DNA of 64,000 nt from Acidimicrobiales bacterium. Lineage in GTDB: Bacteria > Actinomycetota > Acidimicrobiia > Acidimicrobiales > Aldehydirespiratoraceae. A program made the position numbers and the translations under genes. The stretch is from contig JAQWLJ010000014.1 of NCBI GenBank assembly GCA_029247365.1, positions 1 to 64,000 of the forward strand, given 5' to 3'. The notes under the pieces are model-generated. The model was not told the DNA's origin. It did not search any database and saw only the letters and a program-made list of their open reading frames with translations. Below are positions 1 through 64,000 of the stretch, in pieces (the first letter of the stretch is position 1; the number at the start of each line of letters is the position of its first letter).

Positions 1-742
1 GTGGTCAGCTGGTGTCGTTCGAAGGCGTCGTCCGGGGGGGGGGCGCCGTGTTGGCGGTAGAGCATGTACGAGCCCGACAGCAGGATCGCCCGCGCCGCCA
101 GATCCTCGTCGTCGGTGACCAGGAGGCCGCCCTCCCCAGAGTTCACCTGCTTGAAGGACCGGGTGCTGAAGCATCCAGCGACGCCGACGGTGCCCGTCGG
201 CCGTCCGTCCCAGTCCGCTCCCATCGTGTGGGCGCAGTCCTCGACGGCCGTGATCGCACGCTCGTCGCACACGGCGAACACCTCATCAAGGTCGGGTATG
301 TGGCCCCGCATGTACGACAGCAGCAGCCAACGAGCGCCGGTGGCGTCGTGGCGGCGACGGAGGTCGTCGAGATCGATATGGAAATCTTCGGTGATGTCAA
401 CGAAGACCGGTTGCGCCCCCGCATGCGCGATCGCTCCGGGAACCGGGGCGAGTGTGAAGGCGTTCAACAGGACGCGCTCGTCGCGAGCGACCCCGGCCGC
501 CATGAGCGCAGCCGCAAGCGAGGCGCCACCGCTGTTGAATGCCACACAGAAGCGTCGGCCGACGAGTGAGGCAAGAAGTCCGCTTCCAGCAGTGCCTCGT
601 CCGCCTCATTGGCACCGTGCTCGCCATAGCGAAAAAGCTTCCCAGACGCGAGGAGCGCTTCGACTCGCTCTGCTGCCGCCTGCGGGATGGGCTCCTGTTC
701 TGCGAAGTCAAGATCGACGCACATGGCGCGATAGTCACACAC
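1..742 (-). pseudogene. DegT/DnrJ/EryC1 aminotransferase, 5' part, frameshifted
   Basis: This is a PLP-dependent sugar aminotransferase of the DegT/DnrJ/EryC1/StrS family, cut by the window edge. The first ~55 codons (start 742 or 724) read in one frame up to about 572. The family sequence then continues in another frame with VAFNSGG, a substrate-fold region, VEDCAHTMGA and the PLP-lysine segment SFKQVNSGEGG. One extra G near 568-575 would restore a single frame. The homopolymer of ten C's near 35-45 (minus strand) is in frame and is not the cause. Such enzymes transaminate keto-sugars for surface polysaccharides or antibiotics, but the substrate is unknown. It could be a recent pseudogene or an assembly error; the downstream sequence shows no other damage. 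Confidence 0.7.
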
Positions 743-828
743 GTGAAACGTGACCCCCTGGCGGACGCCCGTTTCGGTGGTCGTTCTGATTGGTCAGGTC
801 AGGAGGATCAGGTGTCCTCGTCGCCTGA

Positions 829-859
829 ATATCCCCGATGAAGCTGTCGTTGGGGATAT
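829..859. promoter_or_regulatory. Inverted repeat in the whiB upstream region
   Basis: Two perfect 8-bp arms, ATATCCCC (829-836) and GGGGATAT (852-859), are separated by 15 nt. They lie in the 393-nt gap (743-1135) between the aminotransferase fragment and whiB. The gap has no convincing gene. No T-run follows, so an operator is as likely as a terminator. The function is unknown. Confidence 0.3.
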
Positions 860-1135
860 GCGCCTCCGTCGTGGTGGAGGAGGCACTCTGGAGGGTGGGC
901 CTCACAGTTTGCTGGCCGAGGGCAGCCTTGATGGCTAAGGTAGTCGGCTCGCATTCCCCGAACAGTTGGCTCTAGGCACATCAATCTTCAGAAGAGATGT
1001 GAGCTAGCGTTAACATTCATGCCAATTTGCGGCACGAATGCTCCGGTTTTCCATAGCTTTGTGCGAAGAGCCGAACAAGGAACCGCGTGCTACTCCGGTC
1101 GGGGTGGCGGTAGTTCGCAGGGAAGCGAGAACGCC

Positions 1136-1480
1136 ATGCTCGAGATGATCGACACCACCGAATCAACTGGACCGATAGGACCGACCGATTGGATGGAAGG
1201 CGCCGCCTGCAACGGCAAGAGCAACCTCTTCTTCGCTCCCTTCGCCGAACGCCCCGAGGCCCGTGTGCGACGCGAGGCCTCTGCTCGCAAGGTCTGTGAA
1301 TCGTGCGACTCCCTCCAAATATGCCAGACCTACGCCCGCACCAACCGTGAACTCGGCTTTTGGGGTGGCGAGTCTGAGAGTGAACGGGCTGATGCCGGCT
1401 TTGCGCCGACCACCCCGATCATCGGCCGCAAGCGCGTTGCCGAGGAACGGGCCCGCACGGCACTCGCCAACGCGGTCTGA
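1136..1480 (+). CDS. WhiB-family iron-sulfur transcription factor
   Basis: The 114-residue protein has the four WhiB cysteines (C25, C54, C57, C63; the last three as CxxCx5C). They bind a redox- and NO-sensitive 4Fe-4S cluster. After them comes the turn ELGFWGGES (about 72-80), which in this family contacts the primary sigma factor, and then a basic C-terminal tail (GRKR) expected to touch promoter DNA. The reading frame opens at 1019, but ATG 1136 is preferred: it is preceded by a purine-rich GGGAAGCGAGA and gives the usual family length. The paralogue (WhiB1 to WhiB7 type) cannot be told from sequence alone. It is followed 57 nt later by the formylglycine-generating enzyme, probably a separate unit. 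Confidence 0.93.
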   Translation: MLEMIDTTESTGPIGPTDWMEGAACNGKSNLFFAPFAERPEARVRREASARKVCESCDSLQICQTYARTNRELGFWGGESESERADAGFAPTTPIIGRKRVAEERARTALANAV

Positions 1481-1537
1481 GCCAGTGAGTCCCCGCACGA
1501 ACTCGCCATCGCTGGTCTGACCCACAAGACTGCGTCG

Positions 1538-2422
1538 GTGACCGACTCGCCCTGCTGCGCACCGAACCGCGGGCCTGCGACGTTCGACGCGCCAGCGGCC
1601 GGGTCAATCGATCGTCACCAATCTGAACGAGTGACGATCCCTGCCGGGCCGTTTCGGATGGGAACCGACGACCTGCGGTTTCCGGCCGACCGAGAAGGGC
1701 CGGTCCGAACGGTCGACCTCGGCGAGTTTGAGATCGGAACTACGCTGGTCACCAACGCTGAGTGGCGAGCATTCGTCGATGCGACCAGATTCGTCTCGCT
1801 CGCCGAGCACGATGGGTGGTCGTTCGTGTTCGGTGGCCTCCTGCCCGACGACTTCCCACCGACGCAAGGGGTCGTCGGCGCGCAGTGGTGGCGGGTCGTC
1901 GAAGGTTCGGACTGGGGGCATCCCGAAGGCCCACACTCCGACCTGATCGGCCGTGACGATCACCCGGTGGTTCACATCAACTGGGAGGAAGCCCAGGCCT
2001 ACGCCCGTTGGGTAGGTGGTCGCCTCCCAACCGAAGGCGAGTGGGAGAAGGCTGCCCGAGGCGGGCTCGACCAGGCTCGCTATGCCTGGGGCGATGAGTT
2101 TCTGCCCAATGACGAGCACCGGTGCAACATCTGGCAGGGAAGGTTCCCGGTCGAGAACACCGCCGACGACGGCTGGGTTGGTCCATCACCAGTGCGGACG
2201 TATCCACCCAACGACTTCGGCCTCTACGACGTTGCCGGCAACACCTGGGAGTGGACAGCCGACTGGTTTGACGATCTCACCCAGGAGCGTGCGGTTCGAG
2301 GCGGCTCGTACCTTTGCCATGATTCGTACTGCAACCGCTACCGGGTCGGGGCCCGCAGCTCGAACACTCCTGACACGACCACCGGCAATATCGGGTTCCG
2401 TGTCGCCTGGGACGTGGCGTAG
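1538..2422 (+). CDS. Formylglycine-generating enzyme (sulfatase maturase)
   Basis: The 294-residue protein is a close match to aerobic, copper-dependent formylglycine-generating enzymes, which oxidise a cysteine in a CxPxR motif of sulfatases to formylglycine. The FGE-sulfatase fold runs from about residue 30 to the end: IPAGPFRMG, VTNAEWRAFV, HPVVHINW, GRLPTEGEWEKAARGG, NIWQGRFP, then RGGSYLCHDSYCNRYR. The two catalytic cysteines are both present (C260 and C265), which separates true maturases from the many fold-only relatives. The start is GTG 1538, and an early CC pair (residues 6-7) may be a metal site. No sulfatase gene lies in the window, so the client is elsewhere. Confidence 0.92.
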   Translation: MTDSPCCAPNRGPATFDAPAAGSIDRHQSERVTIPAGPFRMGTDDLRFPADREGPVRTVDLGEFEIGTTLVTNAEWRAFVDATRFVSLAEHDGWSFVFGGLLPDDFPPTQGVVGAQWWRVVEGSDWGHPEGPHSDLIGRDDHPVVHINWEEAQAYARWVGGRLPTEGEWEKAARGGLDQARYAWGDEFLPNDEHRCNIWQGRFPVENTADDGWVGPSPVRTYPPNDFGLYDVAGNTWEWTADWFDDLTQERAVRGGSYLCHDSYCNRYRVGARSSNTPDTTTGNIGFRVAWDVA

Positions 2423-2741
2423 ACCGACAGTTCGGCGCAGTGCAGCGGGTCAGCGCCCTGACATTGCACCGTGATGCCTGCAACCAAGTTCGCGAAGGTG
2501 GCGCTTTCGCGCCGCTCGGACAGGCTGACGGTTGTGCGCGCTCCGACGGTGTCGACTCCATCGCCGGGCTCTACCGACACCTGGCTCGGGTCTGTGTTGG
2601 GCAAAGCAGACAGCAACGCCCACGGCCGCTCGGTGTTCTCAGATCGCGTCGCCGTGTGCGTCTGATGAGCTCTTTGCAAGGAACTCAATGGGTGCACCGA
2701 GGTGAGTGCAGGTGACCGCGACGATCATTGGCGTCTTCTGC
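2423..2741. other. 319-nt gap with no confident gene
   Basis: This is the convergent space between the maturase and the lipid kinase. Several frames stay open on both strands, including a minus ORF at 2338-2697 that overlaps the 3' end of the maturase. None shows a domain, a start signal or steady codon bias. I see no clear terminator. Confidence 0.5.
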
Positions 2742-3611
2742 TCACCGGGCGATCTGAAGTGCGCCGGGGACGGACTCGATCGTGCATGGCGTTGGGCCGA
2801 GGAACTCGCCATCGCCCCAGAGGACGAGCGGCTCGTCGGTGGCGACCCGGACGGACCGGCCGCGGTAGCCATGTACTTTCGGATGGCTCATGTGGGTGCC
2901 GTTGAAAACCCGGCTGAAGAAGCGCAGCAGCTCCAAACGCCCGACATCGGCGACGACAGTGATGTCGAGATACCCGTCCGTTGGGTCAGCGTCGGGGGCG
3001 ATATGCATACCGCCCCCAAACCAAGCGGTGTTTGCGACGGCGAGCATCGTGGCAGCGTGGGTGATGACTTCTCCGTCGATGTCGAGACGCAGCGACCGAG
3101 CGGTGAGCTGCGGAAGTTGGAGGATCGTGGCCACCGTGTAGCGGCTTGGTCCCTTTGGGCGACTGAGGCGGTTGGCTCGCTCGTTCACGTCGCTACTGAA
3201 GCCAGCGGTGGCGACGGATGCGACCCAGTGGTTGCCGCAGCGCAGTGCGTCGAGCGCCATGGGGTCGTGGAGCGCGACGGCCGCCGCCTCGACTGGGTCG
3301 TCGGGGATCCACTCGAGACCTCGGGCGAAGTCATTGCCGGTACCGATTGGAATCACGCCGAGTACGGTCCCGGTGCCGGCGACCGCCTGCAGCCCGATAT
3401 GCATGATCCCGTCGCCGCCGAGCACGATGAGTCGTTTTGCCCCACCCGCCACCGCTTCGCGTGCGTTGTTCTGCGAGCCCTCGACGCTGGCGCCGGAAAT
3501 ATCGATTACGTGGGCGCCAAGGGCTCGGAGGTGGTCGAGTACGTCGTCGCTCGTGCCGGCGGTGCGACCGCGGCCCGCGTCGGGGCTGATCAGAACGTGG
3601 ACGTCGCTCAC
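2742..3611 (-). CDS. Diacylglycerol kinase family lipid kinase
   Basis: The 289-residue protein has the DAGK catalytic fold: an early LISPDAGRG strand-loop, the ATP-binding LGGDGIMH motif, and IPIGTGNDFARGL. The C-terminal half is typical of DgkB/YegS lipid kinases, ending in a WGDGE segment. It likely phosphorylates a lipid (diacylglycerol or a sphingoid-type lipid) at the membrane. An upstream in-frame extension exists, but GTG 3611 is preferred because it overlaps the stop of the SDR gene as GTGA, the coupling seen throughout this operon. It is the last gene of the operon that begins at 8853. Confidence 0.88.
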   Translation of the reverse strand: MSDVHVLISPDAGRGRTAGTSDDVLDHLRALGAHVIDISGASVEGSQNNAREAVAGGAKRLIVLGGDGIMHIGLQAVAGTGTVLGVIPIGTGNDFARGLEWIPDDPVEAAAVALHDPMALDALRCGNHWVASVATAGFSSDVNERANRLSRPKGPSRYTVATILQLPQLTARSLRLDIDGEVITHAATMLAVANTAWFGGGMHIAPDADPTDGYLDITVVADVGRLELLRFFSRVFNGTHMSHPKVHGYRGRSVRVATDEPLVLWGDGEFLGPTPCTIESVPGALQIAR

Positions 3612-4372
3612 AGGCCCAAGTATCGGCCACCGTCGACCGCGAGGGTCTGGCCGGTCATGTGGCGGGCCATGTCGGAGGCGAGGAAGACGGCAACGGGCCC
3701 GATGTCGGTCTCGGGATCGCCGATGTGACCCAGTGAGGTACGAGCCTCGAGGCGGGTAAGGAGTGTCGGGTTCGCTTCCGTCGCAGTGAGCAGCGCCGGC
3801 GTCCACGCAACCGGGGCAAGTGCGTTGACTCGGATGCCGTCGGGACCCCACTCGCGAGCGAGTGACTTCAGAAGCCCGCGTTGGGCGGCTTTGACCGTGG
3901 CGTACACCGGCAGGTTGCCTGATCCCTCGATGCCGGCCGGCGAGGTCAACAGCAAGAAGCTGCCGTGGTTCGCCGCTAGATAGGGATACGCCTCCCGGGC
4001 GAGCAGGAACGCCGCCCCAGTCGACGTAGCGATCTGGGCCTCGATGATGGCCGGATCGACGTCTTGGATGGGCGCAGGTGGGCCAGGGGGTGACACGGCG
4101 TTGTGCACGACAATGTCGAGGCGGCCGTGCTGGCTGACAGCGTGATCGATCGCGGCTGCAACGTCGGACTCGCTGGTCACGTCGCAGCAGACGAAGCTTG
4201 CCTTCTGCGAGCGCGCTCGGATGGCCTCGGCTGCGGGTTCGCCATTTTCGGCTCGTCTCGCTGCGATGACCACGGTGGCGCCGGCCTGTGCGAGCGCGCG
4301 GGCGATCCCTTCACCGACCCCCTGGCCGGCCCCGGTCACGATCGCGACCTTTCCATCGAGCAGGCCGGTCAT
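3608..4372 (-). CDS. Short-chain dehydrogenase/reductase
   Basis: The 254-residue protein is a classical SDR: the NAD(P) motif TGAGQGVG (TGxxxGxG), the NNAG-like VVHNAVS, the catalytic serine in LLTSPAG, YATVK (YxxxK) for the Tyr-Lys pair, and a C-terminal LAVDGG. The length is normal. The start at ATG 4372 overlaps the stop of the upstream gene as ATGA. The substrate is unknown. It follows a degenerate SDR-like gene and an enoyl-CoA hydratase, which suggests acyl-CoA or hydroxy-acid metabolism. Confidence 0.9.
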   Translation of the reverse strand: MTGLLDGKVAIVTGAGQGVGEGIARALAQAGATVVIAARRAENGEPAAEAIRARSQKASFVCCDVTSESDVAAAIDHAVSQHGRLDIVVHNAVSPPGPPAPIQDVDPAIIEAQIATSTGAAFLLAREAYPYLAANHGSFLLLTSPAGIEGSGNLPVYATVKAAQRGLLKSLAREWGPDGIRVNALAPVAWTPALLTATEANPTLLTRLEARTSLGHIGDPETDIGPVAVFLASDMARHMTGQTLAVDGGRYLGL

Positions 4373-4980
4373 CCAGGCATCCAGAGTCCACCGTCGACGA
4401 TGAGCGACCCGCCGGTCCACGGTGCGGCAGGCTCGGTGCTGAGCCAGTCGATGATCGGCGCCACGTCGAGCGTGTCGCTTGGAACCCGGCCGAGCGGTGC
4501 GTCGTGCAGTGCGTTCGCAGTGGCGATTCTGGCTGCATCGGCGGGGTCGAGAAAGGCATGGGGGTCGAGCGTGACCGCGTGGGCCGTGATGCCGTCGCCG
4601 CCCCAGGTCTTGGCGAGCGACTTGGCCAGAATGCGAGCACCTTCACCGAGTGCGGCCAGTGCCGCGAAATGGTCACCACCAGCCGAGGCCATCAAGGGGA
4701 CGAGGAAGACGATCGTCCCTGACCCTGCGGCCAGTCGGCCGTGGGTGTCACGGGCCAAGTCGATTGCGTCCCGAAGCGGACTGTCGCAGCGCTCGCGCCA
4801 ATCCTCGAGTGACAGGTCGACGAGAGGCGCTGGCTGTGTCGAACTCGCCGGGTAGTTGGCCCACACCACGAGCTCGAGTGGACCGCTACCGCCGGGAGCG
4901 CGCTCGATCTCCCAACCGTCAAGGCCATCCGCGATGCGGTCGCCGATACCGGATCCGACGATCAGTGCTCGTCGAGCCAT
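4369..4980 (-). CDS. Degenerate SDR-like protein
   Basis: The 203-residue protein resembles an SDR in its second half (GEGARILAKSLAKTWGGDGITAHAV, then WTGGSLIVDGGLWMPG). It has a shortened N-terminus with only IVGSGIG instead of TGxxxGxG, and no YxxxK catalytic pair. It is therefore probably not an oxidoreductase on its own and may be a partner of the intact SDR that directly follows with a 4-nt overlap. Its own start overlaps the end of the enoyl-CoA hydratase by 19 nt. The reading frame is clean, with no sign of decay, so it appears to be kept by selection. Confidence 0.72.
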   Translation of the reverse strand: MARRALIVGSGIGDRIADGLDGWEIERAPGGSGPLELVVWANYPASSTQPAPLVDLSLEDWRERCDSPLRDAIDLARDTHGRLAAGSGTIVFLVPLMASAGGDHFAALAALGEGARILAKSLAKTWGGDGITAHAVTLDPHAFLDPADAARIATANALHDAPLGRVPSDTLDVAPIIDWLSTEPAAPWTGGSLIVDGGLWMPG

Positions 4981-5773
4981 TCGGGCCAGTCATCGGTCGG
5001 GCTGAGCGACCATTCAGGATCGCGTTTCTCCAGAAACGCCTGCACGCCTTCGCGCGAGTCGGCAGTGCCCATGAGGTGGAGGTGGAGGTTGCGTTCGAGT
5101 TCGTTGATGTCGTTGGGCGCCGGTGCCGACATCCAGAGCAGGCGTTTGGAGACGCCGACGGATACCGGCGCAGTGTGGGTGGCGATCTCCGCGCCGAGTT
5201 CGAGGGCTCGATCGAGCACATCAGCGACCGGTAGCGCCTCGCTGGCTAAGCCCCAGGCGGCGGCGTCGATGCCGCGGAACATTCGGCCGGTGAGCAGAAG
5301 TTCGGTGGCGCGTCCGTGCCCGACCAGTCGGGGAAGGGTCCAATGGGCGTGTGCGTCCGGCAGCACGCCGCGGCGGTTTTGCACGATGCCGAGCTGCGCT
5401 TCTTCGGCGACGATGCGGATGTCGCACTGCAGGGTCATGGTGAGTCCAATCCCCACGGCGTGGCCGTTGATCGCCGCGATGACCGGCTTGCGGCACTCCC
5501 AGGGGTGGAAGCCGTCGAGTGGATCGGACGAGAACGTCTCCTTCGTAGGTGCAGCGAACGCTCCTGATCCCGGGGAGAAGTCGGCGCCGGCGCAGAACGC
5601 TCTTCCCGCCCCCGTGACGATCACGACGCGGACGGTGTCGTCACTGTCGGCCGAGCGAAGTGCGTCCATCAACCCGGCCGACATGTCGCTTGAGAACGCG
5701 TTCATCGTGTCGGGTCGATTGAACGTGACGAGAAGGATCCCCTGCGCTCGCCGTTCGATCAGAACGGCGTCGC

Positions 5774-5777
<4 letters not shown>
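4962..5777 (-). CDS. Enoyl-CoA hydratase/isomerase family protein
   Basis: The 271-residue crotonase-fold protein begins near FNRPDTMNAFS. It has the oxyanion-hole segments AFCAGADFSPG and INGHAVGIGLTM, and a C-terminal helix that usually packs in the trimer. It acts on acyl-CoA thioesters, probably as a hydratase; the hydratase glutamates cannot be assigned safely. The start is GTG 5777, overlapping the ATPase stop as GTGA; longer in-frame upstream sequence lies inside the ATPase gene. It is in the same operon as two SDR-type proteins. Confidence 0.88.
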
Positions 5778-8109
<2,332 letters not shown>

Positions 8110-8113
<4 letters not shown>

Positions 8114-8853
8114 TCGATCGCTCCGTCGTCTTCGTATGTGTAGCCGTCGGGCCGCATGGTGAGGCGGTGGCGAGGGCCGGCGGCGTTCGGGTCGCCGGCG
8201 TCGTAGCCGGCGTCGCCGTGCCACATCACCACCGGGTGGTCGCCGCCGCGGGCAACCTTGGTGGCGTGGTAGCGCGCAGGGCGCTCATCGAGGAACGCGA
8301 GGAGCGAGGCCACCGTGTCGTGGCCGGTGAGTAGATCGAGCGTGACCCACGTGGGCGGCACGATTTCGATCTCGCCACCGTGGTGCTTGTCGATTGCGGC
8401 GGCAGGCGTGGTCCACGTCATGTCGACGATCTCACCATCGTCGATGATCACGTCGTCGTCGTCGACCGGCGCAGCGAAGAACCACGTGGCGAACCGCTTG
8501 GGTGCGATCGCCGGTGGCACCCAGTGGGCAAAGACCACCATCTCGTCGGGTTCGACCCGCAGGTGAGCCTCCTCGGCGGCCTCCCGGATTGCTGCGTTCG
8601 CAGCGGCTGCCACTGCATCGTCGGCACCTTCCCAGTCCGCTGCGTCGACCTTCCCGCCGGGGAACACCCACATGCCACCGAACGCAATTTTGCTGTTCTT
8701 GCGCAGCATGAGCGTCTCGGGCCCGTCGGCGCCATCGCGCAGTACGACGACGGTGGCTGCCGGAAGCGCGGGCTCGTCGCCTGACTCCTCGACGGCCTTC
8801 GACCATGCCGCAAAGCGGGCCTTCTCGGTGGCGACTCGATCCTCGGAACTCAT
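8110..8853 (-). CDS. Nudix hydrolase
   Basis: The 247-residue protein has an extended Nudix box: GGMWVFPGGKV, an insertion of about 15 residues, then AAIREAAEEAHL (REx2EE). The insertion and length resemble the NUDT19/RppH-like CoA-diphosphatase group rather than MutT. It probably hydrolyses a nucleoside diphosphate linked to another moiety. Start ATG 8853 sits 8 nt after a TAGGGT box (8862-8867 on the minus strand), suggesting a leaderless transcript. It is the first gene of the six-gene operon and overlaps the ATPase gene by 4 nt. Confidence 0.9.
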
Positions 8854-9003
8854 CGGCGCTGACCCTAGCCCCCCTCCTGCGATTCTCTGGAGCCTGTGGC
8901 CACCCGTGCCCACCTGGCCCTCCGAGCAGATCGTCACGGTGTTCGGGGAGTGGTGGCGGGCGTTTGAGGTGCCGTGCGGTGTTGCTGGGGTGGCGGGGAT
9001 CTA

Positions 9004-9365
9004 TCAGATGAGGTTGATCGGGCAGGGAGCTCCGTCGACCCCGTCGACGACCACAGCGACGCCACGGCCGAACAGGCCGGCCTTCTTCACAGAGATCTCG
9101 ACAGGGAGGCTGGCGAGATCTGGATCGATGAGAACGATCACGTCAGCAGCACGTGCTCGTGCGTAGCTGTCGAGCGTGCGGCCCTTCGTGTGGGTGTCGA
9201 CCGACACCTCGAACTTCTTGCCTCAACCGTACGGTTCAAGCAGGTCGACGACCGCAGTGCCCCCCTTGCGAGCGATAGTGGCAGCTGCAGTGGTGGTGAC
9301 GTCGAGTCTCACGTCGATCAGAACCCAGAGGCACCCTTCCGTATTCCAGATGGCTGGGAACCAGC
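9004..9365 (-). pseudogene. Conserved-looking ORF broken by an in-frame TGA
   Basis: On the minus strand one frame gives about 40 residues (VLIDVRLDVTTTAAATIARK, then a stretch ending LLEPYG). It then meets a TGA at 9223-9225 and continues in the same frame for about 74 more (KKFEVSVDTHTKGRTLDSYA onward, ending CPINLI and stop 9004). Both halves have good codon third positions and read as one protein if TGA were CGA. I do not recognise the family. Readthrough, a true nonsense mutation or a sequencing error are all possible. Confidence 0.4.
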
Positions 9366-9545
9366 CTCGACAGCACTATCGATCGCCACGGGGCGCTGCC
9401 CCCCGTCGTTGATTGGTGGATCGATGATCAAGCGTTTGACTCGCTGCACTGGTTGTACGAGCACCTCGATGAGTGGCTCCGCCAACCAGATTGGGGTCAC
9501 GCTCAATCCTTGAGCCTTGTGGGCTCGGGCGGCGGCGCGTTGTGA
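9300..9545 (+). pseudogene. Gene remnant lacking a start
   Basis: An open frame follows a TGA at 9297 and ends at TGA 9543. Its last ~65 codons look strongly coding (GALPPVVDWWIDDQAFDSLH, then WLYEHLDEWLRQPDWG) with G/C-rich third positions. There is no ATG or GTG start, and the 5' end runs into the antisense broken gene at 9004-9365. It is probably the 3' end of a lost gene. No family was recognised. Confidence 0.3.
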
Positions 9546-9679
9546 TGCACGACCAACCCCCTGATGGGAGGCACACACATGGCCAGGACGCGGCCGATAG
9601 TCGGATACGTCAACCTGACCTGTTCGAACCAGCCGCCTGGCAGCGCATCTGATCGACGAGATGCCGGGTGGACTTCTCC

Positions 9680-9714
9680 TTGCGCAAAGCGAACAAGTGT
9701 TCGATACTCGCGGG
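9680..9714 (+). promoter_or_regulatory. LexA-regulated promoter of imuA'
   Basis: A near-consensus -35 TTGCGC (9680-9685) and -10 GATACT (9703-9708) are 17 nt apart. A palindromic SOS box, CGAAC-AAGT-GTTCG (9690-9703), fills the spacer, so bound LexA would block RNA polymerase. The -10 ends 6 nt before ATG 9715, so the message is probably leaderless. The box also rules out the longer ORF that opens at 9661. Confidence 0.88.
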
Positions 9715-10422
9715 ATGGCAACGGGCCACGCGCAGAACCTCGCTGTCGAGACCCTCGACGGTGCTCATCAAGGCGCGCGGCGCGCCCAACTCGAGCTGGT
9801 CGCCGACCGGGTCTCGCCGCTCACCCTCGCCCGTGAGCAGAACCTCCCGGTCCACGATTCGCTGACTTCGCTGTTCCCTGACGGGGCGCTGCGGCGAGGG
9901 ACCATCGTCGGCGTCAGCGGGGTCGGTGCCACCTCCCTCGCACTCGCCGTTGTCGCCGGCCCCTCTGCAGCCGGGTCGTGGACGGCGTTCGTTGGTGGCA
10001 CCGACATCGGCCTCGTTGCGGCGGATGAACACGGAGTGGTGCTCGAGCGGTTGCTGGTCATCGATCCCGCGCCTTCCGCATGGTCGTCGACGGTGGCTGC
10101 GCTGATCGGTGCGGTTGACCTGATCGTCATCTCGCCCAAGCATCGACTACACGAGCCCGATGCTCGCCGAATCGGTTCCCGCCTACGCGAGCGAGGCTCG
10201 GTGCTGGTCAGCATCGGTTCGCGGTGGCCGGTCGGTGCCGACGTGCAGCTCGATGTCGCCGAGTCTCGGTGGTGTGGTATCGGTGTTGGGCACGGGGTGC
10301 TGCAATTGCGTAAGGCCACCATTGCCGGAGGTGGCAGGGGAGCGGCAGCGCGGCCCCGGTCGCTCGACGTCTTACTGCCTGGCCCCGGAGGCGCACCCCG
10401 TTCCGTTGCCGAAGCCGACTGA
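9715..10422 (+). CDS. imuA: ImuA' mutasome protein (RecA-like)
   Basis: The 235-residue protein is related to the RecA/SulA core: LTSLFPDGALRRGTIVGVSG, with the degenerate Walker A-like VGVSGVGATSLAL, an AFVGGTDIGL segment and LIVISPKHRLHEPDARRIGS. Actinobacterial ImuA' links the mutasome to damaged DNA and works with ImuB and DnaE2 in translesion synthesis. The start is the ATG just after the SOS box; the C-terminal tail is Gly/Arg/Pro-rich. Its stop overlaps imuB by 1 nt (TGATG), so the two are translationally coupled. Identity rests on position and sequence together. Confidence 0.88.
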   Translation: MATGHAQNLAVETLDGAHQGARRAQLELVADRVSPLTLAREQNLPVHDSLTSLFPDGALRRGTIVGVSGVGATSLALAVVAGPSAAGSWTAFVGGTDIGLVAADEHGVVLERLLVIDPAPSAWSSTVAALIGAVDLIVISPKHRLHEPDARRIGSRLRERGSVLVSIGSRWPVGADVQLDVAESRWCGIGVGHGVLQLRKATIAGGGRGAAARPRSLDVLLPGPGGAPRSVAEAD

Positions 10423-11978
10423 TGGCCGCCCCCGTTCGCACGCTCGTCGCGTGGTGTCCCGACTGGCCGGTCGTCGCCACCGGCGTGCCACTCGACGAAC
10501 CGTCGGCAGTCTTGTTTGCCAACCGGGTCGTCGCTGCGTCGCCTGGTGCTCGTGCCCATGGTGTTGTGCGGGGCCTGCGGCGACGGGTTGCTCAGGCTCG
10601 CTGCCCCGACCTGTCGGTCCACGAGCGAGACGAAGCGAAAGAAGCACGGTTGTTCGAACCCGTCGTCGCCGTACTCGACGACATCACCCCCAGAGTCGAA
10701 GTCACCCGTCCTGGCGCGTGTGCGCTCGTCTCCCGCGGGCCATCGCGCTACTTCGGTGGCGACGAGGTGGTGGCCAGACTCGTGAGCGAGCGCATGGCCG
10801 AGATCGTCGCTAGCCGCACCGATGTGCGCGTCGGGGTGGCTGATGGCCCCTTTGCGGCCGAACTGGTCGCCCGGGCCGCCGACCCGATCCGGCTGGTGCC
10901 GCCGGGTACCACCGCCGAGTTCCTCGCGCCGATGAACATCGACGTGCTCGAACGGTCTGACCTCACCGATGTGCTCCGTCGGCTTGGTATCAGCACACTC
11001 GGTGCGCTCGCTCGGCTACCTGCGGCCGATGTCCTCGCCCGGTTCGGTCGCGAAGGGCAAGGGGCACATCGGCTGGCGTCAGGGCTCGACGAACGGCCGC
11101 CCGACGCCCGCTACCCGCCGGCCGATTGGTCAGTCTCGGCCGAGATCGACCCGCCGGCTGACCGGGTCGACCGGGTTGCGTTCGTTGCCCGCTCGATTGC
11201 CGACGAACTGCATCGACGGCTTAGGCGCAATGGCGTCACGTGTGTTCGGGTTGGGATCCAAGCCGAGACCGAATATGGCGAAGAGGTCATCCGGTTTTGG
11301 CGACATGAGGGGGCGTTGTCCGACGCGGCGGTCGCTGATCGGGTGCGGTGGCAGCTCGACGGCTGGCTCAACGGGCCGGCGGTGAACAGGCCAAGTGGCG
11401 GCATCGCCCGTATTGCGCTTGTCCCCGACGAACTCATCGCTGCCACCGGGCGTCAGCTTGGCTTCTGGGGTGGTGAGACCGAGGTTGATCAGCGTGCCGC
11501 TCGGGTCGCGGCCCGTCTGCAGGGCCAACTCGGGGCCGAGTCCGTACTGGTGCCTGAGTTTCGGGGCGGCCGCCATGCCCACGAGCAGCTCATGCTGGTC
11601 CCTGCGGCCACCGTCGAACTCGCTGGCCGGTCGCTCGACCCGCGCGATGAGGTCGCGCCCTGGCCCGGTTCACTCCCGGCTCCGTCCCCCACCCGGTTGC
11701 TGTCCGACCCAGTCGCTGTCGAAGTCCTTGATGAATCCGGTGGCGTGGTCGAGGTCACCGGTCGAGGGTTACTCTCATCGCCACCCACGCAGTTGATCGT
11801 CAAGGGACGCTGCAAGGCGGTGGTGGGGTGGTCGGGGCCGTGGCCGATCGACGAGCGCTGGTGGGATGCCGAAGCACATCGTCGGCAGGCGAGGCTCCAG
11901 CTCGTCACCGCCGACGGTCGTGCCCAACTCGTTGCGCTTGAGGCTGGTGTATGGCAGGTGACAGCACATTGGGATTGA
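10422..11978 (+). CDS. imuB: ImuB, Y-family polymerase-like mutasome hub
   Basis: The 518-residue protein has the Y-family palm/fingers/little-finger layout, but the N-terminus (LVAWCPDWPV) lacks the catalytic acids of an active polymerase. This is typical of ImuB, a non-catalytic adaptor. A helix-hairpin-helix region lies near 178-215 (DVLRRLGISTLGALARLPAA). The clamp-binding motif QLGFWG (345-350) resembles the QxxLW-type motif through which ImuB binds the beta clamp. The C-terminal ~150 residues end in an OB-like part (TQLIVKGRCKAVVGWSGPW) expected to contact ImuA' and DnaE2. It is transcribed with imuA' from the SOS promoter. Confidence 0.94.
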   Translation: MAAPVRTLVAWCPDWPVVATGVPLDEPSAVLFANRVVAASPGARAHGVVRGLRRRVAQARCPDLSVHERDEAKEARLFEPVVAVLDDITPRVEVTRPGACALVSRGPSRYFGGDEVVARLVSERMAEIVASRTDVRVGVADGPFAAELVARAADPIRLVPPGTTAEFLAPMNIDVLERSDLTDVLRRLGISTLGALARLPAADVLARFGREGQGAHRLASGLDERPPDARYPPADWSVSAEIDPPADRVDRVAFVARSIADELHRRLRRNGVTCVRVGIQAETEYGEEVIRFWRHEGALSDAAVADRVRWQLDGWLNGPAVNRPSGGIARIALVPDELIAATGRQLGFWGGETEVDQRAARVAARLQGQLGAESVLVPEFRGGRHAHEQLMLVPAATVELAGRSLDPRDEVAPWPGSLPAPSPTRLLSDPVAVEVLDESGGVVEVTGRGLLSSPPTQLIVKGRCKAVVGWSGPWPIDERWWDAEAHRRQARLQLVTADGRAQLVALEAGVWQVTAHWD

Positions 11979-11996
11979 GTGCGAGAAGATGGGCGT

Positions 11997-12137
11997 ATGC
12001 GTACTCGGCTCATTTCCCTGAGGCATGTATTCGTCATTGATGAGGACGATGATGGCGTCTCGACGTTGCACGCGCTTGAGACCACGGTGATGTGTCAGAG
12101 CCACCGGGGCGGCACGCTGGGTGAACGGTGTCCGTGA
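11997..12137 (+). CDS. Small ORF between imuB and the membrane protein
   Basis: ATG 11997 opens a 46-codon frame (MRTRLISLRHVFVIDEDDDG at the start, with a Cys and His near the end) that overlaps the start of the next gene by 10 nt. It lies 18 nt after imuB. Codon third positions are only moderately G/C. It could be a real small protein of the mutasome operon or chance; I recognise no family. Confidence 0.35.
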   Translation: MRTRLISLRHVFVIDEDDDGVSTLHALETTVMCQSHRGGTLGERCP

Positions 12138-13300
12138 GTCCGTCGCGAACCGCTGCCGACCTCACGGAGCGTTGGTTCGTTCGGCGCGGTCTACCGCACC
12201 TGATCGACCGTTACTCGGCTACCGAAGACGTCTTCACCCGTATGGCGCCATTCCTCGCGCTGGTTGTCTTCTTCGAGTTCTTCCTGGCCTTTGGTGATCG
12301 CTGGACCGGATGGGGGCAAAGCGTCGCGTTTGCGGTGTGTCTCGGCGTGTTTGTGGCCTCGGTTGCCACTGTGAACTGGATCCGTGGGCGCCGTCCGTTC
12401 GCGTTGCCGGACGACGTCGGCACGTGGGAGATCGCGCTGTACGTGCTGCTGCCGGTCGTGCCGACGGTGATCGGTTCACAGGGCGCAGTGTGGGACAACA
12501 TCATCTCCGTCATCGGGTTCAATCTGATCGTCCTCGGCATCGGTTACGTCATCACGACATGGGGCCTGTTCCCGATGATGCGCTGGTCCTTCGGGCAGGT
12601 GCGGCGCCAGATCAACGACGTAGCCACTCTCGCAATGAAAACGGTGCCGACGCTTCTCGTGTTCTCGGCCTTCATCTTCATCAATGCCGAAATGTGGCAG
12701 GTCGCCAACGACTGGACGCTGCCGCTGTTTGGCCTTGTCCTTGGCTTGATCGTCAGCCTCGGTGCGGTCTTCGTGTTTGTGGCAGTTCGACGAACCACGG
12801 TCGATCTCGCTCGGTTCGAGATGTGGTCCGAGGTGCGCCCGCGGTGTGAGGGCACACCGGTTGCCGAGTTGGTGCCATCTGACGACGAACCGACACCCGA
12901 TGCCCCCACGCTGCCGCGGCGAGCGGAGATGAATGTGAGCCTGTTGCTCTTCGTGGCGCAGGGGATCCAGATCTTTCTGGTGTCGCTCGTGGTCACCGTG
13001 TTCTACGTGATCTTCGGCTTGCTCACGGTCCGTGAGGACACGCTGGTCCAGTGGACGACCGCCACCGAACTCACCTCCGAGCGTGACTGGGCGATCGACA
13101 TCGCCGTGTTCGGCACCGAGCTGATCTTCACCCGCCAACTCCTGCTCGTGGCGGCGTTCATCGGGATGATGTCGGGGCTCAACTTCGCCGTACAGATCGT
13201 GACCGACCAGGCGTACCGATCGGAGTTCGCCGAGGAGATGACCAGCGAAGTGCGTGACGCGCTTGCCGTACGAGCGGTGTATCACCGCCGACTGGTCTGA
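12128..13300 (+). CDS. Multi-pass membrane protein of unknown function
   Basis: The 390-residue protein has about six to eight hydrophobic segments (about 40-55, 65-85, 100-117, 120-150, 170-190, 200-220, 275-300, 345-365). A charged cytoplasmic-type loop near 225-270 contains SDDEPTPDAP. No family was recognised. The start is GTG 12128 or 12134. It sits between imuB and dnaE2 in the same direction, so it may be read from the SOS promoter at 9680. It ends 35 nt before the dnaE2 SOS box. Confidence 0.75.
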   Translation: MSVSPSRTAADLTERWFVRRGLPHLIDRYSATEDVFTRMAPFLALVVFFEFFLAFGDRWTGWGQSVAFAVCLGVFVASVATVNWIRGRRPFALPDDVGTWEIALYVLLPVVPTVIGSQGAVWDNIISVIGFNLIVLGIGYVITTWGLFPMMRWSFGQVRRQINDVATLAMKTVPTLLVFSAFIFINAEMWQVANDWTLPLFGLVLGLIVSLGAVFVFVAVRRTTVDLARFEMWSEVRPRCEGTPVAELVPSDDEPTPDAPTLPRRAEMNVSLLLFVAQGIQIFLVSLVVTVFYVIFGLLTVREDTLVQWTTATELTSERDWAIDIAVFGTELIFTRQLLLVAAFIGMMSGLNFAVQIVTDQAYRSEFAEEMTSEVRDALAVRAVYHRRLV

Positions 13301-13326
13301 GGGCTCACCGGGCACCAACCTGCACC

Positions 13327-13361
13327 TTGTGAAGCGAACAGGTGTTCGCTACCGTGCAAAT
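13327..13361 (+). promoter_or_regulatory. LexA-regulated promoter of dnaE2
   Basis: A -35 TTGTGA (13327-13332) and a -10 TACCGT (13350-13355) are 17 nt apart, with the palindromic SOS box CGAAC-AGGT-GTTCG (13335-13348) between them. The -10 ends 6 nt before ATG 13362, again implying a leaderless message. This fixes the dnaE2 start and excludes the frame that opens at 13254 inside the preceding gene. Confidence 0.88.
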
Positions 13362-16300
13362 ATGGGCTTCACCAACCCGAGGATCTCGTGGAGAGACCTT
13401 GAACGCCACCTCTCGGATCGGCCGCCCACCGGTCGCGTTGTCGACCCTCTCGCAGGCGATGGCAGCGACAGTCCGGCCTGGTCGAGCAAGCGGGCGCCCT
13501 ATACGCCGCCGCCCGAGAGCCGTCAGCGAGGTGTGGTCCCGTACGCCGAGCTGCACTGCCACTCGAACTTCTCGTTCCTCGACGGTGCCTCCCACCCCGA
13601 AGAGTTGGCCGAGGAAGCAGCCCGGCTTGGGCTTGAGGCGTTGGCCCTCACCGACCACAACGGCTTCTACGGCGTGGTCCGGTTCTCCGAGGCAGCCAAG
13701 GCGATCGGGTTGCCGACCATCTTTGGCGCCGAACTCACGTTGTCGTCACCACCGGGGGTGGACCGATCTGGCTCGGTGGGACCAACGACGATCGATCTCA
13801 GCCGTCCGGGGCCTGCCGACCCAGAAGGTCGGCACATCCTGATCCTCGCCCGGGGGGCCGAAGGATACGCCCGGCTTGGCCGGGCGATCAGTGAAGGTCA
13901 GTTAGCGGGGGAGAAGGGCGCACCCCGTATCCCGTATGAACGGCTGGTCGAACTTGGTGGCACCGGCACCGGTGATCACTGGGCAGTGCTCACTGCGTGT
14001 CGCAAGGGCCCGGTGCCGGCCGCACTCGCCGCCGAGGGTCCGGCCGCGGGGCGGCGTGAGCTCGAACGGCTGGTGAGCGACTTCGGCCGTCAGAACGTGT
14101 TTGTCGAGCTGTGGGACCACGGCCTGCCTCTGGACTCGGTCCGTAACGATGCCCTTGCCGAGCTTGCCGTGTCGTGCGGAGTAGACGTCGTTGCCACTGC
14201 CAACGCTCACCACCACTCGGTCGCTCGCAAGCGGATTGCTGCGGCTCTCGCCGCAGTGCGTGCCCGGCGCAGCCTCGACGAGATCGATGGTTGGCTTCCT
14301 CCAGTGGGGATGCATCTGCGGTCGGGTGCCGAGCAGGCAGCCCGGTTTGCCCGCTACCCCGGCGTGGTGCAGCGGGCGGCCGAACTCGGGCTTGCGTGTG
14401 CGTTCGACCTCTCGTTGGTCGCTCCCAACCTTCCGCAGTACCCATGCCCCGACGGGCTCGACGAGATGGGCTTTCTCCGCCGGCTGATCGAGGAGGGTGG
14501 CACTCGCCGGTACGGGTCCCGGACTGAGGAGCGGGTCGAGGGGGCGTGGGCTCAGCTCGATCATGAGCTCGACCTCATTGAGGACCTCAACTTCCCCGGC
14601 TACTTCCTGGTGGTGTGGGACATCGTCGACTTCTGCCGTCGGGCCGACATCCTCTGCCAGGGTCGGGGTTCGGCGGCCAACTCCGCAGTGTGCTTCGCTC
14701 TTGGTATCACCAACGCCGATGCCGTGTCGCTCGGTCTGCTATTCGAACGGTTCCTGTCGCCGGAGCGAGACGGCCCACCTGACATCGATATCGACATCGA
14801 GTCCGACCGTCGCGAAGAGGTCATTCAGTACGTCTACGACAAGCACGGCCGGCATCACTGCGCCCAGGTCGCGAATGTCATCACCTACCGTTCCAAGTCG
14901 GCGATCCGCGACATGGCCAAGGCGCTCGGGTATGCCCAAGGTCAACAGGACGCCTTCTCCAAGCAGGTCGACCGGTGGGGGAGCGTCGGGGCCGGCAAGC
15001 AAGACCCCGACACCACGATTCCGCTACCAGTGATGGAGTTGGCGGCAGAGGTCGAACACTTTCCCCGTCATCTCGGCATTCACTCCGGCGGGATGGTCAT
15101 GTGTGATCGGCCGGTTATCGAGGTGTGTCCGGTCGAGTGGGGCCGCATGGAAGATCGCAGCGTCCTGCAGTGGGACAAGGACGACTGTGCGGCCGCCGGT
15201 CTTGTGAAGTTCGATCTGCTCGGGCTCGGCATGTTGTCGGTGTTGCGCTACGCCGTCGATCTCATCGCCGAACACCATGGCGTCGAGGTCGATCTTGCGA
15301 CCCTTCCCCAGGAGCCCGAGGTGTACGACATGCTCCAGAAGGCCGACTCGATCGGCGTCTTTCAGATCGAGTCGAGGGCTCAGATGGCCACGTTGCCTCG
15401 GCTCAAGCCGCGGTGCTTCTACGACCTCGTCGTTGAGGTCGCGCTCATCCGGCCCGGGCCGATCCAGGGCGGGTCGGTGCATCCGTACATCCGGCGGCGT
15501 AACGGACTCGAACCGGTCACCTACCTCCATCCCTTGCTCGAGAATGCCCTCGCCAAGACCCTCGGTGTGCCGTTGTTTCAAGAGCAGCTGATGCAGATCG
15601 CCATCGACGTCGGCAACTTCACGCCAGCTGATGCCGATCAGCTCCGTCAGGCTGTCGGTTCCAAGCGGAGCAAGGAGCGCATGGAGCAGCTCAAGGCCCG
15701 GTTCTTCGACGGCATGCGTGAGAACGGGATCACCGACGATATCGGCGAACAGATCTGGCTCAAGCTCGCCGCCTTCGCCAACTACGGGTTCCCCGAGAGC
15801 CATTCCGTGTCGTTCTCGTACCTCGTCTACGCCTCGTCGTGGATCAAGTATCACTACCCGGCCGCCTTCTGTGCCGCCCTCCTCAAAGCCCAGCCAATGG
15901 GATTCTGGTCGCCGCACACCCTGGTGGGCGACGCTCGTCGGCATGGTGTCGTGGTTCGCACCCCTGATCTCAACGCGTCGGCGGCCATGGCCACACTCGA
16001 ACCGTGCCAACGCAGCACCGGCGATGTTGCCGTCCGTCTCGGGATCGACTACGTGCGCGGCATCGGGCTCGAGTTGGCCGAGAAGATCGACGCTGGTCGA
16101 CCGTATTTGTCGGTCGAAGACCTTCGTCGCCGGGTGCCGAAGCTGTCGCTCGCTCATCTCGAAGCGCTGGCGACGTCCGGCGCGTTCGGGTGCTTCGGTA
16201 TCGACCGCCGGTCGGCGCTGTGGTCGGCTGGCGCCATGGCCCAGACCGCCTCCGACCGTCTTCCCGGCATCGTCACCGGTGTCGAGGCGCCCACGCTGCC

Positions 16301-16718
16301 GGGTATGTCTCCTCAAGAGCTGGCGAATGCCGATCTGTGGGCCACCGGCGTCGCCCCCGATGGACATCCCACCGCCTTTATCCGCCGCAAACTCTCTGAG
16401 ATGGGTGTGGTCACGTCAGTCGGGTTGATCAATCGCCCGTCGGGCGAGAAGGTCATCGTCGGGGGAGTGGTCACCCATCGCCAACGCCCGGCCACCGCCG
16501 GCGGCACCACGTTCCTCAACCTTGAAGACGAGACTGGCCTCATCAACGTCATCATCTCCAAGGGCTGTTGGCAGCGCTACAAGAAGGAAGCCCGAGGTGC
16601 GCCAGCGCTGCTTATCAAGGGCCGCCTCGAGAAAGAAGAGGGTGTGATCAACGTCATTGCTGAACGTCTCGAACCGCTCCCGGTCGGCGCTGCACCAGCC
16701 TCGCGCGATTTCCGCTGA
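13362..16718 (+). CDS. dnaE2: Error-prone DNA polymerase III alpha subunit DnaE2
   Basis: The 1118-residue protein is a C-family polymerase. After a ~65-residue lead it has a PHP domain (ELHCHSNFSFLDGASHPEEL, LALTDHNGFYGVVRF), the polymerase palm with PPDIDIDIESDRREEVIQYV carrying catalytic aspartates, a fingers region (HLGIHSGGMVMCDRPV) and a C-terminal OB fold near 985-1100. The length matches DnaE2 (ImuC), the mutasome catalytic subunit that bypasses lesions during the SOS response, rather than the larger replicative DnaE1. It has its own LexA-regulated promoter. Confidence 0.96.
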   Translation: MGFTNPRISWRDLERHLSDRPPTGRVVDPLAGDGSDSPAWSSKRAPYTPPPESRQRGVVPYAELHCHSNFSFLDGASHPEELAEEAARLGLEALALTDHNGFYGVVRFSEAAKAIGLPTIFGAELTLSSPPGVDRSGSVGPTTIDLSRPGPADPEGRHILILARGAEGYARLGRAISEGQLAGEKGAPRIPYERLVELGGTGTGDHWAVLTACRKGPVPAALAAEGPAAGRRELERLVSDFGRQNVFVELWDHGLPLDSVRNDALAELAVSCGVDVVATANAHHHSVARKRIAAALAAVRARRSLDEIDGWLPPVGMHLRSGAEQAARFARYPGVVQRAAELGLACAFDLSLVAPNLPQYPCPDGLDEMGFLRRLIEEGGTRRYGSRTEERVEGAWAQLDHELDLIEDLNFPGYFLVVWDIVDFCRRADILCQGRGSAANSAVCFALGITNADAVSLGLLFERFLSPERDGPPDIDIDIESDRREEVIQYVYDKHGRHHCAQVANVITYRSKSAIRDMAKALGYAQGQQDAFSKQVDRWGSVGAGKQDPDTTIPLPVMELAAEVEHFPRHLGIHSGGMVMCDRPVIEVCPVEWGRMEDRSVLQWDKDDCAAAGLVKFDLLGLGMLSVLRYAVDLIAEHHGVEVDLATLPQEPEVYDMLQKADSIGVFQIESRAQMATLPRLKPRCFYDLVVEVALIRPGPIQGGSVHPYIRRRNGLEPVTYLHPLLENALAKTLGVPLFQEQLMQIAIDVGNFTPADADQLRQAVGSKRSKERMEQLKARFFDGMRENGITDDIGEQIWLKLAAFANYGFPESHSVSFSYLVYASSWIKYHYPAAFCAALLKAQPMGFWSPHTLVGDARRHGVVVRTPDLNASAAMATLEPCQRSTGDVAVRLGIDYVRGIGLELAEKIDAGRPYLSVEDLRRRVPKLSLAHLEALATSGAFGCFGIDRRSALWSAGAMAQTASDRLPGIVTGVEAPTLPGMSPQELANADLWATGVAPDGHPTAFIRRKLSEMGVVTSVGLINRPSGEKVIVGGVVTHRQRPATAGGTTFLNLEDETGLINVIISKGCWQRYKKEARGAPALLIKGRLEKEEGVINVIAERLEPLPVGAAPASRDFR

Positions 16719-16741
16719 CCGGATCTCGACCACGTCCGGTC
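16717..16741 (+). terminator. Possible hairpin terminator after dnaE2
   Basis: A 7-bp stem GACCGGA / TCCGGTC encloses an 11-nt loop that starts within the dnaE2 stop codon. A short CCCTTTTCG stretch lies about 10 nt further on. The stem is G/C-rich, but the T-run is weak and distant. Confidence 0.35.
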
Positions 16742-16806
16742 GACGTATTGCCCTTTTCGCGCCGCCGATGCCTAGCGTTCACCAGGCTGGCCACCGAGGA
16801 GGCGAC

Positions 16807-17754
16807 ATGCGGACCCGAGTCACCGAGATGCTCGGCATCGACATCCCCATCGTGCAGGCTCCGATGGGTTGGATCGCTCGATCCCAGCTTGCGTCGGCAG
16901 TCTCCAATGCCGGCGGGATGGGAATCATCGAGACATCGTCGGGGGAACTCGACAACATCAAGGCCGAGGTCGCCATGATGCGCGAGCTGACCGACAAGCC
17001 GTTCGGTATGAACCTGGCCCAGCTGTACATCCGTGACCCGTCGTCGATGGTGGACTTCGTCGCTGAGAACGAGATCGGCTTCGTCACGACCTCTGCCGGC
17101 GATCCGGCCGTGCTGGTGCCGCGCCTCAAGGAACTGGGTATCACCGTCTTTCACGTGGTGCCGACGATCCGTGGAGCGCAGAAGGCCATCGATGCCGGCG
17201 TCGATGGCCTGGTCGTCGAGGGTGCTGAAGGTGGCGGGTTCAAGAACGCCGATGGGGCGTCTTGTCTCGTGCTTGTCCCGGAGATCGCCGAGCGCTTCGA
17301 TGTGCCGGTTATCGCCGCCGGTGGGTTCGTCGACGGCCGGTCGATGGCGGCGGCATTCGCCATGGGTGCTGATGCGGTGCAGATGGGCACGCGCATGGTC
17401 TCGTCTGAGGAATCACCGATCCACGACAACTGGAAGCAGTCGATTGTCGACGGCTCCGAGGTCGACACGGTCATCGTCAACCGCCACAACCGTCCGGCCA
17501 TGCGGGTCTGGGCAAGCGAGAAGGCCAAATCGCTCGACATTGCGAACGAGCCGGCGCGCCTGGCGCCCAACGACATGATGGGCACCTACTTCGGTGGCGA
17601 CATGGAGAGCGGCTTCGCAATGAGCGGCCAGGTCCAGGGTCGGATCCACTCGGTCGAACCGGTCGCCGACATCCTTCAGCGAGCGTGGGCCGACTGTCAG
17701 TCGGTCCTCGGCACCCTCGGTACTGCGGTGGCCGACGGTTCGATCTCGAAGTAG
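16807..17754 (+). CDS. Nitronate monooxygenase-type FMN protein
   Basis: The 315-residue TIM-barrel flavoprotein begins with IDIPIVQAPMGWIA and a SNAGGMGIIETSS nucleotide loop. GVDGLVVEGAEGGG and PVIAAGGFVDGRS form the FMN-phosphate site. Such enzymes oxidise alkyl nitronates or act as enoyl reductases. The start is ATG 16807, which has a strong Shine-Dalgarno (GAGGAGGCG) 3-5 nt upstream; upstream in-frame codons belong to the tail of dnaE2. Its 3' end overlaps lemA, read from the other strand, by 58 nt. Confidence 0.85.
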   Translation: MRTRVTEMLGIDIPIVQAPMGWIARSQLASAVSNAGGMGIIETSSGELDNIKAEVAMMRELTDKPFGMNLAQLYIRDPSSMVDFVAENEIGFVTTSAGDPAVLVPRLKELGITVFHVVPTIRGAQKAIDAGVDGLVVEGAEGGGFKNADGASCLVLVPEIAERFDVPVIAAGGFVDGRSMAAAFAMGADAVQMGTRMVSSEESPIHDNWKQSIVDGSEVDTVIVNRHNRPAMRVWASEKAKSLDIANEPARLAPNDMMGTYFGGDMESGFAMSGQVQGRIHSVEPVADILQRAWADCQSVLGTLGTAVADGSISK

Positions 17755-18251
17755 TCACGCTTCGGGAACCGGGCGAGCTTCGCAATCAGGTTCGACGGAA
17801 TCGACTCGACCCGTCGGTTGTACTCGCGCACGTTGCCGTTGAAGAGGCGCCGGGCTGCCTGGAGGCGGTCCTCGGTGGTCACAAGTTCGTTGTGGAGATC
17901 GAGGAACCGTTCGCTGGCTTGGAGCTCGGGGTACGCCTCGCTGACTGCGAAGAGGTGGCGAAGTCCGGCTGTCAGGACGTTCTCAACACCCTGGTGGGCG
18001 CCAGGTCCGCCGACCGCTCCCAGTGCGCCCGTTCGGGCTTCAATGACGTTCCGCAGCGTGTCCGCCTCATGGGAGGCGTAGCCACGCACAGTCTCGACCA
18101 GGTTGGGGATCAGGTGGTGGCGTCGAGTGAGCTCAGTCTCGACGTTCGCCCAGGAGTTCTCGATGACCTGGCGCTGCGCAACGAAACGATTGAAGGACAC
18201 GAGCGCCCAGATGACGACACCAGCTAGTACTCCCAGGATCACCATAGTCAT
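17697..18251 (-). CDS. lemA: LemA family protein
   Basis: The 184-residue protein has one N-terminal membrane segment (VILGVLAGVVIWALVSF), then the LemA core of helices: QVIENSWANVETELTRRH, LIPNLVETVRGYASHE, and a C-terminal NVREYNRRVESIPSNLIAKL. LemA proteins are single-pass and likely face outward; the function is not settled. The start is ATG 18251 (or 18245), with AGGA just before it. The end runs 58 nt into the opposite flavoprotein gene. Confidence 0.88.
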   Translation of the reverse strand: MTMVILGVLAGVVIWALVSFNRFVAQRQVIENSWANVETELTRRHHLIPNLVETVRGYASHEADTLRNVIEARTGALGAVGGPGAHQGVENVLTAGLRHLFAVSEAYPELQASERFLDLHNELVTTEDRLQAARRLFNGNVREYNRRVESIPSNLIAKLARFPKRDYFEIEPSATAVPRVPRTD

Positions 18252-18408
18252 TCCTATCAAACGGCATCGGAGGCAGCACTCTTCGCAGGCCGACTGGGCT
18301 TGGAGCGCTAGCTGGCTGTCCCCCGCTGGTTGAGGGTGAAGGGCACGTCTTTGGTCTGCTCGGCAACGGAGCCCCTGGCAACGTTGGCAACCCGAGGACC
18401 GACTCAAG

Positions 18409-18633
18409 TTGGCGGTCGCGCAAGCCGCAAAGCTCGGTTGGTCGCCGCTTCGCGGTCTGTTGCGGTTGTCGAAAGCAGCCCGGGACATCGATGATCGGGC
18501 CCAAGCGGTGGTGTGGATCAGCGGCGAGCAGGAAGACATGCCCCCCAATCTCGGGCTCCTGCTGGGCGGCTCCAGCCAGGGGTGCAAGACCCTCGCCCCG
18601 CTGTGGGTGGCGGTTCGTCGAGGCCGATGCTGA
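18409..18633 (+). CDS. Possible small ORF or gene remnant
   Basis: A frame open since 18338 with a TTG start at 18409 gives 74 residues (VAQAAKLGWSPLRGLLRLSK, then VWISGEQEDMPPNLGLLLGG). It has G/C-rich third positions and ends in a Cys. There is no good ribosome site and no recognised family. It sits in the 437-nt gap (18252-18688) between lemA and mca, which otherwise holds nothing I can identify. Confidence 0.25.
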   Translation: MAVAQAAKLGWSPLRGLLRLSKAARDIDDRAQAVVWISGEQEDMPPNLGLLLGGSSQGCKTLAPLWVAVRRGRC

Positions 18634-18688
18634 TGCAGAGATGGGGGTCGAACCCGTCAGGCGCGTGAGCTGAGTACCCTTCACCCTC

Positions 18689-19564
18689 ATGTCCGAGTCG
18701 CTCTGCATCCTGACCGTGCACGCACACCCTGACGACGAGGCCTCCAAAGGAGCCGCCACCATCGCCAGGTACAAGACGGAAGGCATCCGTACCGTCCTCG
18801 TCTGCTGCACCGGTGGTGAAGAAGGGGACATTCTGAACCCTGCGATGGATCGGCCCGAGGTCAAAGACAACCTCGGTGAGGTGCGCCGCCAGGAGCTGGC
18901 CAGAGCGGCTGATGTCATCGGTTACGAGACCGTGCACATGCTTGGCTACCGCGACTCGGGAATGCCTGAGAGCGAGGCCAACTTCCACCCTGGGTGCTTC
19001 GCCGTTGCGCCTCTTGATGAGGCCGTTGATCGGCTCGTCGCGTTGTTGCGGCTCGAGCGGCCGCAGGTCGTTGTCACCTATCCCGACGAGCAGGGTACGT
19101 ACAACCACCCCGACCATCTGCGCGTCTACGAGATCACCCATCCGGCCACCGAACGTGCCGCTGATCCCGGCTACCGACCGGAACTTGGTGAAGCGTGGTC
19201 GGTCAAAAAGACGTACTACTCGTCGTGGTCCCGGGCTCGCATCGCGGCCCGTCATCAGGCGTTCCTCAATCATGGGCTCGAGTCGCCGTATGACGAAAAG
19301 TGGTTCGAGCGGCCCGACACGGATCACAAGATCACGACCCGCGTGTCGATCGAGGGCTTCGCCCATGTGCGTCGTGAGGGTCTGCTTGCCCACGCAACTC
19401 AGATTGATCCCGACTCGAGGTTCTGGTTCGGCTTGCCGCCTGAGGTAGACGAGACGATTTACACCGTCGACGACTACCGCCTGGCTCGGGGTCACGAACA
19501 CTCCGAGCTTCCTGAAGACGACCTTTTTGCAGGCCTCCGGGCCACAGCCGAGGTCAGTTCGTGA
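18689..19564 (+). CDS. mca: Mycothiol S-conjugate amidase
   Basis: The 291-residue zinc amidase is of the PIG-L fold. It starts with the metal motif HAHPDDEASKG (HxHPDDE), then CCTGGEEGDILNPAMD, MLGYRDSGMPE and the second metal site NHPDHLRV. The GDILNPAMD and SGMPE segments match Mca rather than MshB. Mca cleaves mycothiol conjugates of toxins and drugs, releasing mercapturates for export, so the host probably makes mycothiol. ATG 18689 is 8 nt after a TACCCT box (18675-18680). It overlaps the next gene by 4 nt (GTGA). Confidence 0.9.
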   Translation: MSESLCILTVHAHPDDEASKGAATIARYKTEGIRTVLVCCTGGEEGDILNPAMDRPEVKDNLGEVRRQELARAADVIGYETVHMLGYRDSGMPESEANFHPGCFAVAPLDEAVDRLVALLRLERPQVVVTYPDEQGTYNHPDHLRVYEITHPATERAADPGYRPELGEAWSVKKTYYSSWSRARIAARHQAFLNHGLESPYDEKWFERPDTDHKITTRVSIEGFAHVRREGLLAHATQIDPDSRFWFGLPPEVDETIYTVDDYRLARGHEHSELPEDDLFAGLRATAEVSS

Positions 19565-19923
19565 GCACCCCGCTGTCGGACGAGTGGTTTTCCACTGCTA
19601 GGTCGGTGCTTGATGGACTCGACTCTGTAGGACGTGTCGAAGCGACCGTGCAGTATGCGATCGCGTCGACGCCGGAGGGAAAGGTGACGTTCCATGCCGT
19701 TGTGACCGACGGTGTCGTGACCGCGCTCGCCACAGGCAAGGCGACCGACCCCGACATCGTCGTGTCGTGCAACTACGACCAGTTCCTCGACGTCTTGGAG
19801 GGTCGCAAGACCGCCGACGTAGCGTTCATGGATGCCTCGTGGAAGATCGAGGGTGACCACAAGCGATGGCTCCTTGACCTCCGGCCGGTTCGCGAAGCTG
19901 TCCTCGGGGCCTTACAGGCCTAG
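19561..19923 (+). CDS. SCP2 sterol-binding domain protein
   Basis: The 120-residue protein is a single SCP2 fold: an N-terminal helix, a sheet containing VTFHAVVTDGVVTALATGK, PDIVVSCNYDQFLDVLEGRK, and the final helix. Such proteins bind sterols, fatty acyl chains or other lipids. GTG 19561 overlaps the mca stop as GTGA, so it is likely co-translated with mca. Confidence 0.82.
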   Translation: MSTPLSDEWFSTARSVLDGLDSVGRVEATVQYAIASTPEGKVTFHAVVTDGVVTALATGKATDPDIVVSCNYDQFLDVLEGRKTADVAFMDASWKIEGDHKRWLLDLRPVREAVLGALQA

Positions 19924-20374
19924 ATCCTAGCGACGCGCACCGCGTCGCGAATCTCGCGATAGCCGATCCACGCCACGCCAAGTTGGTCGAGTCGGTCGGT
20001 CAGGCCTCGATCGGTCAACACGGCAAGGTCGTCGATATCGGCGTGCTCCCACAGGTCGGCGGGGGTGCGAGGGAAGCCCCATCAGCGTCGAGCAGGCTCG
20101 AGGCGAGTGTGAGGGGTGCCCGGCGGAAGTCATCGAGTTCTGTGTTGAGCGTGAGGTGTATGCCTACTTCAAGATCAGGCGCCGCCACGAACCTCTCGGC
20201 CGCATAGCGGGCCCACGGGCCCGGCATCATCAAGGTCACCGTTGTGGCGAGGCCTTCTCGCAGCGCCGTGATGCCCGCTGTGGTGGCCGCGTGAGTCGAC
20301 CCGGCGAGATCGGCGCTCAGAATCAACAAGCGGGCGTCGGTGCCATGACCGAGCGCCTCGGCGAGGGTCGGCAC
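19920..20374 (-). pseudogene. ChbG/YdjC-type carbohydrate deacetylase, degraded
   Basis: The N-terminal half is clearly a ChbG/YdjC-like deacetylase (LLILSAD start, TVTLMMPGPWARYAAERF, VGIHLTLNTE). A one-base loss in the C-run at 20077-20080 shifts the frame; adding one G restores GGFPRTPADLWEHAD. The remaining sequence goes straight to the family's C-terminal end (a LTDRLDQLGVAWIGYREIRD-like part), so roughly 140 codons of the middle are missing. The second metal aspartate (ADDFG in the family) reads ADLAG. These three defects together indicate an inactive remnant. Confidence 0.78.
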
Positions 20375-20383
20375 GCGGGGACG

Positions 20384-21016
20384 TTAGTCGAGGGGTACAT
20401 CGGGCCCACCGCACGCGCTCCACAGCCTGATGCCGCCATCGACCGCAGCATCTTCGGCGTCCTCGAAGAGGTTGCGATAGTAGGAATTGGGCTCGTAGAT
20501 CAGCACGCCGGCAAAGCCGCGTTCGAGGAGATCGAGGTTCACGAAGAGTTGGTCCTGTGTGCGCACGACGTAGGCGAGCAGCCGGTCGTATCGATCGCGA
20601 GCCTGGACATCGCGAATGAGGGTGACTTCGGTGCCTTCGGGTAGGAGGCCGCGGAGATACTCCGACGATTCGGCGCCGTAGCACTGGTCGGGTCGGTTCT
20701 CGGCGACGGACTCAGGCGTGTCGATCCCGAGCAGACGGACGCGCCCGCGGGTGTTGTGGATCTCGACGATGATCGTGTCGCCGTCGACCACCCGCTCGAC
20801 GATGGCGTTCGGCTCGAGGTCGGCCTGGTCGGGTAGCGTCGCCGGCGGCGTCGGCGCTCCGTCGTTCCCGTCGTCGCCGGTGGAGGTGGGGGCGAGAGAG
20901 AGGGTGGCGGATGTGTCGTCGGTGCTGTTTGCGTCAGTTGCGGTGTCGGCGGACCCAGAGCATGCGGCGCTGAGAACCAGAAGGCTGGTCAGGAGGCGGA
21001 GGACAGCACGAGGCAC
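20384..21016 (-). CDS. Thermonuclease-like lipoprotein
   Basis: The 210-residue protein starts with a lipoprotein signal (LLVLSAAC, lipobox cysteine near residue 19) and a Ser/Thr/Asp-rich linker, then a staphylococcal-nuclease-like OB fold: VERVVDGDTIIVEI, RLLGIDTPE with the catalytic Arg-Asp type residues, and RDRYDRLLAYVV. It probably degrades extracellular nucleic acids at the cell surface. The start is GTG 21016. It is followed 9 nt later by the decayed deacetylase, likely in one transcript. Confidence 0.85.
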   Translation of the reverse strand: MPRAVLRLLTSLLVLSAACSGSADTATDANSTDDTSATLSLAPTSTGDDGNDGAPTPPATLPDQADLEPNAIVERVVDGDTIIVEIHNTRGRVRLLGIDTPESVAENRPDQCYGAESSEYLRGLLPEGTEVTLIRDVQARDRYDRLLAYVVRTQDQLFVNLDLLERGFAGVLIYEPNSYYRNLFEDAEDAAVDGGIRLWSACGGPDVPLD

Positions 21017-21028
21017 GGCCCGAGTGTG

Positions 21029-21208
21029 TCAGGCCGCTTCGGCTGTGACACCCGCAGACTCGGACTCGGTGGCCTCGGTGGCCCGCCTGGCATCGACCGC
21101 ACGCAGGACTGCACGGGCCTGGCGGACACCCTCAAGCCCCTGGGCACGGGTGGCCCGGTCGAGTCGCCACGCCGGGGTGGAGTCGATGAGGAGGAGCTGG
21201 TTCGTCAT
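21029..21208 (-). CDS. Small basic protein (59 residues)
   Basis: ATG 21208 opens a 60-codon frame ending at TGA 21029: MTNQLLLIDSTPAWRLDRAT, then a basic helix with LEGVRQARAVLRAVDARRA, then an acidic/Ala tail. Codon third positions are strongly G/C and the two halves look designed as helix plus tail. It lies 12 nt upstream of the nuclease gene on the same strand. The overlapping plus-strand frame is poorer in codon bias. No family was recognised. Confidence 0.6.
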   Translation of the reverse strand: MTNQLLLIDSTPAWRLDRATRAQGLEGVRQARAVLRAVDARRATEATESESAGVTAEAA

Positions 21209-21248
21209 GTTTCACATCATGCCGAGAGGGTGTGACACGATCCCTGCT

Positions 21249-22208
21249 ATGCAGCGCTACGGGATGACCGTTCCCTTCGACGGACAGCAACTCCACGCCC
21301 AAATCGACCGTTACAAGCGGCTCGAACAACTCGGCTACACCGATCTTTGGAGCGCTGAGGCGATGGGTGCCGACGGCTTGACCCCGTTGGCACTGGGTTC
21401 GGTATGGACCCCATCGATGCGGCTCGGTACCGCGATCCTGCCGGCGTACACCCGGGGCCCGGCCTTGATGGCTCAGAGCGTTGCCGCAATGGCGTCAGCC
21501 GCTCCTGGCCGGTTTGTGATCGGTCTCGGGTCGAGTAGCAACGTCATTGTTGAGCGTTGGAACGGAATCCCGTTCGAGAAGCCGTACCAGCAGACCCGCG
21601 ACATGGTTCGCTTCCTTAAGGCGGCTCTCACCGGTGACAAGGTCACCGAGGAGTACGAGAGCTTCACGATCAACGGATTCCGGCTTGGTCTTCTCCCTGA
21701 GCAGCCTGTCCCGATCCTCGTCGCCGCCCTTCGTGAGGGCATGTTGCGCATGGCCGGTCGCGAAAGTGACGGCGCGATCATCAACTGGCTGTCGGCCGAC
21801 AACGTCTCGACCGTCGCCGGCATTGTCAGGGAGGAAAACCCGAACGCAGAGGTCGTTGCCCGCCTGTTTGTCGCCCCCACGAGCGACGCTGAAACGGCGC
21901 GCAATATGGGCAAGTTTGCAGCTGCGGCGTATCTCAATGTCCCCGTATACAAGGCATTCCATGAGTGGATGGGCCGCACCGACGCGCTTGGCGAGCACTG
22001 GGAGCAGTGGGCAGCCGGTGATCGGAAGGGAGCGCTCGAGAAAATCCCCGACGAGGTAATCGACGAGCTGATCATTCATGGCAGCGCCGACGAGTGTCGC
22101 GCCCACATCCAGCGCTACATCGACAACGGTGTGACGTGCCCGGCGCTATCGATCCTGCCGTTTCCGGGTGTTGACGTCGACGAAGCTATCGAGGGCCTTG
22201 CCCCCTGA
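21249..22208 (+). CDS. LLM-class F420-dependent oxidoreductase
   Basis: The 319-residue luciferase-like monooxygenase-fold protein begins MTVPFDGQQLHAQIDRYKRL. It has WSAEAMGADGLTPLALGSVW and the flavin-binding GRFVIGLGSSSNVIVERWNG. The C-terminal part has ECRAHIQRYIDNGVTCPAL. This class usually uses coenzyme F420 in actinobacteria. ATG 21249 is chosen as the first codon that keeps the conserved N-terminus; earlier in-frame codons run into the small opposite-strand gene. The substrate is unknown. Confidence 0.88.
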   Translation: MQRYGMTVPFDGQQLHAQIDRYKRLEQLGYTDLWSAEAMGADGLTPLALGSVWTPSMRLGTAILPAYTRGPALMAQSVAAMASAAPGRFVIGLGSSSNVIVERWNGIPFEKPYQQTRDMVRFLKAALTGDKVTEEYESFTINGFRLGLLPEQPVPILVAALREGMLRMAGRESDGAIINWLSADNVSTVAGIVREENPNAEVVARLFVAPTSDAETARNMGKFAAAAYLNVPVYKAFHEWMGRTDALGEHWEQWAAGDRKGALEKIPDEVIDELIIHGSADECRAHIQRYIDNGVTCPALSILPFPGVDVDEAIEGLAP

Positions 22209-23274
22209 CCTCTCGAAGGTGATCGGTGAGGTCGGCGAGTTGTGCGTGAGCATTGAGGCCGCTGGTCGATGGCATCACATAGACGGCGGAGCCGCCGATA
22301 TCGCCCGGCTGCCATCCAGGTTTGGTGTGCCGGTCGACTGCGGCCCGCCATCCGCTGAGCCCCACGAAGCAGACAGCACGGGGCTTGAGCCATTCGCACA
22401 GCCACCTGACACGCTCAAGTCCCTGGCGGTACTCCTCGATGGTGAGTTCGTCTGCTCGGGGCGTGGCCCGCTTGACCAAGTCGGTCATGCCGACGCCGTG
22501 GTTGGTAAGTGCTGCTCGCGGGTCGCGGTCGATCGTCACCAAGCCAGCCGCGAGTGCGGCGGGCCAGAAGCGGTTGCCGGGCCGACCGAAGCCCACCCCC
22601 ACCTCGGCGGAGTACACGCTTGGGTTGAGCCCGCACACGAGCACGTCCATATCGGGACCGACAGTGTCGGGCAACGTGCGGGCCCGGCGCAGCGACATCT
22701 CGTAGTGTGGCCAGACCGCATGGTCCGATGTTTTCCATGCCTCGACGGTGAATCCGGCGCCGATGATCACGTGGCGCAGGTCGGATTCGGGCCAGTGGGA
22801 GTATTTGCGTGCGCCGAACGAGTCGTCACCTGTCGGCTCGAGGTCGAGGTCGCCACCGAACATTACGAGCTCGGCCGGTGCGTCGTGACCGAGTGCTCGA
22901 TGGAGTTCGGTCAACGCCATTGGCAGCTGGTGGCGCCCGATGTGGACATAGACCGAGGTGACCAGGGCCGCACCGATCGAACCGGTCTCGAACGGCAGTA
23001 ATCCGGCCTCGCCGCGAGCGCGAATCACACGGGGAGCTCGTTGTCCGAGGATTTTCAGGAACGCGTCAACAGGTTCGAGCCCAATCACCGGGTCGGGCAA
23101 GTGCTCGGTGAGATAGCCGGGACCGGCACCGACGTCGAGGAACGGCCCGGCCGGGTCGGGGCCGGCCCGGTCGACGAGACGACGGGCCGCGTCGACGTTC
23201 TTGCCTTTTCGAGCGGCCGTCCATGCCGCAGCGTGCTCTTCGTAGAGCGCTGCGGTGCCGGGATCGAGAGTCAC
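22186..23274 (-). CDS. SAM methyltransferase fused to Mug/TDG-type uracil-DNA glycosylase
   Basis: The 362-residue two-domain protein has a class I methyltransferase at about 1-205, with the SAM motif FLDVGAGPGYLTEHL, and the Mug/TDG fold at about 208-362. In the second domain, LVCGLNPSVYSAEVGVGFG supplies the GLNPS motif, PGNRFWPAALAAGL binds the flipped base, and PSTSGLNA is the intercalating loop. The GTG start at 23274 is preferred because it lies 6 nt after a TACGAT box (23281-23286 on the minus strand); a TTG at 23325 is the alternative. The 3' end overlaps the LLM gene by 23 nt (convergent). Confidence 0.85.
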   Translation of the reverse strand: MTLDPGTAALYEEHAAAWTAARKGKNVDAARRLVDRAGPDPAGPFLDVGAGPGYLTEHLPDPVIGLEPVDAFLKILGQRAPRVIRARGEAGLLPFETGSIGAALVTSVYVHIGRHQLPMALTELHRALGHDAPAELVMFGGDLDLEPTGDDSFGARKYSHWPESDLRHVIIGAGFTVEAWKTSDHAVWPHYEMSLRRARTLPDTVGPDMDVLVCGLNPSVYSAEVGVGFGRPGNRFWPAALAAGLVTIDRDPRAALTNHGVGMTDLVKRATPRADELTIEEYRQGLERVRWLCEWLKPRAVCFVGLSGWRAAVDRHTKPGWQPGDIGGSAVYVMPSTSGLNAHAQLADLTDHLREVRGQGPR

Positions 23275-23350
23275 GTTCGAATCGTAGGTCGTGCGGCTCG
23301 TTCGGTCTTTCGACCCGTCAGTCAACGATCGGCTGGTCTAGGCTACGTGC

Positions 23351-23539
23351 ATGACAGAAATGGCCGACACGGTCGCGCTCGACGAAGCGCTCTCGATGAT
23401 CGATCAGAATCTCGGCGACCTTCAGAATCGCGAGCTTGTCTCCGCCAGCGAGGTGGCTGACCTGCTGCTCGATCTCCGAATGCTGCTCACGATGTCGCCG
23501 GTCGATGTCTCCGTAGTCGAGGTTGCGACCGTCACCTGA
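23351..23539 (+). CDS. Small acidic protein of unknown function
   Basis: The 62-residue, mostly helical, acidic protein starts MTEMADTVALDEALSMIDQN and contains a likely amphipathic helix, ELVSASEVADLLLDLRMLL. ATG 23351 is 6 nt after a TAGGCT box (23339-23344), so leaderless transcription is likely. It is divergent to the methyltransferase-glycosylase gene (76 nt between starts). No family was recognised. Confidence 0.65.
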   Translation: MTEMADTVALDEALSMIDQNLGDLQNRELVSASEVADLLLDLRMLLTMSPVDVSVVEVATVT

Positions 23540-23541
23540 CC

Positions 23542-24060
23542 TCAGCGCCACGAGTCAGCGAGCCGGCGTGCCGCCGCACCGAGCGCAACGCCAGCGACCA
23601 GCCCGCCGGCGACATCGCTGCCATGATGGATCCGAACGTGGATGCGGCTCAGCGCAACGATCCCGCCGAGCAGGTACCAGAGCGGTCCACCACCACGGCG
23701 CGAAAGCATCGACGCAGCGACCATTGCGGCAGACGCGTGCCCTGACGGAAAGCTGCTTGTCTTGGGCTGGCGCAGTTTGTGCGGTCGCGGGCCGTCGTGA
23801 ACGGGGCGTGACCGCTTGAACAGTGACTTGACCGGCCCGTTGATGAGGGCCGACTCGGCGCCCAGTGCAGCACTGATCGCGATGGCGACTTTCGGATCAT
23901 CCTCGATGATCGCCTGGACCACACCGAGCGTGTGCCAAAGCACCGAGAAGTCGCCGGCTTCGGAGGCCGCGTAGAAAACCCGATCGAGCGCGGGAATGCC
24001 CCTGAGCGTCTCCCACAACTCGTCGAGTTGGTCGTCGAGTCGGTCGATGGCCGAGTTCAC
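23542..24060 (-). CDS. PAP2-type membrane phosphatase
   Basis: The 172-residue PAP2 acid phosphatase has KSLFKRSRP (KX6RP), the PSGH motif and SRIHVRIHHGSDVAGG (SRX5HX3D). It probably dephosphorylates a lipid-linked substrate. GTG 24060 is supported by a TACCCT box 7 nt away (24068-24073 on the minus strand); upstream in-frame sequence looks non-coding. It converges with the small gene ending at 23539, with 2 nt between the stops. Confidence 0.88.
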   Translation of the reverse strand: MNSAIDRLDDQLDELWETLRGIPALDRVFYAASEAGDFSVLWHTLGVVQAIIEDDPKVAIAISAALGAESALINGPVKSLFKRSRPVHDGPRPHKLRQPKTSSFPSGHASAAMVAASMLSRRGGGPLWYLLGGIVALSRIHVRIHHGSDVAGGLVAGVALGAAARRLADSWR

Positions 24061-24319
24061 CCAGTGAAGGGTAGGTCGGTCACGAGACGCTGGTGCTTCG
24101 CGCTGGGTGTCGGTCGCTATTGGGCCCGCCAGGCACCCTCGCACGACGGAGATGCCCCGGTGCCGCATCGGCGAAAAGCCGATCCACGACGTGTGCGGAG
24201 CGAGACCGTCTCTGGATTTCGACGCGACCCCGTCGAGATCGTCGACCGGGTCGATCGCGTTGACCCACTTCTCCAACGGCCGTTGTGGGCGGTATCGGCC
24301 GACTTCGCTAGGAATGCGG

Positions 24320-25522
24320 TTACTGGTAGGCCCCAGGGCCGGTGAACATGCCGCGATGCCAACGGCGTGGCGTGGCGATCATGGCTCGGGGGTAGTCCTC
24401 GAACATCCAGCGGGCGAAGTTGCGCCGGGTCCAGGCGGTGGCACTCGTGACCCTGAGCGCGGCACCACAGATGGCGGGCCGGGCGAGCAGCGGAATGAGC
24501 ACCCGGGCCATTCGGTCGTCGGCGAGCAACTCGCGGCGGACCTCGTGCTCGTAGCGTCCGAGACGGTCGCCCCCGGCGAGGAACGCCTCAGCTGCGAGCC
24601 GGCCGGTCAGCAGGGCCTGGCCAATGCCCTCGCCAGTCATCGGGTCGGTGACCGCAGCCGCGTCACCGACGAACATCGTGTGTGGGCCGACGAGTGGAAC
24701 GCGGCCGACGCGAGCCGGGATCGGCCAGGCCTTGTGGGGCGCCTCAGGCTCAGCGTCGGGACCGAGGAGCTCCCGTACATGGGGACGGGCGAGCAGATCA
24801 GGCCACAGGTCCTTCATTTCCCCGATGGTGTGAGAGCCACCCCGCTGGATGCCAAAGCCGATGTTGGCCCGGCCGCCGTCGAGGGGAAACGACCACGCGT
24901 AGCCCGGAAGGAGATCGCGCTCGAACCAAACGACAAGTTCGCTGGCGGCGCGGGGCGAGACGTTGTGAAAATACTGGCGGAAGGCGTGCCATTCGCCGCG
25001 GTAGCCCTCAACGCCGAGGCCCAGCATCTTGCGGGCGGGCGACCACATTCCGTCGGCGGCAATGACCTGCGTTGTGCGATGAGTGTTCGTCCCAAACGTG
25101 AGGGTGACCCCATCGGCGTCGGGGTCGGCCCCGGTGAGTTGCCGGCCCTCGTGTAGGTGGGCGCCTGCCGCCCGTGCCAGGTCGACCAGGGCAGCATCAA
25201 GGTCCTCTCGGCGGGCGACCGCGGCGTGGTAACCCGCACCGTCAGGCAGCGGGTATCGACGCTCGGTACCGCGGGGCGAACGGATGACCACATCGTCGAC
25301 CTGCTGCCACGAGACCACCGTTGCTGGGTCGAAGCCGAGCGCCTCGAGTTCGCGCAGCGCGAGGGCGGTCAGGCCGTCGCCGCAACACTTGTCGCGAGGA
25401 AACTCTGCGCGATCAAAGAGATGGACATCGCACCCGGCTCGAGCCAAAAGGATGGCTGCCGTCGAGCCGGCAGGACCTGCGCCGACGATCGCGATCTCGC
25501 TGTCGTTGACCGACCCGGGCAT
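24320..25522 (-). CDS. Geranylgeranyl reductase family flavoprotein
   Basis: The 400-residue FAD protein has the Rossmann motif IAIVGAGPAGSTAAILLARAG, the family hallmark RDKCCGDGLTALAL, MFVGDAAAVTDPMTGEGIG, and a C-terminal tail rich in basic residues. Members saturate prenyl chains (menaquinone tails or archaeal lipids). The start at ATG 25522 sits 6 nt from a TAGCCT box (25529-25534 on the minus strand). A GTG one codon upstream is possible. Confidence 0.87.
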   Translation of the reverse strand: MPGSVNDSEIAIVGAGPAGSTAAILLARAGCDVHLFDRAEFPRDKCCGDGLTALALRELEALGFDPATVVSWQQVDDVVIRSPRGTERRYPLPDGAGYHAAVARREDLDAALVDLARAAGAHLHEGRQLTGADPDADGVTLTFGTNTHRTTQVIAADGMWSPARKMLGLGVEGYRGEWHAFRQYFHNVSPRAASELVVWFERDLLPGYAWSFPLDGGRANIGFGIQRGGSHTIGEMKDLWPDLLARPHVRELLGPDAEPEAPHKAWPIPARVGRVPLVGPHTMFVGDAAAVTDPMTGEGIGQALLTGRLAAEAFLAGGDRLGRYEHEVRRELLADDRMARVLIPLLARPAICGAALRVTSATAWTRRNFARWMFEDYPRAMIATPRRWHRGMFTGPGAYQ

Positions 25523-25531
25523 CACGTCAGG

Positions 25532-27205
25532 CTACGGGACCGAGGTGCTCGGCGGCACTGTCGTGGTGGTGGTTTCGTCTGGAGGATTGCTTGGCGAGCC
25601 GTCGCATCGCAAGCCTTCCGGACGGTACCGGGCGGTCACCGTGTCGACTTCGACTGTGCCGTCAACCCATGTACGGGTGCGTTCGGTGGACACGCGGGTA
25701 CATGAAGCGCCCTCGCGTCGCTCGGTCTGGTCGGTTTGTTCGCCCTCGACCCAGCGGGTGGAGAAGAGCTTGACCGTGATCGACTCGTGGTCGGTTGTGG
25801 GCCAGAGAAGGATGCCGTACGGCGTGTTGTTGATGATTTGCAGGTCGGGGTGGGGGTGCGACACCGTCGCTTCGCGACCATAGGGGTAGCGGCTGATGTA
25901 GATGGAGTGCGACTGGTATTCGCCGAACTCGAGGCCGGCGAAGAACGCTGCGTTGAAGAGTGTGGTGGCGTACTGGCTAATGCCGCCACCGACCGAGGTC
26001 TGAAATACACCGTTCAAGATCACACCCGCGTCGACGAAACCCTTGGCTCGGGTACGAACGCCGACGTACTCATTGACGGAGAAGACCTCGCCCGGTTCAA
26101 TCACGACGCCCTGGGTGATCTCGGCGATGCGCTGAATGTTGAGGACGCGAGTCTGGTTGGGCACGTAGTTGGTCGTGAACTCACCGACAACCTCGTGGAT
26201 GCCGAGTGATTCGGCCCAGGCGACGCCTCGCACATCAGGATCATCAAGCGGCGTGAGCTCGACCTCCTCAACCCCGGACTCGAGCGCTTCGAGTATTCGA
26301 GCTGGTGAATCGAGAGCACAGCAGATCGAGCCTGGAGTGTTGCCTCGGATGTGCACGTTGTCGTTCTGATCGACCCAGAACGTCGCCTCCGTGCCCTCGT
26401 CGCCAACGTCGATAAACAGCGTCTCGAGGGTTGATTGGGCTAACTCGTCGTCGAGGGTGATTGCGGGCTCTTCGGCGGTCCCGCCGAACACGATCCACGA
26501 GCGAAGGGCGGCCTCGGGGATAAGCCGGCGCCGAAGGTTGCCGGTGATAACGACGAGGAGCCCGTCGTCGGTCATCTCGGTTGCTTTCGTGATGAGCGCA
26601 TCCGCGCCTCGGTCGACGGCCGATGCGCCGCCGATCGGGATCTCGACGGACACCAGGCTGCCGGTTGCGGGCGCGGCCTCAAGAATGCGCCGCTCAAGTT
26701 CGGCAAGGTCGACAACTGGCGTCGAGACGGCGTCAGCTTCGACGAACTCGCCGTCGACCAACGCAATCTGGGGTCGACCGAAGTCGAGCGCAAAGAACTC
26801 GCCACCGTCGGTGGCGAGAAACGTCCCGAGCGCGCCCGAATCGAGTGAGTAGACGGGGTCGTGGTCGGTGCTGGTGATGAGCGAACCCAACCAGCTGAAC
26901 GGCTGGGACACGAGGCTGGGGCGTTCGGCGGCTGCTTGGAGGGCCCCGTCGACCCCGATCACCACGCCAAGCTCGCCAGCGGTGGTCAACAGATCCTGGC
27001 CACCGAAGGTGAGTTGTATCCCTCGTTCGGTGAGGCCAGCTTCGGCAAGGTTGGTTTTGGCATCTTCGATGCTGAGCCGACTGACCGATACGCCTGCGAC
27101 CGACTGGTTACGCGGGATGTCCTCGCCGAAGACCTTGTCGTCGACAATCCAACCGAGAAGGAACACCACCACGGCTGCCGCCACGAGCGCGAGAGTGGTA
27201 CGCAT
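25532..27205 (-). CDS. VanW family membrane protein
   Basis: The 557-residue protein has an N-terminal membrane anchor (LALVAAAVVVFLLGWIV). It is followed by a YoaR-like peptidoglycan-binding region (about 45-290) and the VanW domain (about 320-480): TNYVPNQTRVLNIQ, GEVFSVNEYVG, SVGGGISQYATTLFNAAFF. A Thr/Pro-rich tail ends the protein. VanW proteins face the cell wall and their role is unclear. The start is ATG 27205. It lies just upstream of the geranylgeranyl-reductase gene on the same strand. Confidence 0.87.
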   Translation of the reverse strand: MRTTLALVAAAVVVFLLGWIVDDKVFGEDIPRNQSVAGVSVSRLSIEDAKTNLAEAGLTERGIQLTFGGQDLLTTAGELGVVIGVDGALQAAAERPSLVSQPFSWLGSLITSTDHDPVYSLDSGALGTFLATDGGEFFALDFGRPQIALVDGEFVEADAVSTPVVDLAELERRILEAAPATGSLVSVEIPIGGASAVDRGADALITKATEMTDDGLLVVITGNLRRRLIPEAALRSWIVFGGTAEEPAITLDDELAQSTLETLFIDVGDEGTEATFWVDQNDNVHIRGNTPGSICCALDSPARILEALESGVEEVELTPLDDPDVRGVAWAESLGIHEVVGEFTTNYVPNQTRVLNIQRIAEITQGVVIEPGEVFSVNEYVGVRTRAKGFVDAGVILNGVFQTSVGGGISQYATTLFNAAFFAGLEFGEYQSHSIYISRYPYGREATVSHPHPDLQIINNTPYGILLWPTTDHESITVKLFSTRWVEGEQTDQTERREGASCTRVSTERTRTWVDGTVEVDTVTARYRPEGLRCDGSPSNPPDETTTTTVPPSTSVP

Positions 27206-27233
27206 CGGCTCTCGACCTTAGTGGCCACCGGGT

Positions 27234-27899
27234 CTAGAAAAGCTTCAAGTTCGGGGACTCGATGCCCCGCAACTCGTCATAGTCGACCTCCACCCACGTC
27301 ATACCCCGGTCGGTGGCGAGCACCTTCGCCTGCGGCTTGATCTCCTGAGCGACGAAAACGCCCCGCACTGGCCGGAGGAGGGGGTCGCGATTCAGGAAGT
27401 CCAGATACCGCGTCAGCTGCTCGACCCCATCGATTTCCCCTCGGCGCTTGACCTCGACAGCAACCGCCGCACCCTCGGCATCGCGACACATCAGGTCGAC
27501 CGGTCCGATGTCGGTCGGGTACTCACGACGCACCAGCGTGAGACCGTCCTGAATCGAGGTGGGGTCGTCCGCCAGAAGTTCCTGGAGATGAGCTTCCACT
27601 CCATCCTTCTGAAGGCCGGGATCGAGCCCCATCTCGTGGGACGTGTCGCTCACAACATCGTCGAAGGTGATCGTAAGGACCTCACCTTTGGGGCTGGTAA
27701 CAGTCCACACACCAGCCTCGGGGTCTTCCTTGAGCCGATTGGGGGCGTTCATCCAGTTCAGCGGCTTGTAGGCACCACCGTCGGCATGCACGGCGACGCA
27801 GCCGTCGGCCTTCACCATCACGAGCCGGATGGCCGACGGCAGATGGGCTTGGAGACGACCGTCGTAGTCGACGGTGCAACGGGCCACGACCAAACGCAT
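27234..27899 (-). CDS. nucS: NucS endonuclease (mismatch repair)
   Basis: The 221-residue endonuclease has an N-terminal dimer domain and a nuclease domain with [17 protein letters not shown] and [17 protein letters not shown] (D135, E149 and K151 form a PD-(D/E)xK site). The protein ends LKLF, the clamp-binding tail typical of NucS. NucS cuts at mismatches and replaces MutS/MutL in many actinobacteria; no mutS or mutL lies in the window. ATG 27899 is 6 nt from a TAGGTT box (27906-27911 on the minus strand). Confidence 0.95.
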
Positions 27900-27941
27900 C
27901 GGGCGAACCTAACCGTGGTGATAAACGTGCGCGCGCACCCG

Positions 27942-29534
27942 TTAGATCCGATCGCGGAGGCGGCGTTGGATGATCTCGCGACGCTCCTGGAGTTCGCGGT
28001 ATGTCATCCGCTCGGTCTGGGCATCGACCCCAAACGCGACGCGGATGCCGCCAGGATCAAACTGGTACTGCTCAGGGTCCATCCCGACGTCGGACGCAAG
28101 GCGGGCGCCGTGCGCGGAAACGAAGTAGGTCGCAACATGCGTGATCTCGGCGAAGAGATCGAGGTCGGGGGCAAGAGTGGCGATCGCTCCGTCGAGGAAA
28201 ACCATGTTCTTGACGAACAACATCAGTTCCTTGGGCATGCGAGCGCCGTATCCGAGCAGCGCCCGCACGATCCGTTGCAGCTCCTCGGTGAGCTGATCGG
28301 GGGTCATCGTGAGTGGGTCGATCACGTCATCGAGAAGGCCAAGATCGTTTGCCACCGCCTCGAGGTCGGCATCGGCGGGGAGTGCCCCGAGGTCGCGCAT
28401 AGCGCCAAGCTGATCAACTGGGTTGTTCATCATCCCGCCGATCAGCAACCGGACGAACGCGAGACGCTTGGCCTCGGTCATTCGGCCGGTAATGCCGAAG
28501 TCGAGGAGCGCGGTACGACCGTCCTCAAGGATGTAGAGGTTCCCGCCGTGGAGGTCACCGTGAAAGATCCCGTGGATGAGGGCACCCTCCATGAAGCCGA
28601 TCATCCCAGCTCGGACCACCGCGTGGGTATCGACCCCGAGCTCGTCGTAGCGTTCCACGTCGTCGAAGCGGAAGCCGTCAAGGCGTTCCATCACCAGGAC
28701 ACGGCGCGTGACGAGTTCGGGATGCGGCCGCGGAACGACGAAGTGGGTCTGTTCGAGGTCGGCGAACACACGAGCGACGTCGAGCATGTTGGCGGCCTCG
28801 AGCCGGAAGTCGAGCTCCTCGTTGATGGTGTGGGCGAAGACCTCGACTAGCGCGGGCGGGTTGGCCAGCGAGGCGACGGGAATTCGGCCAACCAGGTAGG
28901 GCGATAGCCAGGCCATCACCTGCAGGTCCTTGTGGACGAGCTCGTCGACGGTGGGTCGTTGCACCTTGACCACGACCTTGGTGCCGTCGTGGAGCGTTGC
29001 GGCGTGGACCTGGGCGATGGACGCCGCCGCGATCGGCTCGCGAGCGAACTCAGCGAACGTCGACTCGAGGGTTGCGCCGAGGTCGGACTCGACGACACGG
29101 CGGACGGAGGCAAACGATTCGGCCGGTACCTGATCGCGACACCTCGTGAACTCCGCGACGAATTCGGCGGGGAAGATGCCCTCCCCACTCGAGATGATCT
29201 GGCCGAGCTTGATGTACGTCGGGCCGAGGGTCTCGGCCACCTCACGCATTCGCCGGGACAGATCGGCGGTGCTCGCTGAGCCGCCCCTGCGGCGGCCGGT
29301 GACGAACCACGCGGCCAAAGCCCACCCGAAGTGGCGAAGGACGGTGATCGCCCGCCGAAGCGGTGGCATCCGGGGCGGCGTGATGAGCGATGGAACCCGT
29401 CGGCTCGTTGCCATTCGGATGGTATCGATATCGTCGAGCCAAGCCAGCGCGTCGGGATCGACCAGCCAGGGCGGGTTGTCGCTGAACGTGCCGTGAGCGA
29501 GGTCGGCGGGCGAATGCGTACTGGGACCGGTCAC
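27942..29534 (-). CDS. ABC1/AarF (UbiB-type) atypical kinase
   Basis: The 530-residue ADCK-like kinase has the KxGQ motif in TYIKLGQIISS, an Ala-rich nucleotide loop (AAASIAQVHAA), VVVKVQRP, the catalytic HGDLHGGNLYILEDG and LLDFGITGRM. It ends in the basic QRRLRDRI. UbiB-family members support quinone or other membrane-lipid biosynthesis. GTG 29534 is preferred over upstream in-frame codons, which overlap the divergent acetyltransferase. Confidence 0.9.
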   Translation of the reverse strand: MTGPSTHSPADLAHGTFSDNPPWLVDPDALAWLDDIDTIRMATSRRVPSLITPPRMPPLRRAITVLRHFGWALAAWFVTGRRRGGSASTADLSRRMREVAETLGPTYIKLGQIISSGEGIFPAEFVAEFTRCRDQVPAESFASVRRVVESDLGATLESTFAEFAREPIAAASIAQVHAATLHDGTKVVVKVQRPTVDELVHKDLQVMAWLSPYLVGRIPVASLANPPALVEVFAHTINEELDFRLEAANMLDVARVFADLEQTHFVVPRPHPELVTRRVLVMERLDGFRFDDVERYDELGVDTHAVVRAGMIGFMEGALIHGIFHGDLHGGNLYILEDGRTALLDFGITGRMTEAKRLAFVRLLIGGMMNNPVDQLGAMRDLGALPADADLEAVANDLGLLDDVIDPLTMTPDQLTEELQRIVRALLGYGARMPKELMLFVKNMVFLDGAIATLAPDLDLFAEITHVATYFVSAHGARLASDVGMDPEQYQFDPGGIRVAFGVDAQTERMTYRELQERREIIQRRLRDRI

Positions 29535-29592
29535 GCCCCCAGTGTCACGAGCCGGACGGTCTGTGCCAACTCGTGCGAAGTACGGTGCGGCC

Positions 29593-30045
29593 ATGACCGA
29601 CATCGTGCGCGCCACCGAGGAGCATCATGACGAGGTTGCGAGACTCTTTGACCTGTACCGGCAGTTCTACGAATGCCAGCCCGATCTCGACCTGGCCCGC
29701 TCCTACATAGCGGACCGGATGGCTGCTGATGAGTCGATGATTTGGGTCGCACTCGATGGCGATCGCGGCTGTGGCATGGTGCAGTGCTATCGCTCGTTCT
29801 GCTCCGTGGAGGCGGTGAAGCGTTGGATCCTCTACGACCTGTATGTCGAGCCGGAGGTCCGCTCCACCGGCATCGGTCGCCGATTGATGGCTGCGGCCCA
29901 TGAAGCGGCCTGGGCCGATGGAGCGAAGCGGGTCGATCTTGAGACAGCGGTCGACAACTTCGCCGGCCAGCACCTGTACGACAAGCTGGGCTACGAGCCG
30001 ACGCCAGGGTTCCTCACCTACTCGTTGGCACGACCTCGGGAGTGA
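29593..30045 (+). CDS. GNAT acetyltransferase
   Basis: The 150-residue GNAT-fold protein has VRATEEHHDEVARLF, the acetyl-CoA site LYVEPEVRSTGIGRRLMAAA (RxxGIG) and NFAGQHLYDKLGYEP. The substrate is unknown. ATG 29593 lies 6 nt after TACGGT (29581-29586). It is divergent to the ABC1 kinase, whose start is 58 nt away. Confidence 0.85.
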   Translation: MTDIVRATEEHHDEVARLFDLYRQFYECQPDLDLARSYIADRMAADESMIWVALDGDRGCGMVQCYRSFCSVEAVKRWILYDLYVEPEVRSTGIGRRLMAAAHEAAWADGAKRVDLETAVDNFAGQHLYDKLGYEPTPGFLTYSLARPRE

Positions 30046-30202
30046 GTCGGGTTCTACGCTGCAGCAGCGGCCACATCATCAGCGACTGCATTGTCAGCGA
30101 CCACACGAAGAGCGGTGGCCGGTCTCAGCCATCATGTGTCTCGCTGGGAGTGTTCGCTCGGCGGGGCTTGTGCACTGGGGCGGCAAGCCAGACCGGTATG
30201 GC

Positions 30203-30952
30203 TCAGCCGTCGAACGATGCGAGTGCTGCGAGCGCCGGCTCGGCCAGCTCGGGTCGACACACGAGCAGATCGGGCAGATAGACGTCGCGTTGGTTGTAGC
30301 GAAGTGGCGATCCGTCGATTCGGCTGACATGGCAGCCGGCGGCCTTGGCTACGGCGACCGGGGCGCAGGAGTCCCACTCGTACTGCCCGCCGCTGTGGGC
30401 GTAGATCTCGCACTCACCCCGGATGACGGCCATGGTCTTTGCTCCGGCCGAGCCCATCTCGACGAGCTCGGCACCGAGCGCCTCGGCAGTGTGCAGTGCG
30501 GCCGCGGGAGGACGGCTGCGGCTCACGATCATTCGGGGCGTTGGGTTTGGTTCGGTCGGTAGCTGGGTCGGTTCGGCCGTGCTGAGTGTCACGCCAAGGC
30601 CCGGAAGGGCGACAGCCCCGACGATGGGGACCTCGTCGACGACGAGCGCGACGTGGACCGCCCAGTCGGTGCGCGGCACCTCGCCAAACTCACGCGTACC
30701 GTCGAGGGGGTCGACAATCCACACGCGTTCAGCTTCGAGACGGGTGAGGTCGTCCTTGCCCTCTTCGCTGAGGATCGAGTCGTCGGGCCGCCCGGCCCGT
30801 AGCCGCGCCATCAGGAGTTCATGTGCCTGTCGATCGCCCTCGTCCTTGAGTACTGCGGGTGGTGCGTGCTCGGCATGGAGGCGGGCTCGGAGTTCCACGA
30901 GGAGTTCGCCGGCCTCGGTCGCGAGCTGCGATGCGAGTCGGTGGTCGTCCAT
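30203..30952 (-). CDS. cysQ: 3'(2'),5'-bisphosphate nucleotidase CysQ
   Basis: The 249-residue protein is of the inositol-monophosphatase fold: ILSEEGKDD, the metal-binding WIVDPLDGTREF (DPxDGT) and QYEWDSCAPVAVAKAAG. CysQ converts the sulfate-assimilation by-product PAP to AMP. ATG 30952 is 8 nt from a TAAATT box (30961-30966 on the minus strand); longer in-frame sequence upstream belongs to an unresolved region. Confidence 0.88.
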   Translation of the reverse strand: MDDHRLASQLATEAGELLVELRARLHAEHAPPAVLKDEGDRQAHELLMARLRAGRPDDSILSEEGKDDLTRLEAERVWIVDPLDGTREFGEVPRTDWAVHVALVVDEVPIVGAVALPGLGVTLSTAEPTQLPTEPNPTPRMIVSRSRPPAAALHTAEALGAELVEMGSAGAKTMAVIRGECEIYAHSGGQYEWDSCAPVAVAKAAGCHVSRIDGSPLRYNQRDVYLPDLLVCRPELAEPALAALASFDG

Positions 30953-31024
30953 GAGGCGCCAATTTATAGTGCTGGTAGCTCGCACACACCGATTCGACCG
31001 GTGGGGCCAGTCGAATTGCCATGC

Positions 31025-31318
31025 GTGAACGGCGAGGGCCTGCCTGATGCCTTCCCTGACCAGGTTGGTGAACTCCGCGTCACCGACTTCGACGAAGCTG
31101 GCAACGAGGCCGGTCAGCGCATCCGGAATGTTGGCGACTACAGCCACACTGACGACGCCGATATCCATATGGAGCAGGGTGGCCCCGATGGGGCCGTTGT
31201 GCTTTTCAACTTGTTCGCTCCCGATGGTCTCCTTACCGACGCGCTCACCAGTGAGCTCGCTGTCATCCGAACGAACACGGTCGATGAGGTCGTTACGGCA
31301 TGGAGTCGTCGTCGCTAG
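31025..31318 (+). CDS. Unresolved ORF, strand uncertain
   Basis: GTG 31025 opens 97 codons on the plus strand (RVTDFDEAGNEAGQRIRN, then MEQGGPDGAVVLFNLFAPDG). The antisense frame is equally smooth (RSDDSELTGERVGKETIGSE, then MDIGVVSVAVVANIPDAL) and is open into cysQ. Codon bias does not decide, since paired antisense frames share it. No family is recognised on either strand. Confidence 0.2.
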   Translation: MNGEGLPDAFPDQVGELRVTDFDEAGNEAGQRIRNVGDYSHTDDADIHMEQGGPDGAVVLFNLFAPDGLLTDALTSELAVIRTNTVDEVVTAWSRRR

Positions 31319-31544
31319 AAGCCGAGCCTCTCCAGCCGCCGGTTCCGGTTGAGAGCTGCGCGATCAGATCAGGGTCTGACGTGACCACCGTTGACCGGTC
31401 GTCCGTCAGCGACGATCACGACCCATTGGTCGCCGAAGTCGAAGGCAGCAATGGCTGTGACGAGGCGACGCAGCGCGCTCCCCTTGTCGCGCCACCAGCC
31501 ATCTGGGACGGCGCCCGGACATTCATGGCACCGACAACGATCAG
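31315..31544 (-). pseudogene. YacP-like NYN-domain gene, decayed
   Basis: A NYN/YacP-like start (CTG at 31544 then IVVGAMNV, ATG 31526) loses its frame by about one base. The family block PDGWWRDKGSALRRLVTAIA and VVIVADGRPV then follows in another frame. An in-frame TGA ends it early, after which a family-like end (NRNRRLERLGF) closes at TAG 31315. A VVTSD-type segment sits in a third frame, and the block between the DGRP and VTSD motifs is too short. These multiple lesions indicate a pseudogene. Confidence 0.65.
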
Positions 31545-31549
31545 GGGGC

Positions 31550-33250
31550 TCAGCCTCGGCTGATTGGCTTGTACTTGATGCGGTGCGGACGCATTGCGTC
31601 GACGCCGTGTTCGCGCTTGCGGTACTCGGCGTAGTCGGTGAAGTTGCCCTCGAACCAGCGGACCTGCGAGTCGCCCTCGAACGCCACGATGTGGGTTGCG
31701 ACACGGTCGAGGAACCACCGGTCGTGCGACACGATCACCGCACAGCCGGCGTATGCCTCGATGGCGTCTTCGAGCGCACGCAGCGTGTCGATGTCGAGAT
31801 CATTGGTCGGCTCGTCAAGCAGAAGGACGTTGGCACCTTCCTTGAGGACTTTGGCCAGGTGCACCCGGTTGCGTTCACCACCCGAGAGGTTGCCCACCAA
31901 CTTCTGCTGATCGGGTCCCTTGAAGTTGAACGATGCCACGTACGACCGGCCATGCATCTCGCGTCCGCCAACCTCGAGGTGATCGACGCCACCGGTGATC
32001 TCGTCGTAGACGGTCTTCTCCGCATCGAGCGTGCGGTTCTGGTCGACATAGCCGAGCTGCACGGTGGTGCCCAGACGGACGGATCCGGAGTCGGGTGCAG
32101 CGACTGGATCCTTCGTGCCTTCGTACTCATCGATCAGCACCTTGAACAGGGTGGACTTGCCGGCTCCGTTGGCGCCGATGACTCCGACAATGCCTGCGGG
32201 CGGAAGTGTGAAAGAGAAGTCGTCGATGAGGAGCTTGTCGCCGAAGGCCTTGGAAATGTTTTCGGCTTCGATCACCACATCACCGAGCCGCTTGTTGGCT
32301 GGAATGACGATCGACAGCTCCTCGGCGCGACCCTCGGCGGCCTTCGCCTCTTCGAGCAACTTGTCGTAGGCAGCCAACCGGGCCTTGCCCTTCGACTGAC
32401 GGGCCTTCGGCGCCATGCGGACCCACTCGAGTTCGCGCCTGAGCGTGCGGGTGCGCTTGTCGTCGTCACGTTTTTCCTGCGTAATGCGGGCTTCCTTCTG
32501 CTCAAGAAAGCCGGAGTAGTTGCCTTCGAACGGGTAGCCCCGGCCGTGGTCGAGTTCGAGGATCCAGCCCGCAACATTGTCGAGGAAGTAGCGATCGTGG
32601 GTTACCGCAACGACGGTACCCGCGTAATCCTGCAGGGTCCGCTCGAGCCACGCGACCGACTCGGCATCGAGATGGTTGGTGGGCTCGTCGAGCAGCAGCA
32701 GGTCTGGCTTGGCGAGCAGCAGACGGGCCATCGCCACACGACGGATCTCACCCCCGGACAGATTGTCGATGCTCCAGTCGCCCGGCGGCGTGCGGAGCGC
32801 GTCCATCGCGATCTCCACGGTGCGCTGCAGGTCCCAGGCACCGATTGCTTCGATCTTGGATTCAAGGTCAGCCTGCTTGGCGCCGAGCTTCTCATAGTCG
32901 GCGTCGGGGTCGCTCCACGCGGCGAGCACCTGGTCGTATTCGGCGAGTAAGGCTGACGCGTCACCAGCGCCGTCCATGACGTTCTCGAGCACGGTCTTGG
33001 ACGGGTCGAGTTCGGGCTCCTGCTCCAGCATGCCGACCGTGTAGCCGTCGCCGAGCTTGGCCTCGCCGGTGTAGTCGGTGTCGAGGCCCGCCATGATCTT
33101 GAGCAGCGTCGACTTGCCCGCACCGTTTGGACCGAGCACGCCGATCTTCGCTCCCGGGAAGAACGAGAGCGTGATGTCCTTCAGCACGTCCCGGCTCGGC
33201 GGAATGAACTTGCCGACTTTGTGCATGGTGTAGATGAACTGCGCTGCCAT
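31550..33250 (-). CDS. ettA: ABC-F translation factor EttA
   Basis: The 566-residue protein has two ABC-ATPase cassettes: IGVLGPNGAGKSTLLKIMAG and VGVIGANGAGKSTLFKV as Walker A, LSGGEIRRVAMARLL and LSGGERNRVHLAKVL as signatures, LLLLDEPTNHLD and LLLDEPTNDLD as Walker B. A charged linker with an EttA-type coiled region (about 240-310) lies between them. EttA binds ribosomes at the E site and throttles translation by ADP/ATP ratio. ATG 33250 is 8 nt from TAGCCT (33259-33264 on the minus strand). Confidence 0.94.
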   Translation of the reverse strand: MAAQFIYTMHKVGKFIPPSRDVLKDITLSFFPGAKIGVLGPNGAGKSTLLKIMAGLDTDYTGEAKLGDGYTVGMLEQEPELDPSKTVLENVMDGAGDASALLAEYDQVLAAWSDPDADYEKLGAKQADLESKIEAIGAWDLQRTVEIAMDALRTPPGDWSIDNLSGGEIRRVAMARLLLAKPDLLLLDEPTNHLDAESVAWLERTLQDYAGTVVAVTHDRYFLDNVAGWILELDHGRGYPFEGNYSGFLEQKEARITQEKRDDDKRTRTLRRELEWVRMAPKARQSKGKARLAAYDKLLEEAKAAEGRAEELSIVIPANKRLGDVVIEAENISKAFGDKLLIDDFSFTLPPAGIVGVIGANGAGKSTLFKVLIDEYEGTKDPVAAPDSGSVRLGTTVQLGYVDQNRTLDAEKTVYDEITGGVDHLEVGGREMHGRSYVASFNFKGPDQQKLVGNLSGGERNRVHLAKVLKEGANVLLLDEPTNDLDIDTLRALEDAIEAYAGCAVIVSHDRWFLDRVATHIVAFEGDSQVRWFEGNFTDYAEYRKREHGVDAMRPHRIKYKPISRG

Positions 33251-33280
33251 GACGGGTGAGGCTATCGGGCACAAAACGGC

Positions 33281-33308
33281 GAGAGCCCCGGCCGAAGCCA
33301 GGGCTCTC
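33281..33308 (-). terminator. Hairpin terminator after the NYN-histone-tail gene
   Basis: An 8-bp perfect stem GAGAGCCC / GGGCTCTC has a 12-nt loop. On the minus strand it is followed by GCCGTTTTG, so it terminates the NYN gene (33331-34497). It lies 22 nt past that stop codon and before the ettA start. Confidence 0.7.
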
Positions 33309-33330
33309 GATCAGCGTCTTTGATGACGGC

Positions 33331-34497
33331 TCAGCGGCGCTTCTTGGCGGCCTTCTTGGCGGGTGCTTTCTTTGCCGGTGCTTTCTTGGCGGGTGCTTTC
33401 TTGGCGGCCTTCTTGGCGGGTGCTTTCTTTGCCGGTGCTTTCTTGGCGGGTGCTTTCTTTGCCGGTGCTTTCTTGGCGGCCTTCTTGGCGGGTGCTTTCT
33501 TTGCCGGTGCTTTCTTGGCGGGTGCTTTCTTGGCGGCCTTCTTTGCCGCCTTCTTTGCTGCCACGGTCGCTCCCTTTCGTGGAGGTCGTTTGCCGGATGA
33601 CTCCGTCTTCCTTCCAGTCTTGCCGCTTGAGCCGCGGAAGGGGATGACCCCCGCGTCGATTCCCTGTCGCTCCTCGTCGTAGCGGTGGATCACGAACCGG
33701 CGGCTCTGGCCGATTGTCACGACATCGCGGGCTCGGCGTGGGGCCGGATCGCCCATGAGCCGAAGCGGGAGATAGATGGTCGTTCCGCCGCTCGTCGCGT
33801 AGGCACCATGGGATGAAAACTCCTCGACAGTGGCCCTCACCCGAGACCCCTCCGGATGCCGCTTGCGGAAGGCATCCCATGGAGCACGAGGGTTTGCGCC
33901 AGGGCCGCTGGGCTCGGTGGCCATCGCGGGGCGATTGCTCTTGACCACTGCGGGCTTCTTGGTGGCCTTTTTGGCCGACTTCTTCACGGCCTTTTTGGCC
34001 GTCTCCTTGGCGACTTTTTTGTCGGGGGCCGTCTGCGGCCTGTCCTTCCCTGCGTTCACCTTGGCCCGGCGGCTGACCGGCCCGCGAACCGGCGCGCGGG
34101 GCACATACACCCAGCCAACACCAGGGATCGGCTTACCGCCGATCAGGCGACCCTCGTCGAACAACCATCCAACCTCGCCGTGGAACTCCTGGAACGAATC
34201 GTTGGATAGGACGACAGCCTGAGCCCGGTCGGCGACCTGCAAGATAAAGGTGTCGCCGCGCCCGATCACCCCTGCCGGTGGGGTAATGATCTCGTTCGCA
34301 TCGATTGCGGCGCGAGCCGCCTTCTGCTCGGCCTTTGCCACCCGGTGCTCAAACGACGCGTCGACGATGACGGTCACGATGTCGAAAGCGTACTCATCCT
34401 TGAACGCGACGACAGCCTCGCGGAGTTGCTTGAGACTGGGCTCGGATCGGCCCTCGGTTGCGATGTTGGAACCGTCTACAACTGCGTGCTTAGGCAT
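33331..34497 (-). CDS. NYN ribonuclease-like protein with S1-like domain and histone-H1-like tail
   Basis: The 388-residue protein is modular. Residues 1-130 form a NYN/Zc3h12a-type PIN-like fold with acidic residues D8 (VVDGSN), D46 (IVDASF), D82 (GRGDTFIL) and D100 (LSNDSF). Residues 140-200 are a basic Lys/Ala linker. Residues 205-290 resemble an S1-like OB domain ([19 protein letters not shown]). Residues 310-388 are an AAKK/APAKK tail like histone H1. The predicted role is an RNase that binds RNA through the S1 part and polyanions through the tail. Start ATG 34497. Confidence 0.85.
33340..33564 (-). repeat. 15-bp tandem repeats coding the APAKK tail
   Basis: The tail is encoded by near-perfect tandem copies of a 15-bp unit (GCACCCGCCAAGAAA and variants) interspersed with a 12-bp AAKK unit. 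Copy number could vary by slippage. The third codon positions differ little between copies, which points to recent expansion. Confidence 0.85.
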
Positions 34498-34549
34498 AAG
34501 GCCCAGTCAAGCACGTGCCTGCGGGGTACCGGTGATTAGGGTGCCCAGC

Positions 34550-35209
34550 GTGATCCGAGCAGTGCTCTTCGACTTCGGTGGCGTGATTCTGTCGAGTCCA
34601 TTCGAGGCCTTCAACCGCTACGAGACCGAAGTGGGCCTGCCCCCTGACACGATCCGGCGGATCAACGCAACCCGCCCTGATGACAATGCGTGGGCGCACT
34701 TTGAGCGCGGTGAGGTTTCGGTCGCCGGCTTCAAGGACCTCTTCGAAGCTGAGGCGAAGATCCTCGGCTTTGACGTCGATGCACAACGTGTCGTCGACTC
34801 GTTGCGGGGCGTGATCCGGCCCGAGATGGTCGAAGCACTGCGGCGCTGCTCCGCAAACTTCAAGACCGCAATGCTTACCAACAACTTCAAGCCGCCCTCG
34901 GGCTCGGGTACGGAGGCGATGCTCGCCGAACCAGCTGTCGATGGCGATGGCGAGCCGCTCAACGAGATCCATGCGCTGTTCGACGAGATCATCGAGTCGA
35001 GCGTGGTAGGTGTGCGGAAACCCGAGCCACGCTTCTACGAGATTGCCTGTGAGCGGCTCGGCGTCGATCCAGGCGATTGTGTCTTCCTCGATGATCTTGG
35101 AATCAACCTCAAGCCGGCTAGGGCAATGGGAATGGAGACCATCAAGGTCGTCGACCCCGACATTGCTCTCGCTGAGCTCGAGGCGATTACTGGTCTTCGG
35201 CTTCGGTGA
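34550..35209 (+). CDS. HAD-family hydrolase
   Basis: The 219-residue HAD phosphatase has the nucleophile motif VLFDFGGVILSS (DxDx-like, here DFGGV), a helical cap (about 15-85), TAMLTNNF as motif II and GVRKPEPRFYEIA plus VFLDDLGIN as motifs III-IV. It is similar to the HAD domain of the ACAD10/epoxide-hydrolase group. GTG 34550 is 7 nt after a TAGGGT box (34537-34542). Confidence 0.86.
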   Translation: MIRAVLFDFGGVILSSPFEAFNRYETEVGLPPDTIRRINATRPDDNAWAHFERGEVSVAGFKDLFEAEAKILGFDVDAQRVVDSLRGVIRPEMVEALRRCSANFKTAMLTNNFKPPSGSGTEAMLAEPAVDGDGEPLNEIHALFDEIIESSVVGVRKPEPRFYEIACERLGVDPGDCVFLDDLGINLKPARAMGMETIKVVDPDIALAELEAITGLRLR

Positions 35210-35210
35210 T

Positions 35211-35255
35211 GCAGCGGAGGTGTACCCGAGGTTTGAAGCCGGTTTCTTCCGCTGC
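35211..35255. terminator. Possible convergent hairpin
   Basis: An 8-bp inverted repeat, GCAGCGGA / TCCGCTGC with a 29-nt spacer, begins just after the HAD stop codon, in the 199-nt gap before the end of kgd. It has no T-run, so assignment as a terminator is weak. Confidence 0.25.
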
Positions 35256-35408
35256 TGGCTAGCCGTCGACCGCGGCGTTGCGCCGGTCAGACCCATCCGC
35301 AGAGACCGCTTCGGTTTTCGAGCGGGAACGCATGTTGCGGACAGGCGACTCTCACCGGTGTCCGTCGCCGCCATACCGAGACTGACCTTGAACACGCCAG
35401 GCTGCGCG

Positions 35409-38400
35409 TCAGCTGAGTGCTTCCTCGAGCAAGACCTCGAGCTCCTGGGCGTGTACCGCACCCGAGCCGCAGGCAGGCGAGCCCGACTCGAAGCGACTCA
35501 CCCGGTGGATGTCGTGGGTATCGCCGTGGGCTTCGTAGAGACGTCCCTTGATGGCGTTCCACGGCCCCATGTTCTCTGGCTCCTCCTGCACCCAACGCAC
35601 GTCGCGCGCATTGGGATAGGTATCAAGTTGGCGCTTCACCGCAGCGAACGGCCACGGGTAGAGCTGCTCGACCCGGGCGATAGCGACCTTGGCGCCGCGC
35701 CTATCGCGTTCGGCCATGAGGTCGAACGCAACCTTGCCGGAGCAGAAGATGACCCGCTCGACCTCGTCGACTGGGGGCGGGTTTACGTCGTTCAGCAACT
35801 CCTCGAACGTGCCCGACATCAAGTCCCCGATCGAGGACCGCGACTGCTTCGACCGGAGCAACGATTTCGGGGTGAAAACCACCAGCGGGGTCGGAACCGC
35901 CTGCATCGACTGGCGACGGATCAAGTGAAAGAACTGGCTCGCAGTCGTGGCGTTGCAGACCGACATGTTGTCTTCGGCTGCCAGGAGCAGGAACCGCTCG
36001 ATTCGGGCTGACGAGTGTTCGGGCCCCTGGCCCTCATAGCCGTGGGGGAGCAGCATCACGAGCCCGCAGTCCTGCTCCCACTTGTCCTTCGCCGCCACGA
36101 TGAACTGGTCGATGATGACCTGGGCGCCGTTGGCGAAGTCACCGAACTGGGCTTCCCACAGAACGAGGGCCTTCGGGTTGGCGATCGCGTAGCCGTACTC
36201 GAAACCGAGCGCGGCATACTCACTGAGCAACGAGTCGTAGACCCAGAACTGAGTGCCGTCGTCACCGGCAAGCATGGTGAGTGGCACGTGCTCGCCGCCC
36301 GTTTCGTAGTCGACAAGCGTTGAGTGCCGATGGCTGAACGTGCCGCGCCGCGAGTCCTGACCCGCCAGCCGCACTGATGTCCCCTCGAGCAGCAGGCTGC
36401 CGTAGGCCATCGCTTCGCCCAGCGCCCAGTCGATCTCACCACCCTCGAACATCTTGTCTCGGGTGGCGAACTGCTGGGCCAGCTTTGGGTGCATCGTGAA
36501 GTCGGTGGGTCTCGAGGAGAGCGCCGCGTAGACAACGTCGATTGTGGCCTGGTTGATCGCCGTGCGGAGGTGCGGCAGCACGCCCGACCCCTCGACGGGG
36601 GGATGTGCTCTCTCCCCGTCATGATCTCCCTCACGTGTCTGGTCGAGGGCCGACTGGAGCTGGGCTCGGAAGTCGGCAAGGGCATCCTTGGCCTCTTCGG
36701 GGGTGAGGTCCCCGCGCTTCACCAGCGAGTTGGTGTAGAGCTCGCGAACGCCTGGCCTCGCATCGATGCGTCGATACATTTCGGGCAGCGTGTAGCTCGG
36801 ATCGTCCCCCTCGTTGTGACCGTGGCGCCGGTAACAGATCATGTCGATCACAACGTCCTTGTTGAACTTCTGGCGATACTCGAACGCCAGCCGCGCAACC
36901 CGCACGCATGCCTCGGGATCATCGCAGTTCACGTGGAAGATCGGTGCCTGGATCATCTTCGCGACGTCGGTGGAGTACTCCGACGAACGAGCCGCGTGCG
37001 GAGCTGTTGTGAAACCGACCTGGTTGTTGATGATCACGTGGATACAGCCACCAACCCGATAGCCGCGGATCTGCGACAGGTTGAGCGTCTCGGCCACCAC
37101 GCCTTGGCCGGCGAAGGCAGCGTCTCCGTGCAGCAGCAGCGGCAACACGGGGTACTCGTCGTAGCCGCCCTCGGGCTTGATGAGGTCCATCTGGGCGCGG
37201 ACCATGCCGAGCACGACCGGATTCACCGCTTCGAGATGCGACGGGTTGGCGGCCAGCCGCAATGGCAGCTCGGCGCCATTGCGGCTCGTGAACGTGCCGC
37301 TCTGGCCAAGGTGGTACTTCACATCGCCGGAGCCCATCGTCATCTCGCCGACACCTTGGCCCTCGAACTCTGAGAACAGTTGGCCGTAGGTCTTGCCCAC
37401 GATGTTCACAAGCACGTTGAGTCGGCCCCGGTGAGCCATGCCAACGATCGCCTCGGCCATCCCGTCATCAGCGGCTGCGCCGAGCAGAGCATCGAGCAGG
37501 GGGATGGTCGACTCGGCCCCCTCGATGCCGAACCGCTTCTGGCCCACGTACTTCGTGCCGAGGAAGGTCTCGAGCGCTTCAGCCGCGTTCAGCCGCCCGA
37601 GAATGTGCCGTTGCTCGGTGGGCTCGATCGTGCGATCGGCTCCCTCGAGCTGCTCCTGCATCCAGCGCTTCTCCGCCGGGTCCTGGATGTGCATGTACTC
37701 GACACCGACCGTGCGGCAATACGCGTCGCGCAACACGCCGAGCAGGTCGCCCAGCGACATGCGTTCCTCGCCGCCGACTTGGGCGTAGATGCCCGTTTTG
37801 CTCCCGGTCAGGAACTGACGGTCGAGATCCCAGATCGTCAGGCTGTAGGTAGCCGGATCGAGCTCGGGGTGCATCGTCGGTTCCTTGACCGCCAATGGGT
37901 CGAGGTCCGCAATCAGGTGGCCTCGAACCCGGTACATGTTGATCAGCTGGTTGACCTTGGCCTGCTTCTCGAGCAGCGACGATTCACGGTCGATCGGGTT
38001 GATGTCACGCCGCCACTTCACCGCCTCATACGGCACCCCCATGGAACGGAATGCGTCCACGTAGAAGTCGTCCTCGCCGAGCAGGAGCTCGTGGACCTTC
38101 TTGAGGAACATCCCAGACTCGGCGCCCTGAATGATCCGGTGGTCGTACGTCGACGTCACCGTCACGACTTTCGACAGCCCAAGATCAGCCAGCGTCGCCG
38201 GATCGGCCGCTTGGAACTCGGTGGGGAAATCGATTGAGCCGACACCGACGATCAGGCCCTGGCCTGGCATCAGGCGGGGCACCGACTGCAACGTGCCGAT
38301 CGTGCCGGGGTTGGTCAGGCTGACGGTCGTGCCAGTGAAATCGTCGACCCCGAGCTTGCCGTCGCGGGCCTTGCGGATGAGCGCCTCGTAGGCATCGACG

Positions 38401-39113
38401 AACTCCCTGAAATCGAGCGTGTCGGCCATGGTGATGCACGGGACCATCAGGGTGCGGCTGCCATCGGCCTTCTCGAGATCGACTGCGATTCCGAGCCCGA
38501 TGTGCTCGTTGCGAATCAACACCGGCTTGTTGTCGTCACTTGTGGTGTAGGTGTTGTTCATCGCTGGCATCGAGTCTGCGATGGCGCGAACCACCGCGTA
38601 CCCGATCAGGTGGGTGAACGAGACCTTTCCGCGCAGCTTGCGAGCCAAAAAGCCGTTGATGACCTTCCGGTTGACCTCCAGCAACTTCGCTGGCACTTGG
38701 CGAAACGACGTTGCCGTCGGGACCTCGAGGCTGGCCTCCATATTGCTTGCAATGCGCGCTGCTGCTCCCCGAATTGGTTCTGAAGTGGGTTCGCTGGCGT
38801 TCACTGGGTCCCCAGCCGTTGGCGTTTCCTGCGGCCCCTTGATCGCCACCGAAGGTGCTGGTGCAGCAGGCGCCGCCGCAGGGGGCTGCATCGGGGCTGG
38901 GATGACGACGTCGGGCTTGGTTACCTCGGTGCTCTGCACCTCAATGAGGGGAGATGCTTGGGGCGCTGGGGCGGCGGCCCCGTTTGACGGTGTGTGCTCG
39001 AACATGGCTCGCCACTCCGGAGCGACCGAACCCGGGTCCGCCTCCCACTGGGCGCGCATCTCGTCTGCCATCCAGACGTTGGGGCCGAGGTCGGAAGGGT
39101 CGGTGGTGCTCAC
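35409..39113 (-). CDS. kgd: Multifunctional 2-oxoglutarate decarboxylase/dehydrogenase (Kgd)
   Basis: The 1234-residue fusion is of the actinobacterial E1o/E2o type. It has a short N-terminal segment (NVWMADEMRAQWEADP), an Ala/Pro linker and an E2-type acyltransferase core (SLTNPGTIGT, TYDHRIIQGAESG). The TPP-dependent E1 domain follows (MAHRGRLNVLVN, HGDAAFAGQGVVAETLNLS, GDDPSYT), and the C-terminus has EEPENMGPW. It catalyses 2-oxoglutarate decarboxylation in the TCA cycle. GTG 39113 is chosen because TATGCT lies 7 nt upstream; ATG 39125 with a GGAG site is the alternative. Confidence 0.95.
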   Translation of the reverse strand: MSTTDPSDLGPNVWMADEMRAQWEADPGSVAPEWRAMFEHTPSNGAAAPAPQASPLIEVQSTEVTKPDVVIPAPMQPPAAAPAAPAPSVAIKGPQETPTAGDPVNASEPTSEPIRGAAARIASNMEASLEVPTATSFRQVPAKLLEVNRKVINGFLARKLRGKVSFTHLIGYAVVRAIADSMPAMNNTYTTSDDNKPVLIRNEHIGLGIAVDLEKADGSRTLMVPCITMADTLDFREFVDAYEALIRKARDGKLGVDDFTGTTVSLTNPGTIGTLQSVPRLMPGQGLIVGVGSIDFPTEFQAADPATLADLGLSKVVTVTSTYDHRIIQGAESGMFLKKVHELLLGEDDFYVDAFRSMGVPYEAVKWRRDINPIDRESSLLEKQAKVNQLINMYRVRGHLIADLDPLAVKEPTMHPELDPATYSLTIWDLDRQFLTGSKTGIYAQVGGEERMSLGDLLGVLRDAYCRTVGVEYMHIQDPAEKRWMQEQLEGADRTIEPTEQRHILGRLNAAEALETFLGTKYVGQKRFGIEGAESTIPLLDALLGAAADDGMAEAIVGMAHRGRLNVLVNIVGKTYGQLFSEFEGQGVGEMTMGSGDVKYHLGQSGTFTSRNGAELPLRLAANPSHLEAVNPVVLGMVRAQMDLIKPEGGYDEYPVLPLLLHGDAAFAGQGVVAETLNLSQIRGYRVGGCIHVIINNQVGFTTAPHAARSSEYSTDVAKMIQAPIFHVNCDDPEACVRVARLAFEYRQKFNKDVVIDMICYRRHGHNEGDDPSYTLPEMYRRIDARPGVRELYTNSLVKRGDLTPEEAKDALADFRAQLQSALDQTREGDHDGERAHPPVEGSGVLPHLRTAINQATIDVVYAALSSRPTDFTMHPKLAQQFATRDKMFEGGEIDWALGEAMAYGSLLLEGTSVRLAGQDSRRGTFSHRHSTLVDYETGGEHVPLTMLAGDDGTQFWVYDSLLSEYAALGFEYGYAIANPKALVLWEAQFGDFANGAQVIIDQFIVAAKDKWEQDCGLVMLLPHGYEGQGPEHSSARIERFLLLAAEDNMSVCNATTASQFFHLIRRQSMQAVPTPLVVFTPKSLLRSKQSRSSIGDLMSGTFEELLNDVNPPPVDEVERVIFCSGKVAFDLMAERDRRGAKVAIARVEQLYPWPFAAVKRQLDTYPNARDVRWVQEEPENMGPWNAIKGRLYEAHGDTHDIHRVSRFESGSPACGSGAVHAQELEVLLEEALS

Positions 39114-39120
39114 GCGGCCC

Positions 39121-39146
39121 AGCATAGGACTCCACCGCGGTAGGGT
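39121..39146. promoter_or_regulatory. Divergent kgd/exonuclease III promoter pair
   Basis: TATGCT (39121-39126, minus strand) sits 7 nt from the kgd start GTG 39113. TAGGGT (39141-39146, plus strand) sits 7 nt from the exonuclease start GTG 39154. Only 40 nt separate the two start codons, so the two polymerases would compete for the same DNA. The -35 regions overlap the opposite -10. Confidence 0.6.
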
Positions 39147-39153
39147 CCGACGG

Positions 39154-39936
39154 GTGCGGATCGCGACCTGGAACGTCAATTCTCTCAATGCCCGTGTCGG
39201 TCGGGTCGAGCGCTGGCTCGAAACCTTCGAACCCGACGTCCTGTGTCTCCAGGAGACCAAGCTTGCCGACGACGCGTTTCCGACGCGGACCTTCGAAGCG
39301 CTCGGTTACGAGTCGTTCCACCACGGCGAAGGCCGGTGGAATGGGGTGGCCATTCTGAGCAAGGTTGGGATCGAGAATCCGATCGGTGGCTTCGGTGACG
39401 GCAACGAACCCGATATCGATGCCCGCATCGCTTGGGCCACCTGCGGTGGGGTGCGCGTTGCCAGCTGCTACGTGCCCAACGGACGGTCCCTCGACCACGA
39501 GCACTACCAGTACAAGCTGCGGTGGCTCGACCGACTTGTCGGCGACCTCGACGGGCAGTGTGGTCCCGACGACGACGTCGTCGTTGTCGGCGACTACAAC
39601 ATCTGCCCGGCCGACATCGACTGTTGGGATCCGAAGGGGTTCGAGACCGGGACCCACACCAGCCAGGCCGAGCGAGACAAGCTCACTGCCCTCGAGGAGT
39701 GGGGCTTGGTTGATGTCTTCCGCGAACACCACGACGCGGAGCGTGTCTACTCGTGGTGGGACTATCGCGGTGGCAGCTTCTACAAGAAGATGGGCCTGCG
39801 CATCGACCTGCTCATGACAACGCGACCCATTGCCGACGCCACAACGGTCGCGCTCATTGATCGCAACGAGCGCAAGGGTCCCAAAGACGACCCGCCGTCT
39901 GATCACGCACCGGTCTTCATCGACGTGGAGCGCTGA
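39154..39936 (+). CDS. xthA: Exonuclease III-type AP endonuclease
   Basis: The 260-residue EEP nuclease has IATWNVNSLNARVGRVERWL, CLQETKLAD with the metal glutamate, the DYNICPADID region and SDHAPVFIDV at the end (catalytic Asp-His). It repairs abasic sites and 3' blocks. GTG 39154 gives the conserved N-terminus and a leaderless TAGGGT spacing; in-frame codons upstream overlap kgd. It precedes the antiporter gene by 3 nt. Confidence 0.93.
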   Translation: MRIATWNVNSLNARVGRVERWLETFEPDVLCLQETKLADDAFPTRTFEALGYESFHHGEGRWNGVAILSKVGIENPIGGFGDGNEPDIDARIAWATCGGVRVASCYVPNGRSLDHEHYQYKLRWLDRLVGDLDGQCGPDDDVVVVGDYNICPADIDCWDPKGFETGTHTSQAERDKLTALEEWGLVDVFREHHDAERVYSWWDYRGGSFYKKMGLRIDLLMTTRPIADATTVALIDRNERKGPKDDPPSDHAPVFIDVER

Positions 39937-39939
39937 GCC

Positions 39940-42084
39940 GTGCTGACCCCACTTGACGAACATCAACTCCTCGTCTTCTGGACACAGTTGCTGGTTCTCG
40001 TAGCCTTCGCTCGGATCTGTGGCGAGATCATGCGGCGGGCCAACCTGCCGTCGGTGATCGGCCAACTGGCGGCCGGCGTCATTCTCGGCCCGTCGATCTT
40101 CGGCAAGGTCTGGCCCGACGGGTTCCATTGGTTCCTGCCCGACTATGAGATCCAGTCTGGTGCGCTCTACGCCGTGTCCTGGCTGGGCGTTGCGCTGCTG
40201 CTAGTCACGGCGGGATTCGAGACCGACCTCGGGCTCATTCGCCGCCTTGGCAGGGCTGCTGCACTCGTCACCGGCTTCTCGCTTGTCGTGCCGCTCATCG
40301 GCGGGCTGATCGTTGGCAAGATCCTCCCCGACGAGTTCGTCGGGGCCGAGTCCGAGCGTCTTGTGTTCGCCCTTTTCGTGGCTGCCGCGCTGTCGGTGTC
40401 AGCCCTTGCGGTCATTGCTAAAATCCTCAGTGAACTGGGCCTGATGCGCCGCGACTTCGGTCAGATCACCGTCGCTGCGGGCATGGCGAACGATGTCGTT
40501 GGGTGGGTGATGCTCGCGGTGTTCGCTGGCTTTGCGACCTCGGGTGAAGTTTCCATCGGTGGCATCATCAAGACGGTCGGTGGGCTTGCCGTCTTCGTGG
40601 TGCTGGCGATGACCGTCGGTCAGCGCGTCGTCGACCGGTCGCTTCGCTACGTGCGACGCAACGGACCGAACATCCCGGGTGCGATGACGGTTGTCATCTT
40701 CACGATGCTGGGCTACGGCGTCGCCACACAGGCGCTCGGCATTGAGGCGGTGCTCGGCGCGTTTGTTGCCGGCGTTGTGTTGCATCGCTCTCGGTTCCAG
40801 CAACAAGAGGTTCTGCACCACGTCGAGTCCATTACCAACAGCTTTCTTGCCCCGGTGTTCTTCGCCACCGCCGGGCTCCGGGTCGACCTGGCGCTGCTCG
40901 GCGAGGGCGACGCTATGCAGTGGGCCCTCGTGGTCGTATTGGTTGCGATCGTCGCCAAGTTCGCCGGTGCTTTTATTGGGGCCCGGCTCGCCGGCCAGTC
41001 CTCCCGAGCTGCAACGGCACTCGGTGCCGGCCTTAACGCACGCGGTGCTCTAGAGATTGTCATCGCGTCGGTTGGCCTGTCGCTCGGCGTGTTCACCGAG
41101 ACGGCCTACACCGTGATCGTGATCGTCCCGCTCGTCACGTCGATCTTCGCAGCGGTCAGTTTGCGAATCGTCGTTCGCGATTGGCGGGGGAGCGACCAGG
41201 AGCAAGAGCGCCTCGACCGCGAAGAGGCGCTGTCGAAGAACCTCGTCGTCAAGTCATCACGAATCCTGCTCCCGTCGCAGGGCCAGCCGGCATCGATCGC
41301 AGCAGCACAGATCGTCCAGTTCGCCTGGCCCAAGGAAGCGCCCGCCACCATTCTCACGGTGGATGGCGGCGACGATATCGATGTCGAGGTGCTCAAGGCT
41401 GTCCTCGACGAGCGTGAAGTTGACCACGCGCATGCATCCGGGCCTGACGTGGCTGGTTCGATCGTCACCGAGTCCAAGCTTGGCTATGGCGTGGTGGTGG
41501 TCGGTGTTGCGGCCCGCCACGAGGGGGTCCTGTATTCGCCGATGGTCGACGAGATGCTGCTCAACGCCGTCACCCCAGTGGTGATCGTCCGCCGGGCGCG
41601 CGGCCTTGACCGGCCGCTCCCGGCTGCGTTCTCGCGGGCGATCGTGCCCGTCACCGGGACACAGTCATCCCGGTCGGCCCAGGAAGTCGCGTTCGCGATC
41701 TCGACCCAGCTCGGCACCGAAGTCGTGCTGTCACACGTCATCAATCGGGTCAACGAGTTGCCCCGCATCTTCGCCCGCCGAGGCGCCGCCGACGAACCTG
41801 CTCTCACTGCTGCGACGTCGATGATGGCCAGTGCGGTCGAGCGAGCGAACCAAGCGGGCCTCGAACCGCGTGAGCTTGTTCGGGAAGGCCGCTCTGCCGG
41901 TGAAGCACTCGTCCAAGCTGCCCAGTCCGAGGATGCCGACCTCGTGGTGCTCGGCGCTCAGCTCCGCAACGTTGATGGTCGGCCCTTCATCGGCCACACA
42001 GTTGAGACCGTGCTCGAACGTTCTGACGCCACGGTCGTCGTCGTGGCGCAGCCCCGCCAGCGTGCGGGCAACGGTCACGACTAG
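39940..42084 (+). CDS. CPA2 cation:proton antiporter with C-terminal stress-protein domain
   Basis: The 714-residue protein has about 12 membrane segments (residues 10-410) of the KefB/CPA2 type, with VIGQLAAGVILGPSIFG and MANDVVGWVMLAV near the ion site and GAGLNARGALEIVIAS late in the fold. After a charged linker a universal-stress-protein-like domain follows (about 440-705), ending in DADLVVLGAQLRNVDGRPFIGHT. The fusion probably links cation/proton exchange to nucleotide sensing. The start is GTG 39940. Confidence 0.88.
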   Translation: MLTPLDEHQLLVFWTQLLVLVAFARICGEIMRRANLPSVIGQLAAGVILGPSIFGKVWPDGFHWFLPDYEIQSGALYAVSWLGVALLLVTAGFETDLGLIRRLGRAAALVTGFSLVVPLIGGLIVGKILPDEFVGAESERLVFALFVAAALSVSALAVIAKILSELGLMRRDFGQITVAAGMANDVVGWVMLAVFAGFATSGEVSIGGIIKTVGGLAVFVVLAMTVGQRVVDRSLRYVRRNGPNIPGAMTVVIFTMLGYGVATQALGIEAVLGAFVAGVVLHRSRFQQQEVLHHVESITNSFLAPVFFATAGLRVDLALLGEGDAMQWALVVVLVAIVAKFAGAFIGARLAGQSSRAATALGAGLNARGALEIVIASVGLSLGVFTETAYTVIVIVPLVTSIFAAVSLRIVVRDWRGSDQEQERLDREEALSKNLVVKSSRILLPSQGQPASIAAAQIVQFAWPKEAPATILTVDGGDDIDVEVLKAVLDEREVDHAHASGPDVAGSIVTESKLGYGVVVVGVAARHEGVLYSPMVDEMLLNAVTPVVIVRRARGLDRPLPAAFSRAIVPVTGTQSSRSAQEVAFAISTQLGTEVVLSHVINRVNELPRIFARRGAADEPALTAATSMMASAVERANQAGLEPRELVREGRSAGEALVQAAQSEDADLVVLGAQLRNVDGRPFIGHTVETVLERSDATVVVVAQPRQRAGNGHD

Positions 42085-44040
42085 CTATTCGTCGAGGCAG
42101 GTGATCTCCAGCAGCTTGAGCCCGAAGCGGCGGGCCCGGCTCTGGCCTATTCCCTCGATCGCAGCAAGCTCGTCCATCCGACAGGGTCGCTCGATTGAGA
42201 GCCGCTCGACGGTCCGGTCGGACAGCACCGCGGTTGGGGCGACCTTTGCCCGATCGGCTGTGTCTTTGCGCCATAACAGCAGTTGGTCGCGGACGAGGTC
42301 GCGCTCGGTGCGGTCGTTCACGGTGAGGTCGGTCTCCGGAACAGCCGCGATCTTTGCTCGGAGGTTTGCAATCGAAGGTCGCTCGTCGGGAAGCGGCTCG
42401 GGCGTGCCGCGAAACGCCTCGATCCACCGTGACGGGCTTCGTTCGACTGTCGAGCCGCCGATCTCGCGGGTACGGGCCCACGAGACGTGGAGCTCACGCT
42501 CGGCGCGGGTGGCAGCGACGTACAGGAGGCGCCGCTCTTCGCTGCGAGCGGCAACGCCGTGCGCGTGCGCAATTGGGACGTAGCCGTCCTCGATGCCAAC
42601 GAGATGAACAATCGGCCACTCCAGGCCTTTTGCTGCGTGGAACGTCGCCAACTCAACGCCATCGTGTACGCCATCGATGCGGTCGTCGTTGCGAAGCGAT
42701 GCCACGAAGTCTTCAACTGTCGCGCGCCGCTCAAGCTCGAGGTGGCCTCGGGCAACGTCAAGAAAAGCGCGCAGCATCATTCGACGCTCGTCGCTTAGGC
42801 CCTCGGCCCTGTCGGGTGGGTCGGTCGAGGCCTCTGACAGCACGTCGGAGAGACGCATGCCGTCGTCCCACCGATCGAGCAGCTCCATGATCTCGGGACG
42901 GCGGAGCAGGGCTCCGTCGCCGCGAGAGCGCGTCGGGATACCAGCCCGCTCCAGAGCGGCGCGGAGCGCGGGGAGCTGGGCGTTCGTGCGAGCAAGGATC
43001 GCCTGGTGACGCCACGGAGCCCCGGGCTTGTGGGCGCCCCGGACTGACCGGGCTATCCCGATTGCCTCCGTGTCGCCATCGAGCTCGCGAACAGTTGGTT
43101 CGTCGCCCGGCGGCCGGATGGCCGGCTGCGGTTCGATATCGAGCACCCGGGCCGCGGCTCCGAGGATCTCTGGTGTCGAACGGAAGTTGGTGCGAAGCCT
43201 CAGCACGGCGGTACCGGGCAGGTGGTCGTCGATATTGTCGAGGAGGTCGGGCTCGGCGCCGTTCCAGCCGTAGATGGCCTGGTTCGGATCGCCGACGATA
43301 ACTAGCGTCGAGTCAGGACCGAGCCACGACTGCAGCAGCGCGAACTGGAGCGGATTTACGTCCTGAAACTCATCGACGAGCAGATGGCGGTGCCGCCACC
43401 GCTGGGCAGCGGCGAACTTCTCATCCTGGGTCATCGTGGCGTGACAGAGGGCAAGGAGATCGTCGAAGTCGACGAGCCGTCGCTTCCGCTTGGCCTCGTC
43501 ATAGTCGGCGTAAACCCTTGCCACGAAGGCATGCCCGCGCCCCGGGCGGCGACCACCGGCACCTGCTGCGTCGGTGTAGGCCTCAGGCGTGATCAGCCGG
43601 GCCCGCGACCAGCCGATCTCGGCGTCGATGTCGGCGATAGTCGCTCGATCGAGCTTTGGATTGTGTTTCGCCAGGAACGCCATACGGCGGTCGAGGAGCT
43701 CGGGTGGTTTGCGGCCCGAGTCGGCCCAGCGGTTACGGAGGACAGCGAGCGCAATCGAGTGAAACGTGCCGGCGGCGACATCATCGCGAAGGCCGAGTGC
43801 TCGGGTTCGGCGTCGGAGCTCGCCCGCAGCTCGTCGGGTAAACGTGACCGCAAGCACCTTGCGGGGGTCGATGGCGCCGGTGGCCGCCTGCCACGCAATG
43901 CGGCGGGTGAGGACCCTGGTCTTTCCGGAACCGGCACCGGCAATGATTGCGAGCGGGGATGTTTTGGTTGTGACCGCGTCGCGCTGTTCGTCGGTGAGGT
44001 CCTCCAATAGGACATCGGCGTCGGCGAGGCGTTCGACCAC
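42085..44040 (-). CDS. uvrD2: UvrD2-type DNA helicase
   Basis: The 651-residue SF1 helicase has motif I AIIAGAGSGKTRVLTRRI, motif Ia AVTFTRRAAGEL, motif II LLVDEFQDVNPLQ, motif III VIVGDPNQAIYGWNGA, motif IV RLRTNFRST and motif VI LLYVAATRAE. The last ~90 residues form an HRDC-like domain (RCRMDELAAIEGIGQSRARR), as in mycobacterial UvrD2. GTG 44040 is 6 nt from a TAGGGT box (44047-44052 on the minus strand). Confidence 0.92.
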   Translation of the reverse strand: MVERLADADVLLEDLTDEQRDAVTTKTSPLAIIAGAGSGKTRVLTRRIAWQAATGAIDPRKVLAVTFTRRAAGELRRRTRALGLRDDVAAGTFHSIALAVLRNRWADSGRKPPELLDRRMAFLAKHNPKLDRATIADIDAEIGWSRARLITPEAYTDAAGAGGRRPGRGHAFVARVYADYDEAKRKRRLVDFDDLLALCHATMTQDEKFAAAQRWRHRHLLVDEFQDVNPLQFALLQSWLGPDSTLVIVGDPNQAIYGWNGAEPDLLDNIDDHLPGTAVLRLRTNFRSTPEILGAAARVLDIEPQPAIRPPGDEPTVRELDGDTEAIGIARSVRGAHKPGAPWRHQAILARTNAQLPALRAALERAGIPTRSRGDGALLRRPEIMELLDRWDDGMRLSDVLSEASTDPPDRAEGLSDERRMMLRAFLDVARGHLELERRATVEDFVASLRNDDRIDGVHDGVELATFHAAKGLEWPIVHLVGIEDGYVPIAHAHGVAARSEERRLLYVAATRAERELHVSWARTREIGGSTVERSPSRWIEAFRGTPEPLPDERPSIANLRAKIAAVPETDLTVNDRTERDLVRDQLLLWRKDTADRAKVAPTAVLSDRTVERLSIERPCRMDELAAIEGIGQSRARRFGLKLLEITCLDE

Positions 44041-44046
44041 CTCCTG

Positions 44047-44069
44047 ACCCTAGGCGGGCTGACTAGTTT
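44047..44069. promoter_or_regulatory. Divergent uvrD2/zincin promoter pair
   Basis: TAGGGT (44047-44052, minus strand) is 6 nt from the uvrD2 start 44040. TAGTTT (44064-44069, plus strand) is 6 nt from ATG 44076. The start codons are only 35 nt apart, so the two polymerases should exclude one another. No SOS box is present. Confidence 0.55.
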
Positions 44070-44075
44070 GCGGTG

Positions 44076-44420
44076 ATGGAACCGTTGCCCCGTCGAGCGT
44101 TTGAGCGTCTGGTCGGTGATGCACTCGATGCGCTCCCGGAGGAACTCGGCCACCTCATGGAAAACGTTGCCGTCGTCGTCGAGGATCGACACCCGAGCGA
44201 AGACCTCCTCGGCCTCTACGAAGGCGTGCCGCTTACCGAACGCGATGACTACGGGGGGCTGGTGATGCCCGATCTCATCACCCTCTATCGCATACCGCTG
44301 TGTGAGTTCGCCCAGACAGAGGAGGAACTTGTCGATGAGGTCGGCGTCACCGTGGTCCACGAGATTGCGCACCATTTCGGGATCGATGACGACAAGCTGC
44401 ATGAATGGGGGTGGGGATGA
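44076..44420 (+). CDS. Zincin-like metallopeptidase family protein (PF06262 type)
   Basis: The 114-residue compact zincin has the sequence VVHEIAHHFGID (HExxHxxGxx motif), preceded by an N-terminal helix pair (FERLVGDALDALPEELG) and YGGLVMPDLITLYRIPL. The family is widespread in bacteria but functionally poorly known. ATG 44076 follows TAGTTT by 6 nt. It overlaps the next gene by 4 nt (ATGA). Confidence 0.85.
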   Translation: MEPLPRRAFERLVGDALDALPEELGHLMENVAVVVEDRHPSEDLLGLYEGVPLTERDDYGGLVMPDLITLYRIPLCEFAQTEEELVDEVGVTVVHEIAHHFGIDDDKLHEWGWG

Positions 44421-45190
44421 CTGACTTCGCAGCAGCAACCGACCGGTCGACACCTGGCTTTGAACGTCTGACGATCGGCCACTGGATCTTGCGCACTGCA
44501 TCGGGCGCGACTGGGCGTGCCAACAGCGCCACCCTCCATGGCGATCCGGGTATGGCAGCGGCCACCGCTGTCGACCGGATGGAGGCCTGGTACGGCGAAC
44601 GCGGCCAGCCAGCGAAGGTGATGGTCTGGGACGCAACCGCGCCCGAGGTCATCGCCGAGTTGGAACGCCGGGAGTACACCGCCGGGCGCCCGACCGATGT
44701 CATGGCGGCGCCGCTGGAACAGGTGTGGCCCGGTCTGCGCGCGCCAACGCGTATGCGAACGCGAGTCGAGACCGAAACGCCTGATCTGATGCGATCGCTC
44801 ACACGCGCCGAACGACTTGGAGAGATCGTTCACTCCAATCTCGAGCGCCGGTTCGCGGTCGCGTTCGACGACGACGGCGATGTCGGCACCGGTATGGCGA
44901 TGTTCGATCCGCCGCTCGTCGGGATCTTTGCGATGCGAACACGAGGTGACCGTCAGGGAGAAGGCGCCGGAAGCGCCGTCATTCGAGCGCTTCTCGATGG
45001 CGCGTCCAACTGCGGCTGTGGGACGGCGTGGCTGCAGGTGGAGTCCGACAATCACCGAGCCAACCAGTGGTACGCCCGCCTCGGCTTCGTTACTCGAACG
45101 AGCTACGACCACTGGGTCGCGCCGTTCACCGCAGCTTCACCCGCTGGTGGGGCAGACGACACCGATAATCGGCCAGACTCCAGGCAATGA
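44417..45190 (+). CDS. GNAT acetyltransferase
   Basis: The 257-residue protein has a C-terminal GNAT domain with the acetyl-CoA loop [19 protein letters not shown] (QGEGAGS), [15 protein letters not shown] and a variable N-terminal half. The substrate is unknown. ATG 44417 overlaps the zincin stop; its own stop overlaps gap by 4 nt (ATGA). It is thus inside the arsenic operon. Confidence 0.82.
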
Positions 45191-46197
45191 TCGCACGTAT
45201 CGGCATCAACGGCTTCGGACGCATAGGACGCCTTGCGGTTCGAGGGATGCGCCATCACCCTGAGCTTGAGTTGGTGCACGTCAACGAACTCCACGGTGGC
45301 GTCGCAACCGCAGCGCACCTGCTCGAGTTCGACACGGTCCACGGACGCTTCGACGGTGAGGTAGCCGTCGAGAGCGCTGCGATGACGATCGACGGCCGCC
45401 GCGTCGGATACTCGTCGCACGCATCTCCGGCCGACATTCCCTGGGGCGAACTCGGCGTCGATGTCGTACTCGAGGCAACCGGTGCCTTCACAACGACCGA
45501 GACACTTATCCCGCATCTCGAGGGTGGGGCCCGCAAGGTCGTCGTCGCTGCGCCGGTCAAGAGCCCGGGGGTGCCCAACATTGTCGTGGGCTGCAACGAC
45601 GACACCTACGTGCCAGGCGAGCACGACATCCTCACTGCGGCGTCTTGCACGACGAACGCGCTCGCTCCCGTCGTCAAGGTGTTGCACGAGCAGATCGGCA
45701 TTGAACGTGGCGTGATCACCACGATCCATGACGTCACGAATACCCAAGTCGTCGTCGACGCGCCCCATCCCGACCTGCGTCGCGCTCGGTCGGCACTTAA
45801 CTCGCTGATTCCGACATCGACCGGCTCCGCCACCGCAATCACCATGATCTACCCGGAGCTGAAGGGAAAGCTGAACGGCCTCGCCGTGCGAGTACCGCTG
45901 CTCAACGCATCGTTAACCGACGCCGTGTTCACGTTCCGTCGCGATGTCGCCGTCGAGGAGATCAACGACCGGCTCCGCGCCGCATCGCAGGCGGAGCTGG
46001 CTGGGATTCTTGGATTCGAAGATCGGCCGCTTGTATCGGCCGACTTCGTCAATGACACCCGATCCGGCATCGTCGACGGTCCGTCCACGATGGTTGTCGA
46101 TGGCCGAATGGTGAAGGTGCTGACTTGGTACGACAACGAGTACGGCTACGCGTTCCGCCTCGCAGACCTCGCCGCTCGGGTCGCCACCGACCTGTAG
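45187..46197 (+). CDS. ArsJ-associated glyceraldehyde-3-phosphate dehydrogenase
   Basis: The 336-residue GAPDH has [17 protein letters not shown] at the NAD site, the catalytic cysteine in [11 protein letters not shown] (C154), and the C-terminal [15 protein letters not shown]. Its position directly before arsJ (11-nt gap) matches the arsenate resistance pair. In that pair GAPDH makes the unstable 1-arseno-3-phosphoglycerate from glyceraldehyde-3-phosphate and arsenate, and ArsJ exports it. It could double as the glycolytic enzyme. Confidence 0.9.
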
Positions 46198-46208
46198 CGG
46201 GAACGAGT

Positions 46209-47423
46209 ATGGAGCTGCGCGACTACAGCGTCGTCACCACTGGGTACTGGGCGTTCACGCTCACCGACGGGGCACTGCGCATGCTGGTGCTCCTGCACTT
46301 CCACGAGCTCGGCTACTCGCCAGCGTCGTTGGCGTTGCTGTTCCTGTTGTACGAGTTCATGGGAATCCTCACCAATTTGCTTGGTGGGTGGGTCGGGGCG
46401 CGACGCGGGCTCAACCTAACGCTTCTCGCCGGCCTGACATTGCAGACTGCGGCGCTGGTCATCCTCTCGTTCCACGTCGACACGTGGGTTGAGTGGGTGT
46501 CGGTTACCTATGTCATGGGTGCCCAGGCGCTCTCCGGGGTCGCGAAGGATCTCACCAAGATGAGTTCCAAGAGCGCGGTGAAGTTCGTGGCTGGCGAGGG
46601 GTCGCTATTTCGTCTCGTCGCCATCATGACCGGGTCCAAGAACGCCCTGAAAGGCGTGGGCTTCTTCCTCGGCGCCGCACTCCTTGCGGGAGTCGGCTAC
46701 GCCGCCGCATTGCGATGGATGGCCGGTGGAATCGCGGTGACTGCGGTGGCGGTCGTGGTGCTGCTGAAGGGCGACATCGGTCGAGCGACCACCAAGCCGC
46801 CGCTGCGGTCGGTGCTCGCGAAGTCGGCGGCGATCAACCGACTGTCGGCGGCGCGGTTCTTTCTCTTTGGCTCGCGCGATATCTGGTTCGTTGTCGCGCT
46901 CCCGGTGTTCCTTGACGACATCCTCGGATGGTCCTTTGAGAGGACCGGAGCGTTTCTCGCCGCCTGGGTGATCGGCTACGGGATCGTGCAAACGCTTGCG
47001 CCCAGGGCCCTTCGTCGCAGCGACAACATCGAAGCGGCCCGCTCGTGGGCGCTGGCTCTGGGCTTCGTCACGGCTGCCATTGCGATTGGCGCCGCGATCA
47101 ACGAACTCCGCACCACAGCGGTCGTCGGCGGACTAATCGTCTTCGGCGTGGTGTTTGCGGTGAACTCCAGCCTGCACTCGTACCTGATCCTCGCCTACAC
47201 CGGAGACGACGAGGTCAGCATGGATGTCGGCTTCTACTACTCCGCCAATGCCGCCGGGCGACTGCTCGGCACCCTGCTCAGCGGCGTGTTGTACGGGTTG
47301 GGCGGTCTCGAGGTCGCGATGTGGGGATCAACAACGTTTGTTGTGCTCGCCTGGCTCGTCACGCTCAGACTTCCGCCGATCGACGCGGCAAGCACCGAGC
47401 CCCCGGGAGTGATAGCGGGGTAA
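46209..47423 (+). CDS. arsJ: Organoarsenical efflux permease ArsJ
   Basis: The 404-residue major-facilitator protein has about 12 membrane segments and the ArsJ-specific blocks MELRDYSVVTTGYWAFTLTD, KDLTKMSSKSAVK and SSLHSYLILAYT. It exports 1-arseno-3-phosphoglycerate, which falls apart outside to arsenate, so cells detoxify arsenate without reducing it. The start is ATG 46209; earlier in-frame codons overlap the GAPDH stop. No arsR, arsC or arsM gene is in the window. Confidence 0.92.
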   Translation: MELRDYSVVTTGYWAFTLTDGALRMLVLLHFHELGYSPASLALLFLLYEFMGILTNLLGGWVGARRGLNLTLLAGLTLQTAALVILSFHVDTWVEWVSVTYVMGAQALSGVAKDLTKMSSKSAVKFVAGEGSLFRLVAIMTGSKNALKGVGFFLGAALLAGVGYAAALRWMAGGIAVTAVAVVVLLKGDIGRATTKPPLRSVLAKSAAINRLSAARFFLFGSRDIWFVVALPVFLDDILGWSFERTGAFLAAWVIGYGIVQTLAPRALRRSDNIEAARSWALALGFVTAAIAIGAAINELRTTAVVGGLIVFGVVFAVNSSLHSYLILAYTGDDEVSMDVGFYYSANAAGRLLGTLLSGVLYGLGGLEVAMWGSTTFVVLAWLVTLRLPPIDAASTEPPGVIAG

Positions 47424-47432
47424 TCTTCGGCC

Positions 47433-48065
47433 ATGTCGTTCCCCAAGCATCTGCTGACCGACGACGAAGACCTCGTCCTCGACCTCCGGCCGCACTGGTG
47501 GTTCCTCGCCCCGGTCGGTGTGGTACTCGCCATAGTCTCGGCGCTGGGCTTGGGCGCGCTCGTCCAGTCGTGGTGGTCCCCCCTCGAGTGGGTGGTGCTC
47601 GCGCTCTGGTTGGGCGCAGTCGGCTATTTCGCCGTGCAGTACATGCAGTGGACAACCACCAACTTCGTCGTCACGAGCGAGCGGGTGATCTCGCGCACCG
47701 GGGTGATCTCCAAGGAGGGCATCGAGATCCCGCTCGACCGGATCAACACGGTGTTCTTCAACCAGTCGATCTTCGAGCGGGTGATCGGCGCCGGTGACCT
47801 CGGTATCGAATCGGCTGGCGAGGGTGGCCGCCAGCAGTTCTCCAACATCCGCAGGCCGAACATCGTGCAAAACGAGATCTACCGGCAGGTCGAAGGGCTC
47901 GAAGAGCGCCGGCTCCGCCGAATCGGCCAAGCGGCATCAAGCGGCACCGCACCGGAGCTCTCGATCCCTGAACAAATCGAGAAGCTTGATCAACTCCGCC
48001 GCCAAGGGGTCGTCACTGACGAAGAGTTCGAGCAGAAGAAGCGGGAACTTCTCGACCGGATGTAG
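47433..48065 (+). CDS. PH-domain membrane protein with SHOCT tail
   Basis: The 210-residue protein has two N-terminal membrane helices (about 24-45 and 52-70). A bacterial PH-like (YdbT/bPH2) domain follows, with TTTNFVVTSERVISRTG and a conserved IPLDRINTVFFNQSIFERV. The last ~35 residues form a SHOCT motif (EQIEKLDQLRRQGVVTDEEF). ATG 47433 is 6 nt after TAATCT (47421-47426), so it may have its own leaderless promoter despite following arsJ. Confidence 0.83.
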   Translation: MSFPKHLLTDDEDLVLDLRPHWWFLAPVGVVLAIVSALGLGALVQSWWSPLEWVVLALWLGAVGYFAVQYMQWTTTNFVVTSERVISRTGVISKEGIEIPLDRINTVFFNQSIFERVIGAGDLGIESAGEGGRQQFSNIRRPNIVQNEIYRQVEGLEERRLRRIGQAASSGTAPELSIPEQIEKLDQLRRQGVVTDEEFEQKKRELLDRM

Positions 48066-48105
48066 TGGCTCCCGCCGGATCGGGCCGCTCCGTTAGGGTG
48101 CAGCC

Positions 48106-48978
48106 ATGAAAATCAGCTGGTTTGATTCCGCTACCAACGTCGACGATGCCGTCGCCAACGCCGAACGGGCTCGCGCCGCTGGCTGCCACCGCTACTGGTC
48201 GCCCCAGATCAGCAACGCCGACCCGATGGTCGTGCTCGGCATCGTGGGCCGTGAGGTTGCCGATATCCGGGTCGGGACCTCGGTCGTTGCGATGCAGACC
48301 ACGTTCGCGCAAAACCTGGCTGCCCAGGCCCGCACGATTGCGCAGGCGAGCGGCGGTCGCTTCACCCTCGGCCTCGGCGCCAGCCACCAGCCGGCGATGG
48401 AGATGGCGTTCGGTATCCCGTGGACTAAGCCCTACACACACATGGTCGAGTACCTCGATGCCCTCCTGCCGTTGCTCGAAGATCAGCACGTATCGACCAC
48501 CGGCGAATTCGTCACCCATCACGCATCACTGAACGTGCCGGGACCCACCCCCGACGTCATGCTCGCCGCCCTCGGTCCGAAGATGCTGAAGCTCGCCGCC
48601 GATCGCACCGCGGGCACGATCACTTGGATGACCGGCCCGAAGACGATCGAGTCGCACATCCGTCCCGGTATCGGTGGCGGCCACATCGCCGCTGGCGTGC
48701 CGATCTTCATCACCGACGACGTGCCCGCAGCCCGCGAGTTCGCCGGTAACGCGCTCGCCATCTACGGCCAGCTTCCGTCGTACCGGGCCATGCTTGATCG
48801 CGAAGGTATGGACGGACCCGCTGACATGGTGCTGGCCGGCGATCCCGAAACGGTTCGTGCCGGTCTTGAGGCGTACAAAGCGGCTGGTGTCGACGAGATC
48901 GCGATGAACGTGCTTGGTACCGGCGAATCGCTCGACTCGGCATGGGAGCTCGCCGCCTCCCTTGGTGGGGTGATGTGA
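48106..48978 (+). CDS. LLM-class oxidoreductase
   Basis: The 290-residue luciferase-like protein starts MKISWFDSATNVDDAVANAE. It has the flavin-pocket motif GGRFTLGLGASHQPAMEM and a GETVRAGLEAYKAAGVDEI-type C-terminal helix region. F420 or FMN dependent; the substrate is unknown. ATG 48106 is 6 nt after TAGGGT (48094-48099), so it starts a leaderless transcript. It leads an operon; the ureohydrolase overlaps its stop by 1 nt (TGATG). Confidence 0.86.
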   Translation: MKISWFDSATNVDDAVANAERARAAGCHRYWSPQISNADPMVVLGIVGREVADIRVGTSVVAMQTTFAQNLAAQARTIAQASGGRFTLGLGASHQPAMEMAFGIPWTKPYTHMVEYLDALLPLLEDQHVSTTGEFVTHHASLNVPGPTPDVMLAALGPKMLKLAADRTAGTITWMTGPKTIESHIRPGIGGGHIAAGVPIFITDDVPAAREFAGNALAIYGQLPSYRAMLDREGMDGPADMVLAGDPETVRAGLEAYKAAGVDEIAMNVLGTGESLDSAWELAASLGGVM

Positions 48979-49955
48979 TGCCCGGAGGGCCGCCGACCAA
49001 CGCATCGGGCAATCCCCAGCCGCTCGGGGGTAATGAGATGCCCCGCTTCGCAGGTATCACCACCTTCATGCGCCTGCCCGGGCAGAGCGATCCGGTTGAC
49101 CTCGACGTCGCAGTGTTCGGTGTGCCGTTCGATCTCGGCACCTCCAACCGGCCCGGCGCCCGGTTTGGTCCTCGCGGCATTCGCGAAGAGTCGGTAATGA
49201 TCCGGCCCTACAACATGGCGACGCGAGCCGCGCCATTCGACAGCTTGCGCATCGACGACCTCGGCGACATCGCGACCAATGCGTTCAACAAGGACGACTC
49301 GGTGGCCCGCATCGAGGCCTACGTTGACGAGTTGATGGCTCACGACCTCGCAACGGTGGCGCTGGGTGGCGATCACACCATCGTTCTTCCAGTCCTGCGA
49401 GCGCTTGCGAAGAAGCACGGTCCGCTCGGGCTTGTCCATGTCGATGCTCACACCGACATCAACGACGACATGTTCGGCGAGAAGATTGCGCACGGCACCC
49501 CCTTTCGACGAGCGGTCGAGGAAGGCCTGCTCGATGGCGATCGGGTCGTGCAGGTCGGCGTGCGCGGTACGGGCTACGCGGCCGATGACTTCGACTGGAG
49601 CCGTGAACAAGGGTTCCGGGTCGTACAGGTTGAGGAGTGCTGGCACAAGAGCCTCACACCACTGATGGACGAGGTGCGCGAGAAGGTCTCGGGCGGGCCT
49701 GTCTACATCAGCTTCGATATCGACGGCCTCGACCCGGCTTACGCCCCCGGCACCGGCACGCTCGAGACGGGCGGGCTCACCAGCGCCCAAGGCATCGAGA
49801 TCATCCGGGGTTGCTGGGGCCTAGACATCGTTGGATGCGATCTCGTCGAGGTCGCACCGATCTACGACGTCTCCGGGATGACCAGCCGGGTCGCATCCGA
49901 CCTGGTGTACGAAATGCTCTGCGTCCTTCCGGGCGTCGAACGAAGGGGCGACTGA
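48978..49955 (+). CDS. Ureohydrolase (agmatinase/guanidino-acid hydrolase type)
   Basis: The 325-residue arginase-fold enzyme has the Mn-binding motifs LGGDHTIVLPV, HVDAHTDIND (DAHxD) and ISFDIDGLDPAYAPGTGT (DxDxxDP). Conserved Asp and His residues all survive. It hydrolyses a guanidino compound to urea and an amine: agmatine, guanidinobutyrate and guanidinopropionate are the usual choices, and sequence does not decide. It has 1-nt overlaps at both ends (TGATG), so it is tightly coupled to the LLM and enoyl-CoA hydratase genes. Confidence 0.9.
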   Translation: MPGGPPTNASGNPQPLGGNEMPRFAGITTFMRLPGQSDPVDLDVAVFGVPFDLGTSNRPGARFGPRGIREESVMIRPYNMATRAAPFDSLRIDDLGDIATNAFNKDDSVARIEAYVDELMAHDLATVALGGDHTIVLPVLRALAKKHGPLGLVHVDAHTDINDDMFGEKIAHGTPFRRAVEEGLLDGDRVVQVGVRGTGYAADDFDWSREQGFRVVQVEECWHKSLTPLMDEVREKVSGGPVYISFDIDGLDPAYAPGTGTLETGGLTSAQGIEIIRGCWGLDIVGCDLVEVAPIYDVSGMTSRVASDLVYEMLCVLPGVERRGD

Positions 49956-50731
49956 TGGCCGATTACCTGCATCTCGACAAGGTCGATGGGGTCGCAACAC
50001 TTACAATCGACCGACCCCATGTTCGCAACGCAGTGCCTGGTGGTGGCTGGGACGCACTCCACGAACTGTTTGACGATGTCGCCCGCGACGACGAGGTCCG
50101 CGTGCTCGTGCTTACCGGCGCCGGTGAAGACTTCTGCTCGGGCGCTGACGTCGGCGGCGATCGAGTCGAACGCCAACCCCATCCGCTCGACAGCATGCGG
50201 TCGGTCGGACGCGCCTGTCAGACCCTGCACACGCTGCCAAAGCCCACCATCGCCCGAGTCGATGGTGTCGCAGCTGGGGCCGGGCTCAACATGGCGCTCG
50301 CCTGTGACTTCGTTCTGGCCAGTGACCGCAGTCGATTCAGCGAGATCTTCGCTCGCCGAGGACTCAACATCGACTTCGGTGGTTCGTTCATCCTTCCGCG
50401 CATCGTTGGTATGCAGCGAGCCAAGGAGCTCGTGATGCTCGCCGATGTAATCGATGCGCCGCGCGCGTACGAGATGGGTCTCGTCAACCGAGTGGTGCCC
50501 CGAGCGGAGCTGGACACCATGGTCGGTTCATTCGTCGAGAAGCTTGTGGCTGGTCCGCCGATTGCGCTCGCCACCAGCAAGAAACTGCTCAACCAGTCGT
50601 TCTCGTCGACGCTTGAAGAGGCACTCGAGGCCGAGGGAATCGGGCAGGCCTATCAGTTCACGACCAAGGACACCACCGAGGCGATGACGGCATTCGTCGA
50701 GAAGCGCCCGCCTCGTTTTATCGGCCGCTGA
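49955..50731 (+). CDS. Enoyl-CoA hydratase/isomerase family protein
   Basis: The 258-residue crotonase-fold protein has DFCSGADVGGDRVERQ and the oxyanion loop DGVAAGAGLNMALACDF, then a SRFSEIFARRGLNIDFGGSF segment. ATG 49955 overlaps the ureohydrolase stop by 1 nt. Its place between a ureohydrolase and an aminotransferase suggests action on the CoA form of an omega-amino acid skeleton, but that is inference. Confidence 0.88.
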   Translation: MADYLHLDKVDGVATLTIDRPHVRNAVPGGGWDALHELFDDVARDDEVRVLVLTGAGEDFCSGADVGGDRVERQPHPLDSMRSVGRACQTLHTLPKPTIARVDGVAAGAGLNMALACDFVLASDRSRFSEIFARRGLNIDFGGSFILPRIVGMQRAKELVMLADVIDAPRAYEMGLVNRVVPRAELDTMVGSFVEKLVAGPPIALATSKKLLNQSFSSTLEEALEAEGIGQAYQFTTKDTTEAMTAFVEKRPPRFIGR

Positions 50732-50750
50732 ATGTGACATGCTCGCGGTC

Positions 50751-51962
50751 ATGAGTCGCCTGCTGCATCCGTTCACCATCCCGGCGAAGGACACGTCCGA
50801 TTTCGTCAGAATCATCTCCGGAAAGGGTGCCGTTCTGACCCTGTCCGATGGTCGCGAGATCCTCGACGGCATGGCCTCGCTTTGGTACTGCAACGTCGGC
50901 TACAGCCATCCGAAGGTCAACGAGGCGATCATCAACCAGTTGGACTCCATCCACGCCCACCACATCTTCGACCCCTTCACCAACGACATCGCTGAAGCGG
51001 CCGCGACCGCCATCGCCGAGCGGGCACCGATGCCCGGCGGCAAGGTGTTCTTCGGGCAGTCGGGCTCCGAGGCGGTCGACACCGCACTCAAGCTCGCTCG
51101 CGCTGCCCAGGTGCAGGCCGGCCACCCGGAAAAGACGATCGTGATCTCACGCACCAACGGCTATCACGGCACCAATTACGGCGGCACCTCGGCTCAGGGT
51201 TTCGACGCGTACCGAGAAGGGTGGGGTGGACTGGTGCCCGATCACGTACAGGTGCCCGGCAACGACATCGAGGCGCTGGCCACCGTCTTCGCCGAGCATG
51301 GTGCGCACGTTGCCGCTGTCATTGCTGAGCCGCTTCAGGGAGCTGGTGGCGTCGTACCGCCGGTCCCCGGCTACCTCGAGGCCATCCGGCGGCTTTGCTC
51401 CGAGCACGGCGCGCTCTACATCAGCGACGAGGTCATCTGTGGCTTTGGCCGGCTCGGTCGATGGTTTGGGGCGCAGCACTTCGGCATCGAACCCGACATG
51501 GTGACGTTCGCGAAGGCGGTGACGTCCGGCTATGTGCCGCTCAGCGGCGTGATCGTCGGCGACAAAGCGCTCGGCATGCTCGAGAACAACCCGGAATGGA
51601 AGCTCAACCACGGCTTCACCTACTCGGGTCACCAGACCGCCTGTGCCGCTGCGCTGGCCTGTATCGAGGTCACCGAAGAGGAGGGCCTGCTCGAGCGGGC
51701 GACCGTGCTCGGTGCACGACTGCGCGAGGGGCTGCAGGCCCTGGCTGATGATGGCCTCTACGCCGAACTTCGAGGTGACGGCTTTATCTATGCGCTGGTC
51801 ACCCACGATGACCAGGCGCCGATTGACGTGCGTTGGCGGGCGCTCGACGAGGGTGTGATCGTCCGGCCCATGGCCGACTCGATCGGCTTCTGTCCGCCAC
51901 TCGTTAGCACCGAGGCACAGATCGACCAGCTCGTCGACGCAGCAGCCACAGCCGCCCGCTGA
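50751..51962 (+). CDS. Class III (omega-amino acid) aminotransferase
   Basis: The 403-residue PLP fold type I enzyme begins FTIPAKD. It has LWYCNVGYSHP, FFGQSGSEAVDTALKLAR (phosphate-binding), ISDEVICGFGRLGRW and the PLP lysine in TFAKAVTSGYVPLSG. It is of the omega-amino acid:pyruvate/beta-alanine class. ATG 50751 is used; ATG 50739 in the same frame is possible. It lies 8-20 nt after the enoyl-CoA hydratase and looks part of that operon. Confidence 0.92.
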   Translation: MSRLLHPFTIPAKDTSDFVRIISGKGAVLTLSDGREILDGMASLWYCNVGYSHPKVNEAIINQLDSIHAHHIFDPFTNDIAEAAATAIAERAPMPGGKVFFGQSGSEAVDTALKLARAAQVQAGHPEKTIVISRTNGYHGTNYGGTSAQGFDAYREGWGGLVPDHVQVPGNDIEALATVFAEHGAHVAAVIAEPLQGAGGVVPPVPGYLEAIRRLCSEHGALYISDEVICGFGRLGRWFGAQHFGIEPDMVTFAKAVTSGYVPLSGVIVGDKALGMLENNPEWKLNHGFTYSGHQTACAAALACIEVTEEEGLLERATVLGARLREGLQALADDGLYAELRGDGFIYALVTHDDQAPIDVRWRALDEGVIVRPMADSIGFCPPLVSTEAQIDQLVDAAATAAR

Positions 51963-51967
51963 CGCCG

Positions 51968-52099
51968 ATGGGCGAACGCCCGCCGATCATGCTCATCACC
52001 ATCGGTGTCGACGTGGCCCATCAGGTCGTTCGTCACATGTGCCAGGTCGGCTCCTTTCGTGGCATCCTGCGCCGCGAGGGGCCGCTGCCGGACCGATGA
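51968..52099 (+). CDS. Small ORF after the aminotransferase
   Basis: ATG 51968 opens 43 codons (MGERPPIMLITIGVDVAHQV, then a basic/Pro-rich end) just 5 nt after the aminotransferase stop, before the TPP riboswitch. Third positions are strongly G/C, which argues for coding. No family was recognised; it may be the last gene of the ureohydrolase operon. Confidence 0.45.
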   Translation: MGERPPIMLITIGVDVAHQVVRHMCQVGSFRGILRREGPLPDR

Positions 52100-52147
52100 G
52101 TGGCCTGCTTTGTGGCGAAGTAGTGCCTACACTTGGGGAAGGAAAAC

Positions 52148-52234
52148 CAACCGGGGAGCTCGCACGCCGGGCTGAGAGGTCGACAGCTGTCGACGACCCG
52201 TCAGAACCTGATCTGGGTAATGCCAGCGGAGGAA
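52148..52234 (+). ncRNA. TPP riboswitch
   Basis: The conserved thi-element signature is present: CGGGGAGC in the P1/P2 region, GGCTGAGAGG, GACCC, then GAACCTGATCTGGGTAATGC and CCAGCGGAGG. It senses thiamine pyrophosphate and shuts off downstream genes when TPP is high. It ends 3 nt before the thiB ATG, so it probably controls translation start or an overlapping Shine-Dalgarno (GGAGGAA). Confidence 0.93.
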
Positions 52235-52237
52235 GTC

Positions 52238-53293
52238 ATGAAGAAGCTGTTCCTGTCGTTTGTGATCGTCGGCCTGGTCGCCGCTGCGTGTGGTGATGAC
52301 AACGACGATGGCGATGCCATCGACTTCCGCGGCGACCCGTCCGGTACCACCGTGCGGTTGGTGACCCACGACTCGTTCTCGATCTCCGACGCTGTCTGGG
52401 AGGCGTTCACCGCCGAAACCGGCGTCACGGTCGAACTTCTCAGCTCCGGTGATGCCGGCGAGATGGTGAGCCAGGCGATTCTGACCAAGGACGCCCCCGT
52501 GGCAGATGTCATGTTTGGTATCGACAACACGTTTCTGCAGCGCGGACTCGACAACGACATCTTCGTGCCCTACGAGTCGCCCAACCTCGACGGCGTCTTT
52601 GACAATCTGAAGCTCGATGACAACAACCGCGTCACGCCGATCAGCTTTGGTGACGTCTGTGTCAATTACTGGATCGATGCCCTCCCCACCGGCACTGCTG
52701 CGCCGAGCACACTCGAAGACCTCACCGATGAACGATTCGCAGGGCAATTTGTCGTGCAGTCGCCGGAGACGTCGTCGCCTGGCCTTGCCTTTCTGTTAGC
52801 CACAATCACTGGCACCGATGACTGGGAGCAGTACTGGGCCGATCTGGTCGCCAATGACGTCAGCGTCACTGCTGGCTGGGAGGACGCCTACTACGGCGAG
52901 TTCACCGCTGGCGGCGGTGAACGGTCAATCGTCGTCTCGTACGCGTCGAGCCCGCCGGCCGAAGTGATCTTTGCCGACCCGCCGGTCGACACGGCGCCCA
53001 CCGGCGTCCTCCTCGATTCCTGCTTCCGGCAGATCGAGTTTGCCGGTGTGCTTGCCGGCACGGAAAATGCGGCCGGCGCGGCCGCGTTGATCGATTTCAT
53101 GCTGACGAACACCTACCAGGAGGACGTGCCGCTCACCATGTTCGTCTTCCCGGCATCGCAGTCGGCCACATTGCCGCCCGAATTTGTCGAGCACGCCGAG
53201 GTCGCAGCGAATCCACAGATCATCGACCCGGCCGAGATCGAGGCGAACCGTGACGCTTGGGTTGACCGCTGGGTCGAGATCGTCCTGAGCTGA
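52238..53293 (+). CDS. thiB: Thiamine ABC transporter substrate-binding lipoprotein
   Basis: The 351-residue protein starts with a lipoprotein signal (LSFVIVGLVAAAC, lipobox cysteine at about 16). It is followed by a solute-binding fold of the ThiB type: VRLVTHDSFSISD, ETGVTVELLSSGDAGEM, DVMFGIDNTF, FGDVCVNYWIDALP. It captures thiamine (or TPP) outside the membrane. ATG 52238 follows GGAGGAA; earlier in-frame codons are inside the riboswitch. Its stop overlaps thiP by 1 nt (TGATG). Confidence 0.93.
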   Translation: MKKLFLSFVIVGLVAAACGDDNDDGDAIDFRGDPSGTTVRLVTHDSFSISDAVWEAFTAETGVTVELLSSGDAGEMVSQAILTKDAPVADVMFGIDNTFLQRGLDNDIFVPYESPNLDGVFDNLKLDDNNRVTPISFGDVCVNYWIDALPTGTAAPSTLEDLTDERFAGQFVVQSPETSSPGLAFLLATITGTDDWEQYWADLVANDVSVTAGWEDAYYGEFTAGGGERSIVVSYASSPPAEVIFADPPVDTAPTGVLLDSCFRQIEFAGVLAGTENAAGAAALIDFMLTNTYQEDVPLTMFVFPASQSATLPPEFVEHAEVAANPQIIDPAEIEANRDAWVDRWVEIVLS

Positions 53294-54906
53294 TGCGGGC
53301 TCGGAAGAACATCGGCGGGCTCGACGCGTTGATGCTCATCCCAGCAGTGTTCATTGGCCTCTTCTTCCTGTTCCCCGTCGGCACCGTCGTGGGGCGAGGG
53401 TTGGCCGGCGATGGGCTCGACGCTGTCATCGATCTGGCGAGGTCGCAGCGTCAGCGCGATGTGCTCAGGTTCACCTTCTGGCAGGCCGTCGTCTCCACCG
53501 TCCTCACCGTCGTGATTGCCCTTCCGGCGGCCGCCACGGTCGCCGGACTGAGCAGTCGGGCTCGCCGCGTTGTCCGGTCGATCGTGACCGTGCCGTTTGT
53601 CCTCCCCACCGTGGTGGTCGCCGGCGCGTTCGACGAACTGTTCCTCGCTACAGGGCTTGACGCCGGTGCTGTCCGACTGCGGCACACGGTCTGGGCGATC
53701 CTGATCGCGCACGTCTTCTTCAACTATGCGGTCGTCGTTCGAGTGGTCGGCACCGCCTGGGTCGGACTCGACTGCCGTCAGGCGGAAGCCGCACGAGTGC
53801 TCGGGGCAACGCGCTGGCAGGCGTGGAAGGAGGTCACGCTGCCACGGCTTCGGCCAGCGATCGCCTCGGCGTCGGCGATCGTCTTCCTGTTCTCGTTCAC
53901 GTCGTTCGGGGTAGTGCTAATCCTCGGTGGGCCCCGACGGGCGACCCTTGAGACCGAAATCTATCGGTACGCCGTAAGCCGGACCGATCTGACAACCGCG
54001 GCTGCGTTGGCTGTCGTCCAGCTCACGACGGTGCTCGGGCTGGTGGCCATCTCGACCTGGCTCGAACGTCGGCGACCTGCAACCACCCGAGTGGCCCGCC
54101 GGACCCGAACGCTGGGATCGCGTGCGGGACGGCGGGTTAACGGTCTCGTCGCCATCGCGCTCCTCGGCGGTCCCCTCGCCGTGCTTGTTGAGCGATCGTT
54201 CTCGACCGGTACTGGCTACGACCTCTCGCACTACGAAGCGCTCGGCACGCGGGTCCGCCAGCTCCCCGCGCCAGCGACCACTGCCCTTTGGAACTCACTG
54301 CAGCACGCAGTGATGGCGACAGCGATCGCACTCGTGATCGGTGTCTTGGCATCGGTCGTGGTGGTCCACGGACGGTCGAGTCTTCGACGATTTTTTGACC
54401 TCGGGCTGACTCTGCCGCTCGGCACCTCCGCCGTCACGGTCGGTTTCGGCATCCTCATCGCCCTCGATGAACCACCGATCGACTTCCGAACCCGCTGGTG
54501 GATTATTCCCGTCGCCCACGCGCTTGTGGGCGTGCCCTTTGTGGTGCGAACAATGGTTCCGTTGCTGCGCTCGATTGACCCATCCATTCGTGAGGCTGCG
54601 GCCGTGCTGGGCGCATCGCCGTCGCGTGTTCGTCGGGAGATCGACCTCGCCATCGGGGCTCGCGGGGCGCTGGTAGGAGGTGGATTCGCGTTCGCCGTGT
54701 CGCTCGGTGAGTTCGGGGCGACGTCGTTTCTGCCCCGACGCCCCGACGATCTGACCGCCCCCGTAGCCCTCTTCCGGCTCCTGTCGACACCAGGCGATCT
54801 TCTGCGCGGTCAAGCGATGGCCCTTGCCGTGGTGCTGATGGTGCTCGTTGCGGTATCGGTATTCGTGATCGAATCGTCACGAGGGACGACGGAGGGAGCG
54901 CTCTGA
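53293..54906 (+). CDS. thiP: Thiamine ABC transporter permease
   Basis: The 537-residue double permease has about 12 membrane helices. Two EAA-type loops contact the ATPase: EAARVLGATRWQAWKEVTLP near 160-180 and EAAAVLGASPSRVRREIDL near 440-460. It is the membrane part of ThiBPQ. ATG 53293 overlaps the thiB stop; its own stop overlaps thiQ by 1 nt. Confidence 0.93.
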   Translation: MRARKNIGGLDALMLIPAVFIGLFFLFPVGTVVGRGLAGDGLDAVIDLARSQRQRDVLRFTFWQAVVSTVLTVVIALPAAATVAGLSSRARRVVRSIVTVPFVLPTVVVAGAFDELFLATGLDAGAVRLRHTVWAILIAHVFFNYAVVVRVVGTAWVGLDCRQAEAARVLGATRWQAWKEVTLPRLRPAIASASAIVFLFSFTSFGVVLILGGPRRATLETEIYRYAVSRTDLTTAAALAVVQLTTVLGLVAISTWLERRRPATTRVARRTRTLGSRAGRRVNGLVAIALLGGPLAVLVERSFSTGTGYDLSHYEALGTRVRQLPAPATTALWNSLQHAVMATAIALVIGVLASVVVVHGRSSLRRFFDLGLTLPLGTSAVTVGFGILIALDEPPIDFRTRWWIIPVAHALVGVPFVVRTMVPLLRSIDPSIREAAAVLGASPSRVRREIDLAIGARGALVGGGFAFAVSLGEFGATSFLPRRPDDLTAPVALFRLLSTPGDLLRGQAMALAVVLMVLVAVSVFVIESSRGTTEGAL

Positions 54907-55844
54907 TGTTGCGAGTGGACGCGCTCACCATCCGGTTCGGTGATGTCGTCGCGGTCGACGGCGTCTCACTCACCTTGGCCGCAGGGGAGCGGCTTGCAGT
55001 GCTCGGGCCGAGCGGGTGCGGCAAGTCAATGCTGCTGCGGGCGATTGCCGGACTCGAAGCCGGAGACGGCACAGTGTCGCTTGACGGCGTCAATCTGACC
55101 GACAAGGCACCCGACCAGCGGCCCATTGGGCTGATGTTTCAGGATCATGCGTTGTTCCCCCATCGGACGGTGGAACAGAATGTGGCGTTCGGTCTGCGGA
55201 TGGCCGGCAACGCGCCCGGCGAGCGGGACCAGCGCGTGCATGAGCTACTTGCCCTCGTTGGGATGGAGGGGTTTGGGGATCGTGCGACCGCGACCCTTTC
55301 GGGGGGTGAGGCCCAGCGGGCGGCGCTCGCCCGAGCGCTGGCGCCCGGCCCGAACGTGCTGCTGCTTGACGAACCGCTCGGCTCGCTAGACCGGCATCGA
55401 CGCGAGCGGTTGATCGAAGAGCTGCCTGACGTCCTCCGGGCCACTGGCACCGCAGCTATCCACGTGACCCACGATCACGACGAGGCGTTCGCCATCGGTG
55501 ATCGTCTCGCGGTGATGCACGCAGGAAAGGTCCTCCAGGTTGGGCCGCCCGGTGAGGTGTGGGCCGCTCCAGCATCGATCACTGTCGCCCGGGTGCTCGG
55601 CCACACGAACGAGGTCACCGAAGGTGCTGCGACGGTCGTCTGGCGCAGCGACGCCTTGCGGCTCGATCCGGCTGGCCCCCACGAGGCGATGGTCGAGCGC
55701 GTGCATTTCCGCGGTGTCGAGCACGACGTGCGGCTGCGTACCCCCGCCGGCCAGCCGCTTCGGTTCGTGCTCGCAGACCCACCAGCGGTCGGTGACAACG
55801 TCCGCTTCAGTATCGAGCCCGAGCGTGTGATCCGTTTTGGTTGA
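54906..55844 (+). CDS. thiQ: Thiamine ABC transporter ATPase
   Basis: The 312-residue ABC ATPase has GPSGCGKSMLLRAIAG (Walker A), LSGGEAQRAALARAL (signature), LLLDEPLGSLD (Walker B) and HVTHDHDEAFAIGDRLAVM. The last ~80 residues form a TOBE-like OB domain, so it is longer than E. coli ThiQ. It powers the ThiBP importer and shares the riboswitch-controlled transcript. Confidence 0.93.
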   Translation: MLRVDALTIRFGDVVAVDGVSLTLAAGERLAVLGPSGCGKSMLLRAIAGLEAGDGTVSLDGVNLTDKAPDQRPIGLMFQDHALFPHRTVEQNVAFGLRMAGNAPGERDQRVHELLALVGMEGFGDRATATLSGGEAQRAALARALAPGPNVLLLDEPLGSLDRHRRERLIEELPDVLRATGTAAIHVTHDHDEAFAIGDRLAVMHAGKVLQVGPPGEVWAAPASITVARVLGHTNEVTEGAATVVWRSDALRLDPAGPHEAMVERVHFRGVEHDVRLRTPAGQPLRFVLADPPAVGDNVRFSIEPERVIRFG

Positions 55845-56011
55845 GCCTGCTTGCCTCGATCAGGTGTTCTGACACATTGGGAGATGAGGGATGTCGTCAT
55901 CAACGAAGGACGTGGCGAGTTGCTGGTTCACAATGGAAAGGAACTGGTGGGTCGTGAGCTTGGCGAAGCGCCGGTCGAGGATCTTGATGCGGCGGAAACT
56001 AGTGTCGCCGC

Positions 56012-56851
56012 ATGGCGACCACGAATAACGGCGGCATCGAGCTCTACTTCGACACCTTCGGCCTTCCTGTCGACGGATCCGATGACCCGGTGATCCTCTG
56101 TATTCCGGGCATGGGAAGCCAATGCATCATCTTCGCCGATGCGTTCTGCTACGCCCTCGTCGACCGTGGCTTCTTTGTGATCCGCATGGACAACCGCGAC
56201 ATCGGGCTCTCGACAAAGACTGACGAGTCGCTTGAGTACACCCTCTCTGCCATGGCAGCCGACGTCACCGCAGTACTCGATGCCACAGGTGTGCAAAAGG
56301 CTGTAGTACTTGGGATGTCGCTCGGCGGAATGATCGCCCAGCAGACCGCGGTCGAGCATCCCGAACGACTCCGGGCACTGGTCTCGCTTGCGTCCTCGTG
56401 CGGCGATCCGGAACTTCCGAGCGCGGCGCCTGAGGTCATCGAGGCGTTGATCAAGCCAGGGGAGGCCACGATCGAAGCCCAGATCGAGTCCGACATCGAG
56501 TCTCGGCGACTCTGGTCTAACCCCGACTGGTTCGACGTCGATGCGCTTCGCGAGTTCTTTGCCGCCATCTGCACCCGAAACTTCGAACCCGGCGGCGGAC
56601 TTCGCCAGTACGCCGCCGCAATGCGCACGCCGAGCCGGTTGGACGCCCTGCAACAGCTCGACATCCCGACGCTGGTCGTGCACGGCGAGAACGACACCCT
56701 GTTGTTGCCCGAGCACGGGCGTCGCACAGCCGAGCTGATCCCGGGGGCTGAGTACCTTGAGATCGAAGGCTTCTCACACGATTTCGTGTATCAGATGTGG
56801 CCGCCGCTGATCGAAGCAACCACGGCGCTCACTGCCCGCACGTTCTCCTGA
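56012..56851 (+). CDS. Alpha/beta hydrolase
   Basis: The 279-residue alpha/beta hydrolase has the oxyanion loop LCIPGMGSQC, the nucleophile elbow GMSLGGMIAQQ (serine), an acid in VVHGENDTLLLPEHG and the His in EGFSHDFVY. The substrate is unknown. ATG 56012 follows TAGTGT (56000-56005) by 6 nt, so it has its own promoter. In the 167 nt after thiQ, smooth frames are open on both strands but no gene can be fixed. Confidence 0.86.
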   Translation: MATTNNGGIELYFDTFGLPVDGSDDPVILCIPGMGSQCIIFADAFCYALVDRGFFVIRMDNRDIGLSTKTDESLEYTLSAMAADVTAVLDATGVQKAVVLGMSLGGMIAQQTAVEHPERLRALVSLASSCGDPELPSAAPEVIEALIKPGEATIEAQIESDIESRRLWSNPDWFDVDALREFFAAICTRNFEPGGGLRQYAAAMRTPSRLDALQQLDIPTLVVHGENDTLLLPEHGRRTAELIPGAEYLEIEGFSHDFVYQMWPPLIEATTALTARTFS

Positions 56852-56923
56852 GCTGAGTCCACCCCGAAGCAGCGAACTAGCCTCGCAAGGTCTCGCCCTC
56901 GGAACACGCCACAGGAGCACACC

Positions 56924-58066
56924 ATGGGTCCACTCTCCGGAGTCCGCATCATCGAACTTGCCGGTATCGGTCCCGGTCCCTTCTGCGCCATGATGCTGGC
57001 CGACATGGGCGCCGACGTGATCCGTGTTGACCGAGCCGGCTCGGTGCGCGGCGGCGATCCCAACACGCCGCCGGCCGACGTGATGAACCGCGGCCGCCGC
57101 TCTATCGGCGTCGACCTCAAGTCACCAGAGGGCGTCGAGACCGTCATGCGTCTGGTCGAGTCGGCCGACGCGCTGATGGAGGGCTTCCGGCCCGGTGTTA
57201 CCGAGCGCCTCGGTCTTGGTCCCGACGACTGTCTGGCACGCAATCCGGCGCTCGTCTACGGCCGCATGACGGGCTGGGGGCAGGAAGGGCCGTACGCCAA
57301 TGCGGCCGGCCATGACATCAATTACATCTCGCTCGCCGGTGCACTCGACAGCTACGGCCGCAGGGGCCAGGCTCCGGTCCCGCCGATCAACATGGTCGGC
57401 GATTTCGGCGGTGGCGGTATGTACCTGGCGTTTGGCATGGTCTGTGCGATCCTTGAAGCTCGCGGCAGCGGGCAGGGCCAGGTCGTCGATGCTGCGATGG
57501 TCGACGGTGCTGCGTCGCTGATGTCGTTCATCCATGGCTTCCGGGCGATGGGTGTCTGGAACGATGAGCGAGGCACCAACATGCTCGACACCGGCGCGCA
57601 CTTCTACGACGTGTATGAGACCAGCGACGGCAAGTATGTGTCGATTGGTTCGATCGAGCCGCAGTTTTATGCCGAACTGCGCGAGACGCTCGGGCTCACC
57701 GACCCCAAGTGGGATCAGCAGATGACTCGCAATGCCTGGCCAGAACTGAAGGACGAACTCGCAGCGATCTTCAAGAACCGCACCCGCGACGAATGGTGCG
57801 AACTGATGGAGCACACCGATATCTGTTTTGCTCCGGTGCTTTCGCTTGCCGAGGCGCCACAGCACCCGCACAACGTCCATCGCGGCACCTTCATTGAGTA
57901 CGAAGGCATTACGCAGCCCCGACCGGCGCCCCGCTTCAGCCGCACCGATTCCGAGATCCAGCGGCCCCCCGCCCATGCGGGTCAACACACCGAGGAGGTT
58001 CTTGTCGACTACGGCTTTAGAGCCGACGAGATCGCGTTGCTTCGCGACCGCGGCGCAATCGCCTGA
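56924..58066 (+). CDS. CaiB/BaiF CoA-transferase / alpha-methylacyl-CoA racemase
   Basis: The 380-residue family III CoA-transferase starts [20 protein letters not shown]. It has [14 protein letters not shown], the [13 protein letters not shown] block with the conserved histidine and aspartate of racemases, and [18 protein letters not shown]. The GHDINYIS and [10 protein letters not shown] blocks resemble mycobacterial Mcr, which inverts 2-methylacyl-CoA. The racemase use is inferred. ATG 56924 follows AGGAG. It overlaps the next gene by 1 nt. Confidence 0.88.
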
Positions 58067-58893
58067 TGGCGACCGCCGTCTTCTTTCACGCCCATCCTGA
58101 CGATGAGGCGATTGCCACCGGTGGCACGATGCTGCTCGGAGCGCAGCGCGGCCACCGCATCGTGCTGGTCTGTGCCACCGACGGCGGCGCAGGTGAAGCG
58201 CCGCCCGAGGCGATCCCGCCAGGCGAGACACTCGCAGACGTCAGGGCTCGCGAACTACAGGCCGCCGCCGACGTGCTTGGTGTCAGCCGCCTCGAGTTCC
58301 TCGGCTACGGCGACTCCGGCATGGAAGGCGAGGCGACCAACGAGGACCCTGAGTGCTTCTGGCAAGCCAGTATCGATGAGGCGGCCGAACGACTCGCCAC
58401 CATCTTGCGCGACGAAGACGCGCAACTGATCACGTTCTACGACCCGATCGGTGGCTACAACCATCCCGATCATGTGCAGGTGCATCGGGTCGGCAAGCGA
58501 GCAGCCGGGCTGGCGGGCGTTCCTCGTTGCTTCGAGTCAACCATGAACCGTGAGCAGATGAAGCGCTTCGCGGACGACCCGGCATGGACAGAGATGGCCG
58601 GCGACGATGCCATGACCGAAGACGAGCTCGCCGCAGAGCAGCGCGAGTTTCTCGAAGCCGATCTGGGAACGCCGGCTGCAGACATCACCCACGCGATCGA
58701 CGTTTCGTCGGTCATCGACGTCAAGCGGAAGGCGATGGCTGCACATAGCTCGCAAATCACCGACGACTCGATCTTTCTCAAGCTGCCCGAGGACGCCTTC
58801 GTCGAGGCGTTCGGCCTCGAGTGGTTCGTCGAGCACGGTGCTGAACGGTCCGGCGAGCCGTATCAGAGCGACATCTTCGATCGTCTCTCCTGA
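58066..58893 (+). CDS. PIG-L family deacetylase
   Basis: The 275-residue zinc deacetylase has VFFHAHPDDEAIATGG (HPDDE), the catalytic-pocket GYGDSGMEG and the third metal site NHPDHVQVHRVG. It could be the mycothiol enzyme MshB or a related N-acetylglucosamine deacetylase; the neighbourhood does not decide. ATG 58066 overlaps the racemase stop by 1 nt. Confidence 0.84.
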   Translation: MATAVFFHAHPDDEAIATGGTMLLGAQRGHRIVLVCATDGGAGEAPPEAIPPGETLADVRARELQAAADVLGVSRLEFLGYGDSGMEGEATNEDPECFWQASIDEAAERLATILRDEDAQLITFYDPIGGYNHPDHVQVHRVGKRAAGLAGVPRCFESTMNREQMKRFADDPAWTEMAGDDAMTEDELAAEQREFLEADLGTPAADITHAIDVSSVIDVKRKAMAAHSSQITDDSIFLKLPEDAFVEAFGLEWFVEHGAERSGEPYQSDIFDRLS

Positions 58894-58953
58894 CCGGCTC
58901 ACCAAGGTGATACCTCAGGCCATAAGCAGTTCAGGCTTCTTCTGGTTGGTTTC

Positions 58954-59205
58954 GTGCGCACGGCGAACGGCTTTCGCCCCCATCGACAGTTGGCCGCAGA
59001 TTTCTGGGAGAATCTCGTCGTGTCGTTGATCGAGATCGTCGCCCCCGGTCCAGCCCTCATGAACGGGCTGCATTGCGCCGGGTTTGACTACCGAGCAAAC
59101 GCTGAACCCAACCCTTTGACTGCAGGCGATGACCCCGATCAGCTGCGAATGCCCGCCTTCGCCGAGCAGCGGGCAGGGTTGGCTGGAGGGCGTCATGGTC
59201 GGTGA
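58954..59205 (+). CDS. Possible small ORF in a 301-nt gap
   Basis: GTG 58954 opens 83 codons (MRTANGFRPHRQLAADFWEN, then IEIVAPGPALMNGLHCAGFD). It ends 10 nt into the next gene. Third-position bias is modest and there is no recognised domain. On the minus strand another frame (58915-59196) is equally open. The 58894-59194 gap otherwise holds nothing identifiable. Confidence 0.25.
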   Translation: MRTANGFRPHRQLAADFWENLVVSLIEIVAPGPALMNGLHCAGFDYRANAEPNPLTAGDDPDQLRMPAFAEQRAGLAGGRHGR

Positions 59206-59548
59206 TCTTCACGACGTCGTCAGCTGGGTGTTCGTCATTGTGAACGGTGCGGCGGCTGCGCTCGCGCTCGCTGCGCACTCGATCGAGTCGTTGCGGGGAC
59301 GCCACGTCTGGGTCGCCATCGGTTTGGCCTGGACGATCGTCATCGTGCAAACGGCCCTCGGCGCTGCGTTGCAGATTCAGCGCGAGATCGATGCCGGTAC
59401 CCATCAGGTCTACGGCTTTGTCGCCTTTGGCTCGCTCTCGATCATCTATGCCGGCCGGAACGAGATGCGCGATCGCCCTTATCTTTTGTTCGGCCTCGGC
59501 ACGCTCTGGATCACCGGCCTTGGCATCCGGTCGATGTTCCTCTCGTGA
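59195..59548 (+). CDS. Small multi-pass membrane protein
   Basis: The 117-residue protein has about four hydrophobic segments: VSWVFVIVNGAAAALALAAH, WVAIGLAWTIVIVQTALG, VYGFVAFGSLSIIYA and PYLLFGLGTLWITGLGI. No family was recognised. The start is ATG 59195 following a GGAGG run a few nt upstream. It is followed by the DinB-fold gene 27 nt later. Confidence 0.7.
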   Translation: MVGDLHDVVSWVFVIVNGAAAALALAAHSIESLRGRHVWVAIGLAWTIVIVQTALGAALQIQREIDAGTHQVYGFVAFGSLSIIYAGRNEMRDRPYLLFGLGTLWITGLGIRSMFLS

Positions 59549-59575
59549 GTTGGTTCGCAGCGTGAGCAGGACACC

Positions 59576-60034
59576 ATGATCACGGTTGATGACTTCCGAC
59601 TCTTTTGCGGGCGCACGATCGCTGGCACGCTGGTAGCGGTCGACCGACTCGGCGATGAACTCGTCAACCTGCGGCCCAGTCATCGCAGTGCGAACACGCC
59701 ATTCCAGCTCGTCACCCACGCCTTTTCCGCCGCCGAATGGTGGTTCGCTCACGTGATCCTCGGCCAACCGAGCAATCGGGTGCGCGACGACGAGTTCCAC
59801 GCTTGCGGCTCGGTGGCAGAGCTTCACGCTGCGGCGCAACGTCTCCTTGACCTGCTCGACGAGCTTGCACCCGAGCTCACAGCGGCAACAGCCACGGTGC
59901 ACCAACCGGCGACGGAGACACCACTCGGGCAGGATTGGACTGTCGGTGCGGCCTTGATCCACGCCTACGAGGAACTCGCCCAGCACCTCGGCCACCTGGA
60001 GGTCACGGTCGACGTGTTGCTCGCCGATTTCTGA
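59576..60034 (+). CDS. DinB/DUF664 four-helix protein
   Basis: The 152-residue DinB-superfamily four-helix protein has His residues spaced for a metal site (HAFSAAEWWFAH around 48-60 and a late HAYEELAQHLGHLEV). It is related to mycothiol- or bacillithiol-dependent transferases and maleylpyruvate isomerases. A role with mycothiol is plausible given mca. The start is ATG 59576, after an AGGA. Confidence 0.8.
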   Translation: MITVDDFRLFCGRTIAGTLVAVDRLGDELVNLRPSHRSANTPFQLVTHAFSAAEWWFAHVILGQPSNRVRDDEFHACGSVAELHAAAQRLLDLLDELAPELTAATATVHQPATETPLGQDWTVGAALIHAYEELAQHLGHLEVTVDVLLADF

Positions 60035-60117
60035 TCTGGTCCCCCGAAAGCACTCAATCGCTTGGCCGGCGAGTCACGCCGGATCGCACGTGACCACCGC
60101 AGCAGTCGTGTGCTCGC

Positions 60118-61785
60118 TCACATCGCAGGCTTGATTCCGAGCTCCGAGTAGTTCTGCTCTGCGTAGTTGGCTTGGAACATGCCGCGTAGACGAGTGGCGG
60201 CCTCGTCGTAAGCGTCAGGATTATCCCAGGTGTCACGTGGGTTGAGGATCGTGTCATCGACCGCCGCACATTTAACGGGCATCTTTACGCCGAGGATGGG
60301 CTGCGTCTGGAGTTCGACGTCGTCGAACTCGCCCTCAAGCGCAGCGTCGAGCAGTGCACGGGTGTCCCTGAGTGACATGCGTTTGCCTTTGCCGTACGGA
60401 CCGCCGGTCCAACCCGTATTGAGCATGATGCAGCGGGTGTTGTTCTCGGCCATGCGCTTCGCGAGAAGGTCTGCATACACCCGGGGCTTTTGCGACATGA
60501 ACGGCGCACCGAAGCATGACGAGAAGTTCGGCTCCGGCTCGGTAACACCGACCTCGGTTCCAGCGAGCTTCGACGTGAACCCCATGACGAAGTGGTACAT
60601 CGTCTCGTCCTCATCGAGGATCGAGACCGGCGGCAGCACGCCAAACGCGTCGGCGGTGAGCAACACGATCGTCTCGGGGTGTGGGCCTGCGGCACCCTCG
60701 CGGACGTTCGGGTTGGTCAGCAACGGATACGCGAACCGGGTGTTCTCGGTGATTGAGCCATCGGTGAGATCGAACTCCTGGGGGTCGGTGTCTTCGATTG
60801 CCCTGCCGGAGAGGGACGGTACGTTCTCGACGAGGGTTCCGGGCATCGACATCGCGGCAGCGATGATCGGCTCTGCCTCCTTGTCGAGATCAATCAGCTT
60901 CGCGTAACAGCCATCCTCAAAGTTCGAGATGCCCGAGTCGGTCCACACGTGCTCGTCGTCGCCGATCAGTTCCCGATTGGGGTCGGCCGACAATGTTGTC
61001 TTGCCGGTACCTGAGAGGCCAAAGAGGATCGCCGTGTCACCGCGCTCACCGACGTTGGCCGAGCAGTGCATCGACAGCTGCCCCTTCTCGGGGAGGACGA
61101 AGTTCATAATCGTGAACATGGTCTTCTTGTTGACGCCGCAGTAGTCGGCTGGGCCGAGGACAAGTCCGACGCGGTTCTCAATATCGATGATGACGGCCCG
61201 GTTGCTGCGGGTGCCGTCACGCTCGGGGTCGGGTACAAACGACGGCACGTTGATCAGCGTCCAGCCGGAGTCGGCGCGGTCGGGATCGTCGCGGACCTCG
61301 CTTGGGAACATGATGTTGCAGAAGTACGCATGCGTCGCGAACTCGCCGACGAAGCGGTACGGCTCGGCGAAGGTGGGGTCCCAGCCGCAGAACACGTCGG
61401 TGACGTAGAGGTGCTCGCCGCGCTCGTTGAGATGGTCGATCACGCGGGGAAGCAGGGCGTCGAAGGCAGCAGCATCGAACGTGCTGAAGCCATTCTTCCA
61501 CCACACGCGGTCGGTGGTGCCAGGGCGGTTAACACAGAACGTGTCGGCGACCGGGCGGCCAGTGCACTCGGGATCGGAGAAGAAGACGAGCGGACCGTCC
61601 TTGCCGAGCGAGGTCGGGAACGCCTTCTGCGCGTCGCTGGGGCCGTCGATCGCAACCCGACCACGATCGTTCGCGATCGCCTCATCGAAGAGATCTGATT
61701 GTGGCAGGTTGGCTCGGAGTTCAACGCCAGCGAGCCCGAAGCGGGTCTCCAATTGGGCGGCGATCTCTGTGGTCAAGGAGGTCAT
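60118..61785 (-). CDS. pckA: ATP-dependent PEP carboxykinase
   Basis: The 555-residue enzyme is an ATP-type PEPCK: the kinase motif GLSGTGKTTLSADP, DDEHVW with the metal Asp, ALNPREG-like loops, and TGWTGGPYGKGKRMSL at the active site. It makes PEP from oxaloacetate for gluconeogenesis. ATG 61785 is preferred, with AAGGA 7 nt upstream; ATG 61800 would also read through. Most actinobacteria use the GTP-type enzyme instead. Confidence 0.95.
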   Translation of the reverse strand: MTSLTTEIAAQLETRFGLAGVELRANLPQSDLFDEAIANDRGRVAIDGPSDAQKAFPTSLGKDGPLVFFSDPECTGRPVADTFCVNRPGTTDRVWWKNGFSTFDAAAFDALLPRVIDHLNERGEHLYVTDVFCGWDPTFAEPYRFVGEFATHAYFCNIMFPSEVRDDPDRADSGWTLINVPSFVPDPERDGTRSNRAVIIDIENRVGLVLGPADYCGVNKKTMFTIMNFVLPEKGQLSMHCSANVGERGDTAILFGLSGTGKTTLSADPNRELIGDDEHVWTDSGISNFEDGCYAKLIDLDKEAEPIIAAAMSMPGTLVENVPSLSGRAIEDTDPQEFDLTDGSITENTRFAYPLLTNPNVREGAAGPHPETIVLLTADAFGVLPPVSILDEDETMYHFVMGFTSKLAGTEVGVTEPEPNFSSCFGAPFMSQKPRVYADLLAKRMAENNTRCIMLNTGWTGGPYGKGKRMSLRDTRALLDAALEGEFDDVELQTQPILGVKMPVKCAAVDDTILNPRDTWDNPDAYDEAATRLRGMFQANYAEQNYSELGIKPAM

Positions 61786-61929
61786 GAGAGAGTCCTTCAT
61801 AGCTGCTGCTCGCCCGTTGGCTGCACCCCCCTGGGTGCGGAACCTGGACACAGAACAGTACGTCGTTTGCCAGCGGCCAACGAAGGCAGCCGAAGCAGTC
61901 GTTTGCGATACCTCGTATCGTTACAGGTG

Positions 61930-62166
61930 ATGGCCGTGAACGCATACATCCTCATCCAGGCTGAAGTCGGCAGCGCCGCCGACGTGGCGCGGGCGACCGG
62001 CGATCTCGCCGAGATCGTCACCGCTGAAGTCGCCATGGGCCCCTACGACGTGATCGCCCGTGCCGAGGCGTCCGACATGGACCAACTCGGTGGCGTCGTT
62101 GTCAACGCCGTCGGCACCATCCCGGGCGTCGAACGCACCCTGCTCTGCCCGATCGTCCGCCTCTGA
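61930..62166 (+). CDS. Stand-alone RAM (Lrp/AsnC effector) domain
   Basis: The 78-residue protein is just the ligand-binding RAM domain of Lrp/AsnC regulators: AYILIQAEVGSAADVARATG, GPYDVIARAEASDMDQLGGV and IPGVERTLLCPIVRL. There is no helix-turn-helix. Such proteins may bind an amino acid and modulate a neighbour. ATG 61930 follows TATCGT by 8 nt. Its stop overlaps the next gene's CTG start as CTGA. Confidence 0.85.
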   Translation: MAVNAYILIQAEVGSAADVARATGDLAEIVTAEVAMGPYDVIARAEASDMDQLGGVVVNAVGTIPGVERTLLCPIVRL

Positions 62167-63275
62167 CTGGGCCTCGCTTCCGCGCCGATCATGTCGGCAG
62201 TCTGCTGCGGCCTGCAGAGCTCGTCGCCGCTCGGGCCGAACATGTCGCTCCCGCTCAACTCCGTGGCGGTGGCGAACTCAGAGCGCTCGAAGATCAGCTG
62301 ATCGCCGAGGTCGCTGCCATGCAGGCCGAGCTCGGACTGCCGCTTGCGACCGACGGCGAGTTCCGCCGTTCGTTCTGGCACTACGACTTCCTCGATCGAC
62401 TCGACGGCGTCGCCGTTGAGTATCGACCGTCAACGAGCGGCCTGCAGTTCGAGGGAACGACGCTTCGGCCCTTTTACCCAACGATCACTGGGTCGATCGA
62501 TTTCCCGGCCGACCATCCGATGCTCGATCACTTCCGCTCGCTCGCTGCGGTCTGCTCGACCACGCCCAAGATTTCGATCCCCGGGCCGTCCACCGTCCAC
62601 TTCCGAACTGCGGGTTCTGCGATCGCACCCGAGAAGTACAAAGACCTCGACGTGTTGTTTGACGACATCGCTGCGGCATATGCCAAAGCCCTCACCGCGT
62701 TCTACGACGCAGGGTGTCGCTACTTGCAGATCGACGACATCTTCTTCGCCTACCTCTGTGACCCCGAGCAGCGCGCTGGCAAAGAGGCCGAAGGCTTCGA
62801 CCCTGACGAGCTCATCATTCGCTACGCAGTAATGTTGGAGACCGCCATCGCAGGCCGGCCCGATGATTTGACCGTTGCGATGCACATGTGTCGCGGCAAC
62901 TTCCGTTCGACTCATGCCGCTGCGGGTGGCTACGACCCTGCAGTTGACGCCATCTTCAATTCAACCACCGTCGACGTGTATTACATGGAGTACGACACCG
63001 AGCGGGCCGGCGGGCTCGAACCGCTCCGGATGCTTCCAGCTGGTGACAAGCGGATCATGCTCGGCCTGATCACCACCAAGACCCCTGAACTCGAATCGAT
63101 CGACGAGTTGGCGCGGCGGGTCGATGAGGCGACCCGCTACGTGGATCCCGACCAGCTTGGCATTGCCCCCCAATGCGGATTCGCGTCGACCGAGGAGGGC
63201 AATCTCCTGACCGAGTCCGATCAGCGCGCCAAACTCGACCTCGTCGTGCGCGCCGCCGACGCGATCTGGAGCTGA
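62163..63275 (+). CDS. MetE-like cobalamin-independent methionine synthase family protein, CTG start
   Basis: The 370-residue TIM-barrel zinc protein of the MetE-C type starts TGPRFRADHVGSLLRPAEL. It has MHMCRGNFRS and GIAPQCGFASTEEGN, which supply zinc ligands. It may transfer methyl groups from a folate or another donor. No ATG, GTG or TTG gives the conserved ADHVGSLLRP start, but CTG 62163 does, overlapping the RAM stop in CTGA just as other genes here overlap in ATGA or GTGA. The first internal ATG (62319) would delete the barrel start. Confidence 0.82.
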   Translation: MTGPRFRADHVGSLLRPAELVAARAEHVAPAQLRGGGELRALEDQLIAEVAAMQAELGLPLATDGEFRRSFWHYDFLDRLDGVAVEYRPSTSGLQFEGTTLRPFYPTITGSIDFPADHPMLDHFRSLAAVCSTTPKISIPGPSTVHFRTAGSAIAPEKYKDLDVLFDDIAAAYAKALTAFYDAGCRYLQIDDIFFAYLCDPEQRAGKEAEGFDPDELIIRYAVMLETAIAGRPDDLTVAMHMCRGNFRSTHAAAGGYDPAVDAIFNSTTVDVYYMEYDTERAGGLEPLRMLPAGDKRIMLGLITTKTPELESIDELARRVDEATRYVDPDQLGIAPQCGFASTEEGNLLTESDQRAKLDLVVRAADAIWS

Positions 63276-63289
63276 CTCTTCCCTGCGAG

Positions 63290-63511
63290 CTACAGGTCGG
63301 GGGTGCTCATGTCGGCTTCGGAGCCGAGTTTGAGGCCAGTGGCTCGGCCTTCGGCATCGAGCTCGAAGTTGACCCGCTGGCCCTGACGGAGCATCCGGAA
63401 CAGCGAACCTTCGAGAGCGTCTGTAGCGAGGTCAATCTCAGCGAAGCCCGACTCGTTGATCAGCACGCCGTCGCCGGTTCCGGGGTCGTAGCTCTTGATC
63501 ACTCCCTGCAT
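63290..63511 (-). CDS. Cold-shock-domain-like protein
   Basis: The 73-residue OB-fold protein is similar to the Csp family: GVIKSYDPGTGDGVLI with a conserved lysine and glycines, then FRMLRQGQRVNFELDAEGRA. RNP1-type aromatic residues are reduced, so nucleic-acid binding may be weaker than in CspA. ATG 63511 is 7 nt from TACGCT (63519-63524 on the minus strand). Confidence 0.8.
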   Translation of the reverse strand: MQGVIKSYDPGTGDGVLINESGFAEIDLATDALEGSLFRMLRQGQRVNFELDAEGRATGLKLGSEADMSTPDL

Positions 63512-63573
63512 GTGCCGCAGCGTAGCCCCACGGAGGTCACAGCGACGACGTGGGGCCGGTACGATCGGGCGCC

Positions 63574-64000
63574 GTGTCCGCCAATGTCTTCGATGCCTCT
63601 GGTCTCCGCTCTGTGATCGAGGCCTTCAGCGCTGCACTCGCCGATCACCGCGAGGCGGTGAACAACCTGAACGTGTACCCGGTGCCCGACGGCGACACCG
63701 GTACCAACATGTCGCTCACGCTTCGCTCCGTATGCGAAGAACTCGCCGATGCCGACCCCGACATGGCATCGGTGTGTAGCGCGATCGCCCACGGCTCGCT
63801 CATGGGCGCCCGGGGCAACAGCGGCGTGATCATGTCGCAGATTCTCCGAGGATTTGCCGGCGTCGTGTCCACCGGCCCCGAAATCAGTGGCCGTGTGTTC
63901 GCGAGCGCTCTGGCGGCCGCAGCCGAAGGCGCCTACGGCGCAGTCGGAAACCCGGTTGAGGGCACGATCCTTACCGTCGTGCGCGAGTCGAGCGAGGCGG
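63574..64000 (+). CDS. FakA-like fatty acid kinase / DAK2-domain protein (5' part)
   Basis: The gene is cut by the window end, with 142 codons present. The DAK phosphatase-type start has NNLNVYPVPDGDTGTNMSLT (metal aspartates), then GSLMGARGNSGVIMSQILRG. Such proteins phosphorylate fatty acids with a FakB-type partner or act in glycerol metabolism. GTG 63574 follows TACGAT (63560-63565) by 8 nt. Confidence 0.88.
   Translation, partial: MSANVFDASGLRSVIEAFSAALADHREAVNNLNVYPVPDGDTGTNMSLTLRSVCEELADADPDMASVCSAIAHGSLMGARGNSGVIMSQILRGFAGVVSTGPEISGRVFASALAAAAEGAYGAVGNPVEGTILTVVRESSEA

Follow-up and report, generated by a model that had tools for sequence, protein, structure and literature searches.

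A SAM methyltransferase fused to a Mug/TDG-type DNA glycosylase in Acidimicrobiales, with recurrent reduced forms of the methyltransferase domain

Acidimicrobial genomes encode a single protein in which a SAM methyltransferase is fused to a DNA glycosylase of the Mug/TDG type. Comparison of its relatives indicates that, within the clade of Mug domains to which it belongs (hereafter the linked clade), the SAM-binding half of the methyltransferase and the active-site loop have been deleted repeatedly, which is the new finding here. We judge it somewhat probable (about 0.6) that the gene encodes this lineage's own Mug, carrying an accessory methyltransferase of a non-DNA type whose C-terminal half doubles as a scaffold. 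The Mug/TDG family thus gains a domain architecture with a marked evolutionary pattern: an intact methyltransferase shows strict conservation, but the half that binds the cofactor appears to have been removed time and again, and the remaining half retained.

Results

One conserved frame encodes both domains

The gene lies on the minus strand of the window, the whole 64,000-nucleotide stretch of DNA that was analysed, and its product begins with a class I SAM methyltransferase and ends in a Mug/TDG glycosylase (Table 1). At its longest the open frame begins with a TTG at position 23325 and would specify 379 residues. The GTG codon in the table falls where the relatives begin, (M/V)(S/T)LDP..., and a length of 362 residues is therefore assigned. 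Pfam matches to Methyltransf_11 (5.8e-7) and to the UDG family PF03167 (1.5e-13) both exceed their gathering scores, and a profile made from 20 relatives spans the entire protein (E 4.6e-181). Similarly, sequence searches of the PDB match the C-terminal part to Mug (4.5e-17) and TDG (1.5e-13), and the N-terminal part to SAM-dependent methyltransferases.

The fusion is real. The original prediction had described one open reading frame without a stop at 22186-23274 that joins a methyltransferase to a Mug/TDG-type glycosylase, and had named the motifs FLDVGAGPGYL, GLNPS, PGNRFWPA and PSTSGLNA, all of which are present in the protein. The frame is found at exactly those positions, and its reading as a fusion is borne out by the Pfam matches, the conserved frame and the structure prediction that had been suggested as a check: AlphaFold2, supplied with a 20-sequence alignment, returns two well-folded domains (pLDDT 92, pTM 0.91). 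A survey for the same fusion, likewise suggested there, shows that 67 or more non-redundant genomes in the order of the source genome carry the two-domain frame. According to the original prediction no well-described protein of this kind is known, and we found no published description of a methyltransferase-Mug fusion in open-access papers.

Because the frame is kept in 19 relatives at 47-83% identity, and because the methyltransferase is under purifying selection (dN/dS of 0.10-0.29 versus 0.09-0.27 for the Mug domain in 16 close pairs), the arrangement is neither a chance frame nor the product of a frameshift joining two neighbours. The same comparison indicates that, in full-length members, selection acts about as strongly on the methyltransferase as on the glycosylase.

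Table 1. Position of the fusion gene, its domains and motifs, and nearby genes in the window.
Feature	Position	Strand	Remarks
Fusion CDS	22186..23274	-	362 aa; GTG start 23274; stop 22186-22188; start conserved in relatives
N-terminal class I SAM methyltransferase, Methyltransf_11 type	22684..23274	-	residues 1-197; Pfam; closest solved folds 3e23, 3h2b
SAM-binding motif I DVGAGPG	23116..23136	-	residues 47-53
Methyltransferase C-terminal half kept in reduced relatives	22684..22938	-	residues 113-197; LPxxLAxLH ... GAGF
Mug/TDG-type glycosylase domain	22186..22683	-	residues 198-362 and stop; PF03167; 1mug Z 24.4; human TDG Z about 23
Mug motif 1 GLNPS	22618..22632	-	residues 215-219; contains Asn of GINPG motif
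Asp265, at the EcMug Lys68 pocket position	22480..22482	-	D in 114/115 clade members
Mug motif 2 MPSTSGLNA	22249..22275	-	residues 334-342; S-T replaces N-P in most of the clade
Luciferase-like monooxygenase	20718..22208	+	3' end overlaps fusion gene by 23 bases
62-aa ORF	23351..23538	+	divergent, beside fusion start; no Pfam match
NucS mismatch endonuclease	27237..27899	-	about 4 kb upstream, same orientation as fusion gene

The fusion is old and widespread within one group of actinobacteria

The protein was found in 61 genomes of the source family and order, with identities of up to 83%. Among 84,980 named species genomes that were scanned, 226 relatives came to light, of which the best 80 are described here. 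These 80 are all metagenome-assembled genomes, and their labels are nearly all Acidimicrobiia, Acidimicrobiales, Actinomycetes or Actinomycetota; a few read just 'bacterium', and one is Candidatus Microthrix parvicella. In 296 genomes sampled across the phylum, the linked type is confined to the order of the source genome, and the other actinobacteria give Mug-only matches of about 160 residues. A mobile or phage origin was considered and rejected: plasmids, phages and viral contigs yielded no fused copy, the viral contigs hold no relative, and the plasmid and phage matches are essentially Mug-only, with none covering 80% of the query.

The methyltransferase domain lacks the usual motifs of DNA base methyltransferases

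The first half of the protein superposes on 3e23, a SAM complex, with a Z score of 25.3 (188 residues, rmsd 1.8) and on 3h2b with a Z score of 21.9; both entries contain a bound cofactor according to their titles. The domain has the two marks of a class I SAM methyltransferase, namely motif I (DxGxGxG) and an acidic residue after strand 2. Specifically, D47, G49, G51 and G53 are invariant in the full-length members in which the region is present (67-68 sequences), and the acidic position 67 is E or D in 69/69. Conservation extends to Y11 (66/66), H111 (70/70), R156 (70/71) and W161 (68/71). Together with the selection noted above, these residues suggest that the domain is probably maintained as a catalyst wherever it is intact.

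Methylation of cytosine at C5 needs a cysteine, and amino-methylation of DNA bases a DPPY- or NPPY-like motif. Residues 1-197 contain no cysteine and no PP dipeptide, and thus neither the catalytic PC motif of a C5-cytosine methyltransferase nor the [DNS]PP[YF] motif IV of an N6-adenine or N4-cytosine methyltransferase, including its DPPY- and NPPY-like forms. Moreover, the C5-cytosine methylase family PF00145 is absent both from the protein's Pfam matches and from the genome as a whole, which is 98% complete. A DNA base methyltransferase was therefore rejected as an identity for this domain. The nearest named families are generic: the domain weakly resembles the DVU_1556 family, and its separate paralogues are also of BioC/UbiE type. 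Three such stand-alone methyltransferases that closely resemble the fused domain (L161:3714-4274, L162:3710-4507 and L163:2606-3685; bit scores of 127-160 against a model of the fused domain) occur in the same order with no Mug beside them, and their neighbours yielded no clues to a substrate.

The glycosylase belongs to a separate Mug clade

The second half of the protein superposes on 1mug over 161 residues (Z 24.4, rmsd 2.1). Mug/TDG is the best match by fold, and the motif-1 asparagine of UDG family 2 is present in a motif that otherwise varies, with S in place of G. In a tree of 152 Mug domains the linked clade stands apart from the classical Mugs, including those of its own order (SH-aLRT 100). 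The motif-1 asparagine, N217, is found in 115/115 members of the linked clade and is invariant in classical Mugs as well, whereas several other positions separate the two groups. Ser219 (115/115) is replaced by Gly in 36 of the 37 classical Mugs, and Gly228 (101/115) by His in all 37. Where nearly every linked-clade member carries Asp265, the classical Mugs have Asn (37/37) and the E. coli enzyme has Lys68. Motif 2 reads N-P in 37/37 classical Mugs and mostly S-T in the linked clade. In E. coli Mug, Lys68 sits in the pocket and contacts uracil, and the actinobacterial Mugs compared in the same study have Asn at this position (PMC12001322). Asp93 of the Deinococcus Mug (2c2p/2c2q) was considered as a counterpart of Asp265, but their approximate positions did not match, and no conclusion is based on it.

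The protein scores 82.7 bits against the NCBIfam Mug equivalog (G/U mismatch-specific, PRK10201), for which the cut-off is 144, and also falls below the cut-off of TIGR00584. We therefore file it as a family-2-like subfamily only, not as a Mug equivalog. Given these scores and the differences at Ser219, Gly228 and Asp265, its substrate may have shifted relative to that of classical Mugs.

In a sample of 248 genomes of the order, the linked clade was found in 104, a classical Mug in 30 and both in 1 (of 133 genomes with either type), as counted by hand from the listed matches with only the best candidates per genome scored. This near-exclusion (Fisher p 6.6e-7, with genomes treated as independent of kinship) fits a history in which one Mug replaced the other, and in which the Mug role was therefore retained. 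Separate genes in close relatives had been named beforehand as an observation that would speak against the fusion. Stand-alone Mug genes are indeed present, both in some members of the order and in other parts of the phylum, yet they fall in a different Mug clade. The genome also carries two further UDG-superfamily genes, one of them weakly like family 4, and thus uracil repair need not depend on the fusion gene alone.

Probable repeated loss of the SAM-binding half

Of 115 linked-clade entries in the tree, 71 have a full methyltransferase (a class that includes a few rows cut by contig ends), 38 have a remnant (four of these were first scored as having none and were moved by eye) and 6 have none, such that 44/115 are reduced. 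The remnant usually comprises the last 60-85 or so residues of the methyltransferase, and hhalign places the remnants on its columns 113-197 with a probability of 98.7% (E 2.9e-16). The remnants lack the SAM motif and the active-site loop G141-W161, and retain LPxxLAxLH and GAGF. A model of one remnant-plus-Mug protein (L174) is compact (pLDDT 93, pTM 0.91), with a strand, a helix, a strand, a helix and two strands preceding the Mug domain.

Changes between full and reduced forms number 23 on the best tree, and well-supported branches force at least 6. The data reject one single loss (AU p = 0.00027, for a group that was defined by the trait instead of the tree). Sister pairs of a full and a reduced form even occur inside single families with support of 98-99 (L198/L226, L191/L104, and L231 with L192/L199). 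Change counts alone do not separate gain from loss. The remnant, however, corresponds by homology to the terminal part of a domain that is far older, and the direction would most simply be deletion of the SAM-binding half.

Two linked-clade Mugs that lack the methyltransferase (L172:2773-3663 and L180:1669-2601) are extended at the C terminus by about 120 residues, in which Pfam finds no match.

The gene stands on its own

The fusion gene lies alone between the divergent 62-codon ORF and the convergent monooxygenase gene. Among the best 80 of the 226 relatives, a counterpart of the ORF (47-76% identity) lies upstream in 23, and the convergent monooxygenase arrangement recurs in about half. Searches by tblastn of flanks of up to 5 kb in the same 80 found the monooxygenase in 44, PAP2 in 36, a geranylgeranyl-reductase-like gene in 29, VanW in 23 and NucS in 11. 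Although PAP2, the geranylgeranyl-reductase-like gene, VanW and NucS are often syntenic upstream, a repair operon is not supported. It is possible that NucS, syntenic in at least 11 relatives, and the fusion form a loose cluster of two mismatch-related repair genes. Gene order shared by members of a single bacterial order says little about function.

Discussion

We propose that, in an acidimicrobial ancestor, a Mug became fused to a class I SAM methyltransferase that lay upstream and was of the small-molecule or RNA type. The Mug domain, judging from its fold and motif, most likely removes uracil and related bases opposite G, and the resulting abasic site would then be passed to ordinary base-excision repair. 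Where intact, the methyltransferase is probably active on a putative non-DNA acceptor. In many lineages the SAM-binding half and the active-site loop would then have been deleted while the rest of the gene stayed, a pattern that is plain in the tree and whose direction is the likelier one. The half that is kept (the LPxxLAxLH helix, a strand, the helix ending in GAGF and two strands) probably packs on Mug as a scaffold or contact surface, as its conservation and the confident models suggest. Because the SAM-binding half was repeatedly deleted while Mug stayed, methyltransferase activity appears dispensable for keeping the glycosylase. Methyl transfer is thus probably an accessory function that can be separated from base excision and is not one of its steps. 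In full-length lineages, however, where both domains are selected about equally, the two may be functionally linked.

Several other explanations must be weighed against this proposal. Two unrelated neighbours might have been fused through the loss of a stop codon and have persisted as independent enzymes that share only their expression. The separate methyltransferases of the same subfamily and the ease with which the SAM half is lost would both suit such a history, but 38 remnants compared with 6 complete losses point to a structural tie with Mug and leave it improbable. Slightly less credible is a regulatory role, in which the methyltransferase fold would bind SAM or SAH as a signal that tunes the glycosylase or its partner binding. 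Few residues of the N-terminal half are conserved as strictly as those that bind SAM, and the models point to domains held in a fixed arrangement (pTM 0.91); however, H111, R156 and W161, which lie beyond the SAM motif, are also kept, which suggests catalysis, and the reduced forms would be missing their sensor.

If both domains are so strongly selected in full-length members of a conserved fusion, then might they not perform successive steps, with the methyltransferase acting on a substrate or product of Mug, be it a DNA base, a freed base or an abasic site? We consider this unlikely, in view of a domain that bears no DNA base methyltransferase signature, a genome that has no C5 methylase, and a SAM-binding half that is repeatedly lost while Mug stays. 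The suggestion made in the original prediction that base methylation is tied to excision fares poorly for the same reasons, the domain being of a Methyltransf_11/UbiE-like type, and coupled DNA methylation and excision are unlikely. Just as doubtful is a narrower version, in which lineages with an intact methyltransferase carry out a new coupled repair (excising a base, then methylating the abasic site, the freed base or another intermediate) that was later abandoned in reduced lineages. Finally, an artefact of frameshift, assembly chimerism or chance can practically be dismissed: a few relatives have internal stops or gaps, one of them (L224) with a run of N and a broken frame, but dozens of independent genomes share the same intact frame, and some of these are single-contig chromosomes (e.g. 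G015, G038, G485 and G547).

The accessory-methyltransferase proposal carries a caution, namely that 'methyltransferase plus glycosylase' should not be read as DNA demethylation or coupled methylation. The full, half and bare versions present in related genomes constitute a natural test of the role of the methyltransferase in base-excision repair.

Some bacteria join another methyl-handling domain to a DNA glycosylase, as in Ada-AlkA fusions. Ada transfers alkyl groups suicidally to its own cysteine, whereas AlkA belongs to the helix-hairpin-helix glycosylases; the protein described here has a Pfam match to neither. Its methyltransferase shares a whole-domain fold and SAM motifs with the Methyltransf_11 class I enzymes (RPA2492, 3e23; cg3271, 3h2b; and the DVU_1556 family). 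Whereas 3e23 and 3h2b are single-domain proteins of about 200 residues whose titles name no acceptor, the fused domain is linked to a glycosylase and often reduced. Human TDG, another family 2 enzyme, has in common with the fusion the Mug fold and a motif 2 with an MPS-S-type start. We know of no methyltransferase domain in TDG, and its role in 5-methylcytosine demethylation is not transferable because this genome is without PF00145 methylases. The Mugs of E. coli and of actinobacteria (UDG superfamily family 2; PRK10201/TIGR00584) share with the fusion the fold, the motif-1 Asn, the NRFW segment and the SGL of motif 2, and identity to 1mug is about 29% in the structural alignment. The fused Mug differs from them in forming its own clade, with GLNPS for GINPG, Asp for Lys68 or Asn, Gly at position 228 (where classical actinobacterial Mugs have His), ST for NP in motif 2 and scores below the NCBIfam cut-offs, and in carrying an N-terminal methyltransferase or its remnant.
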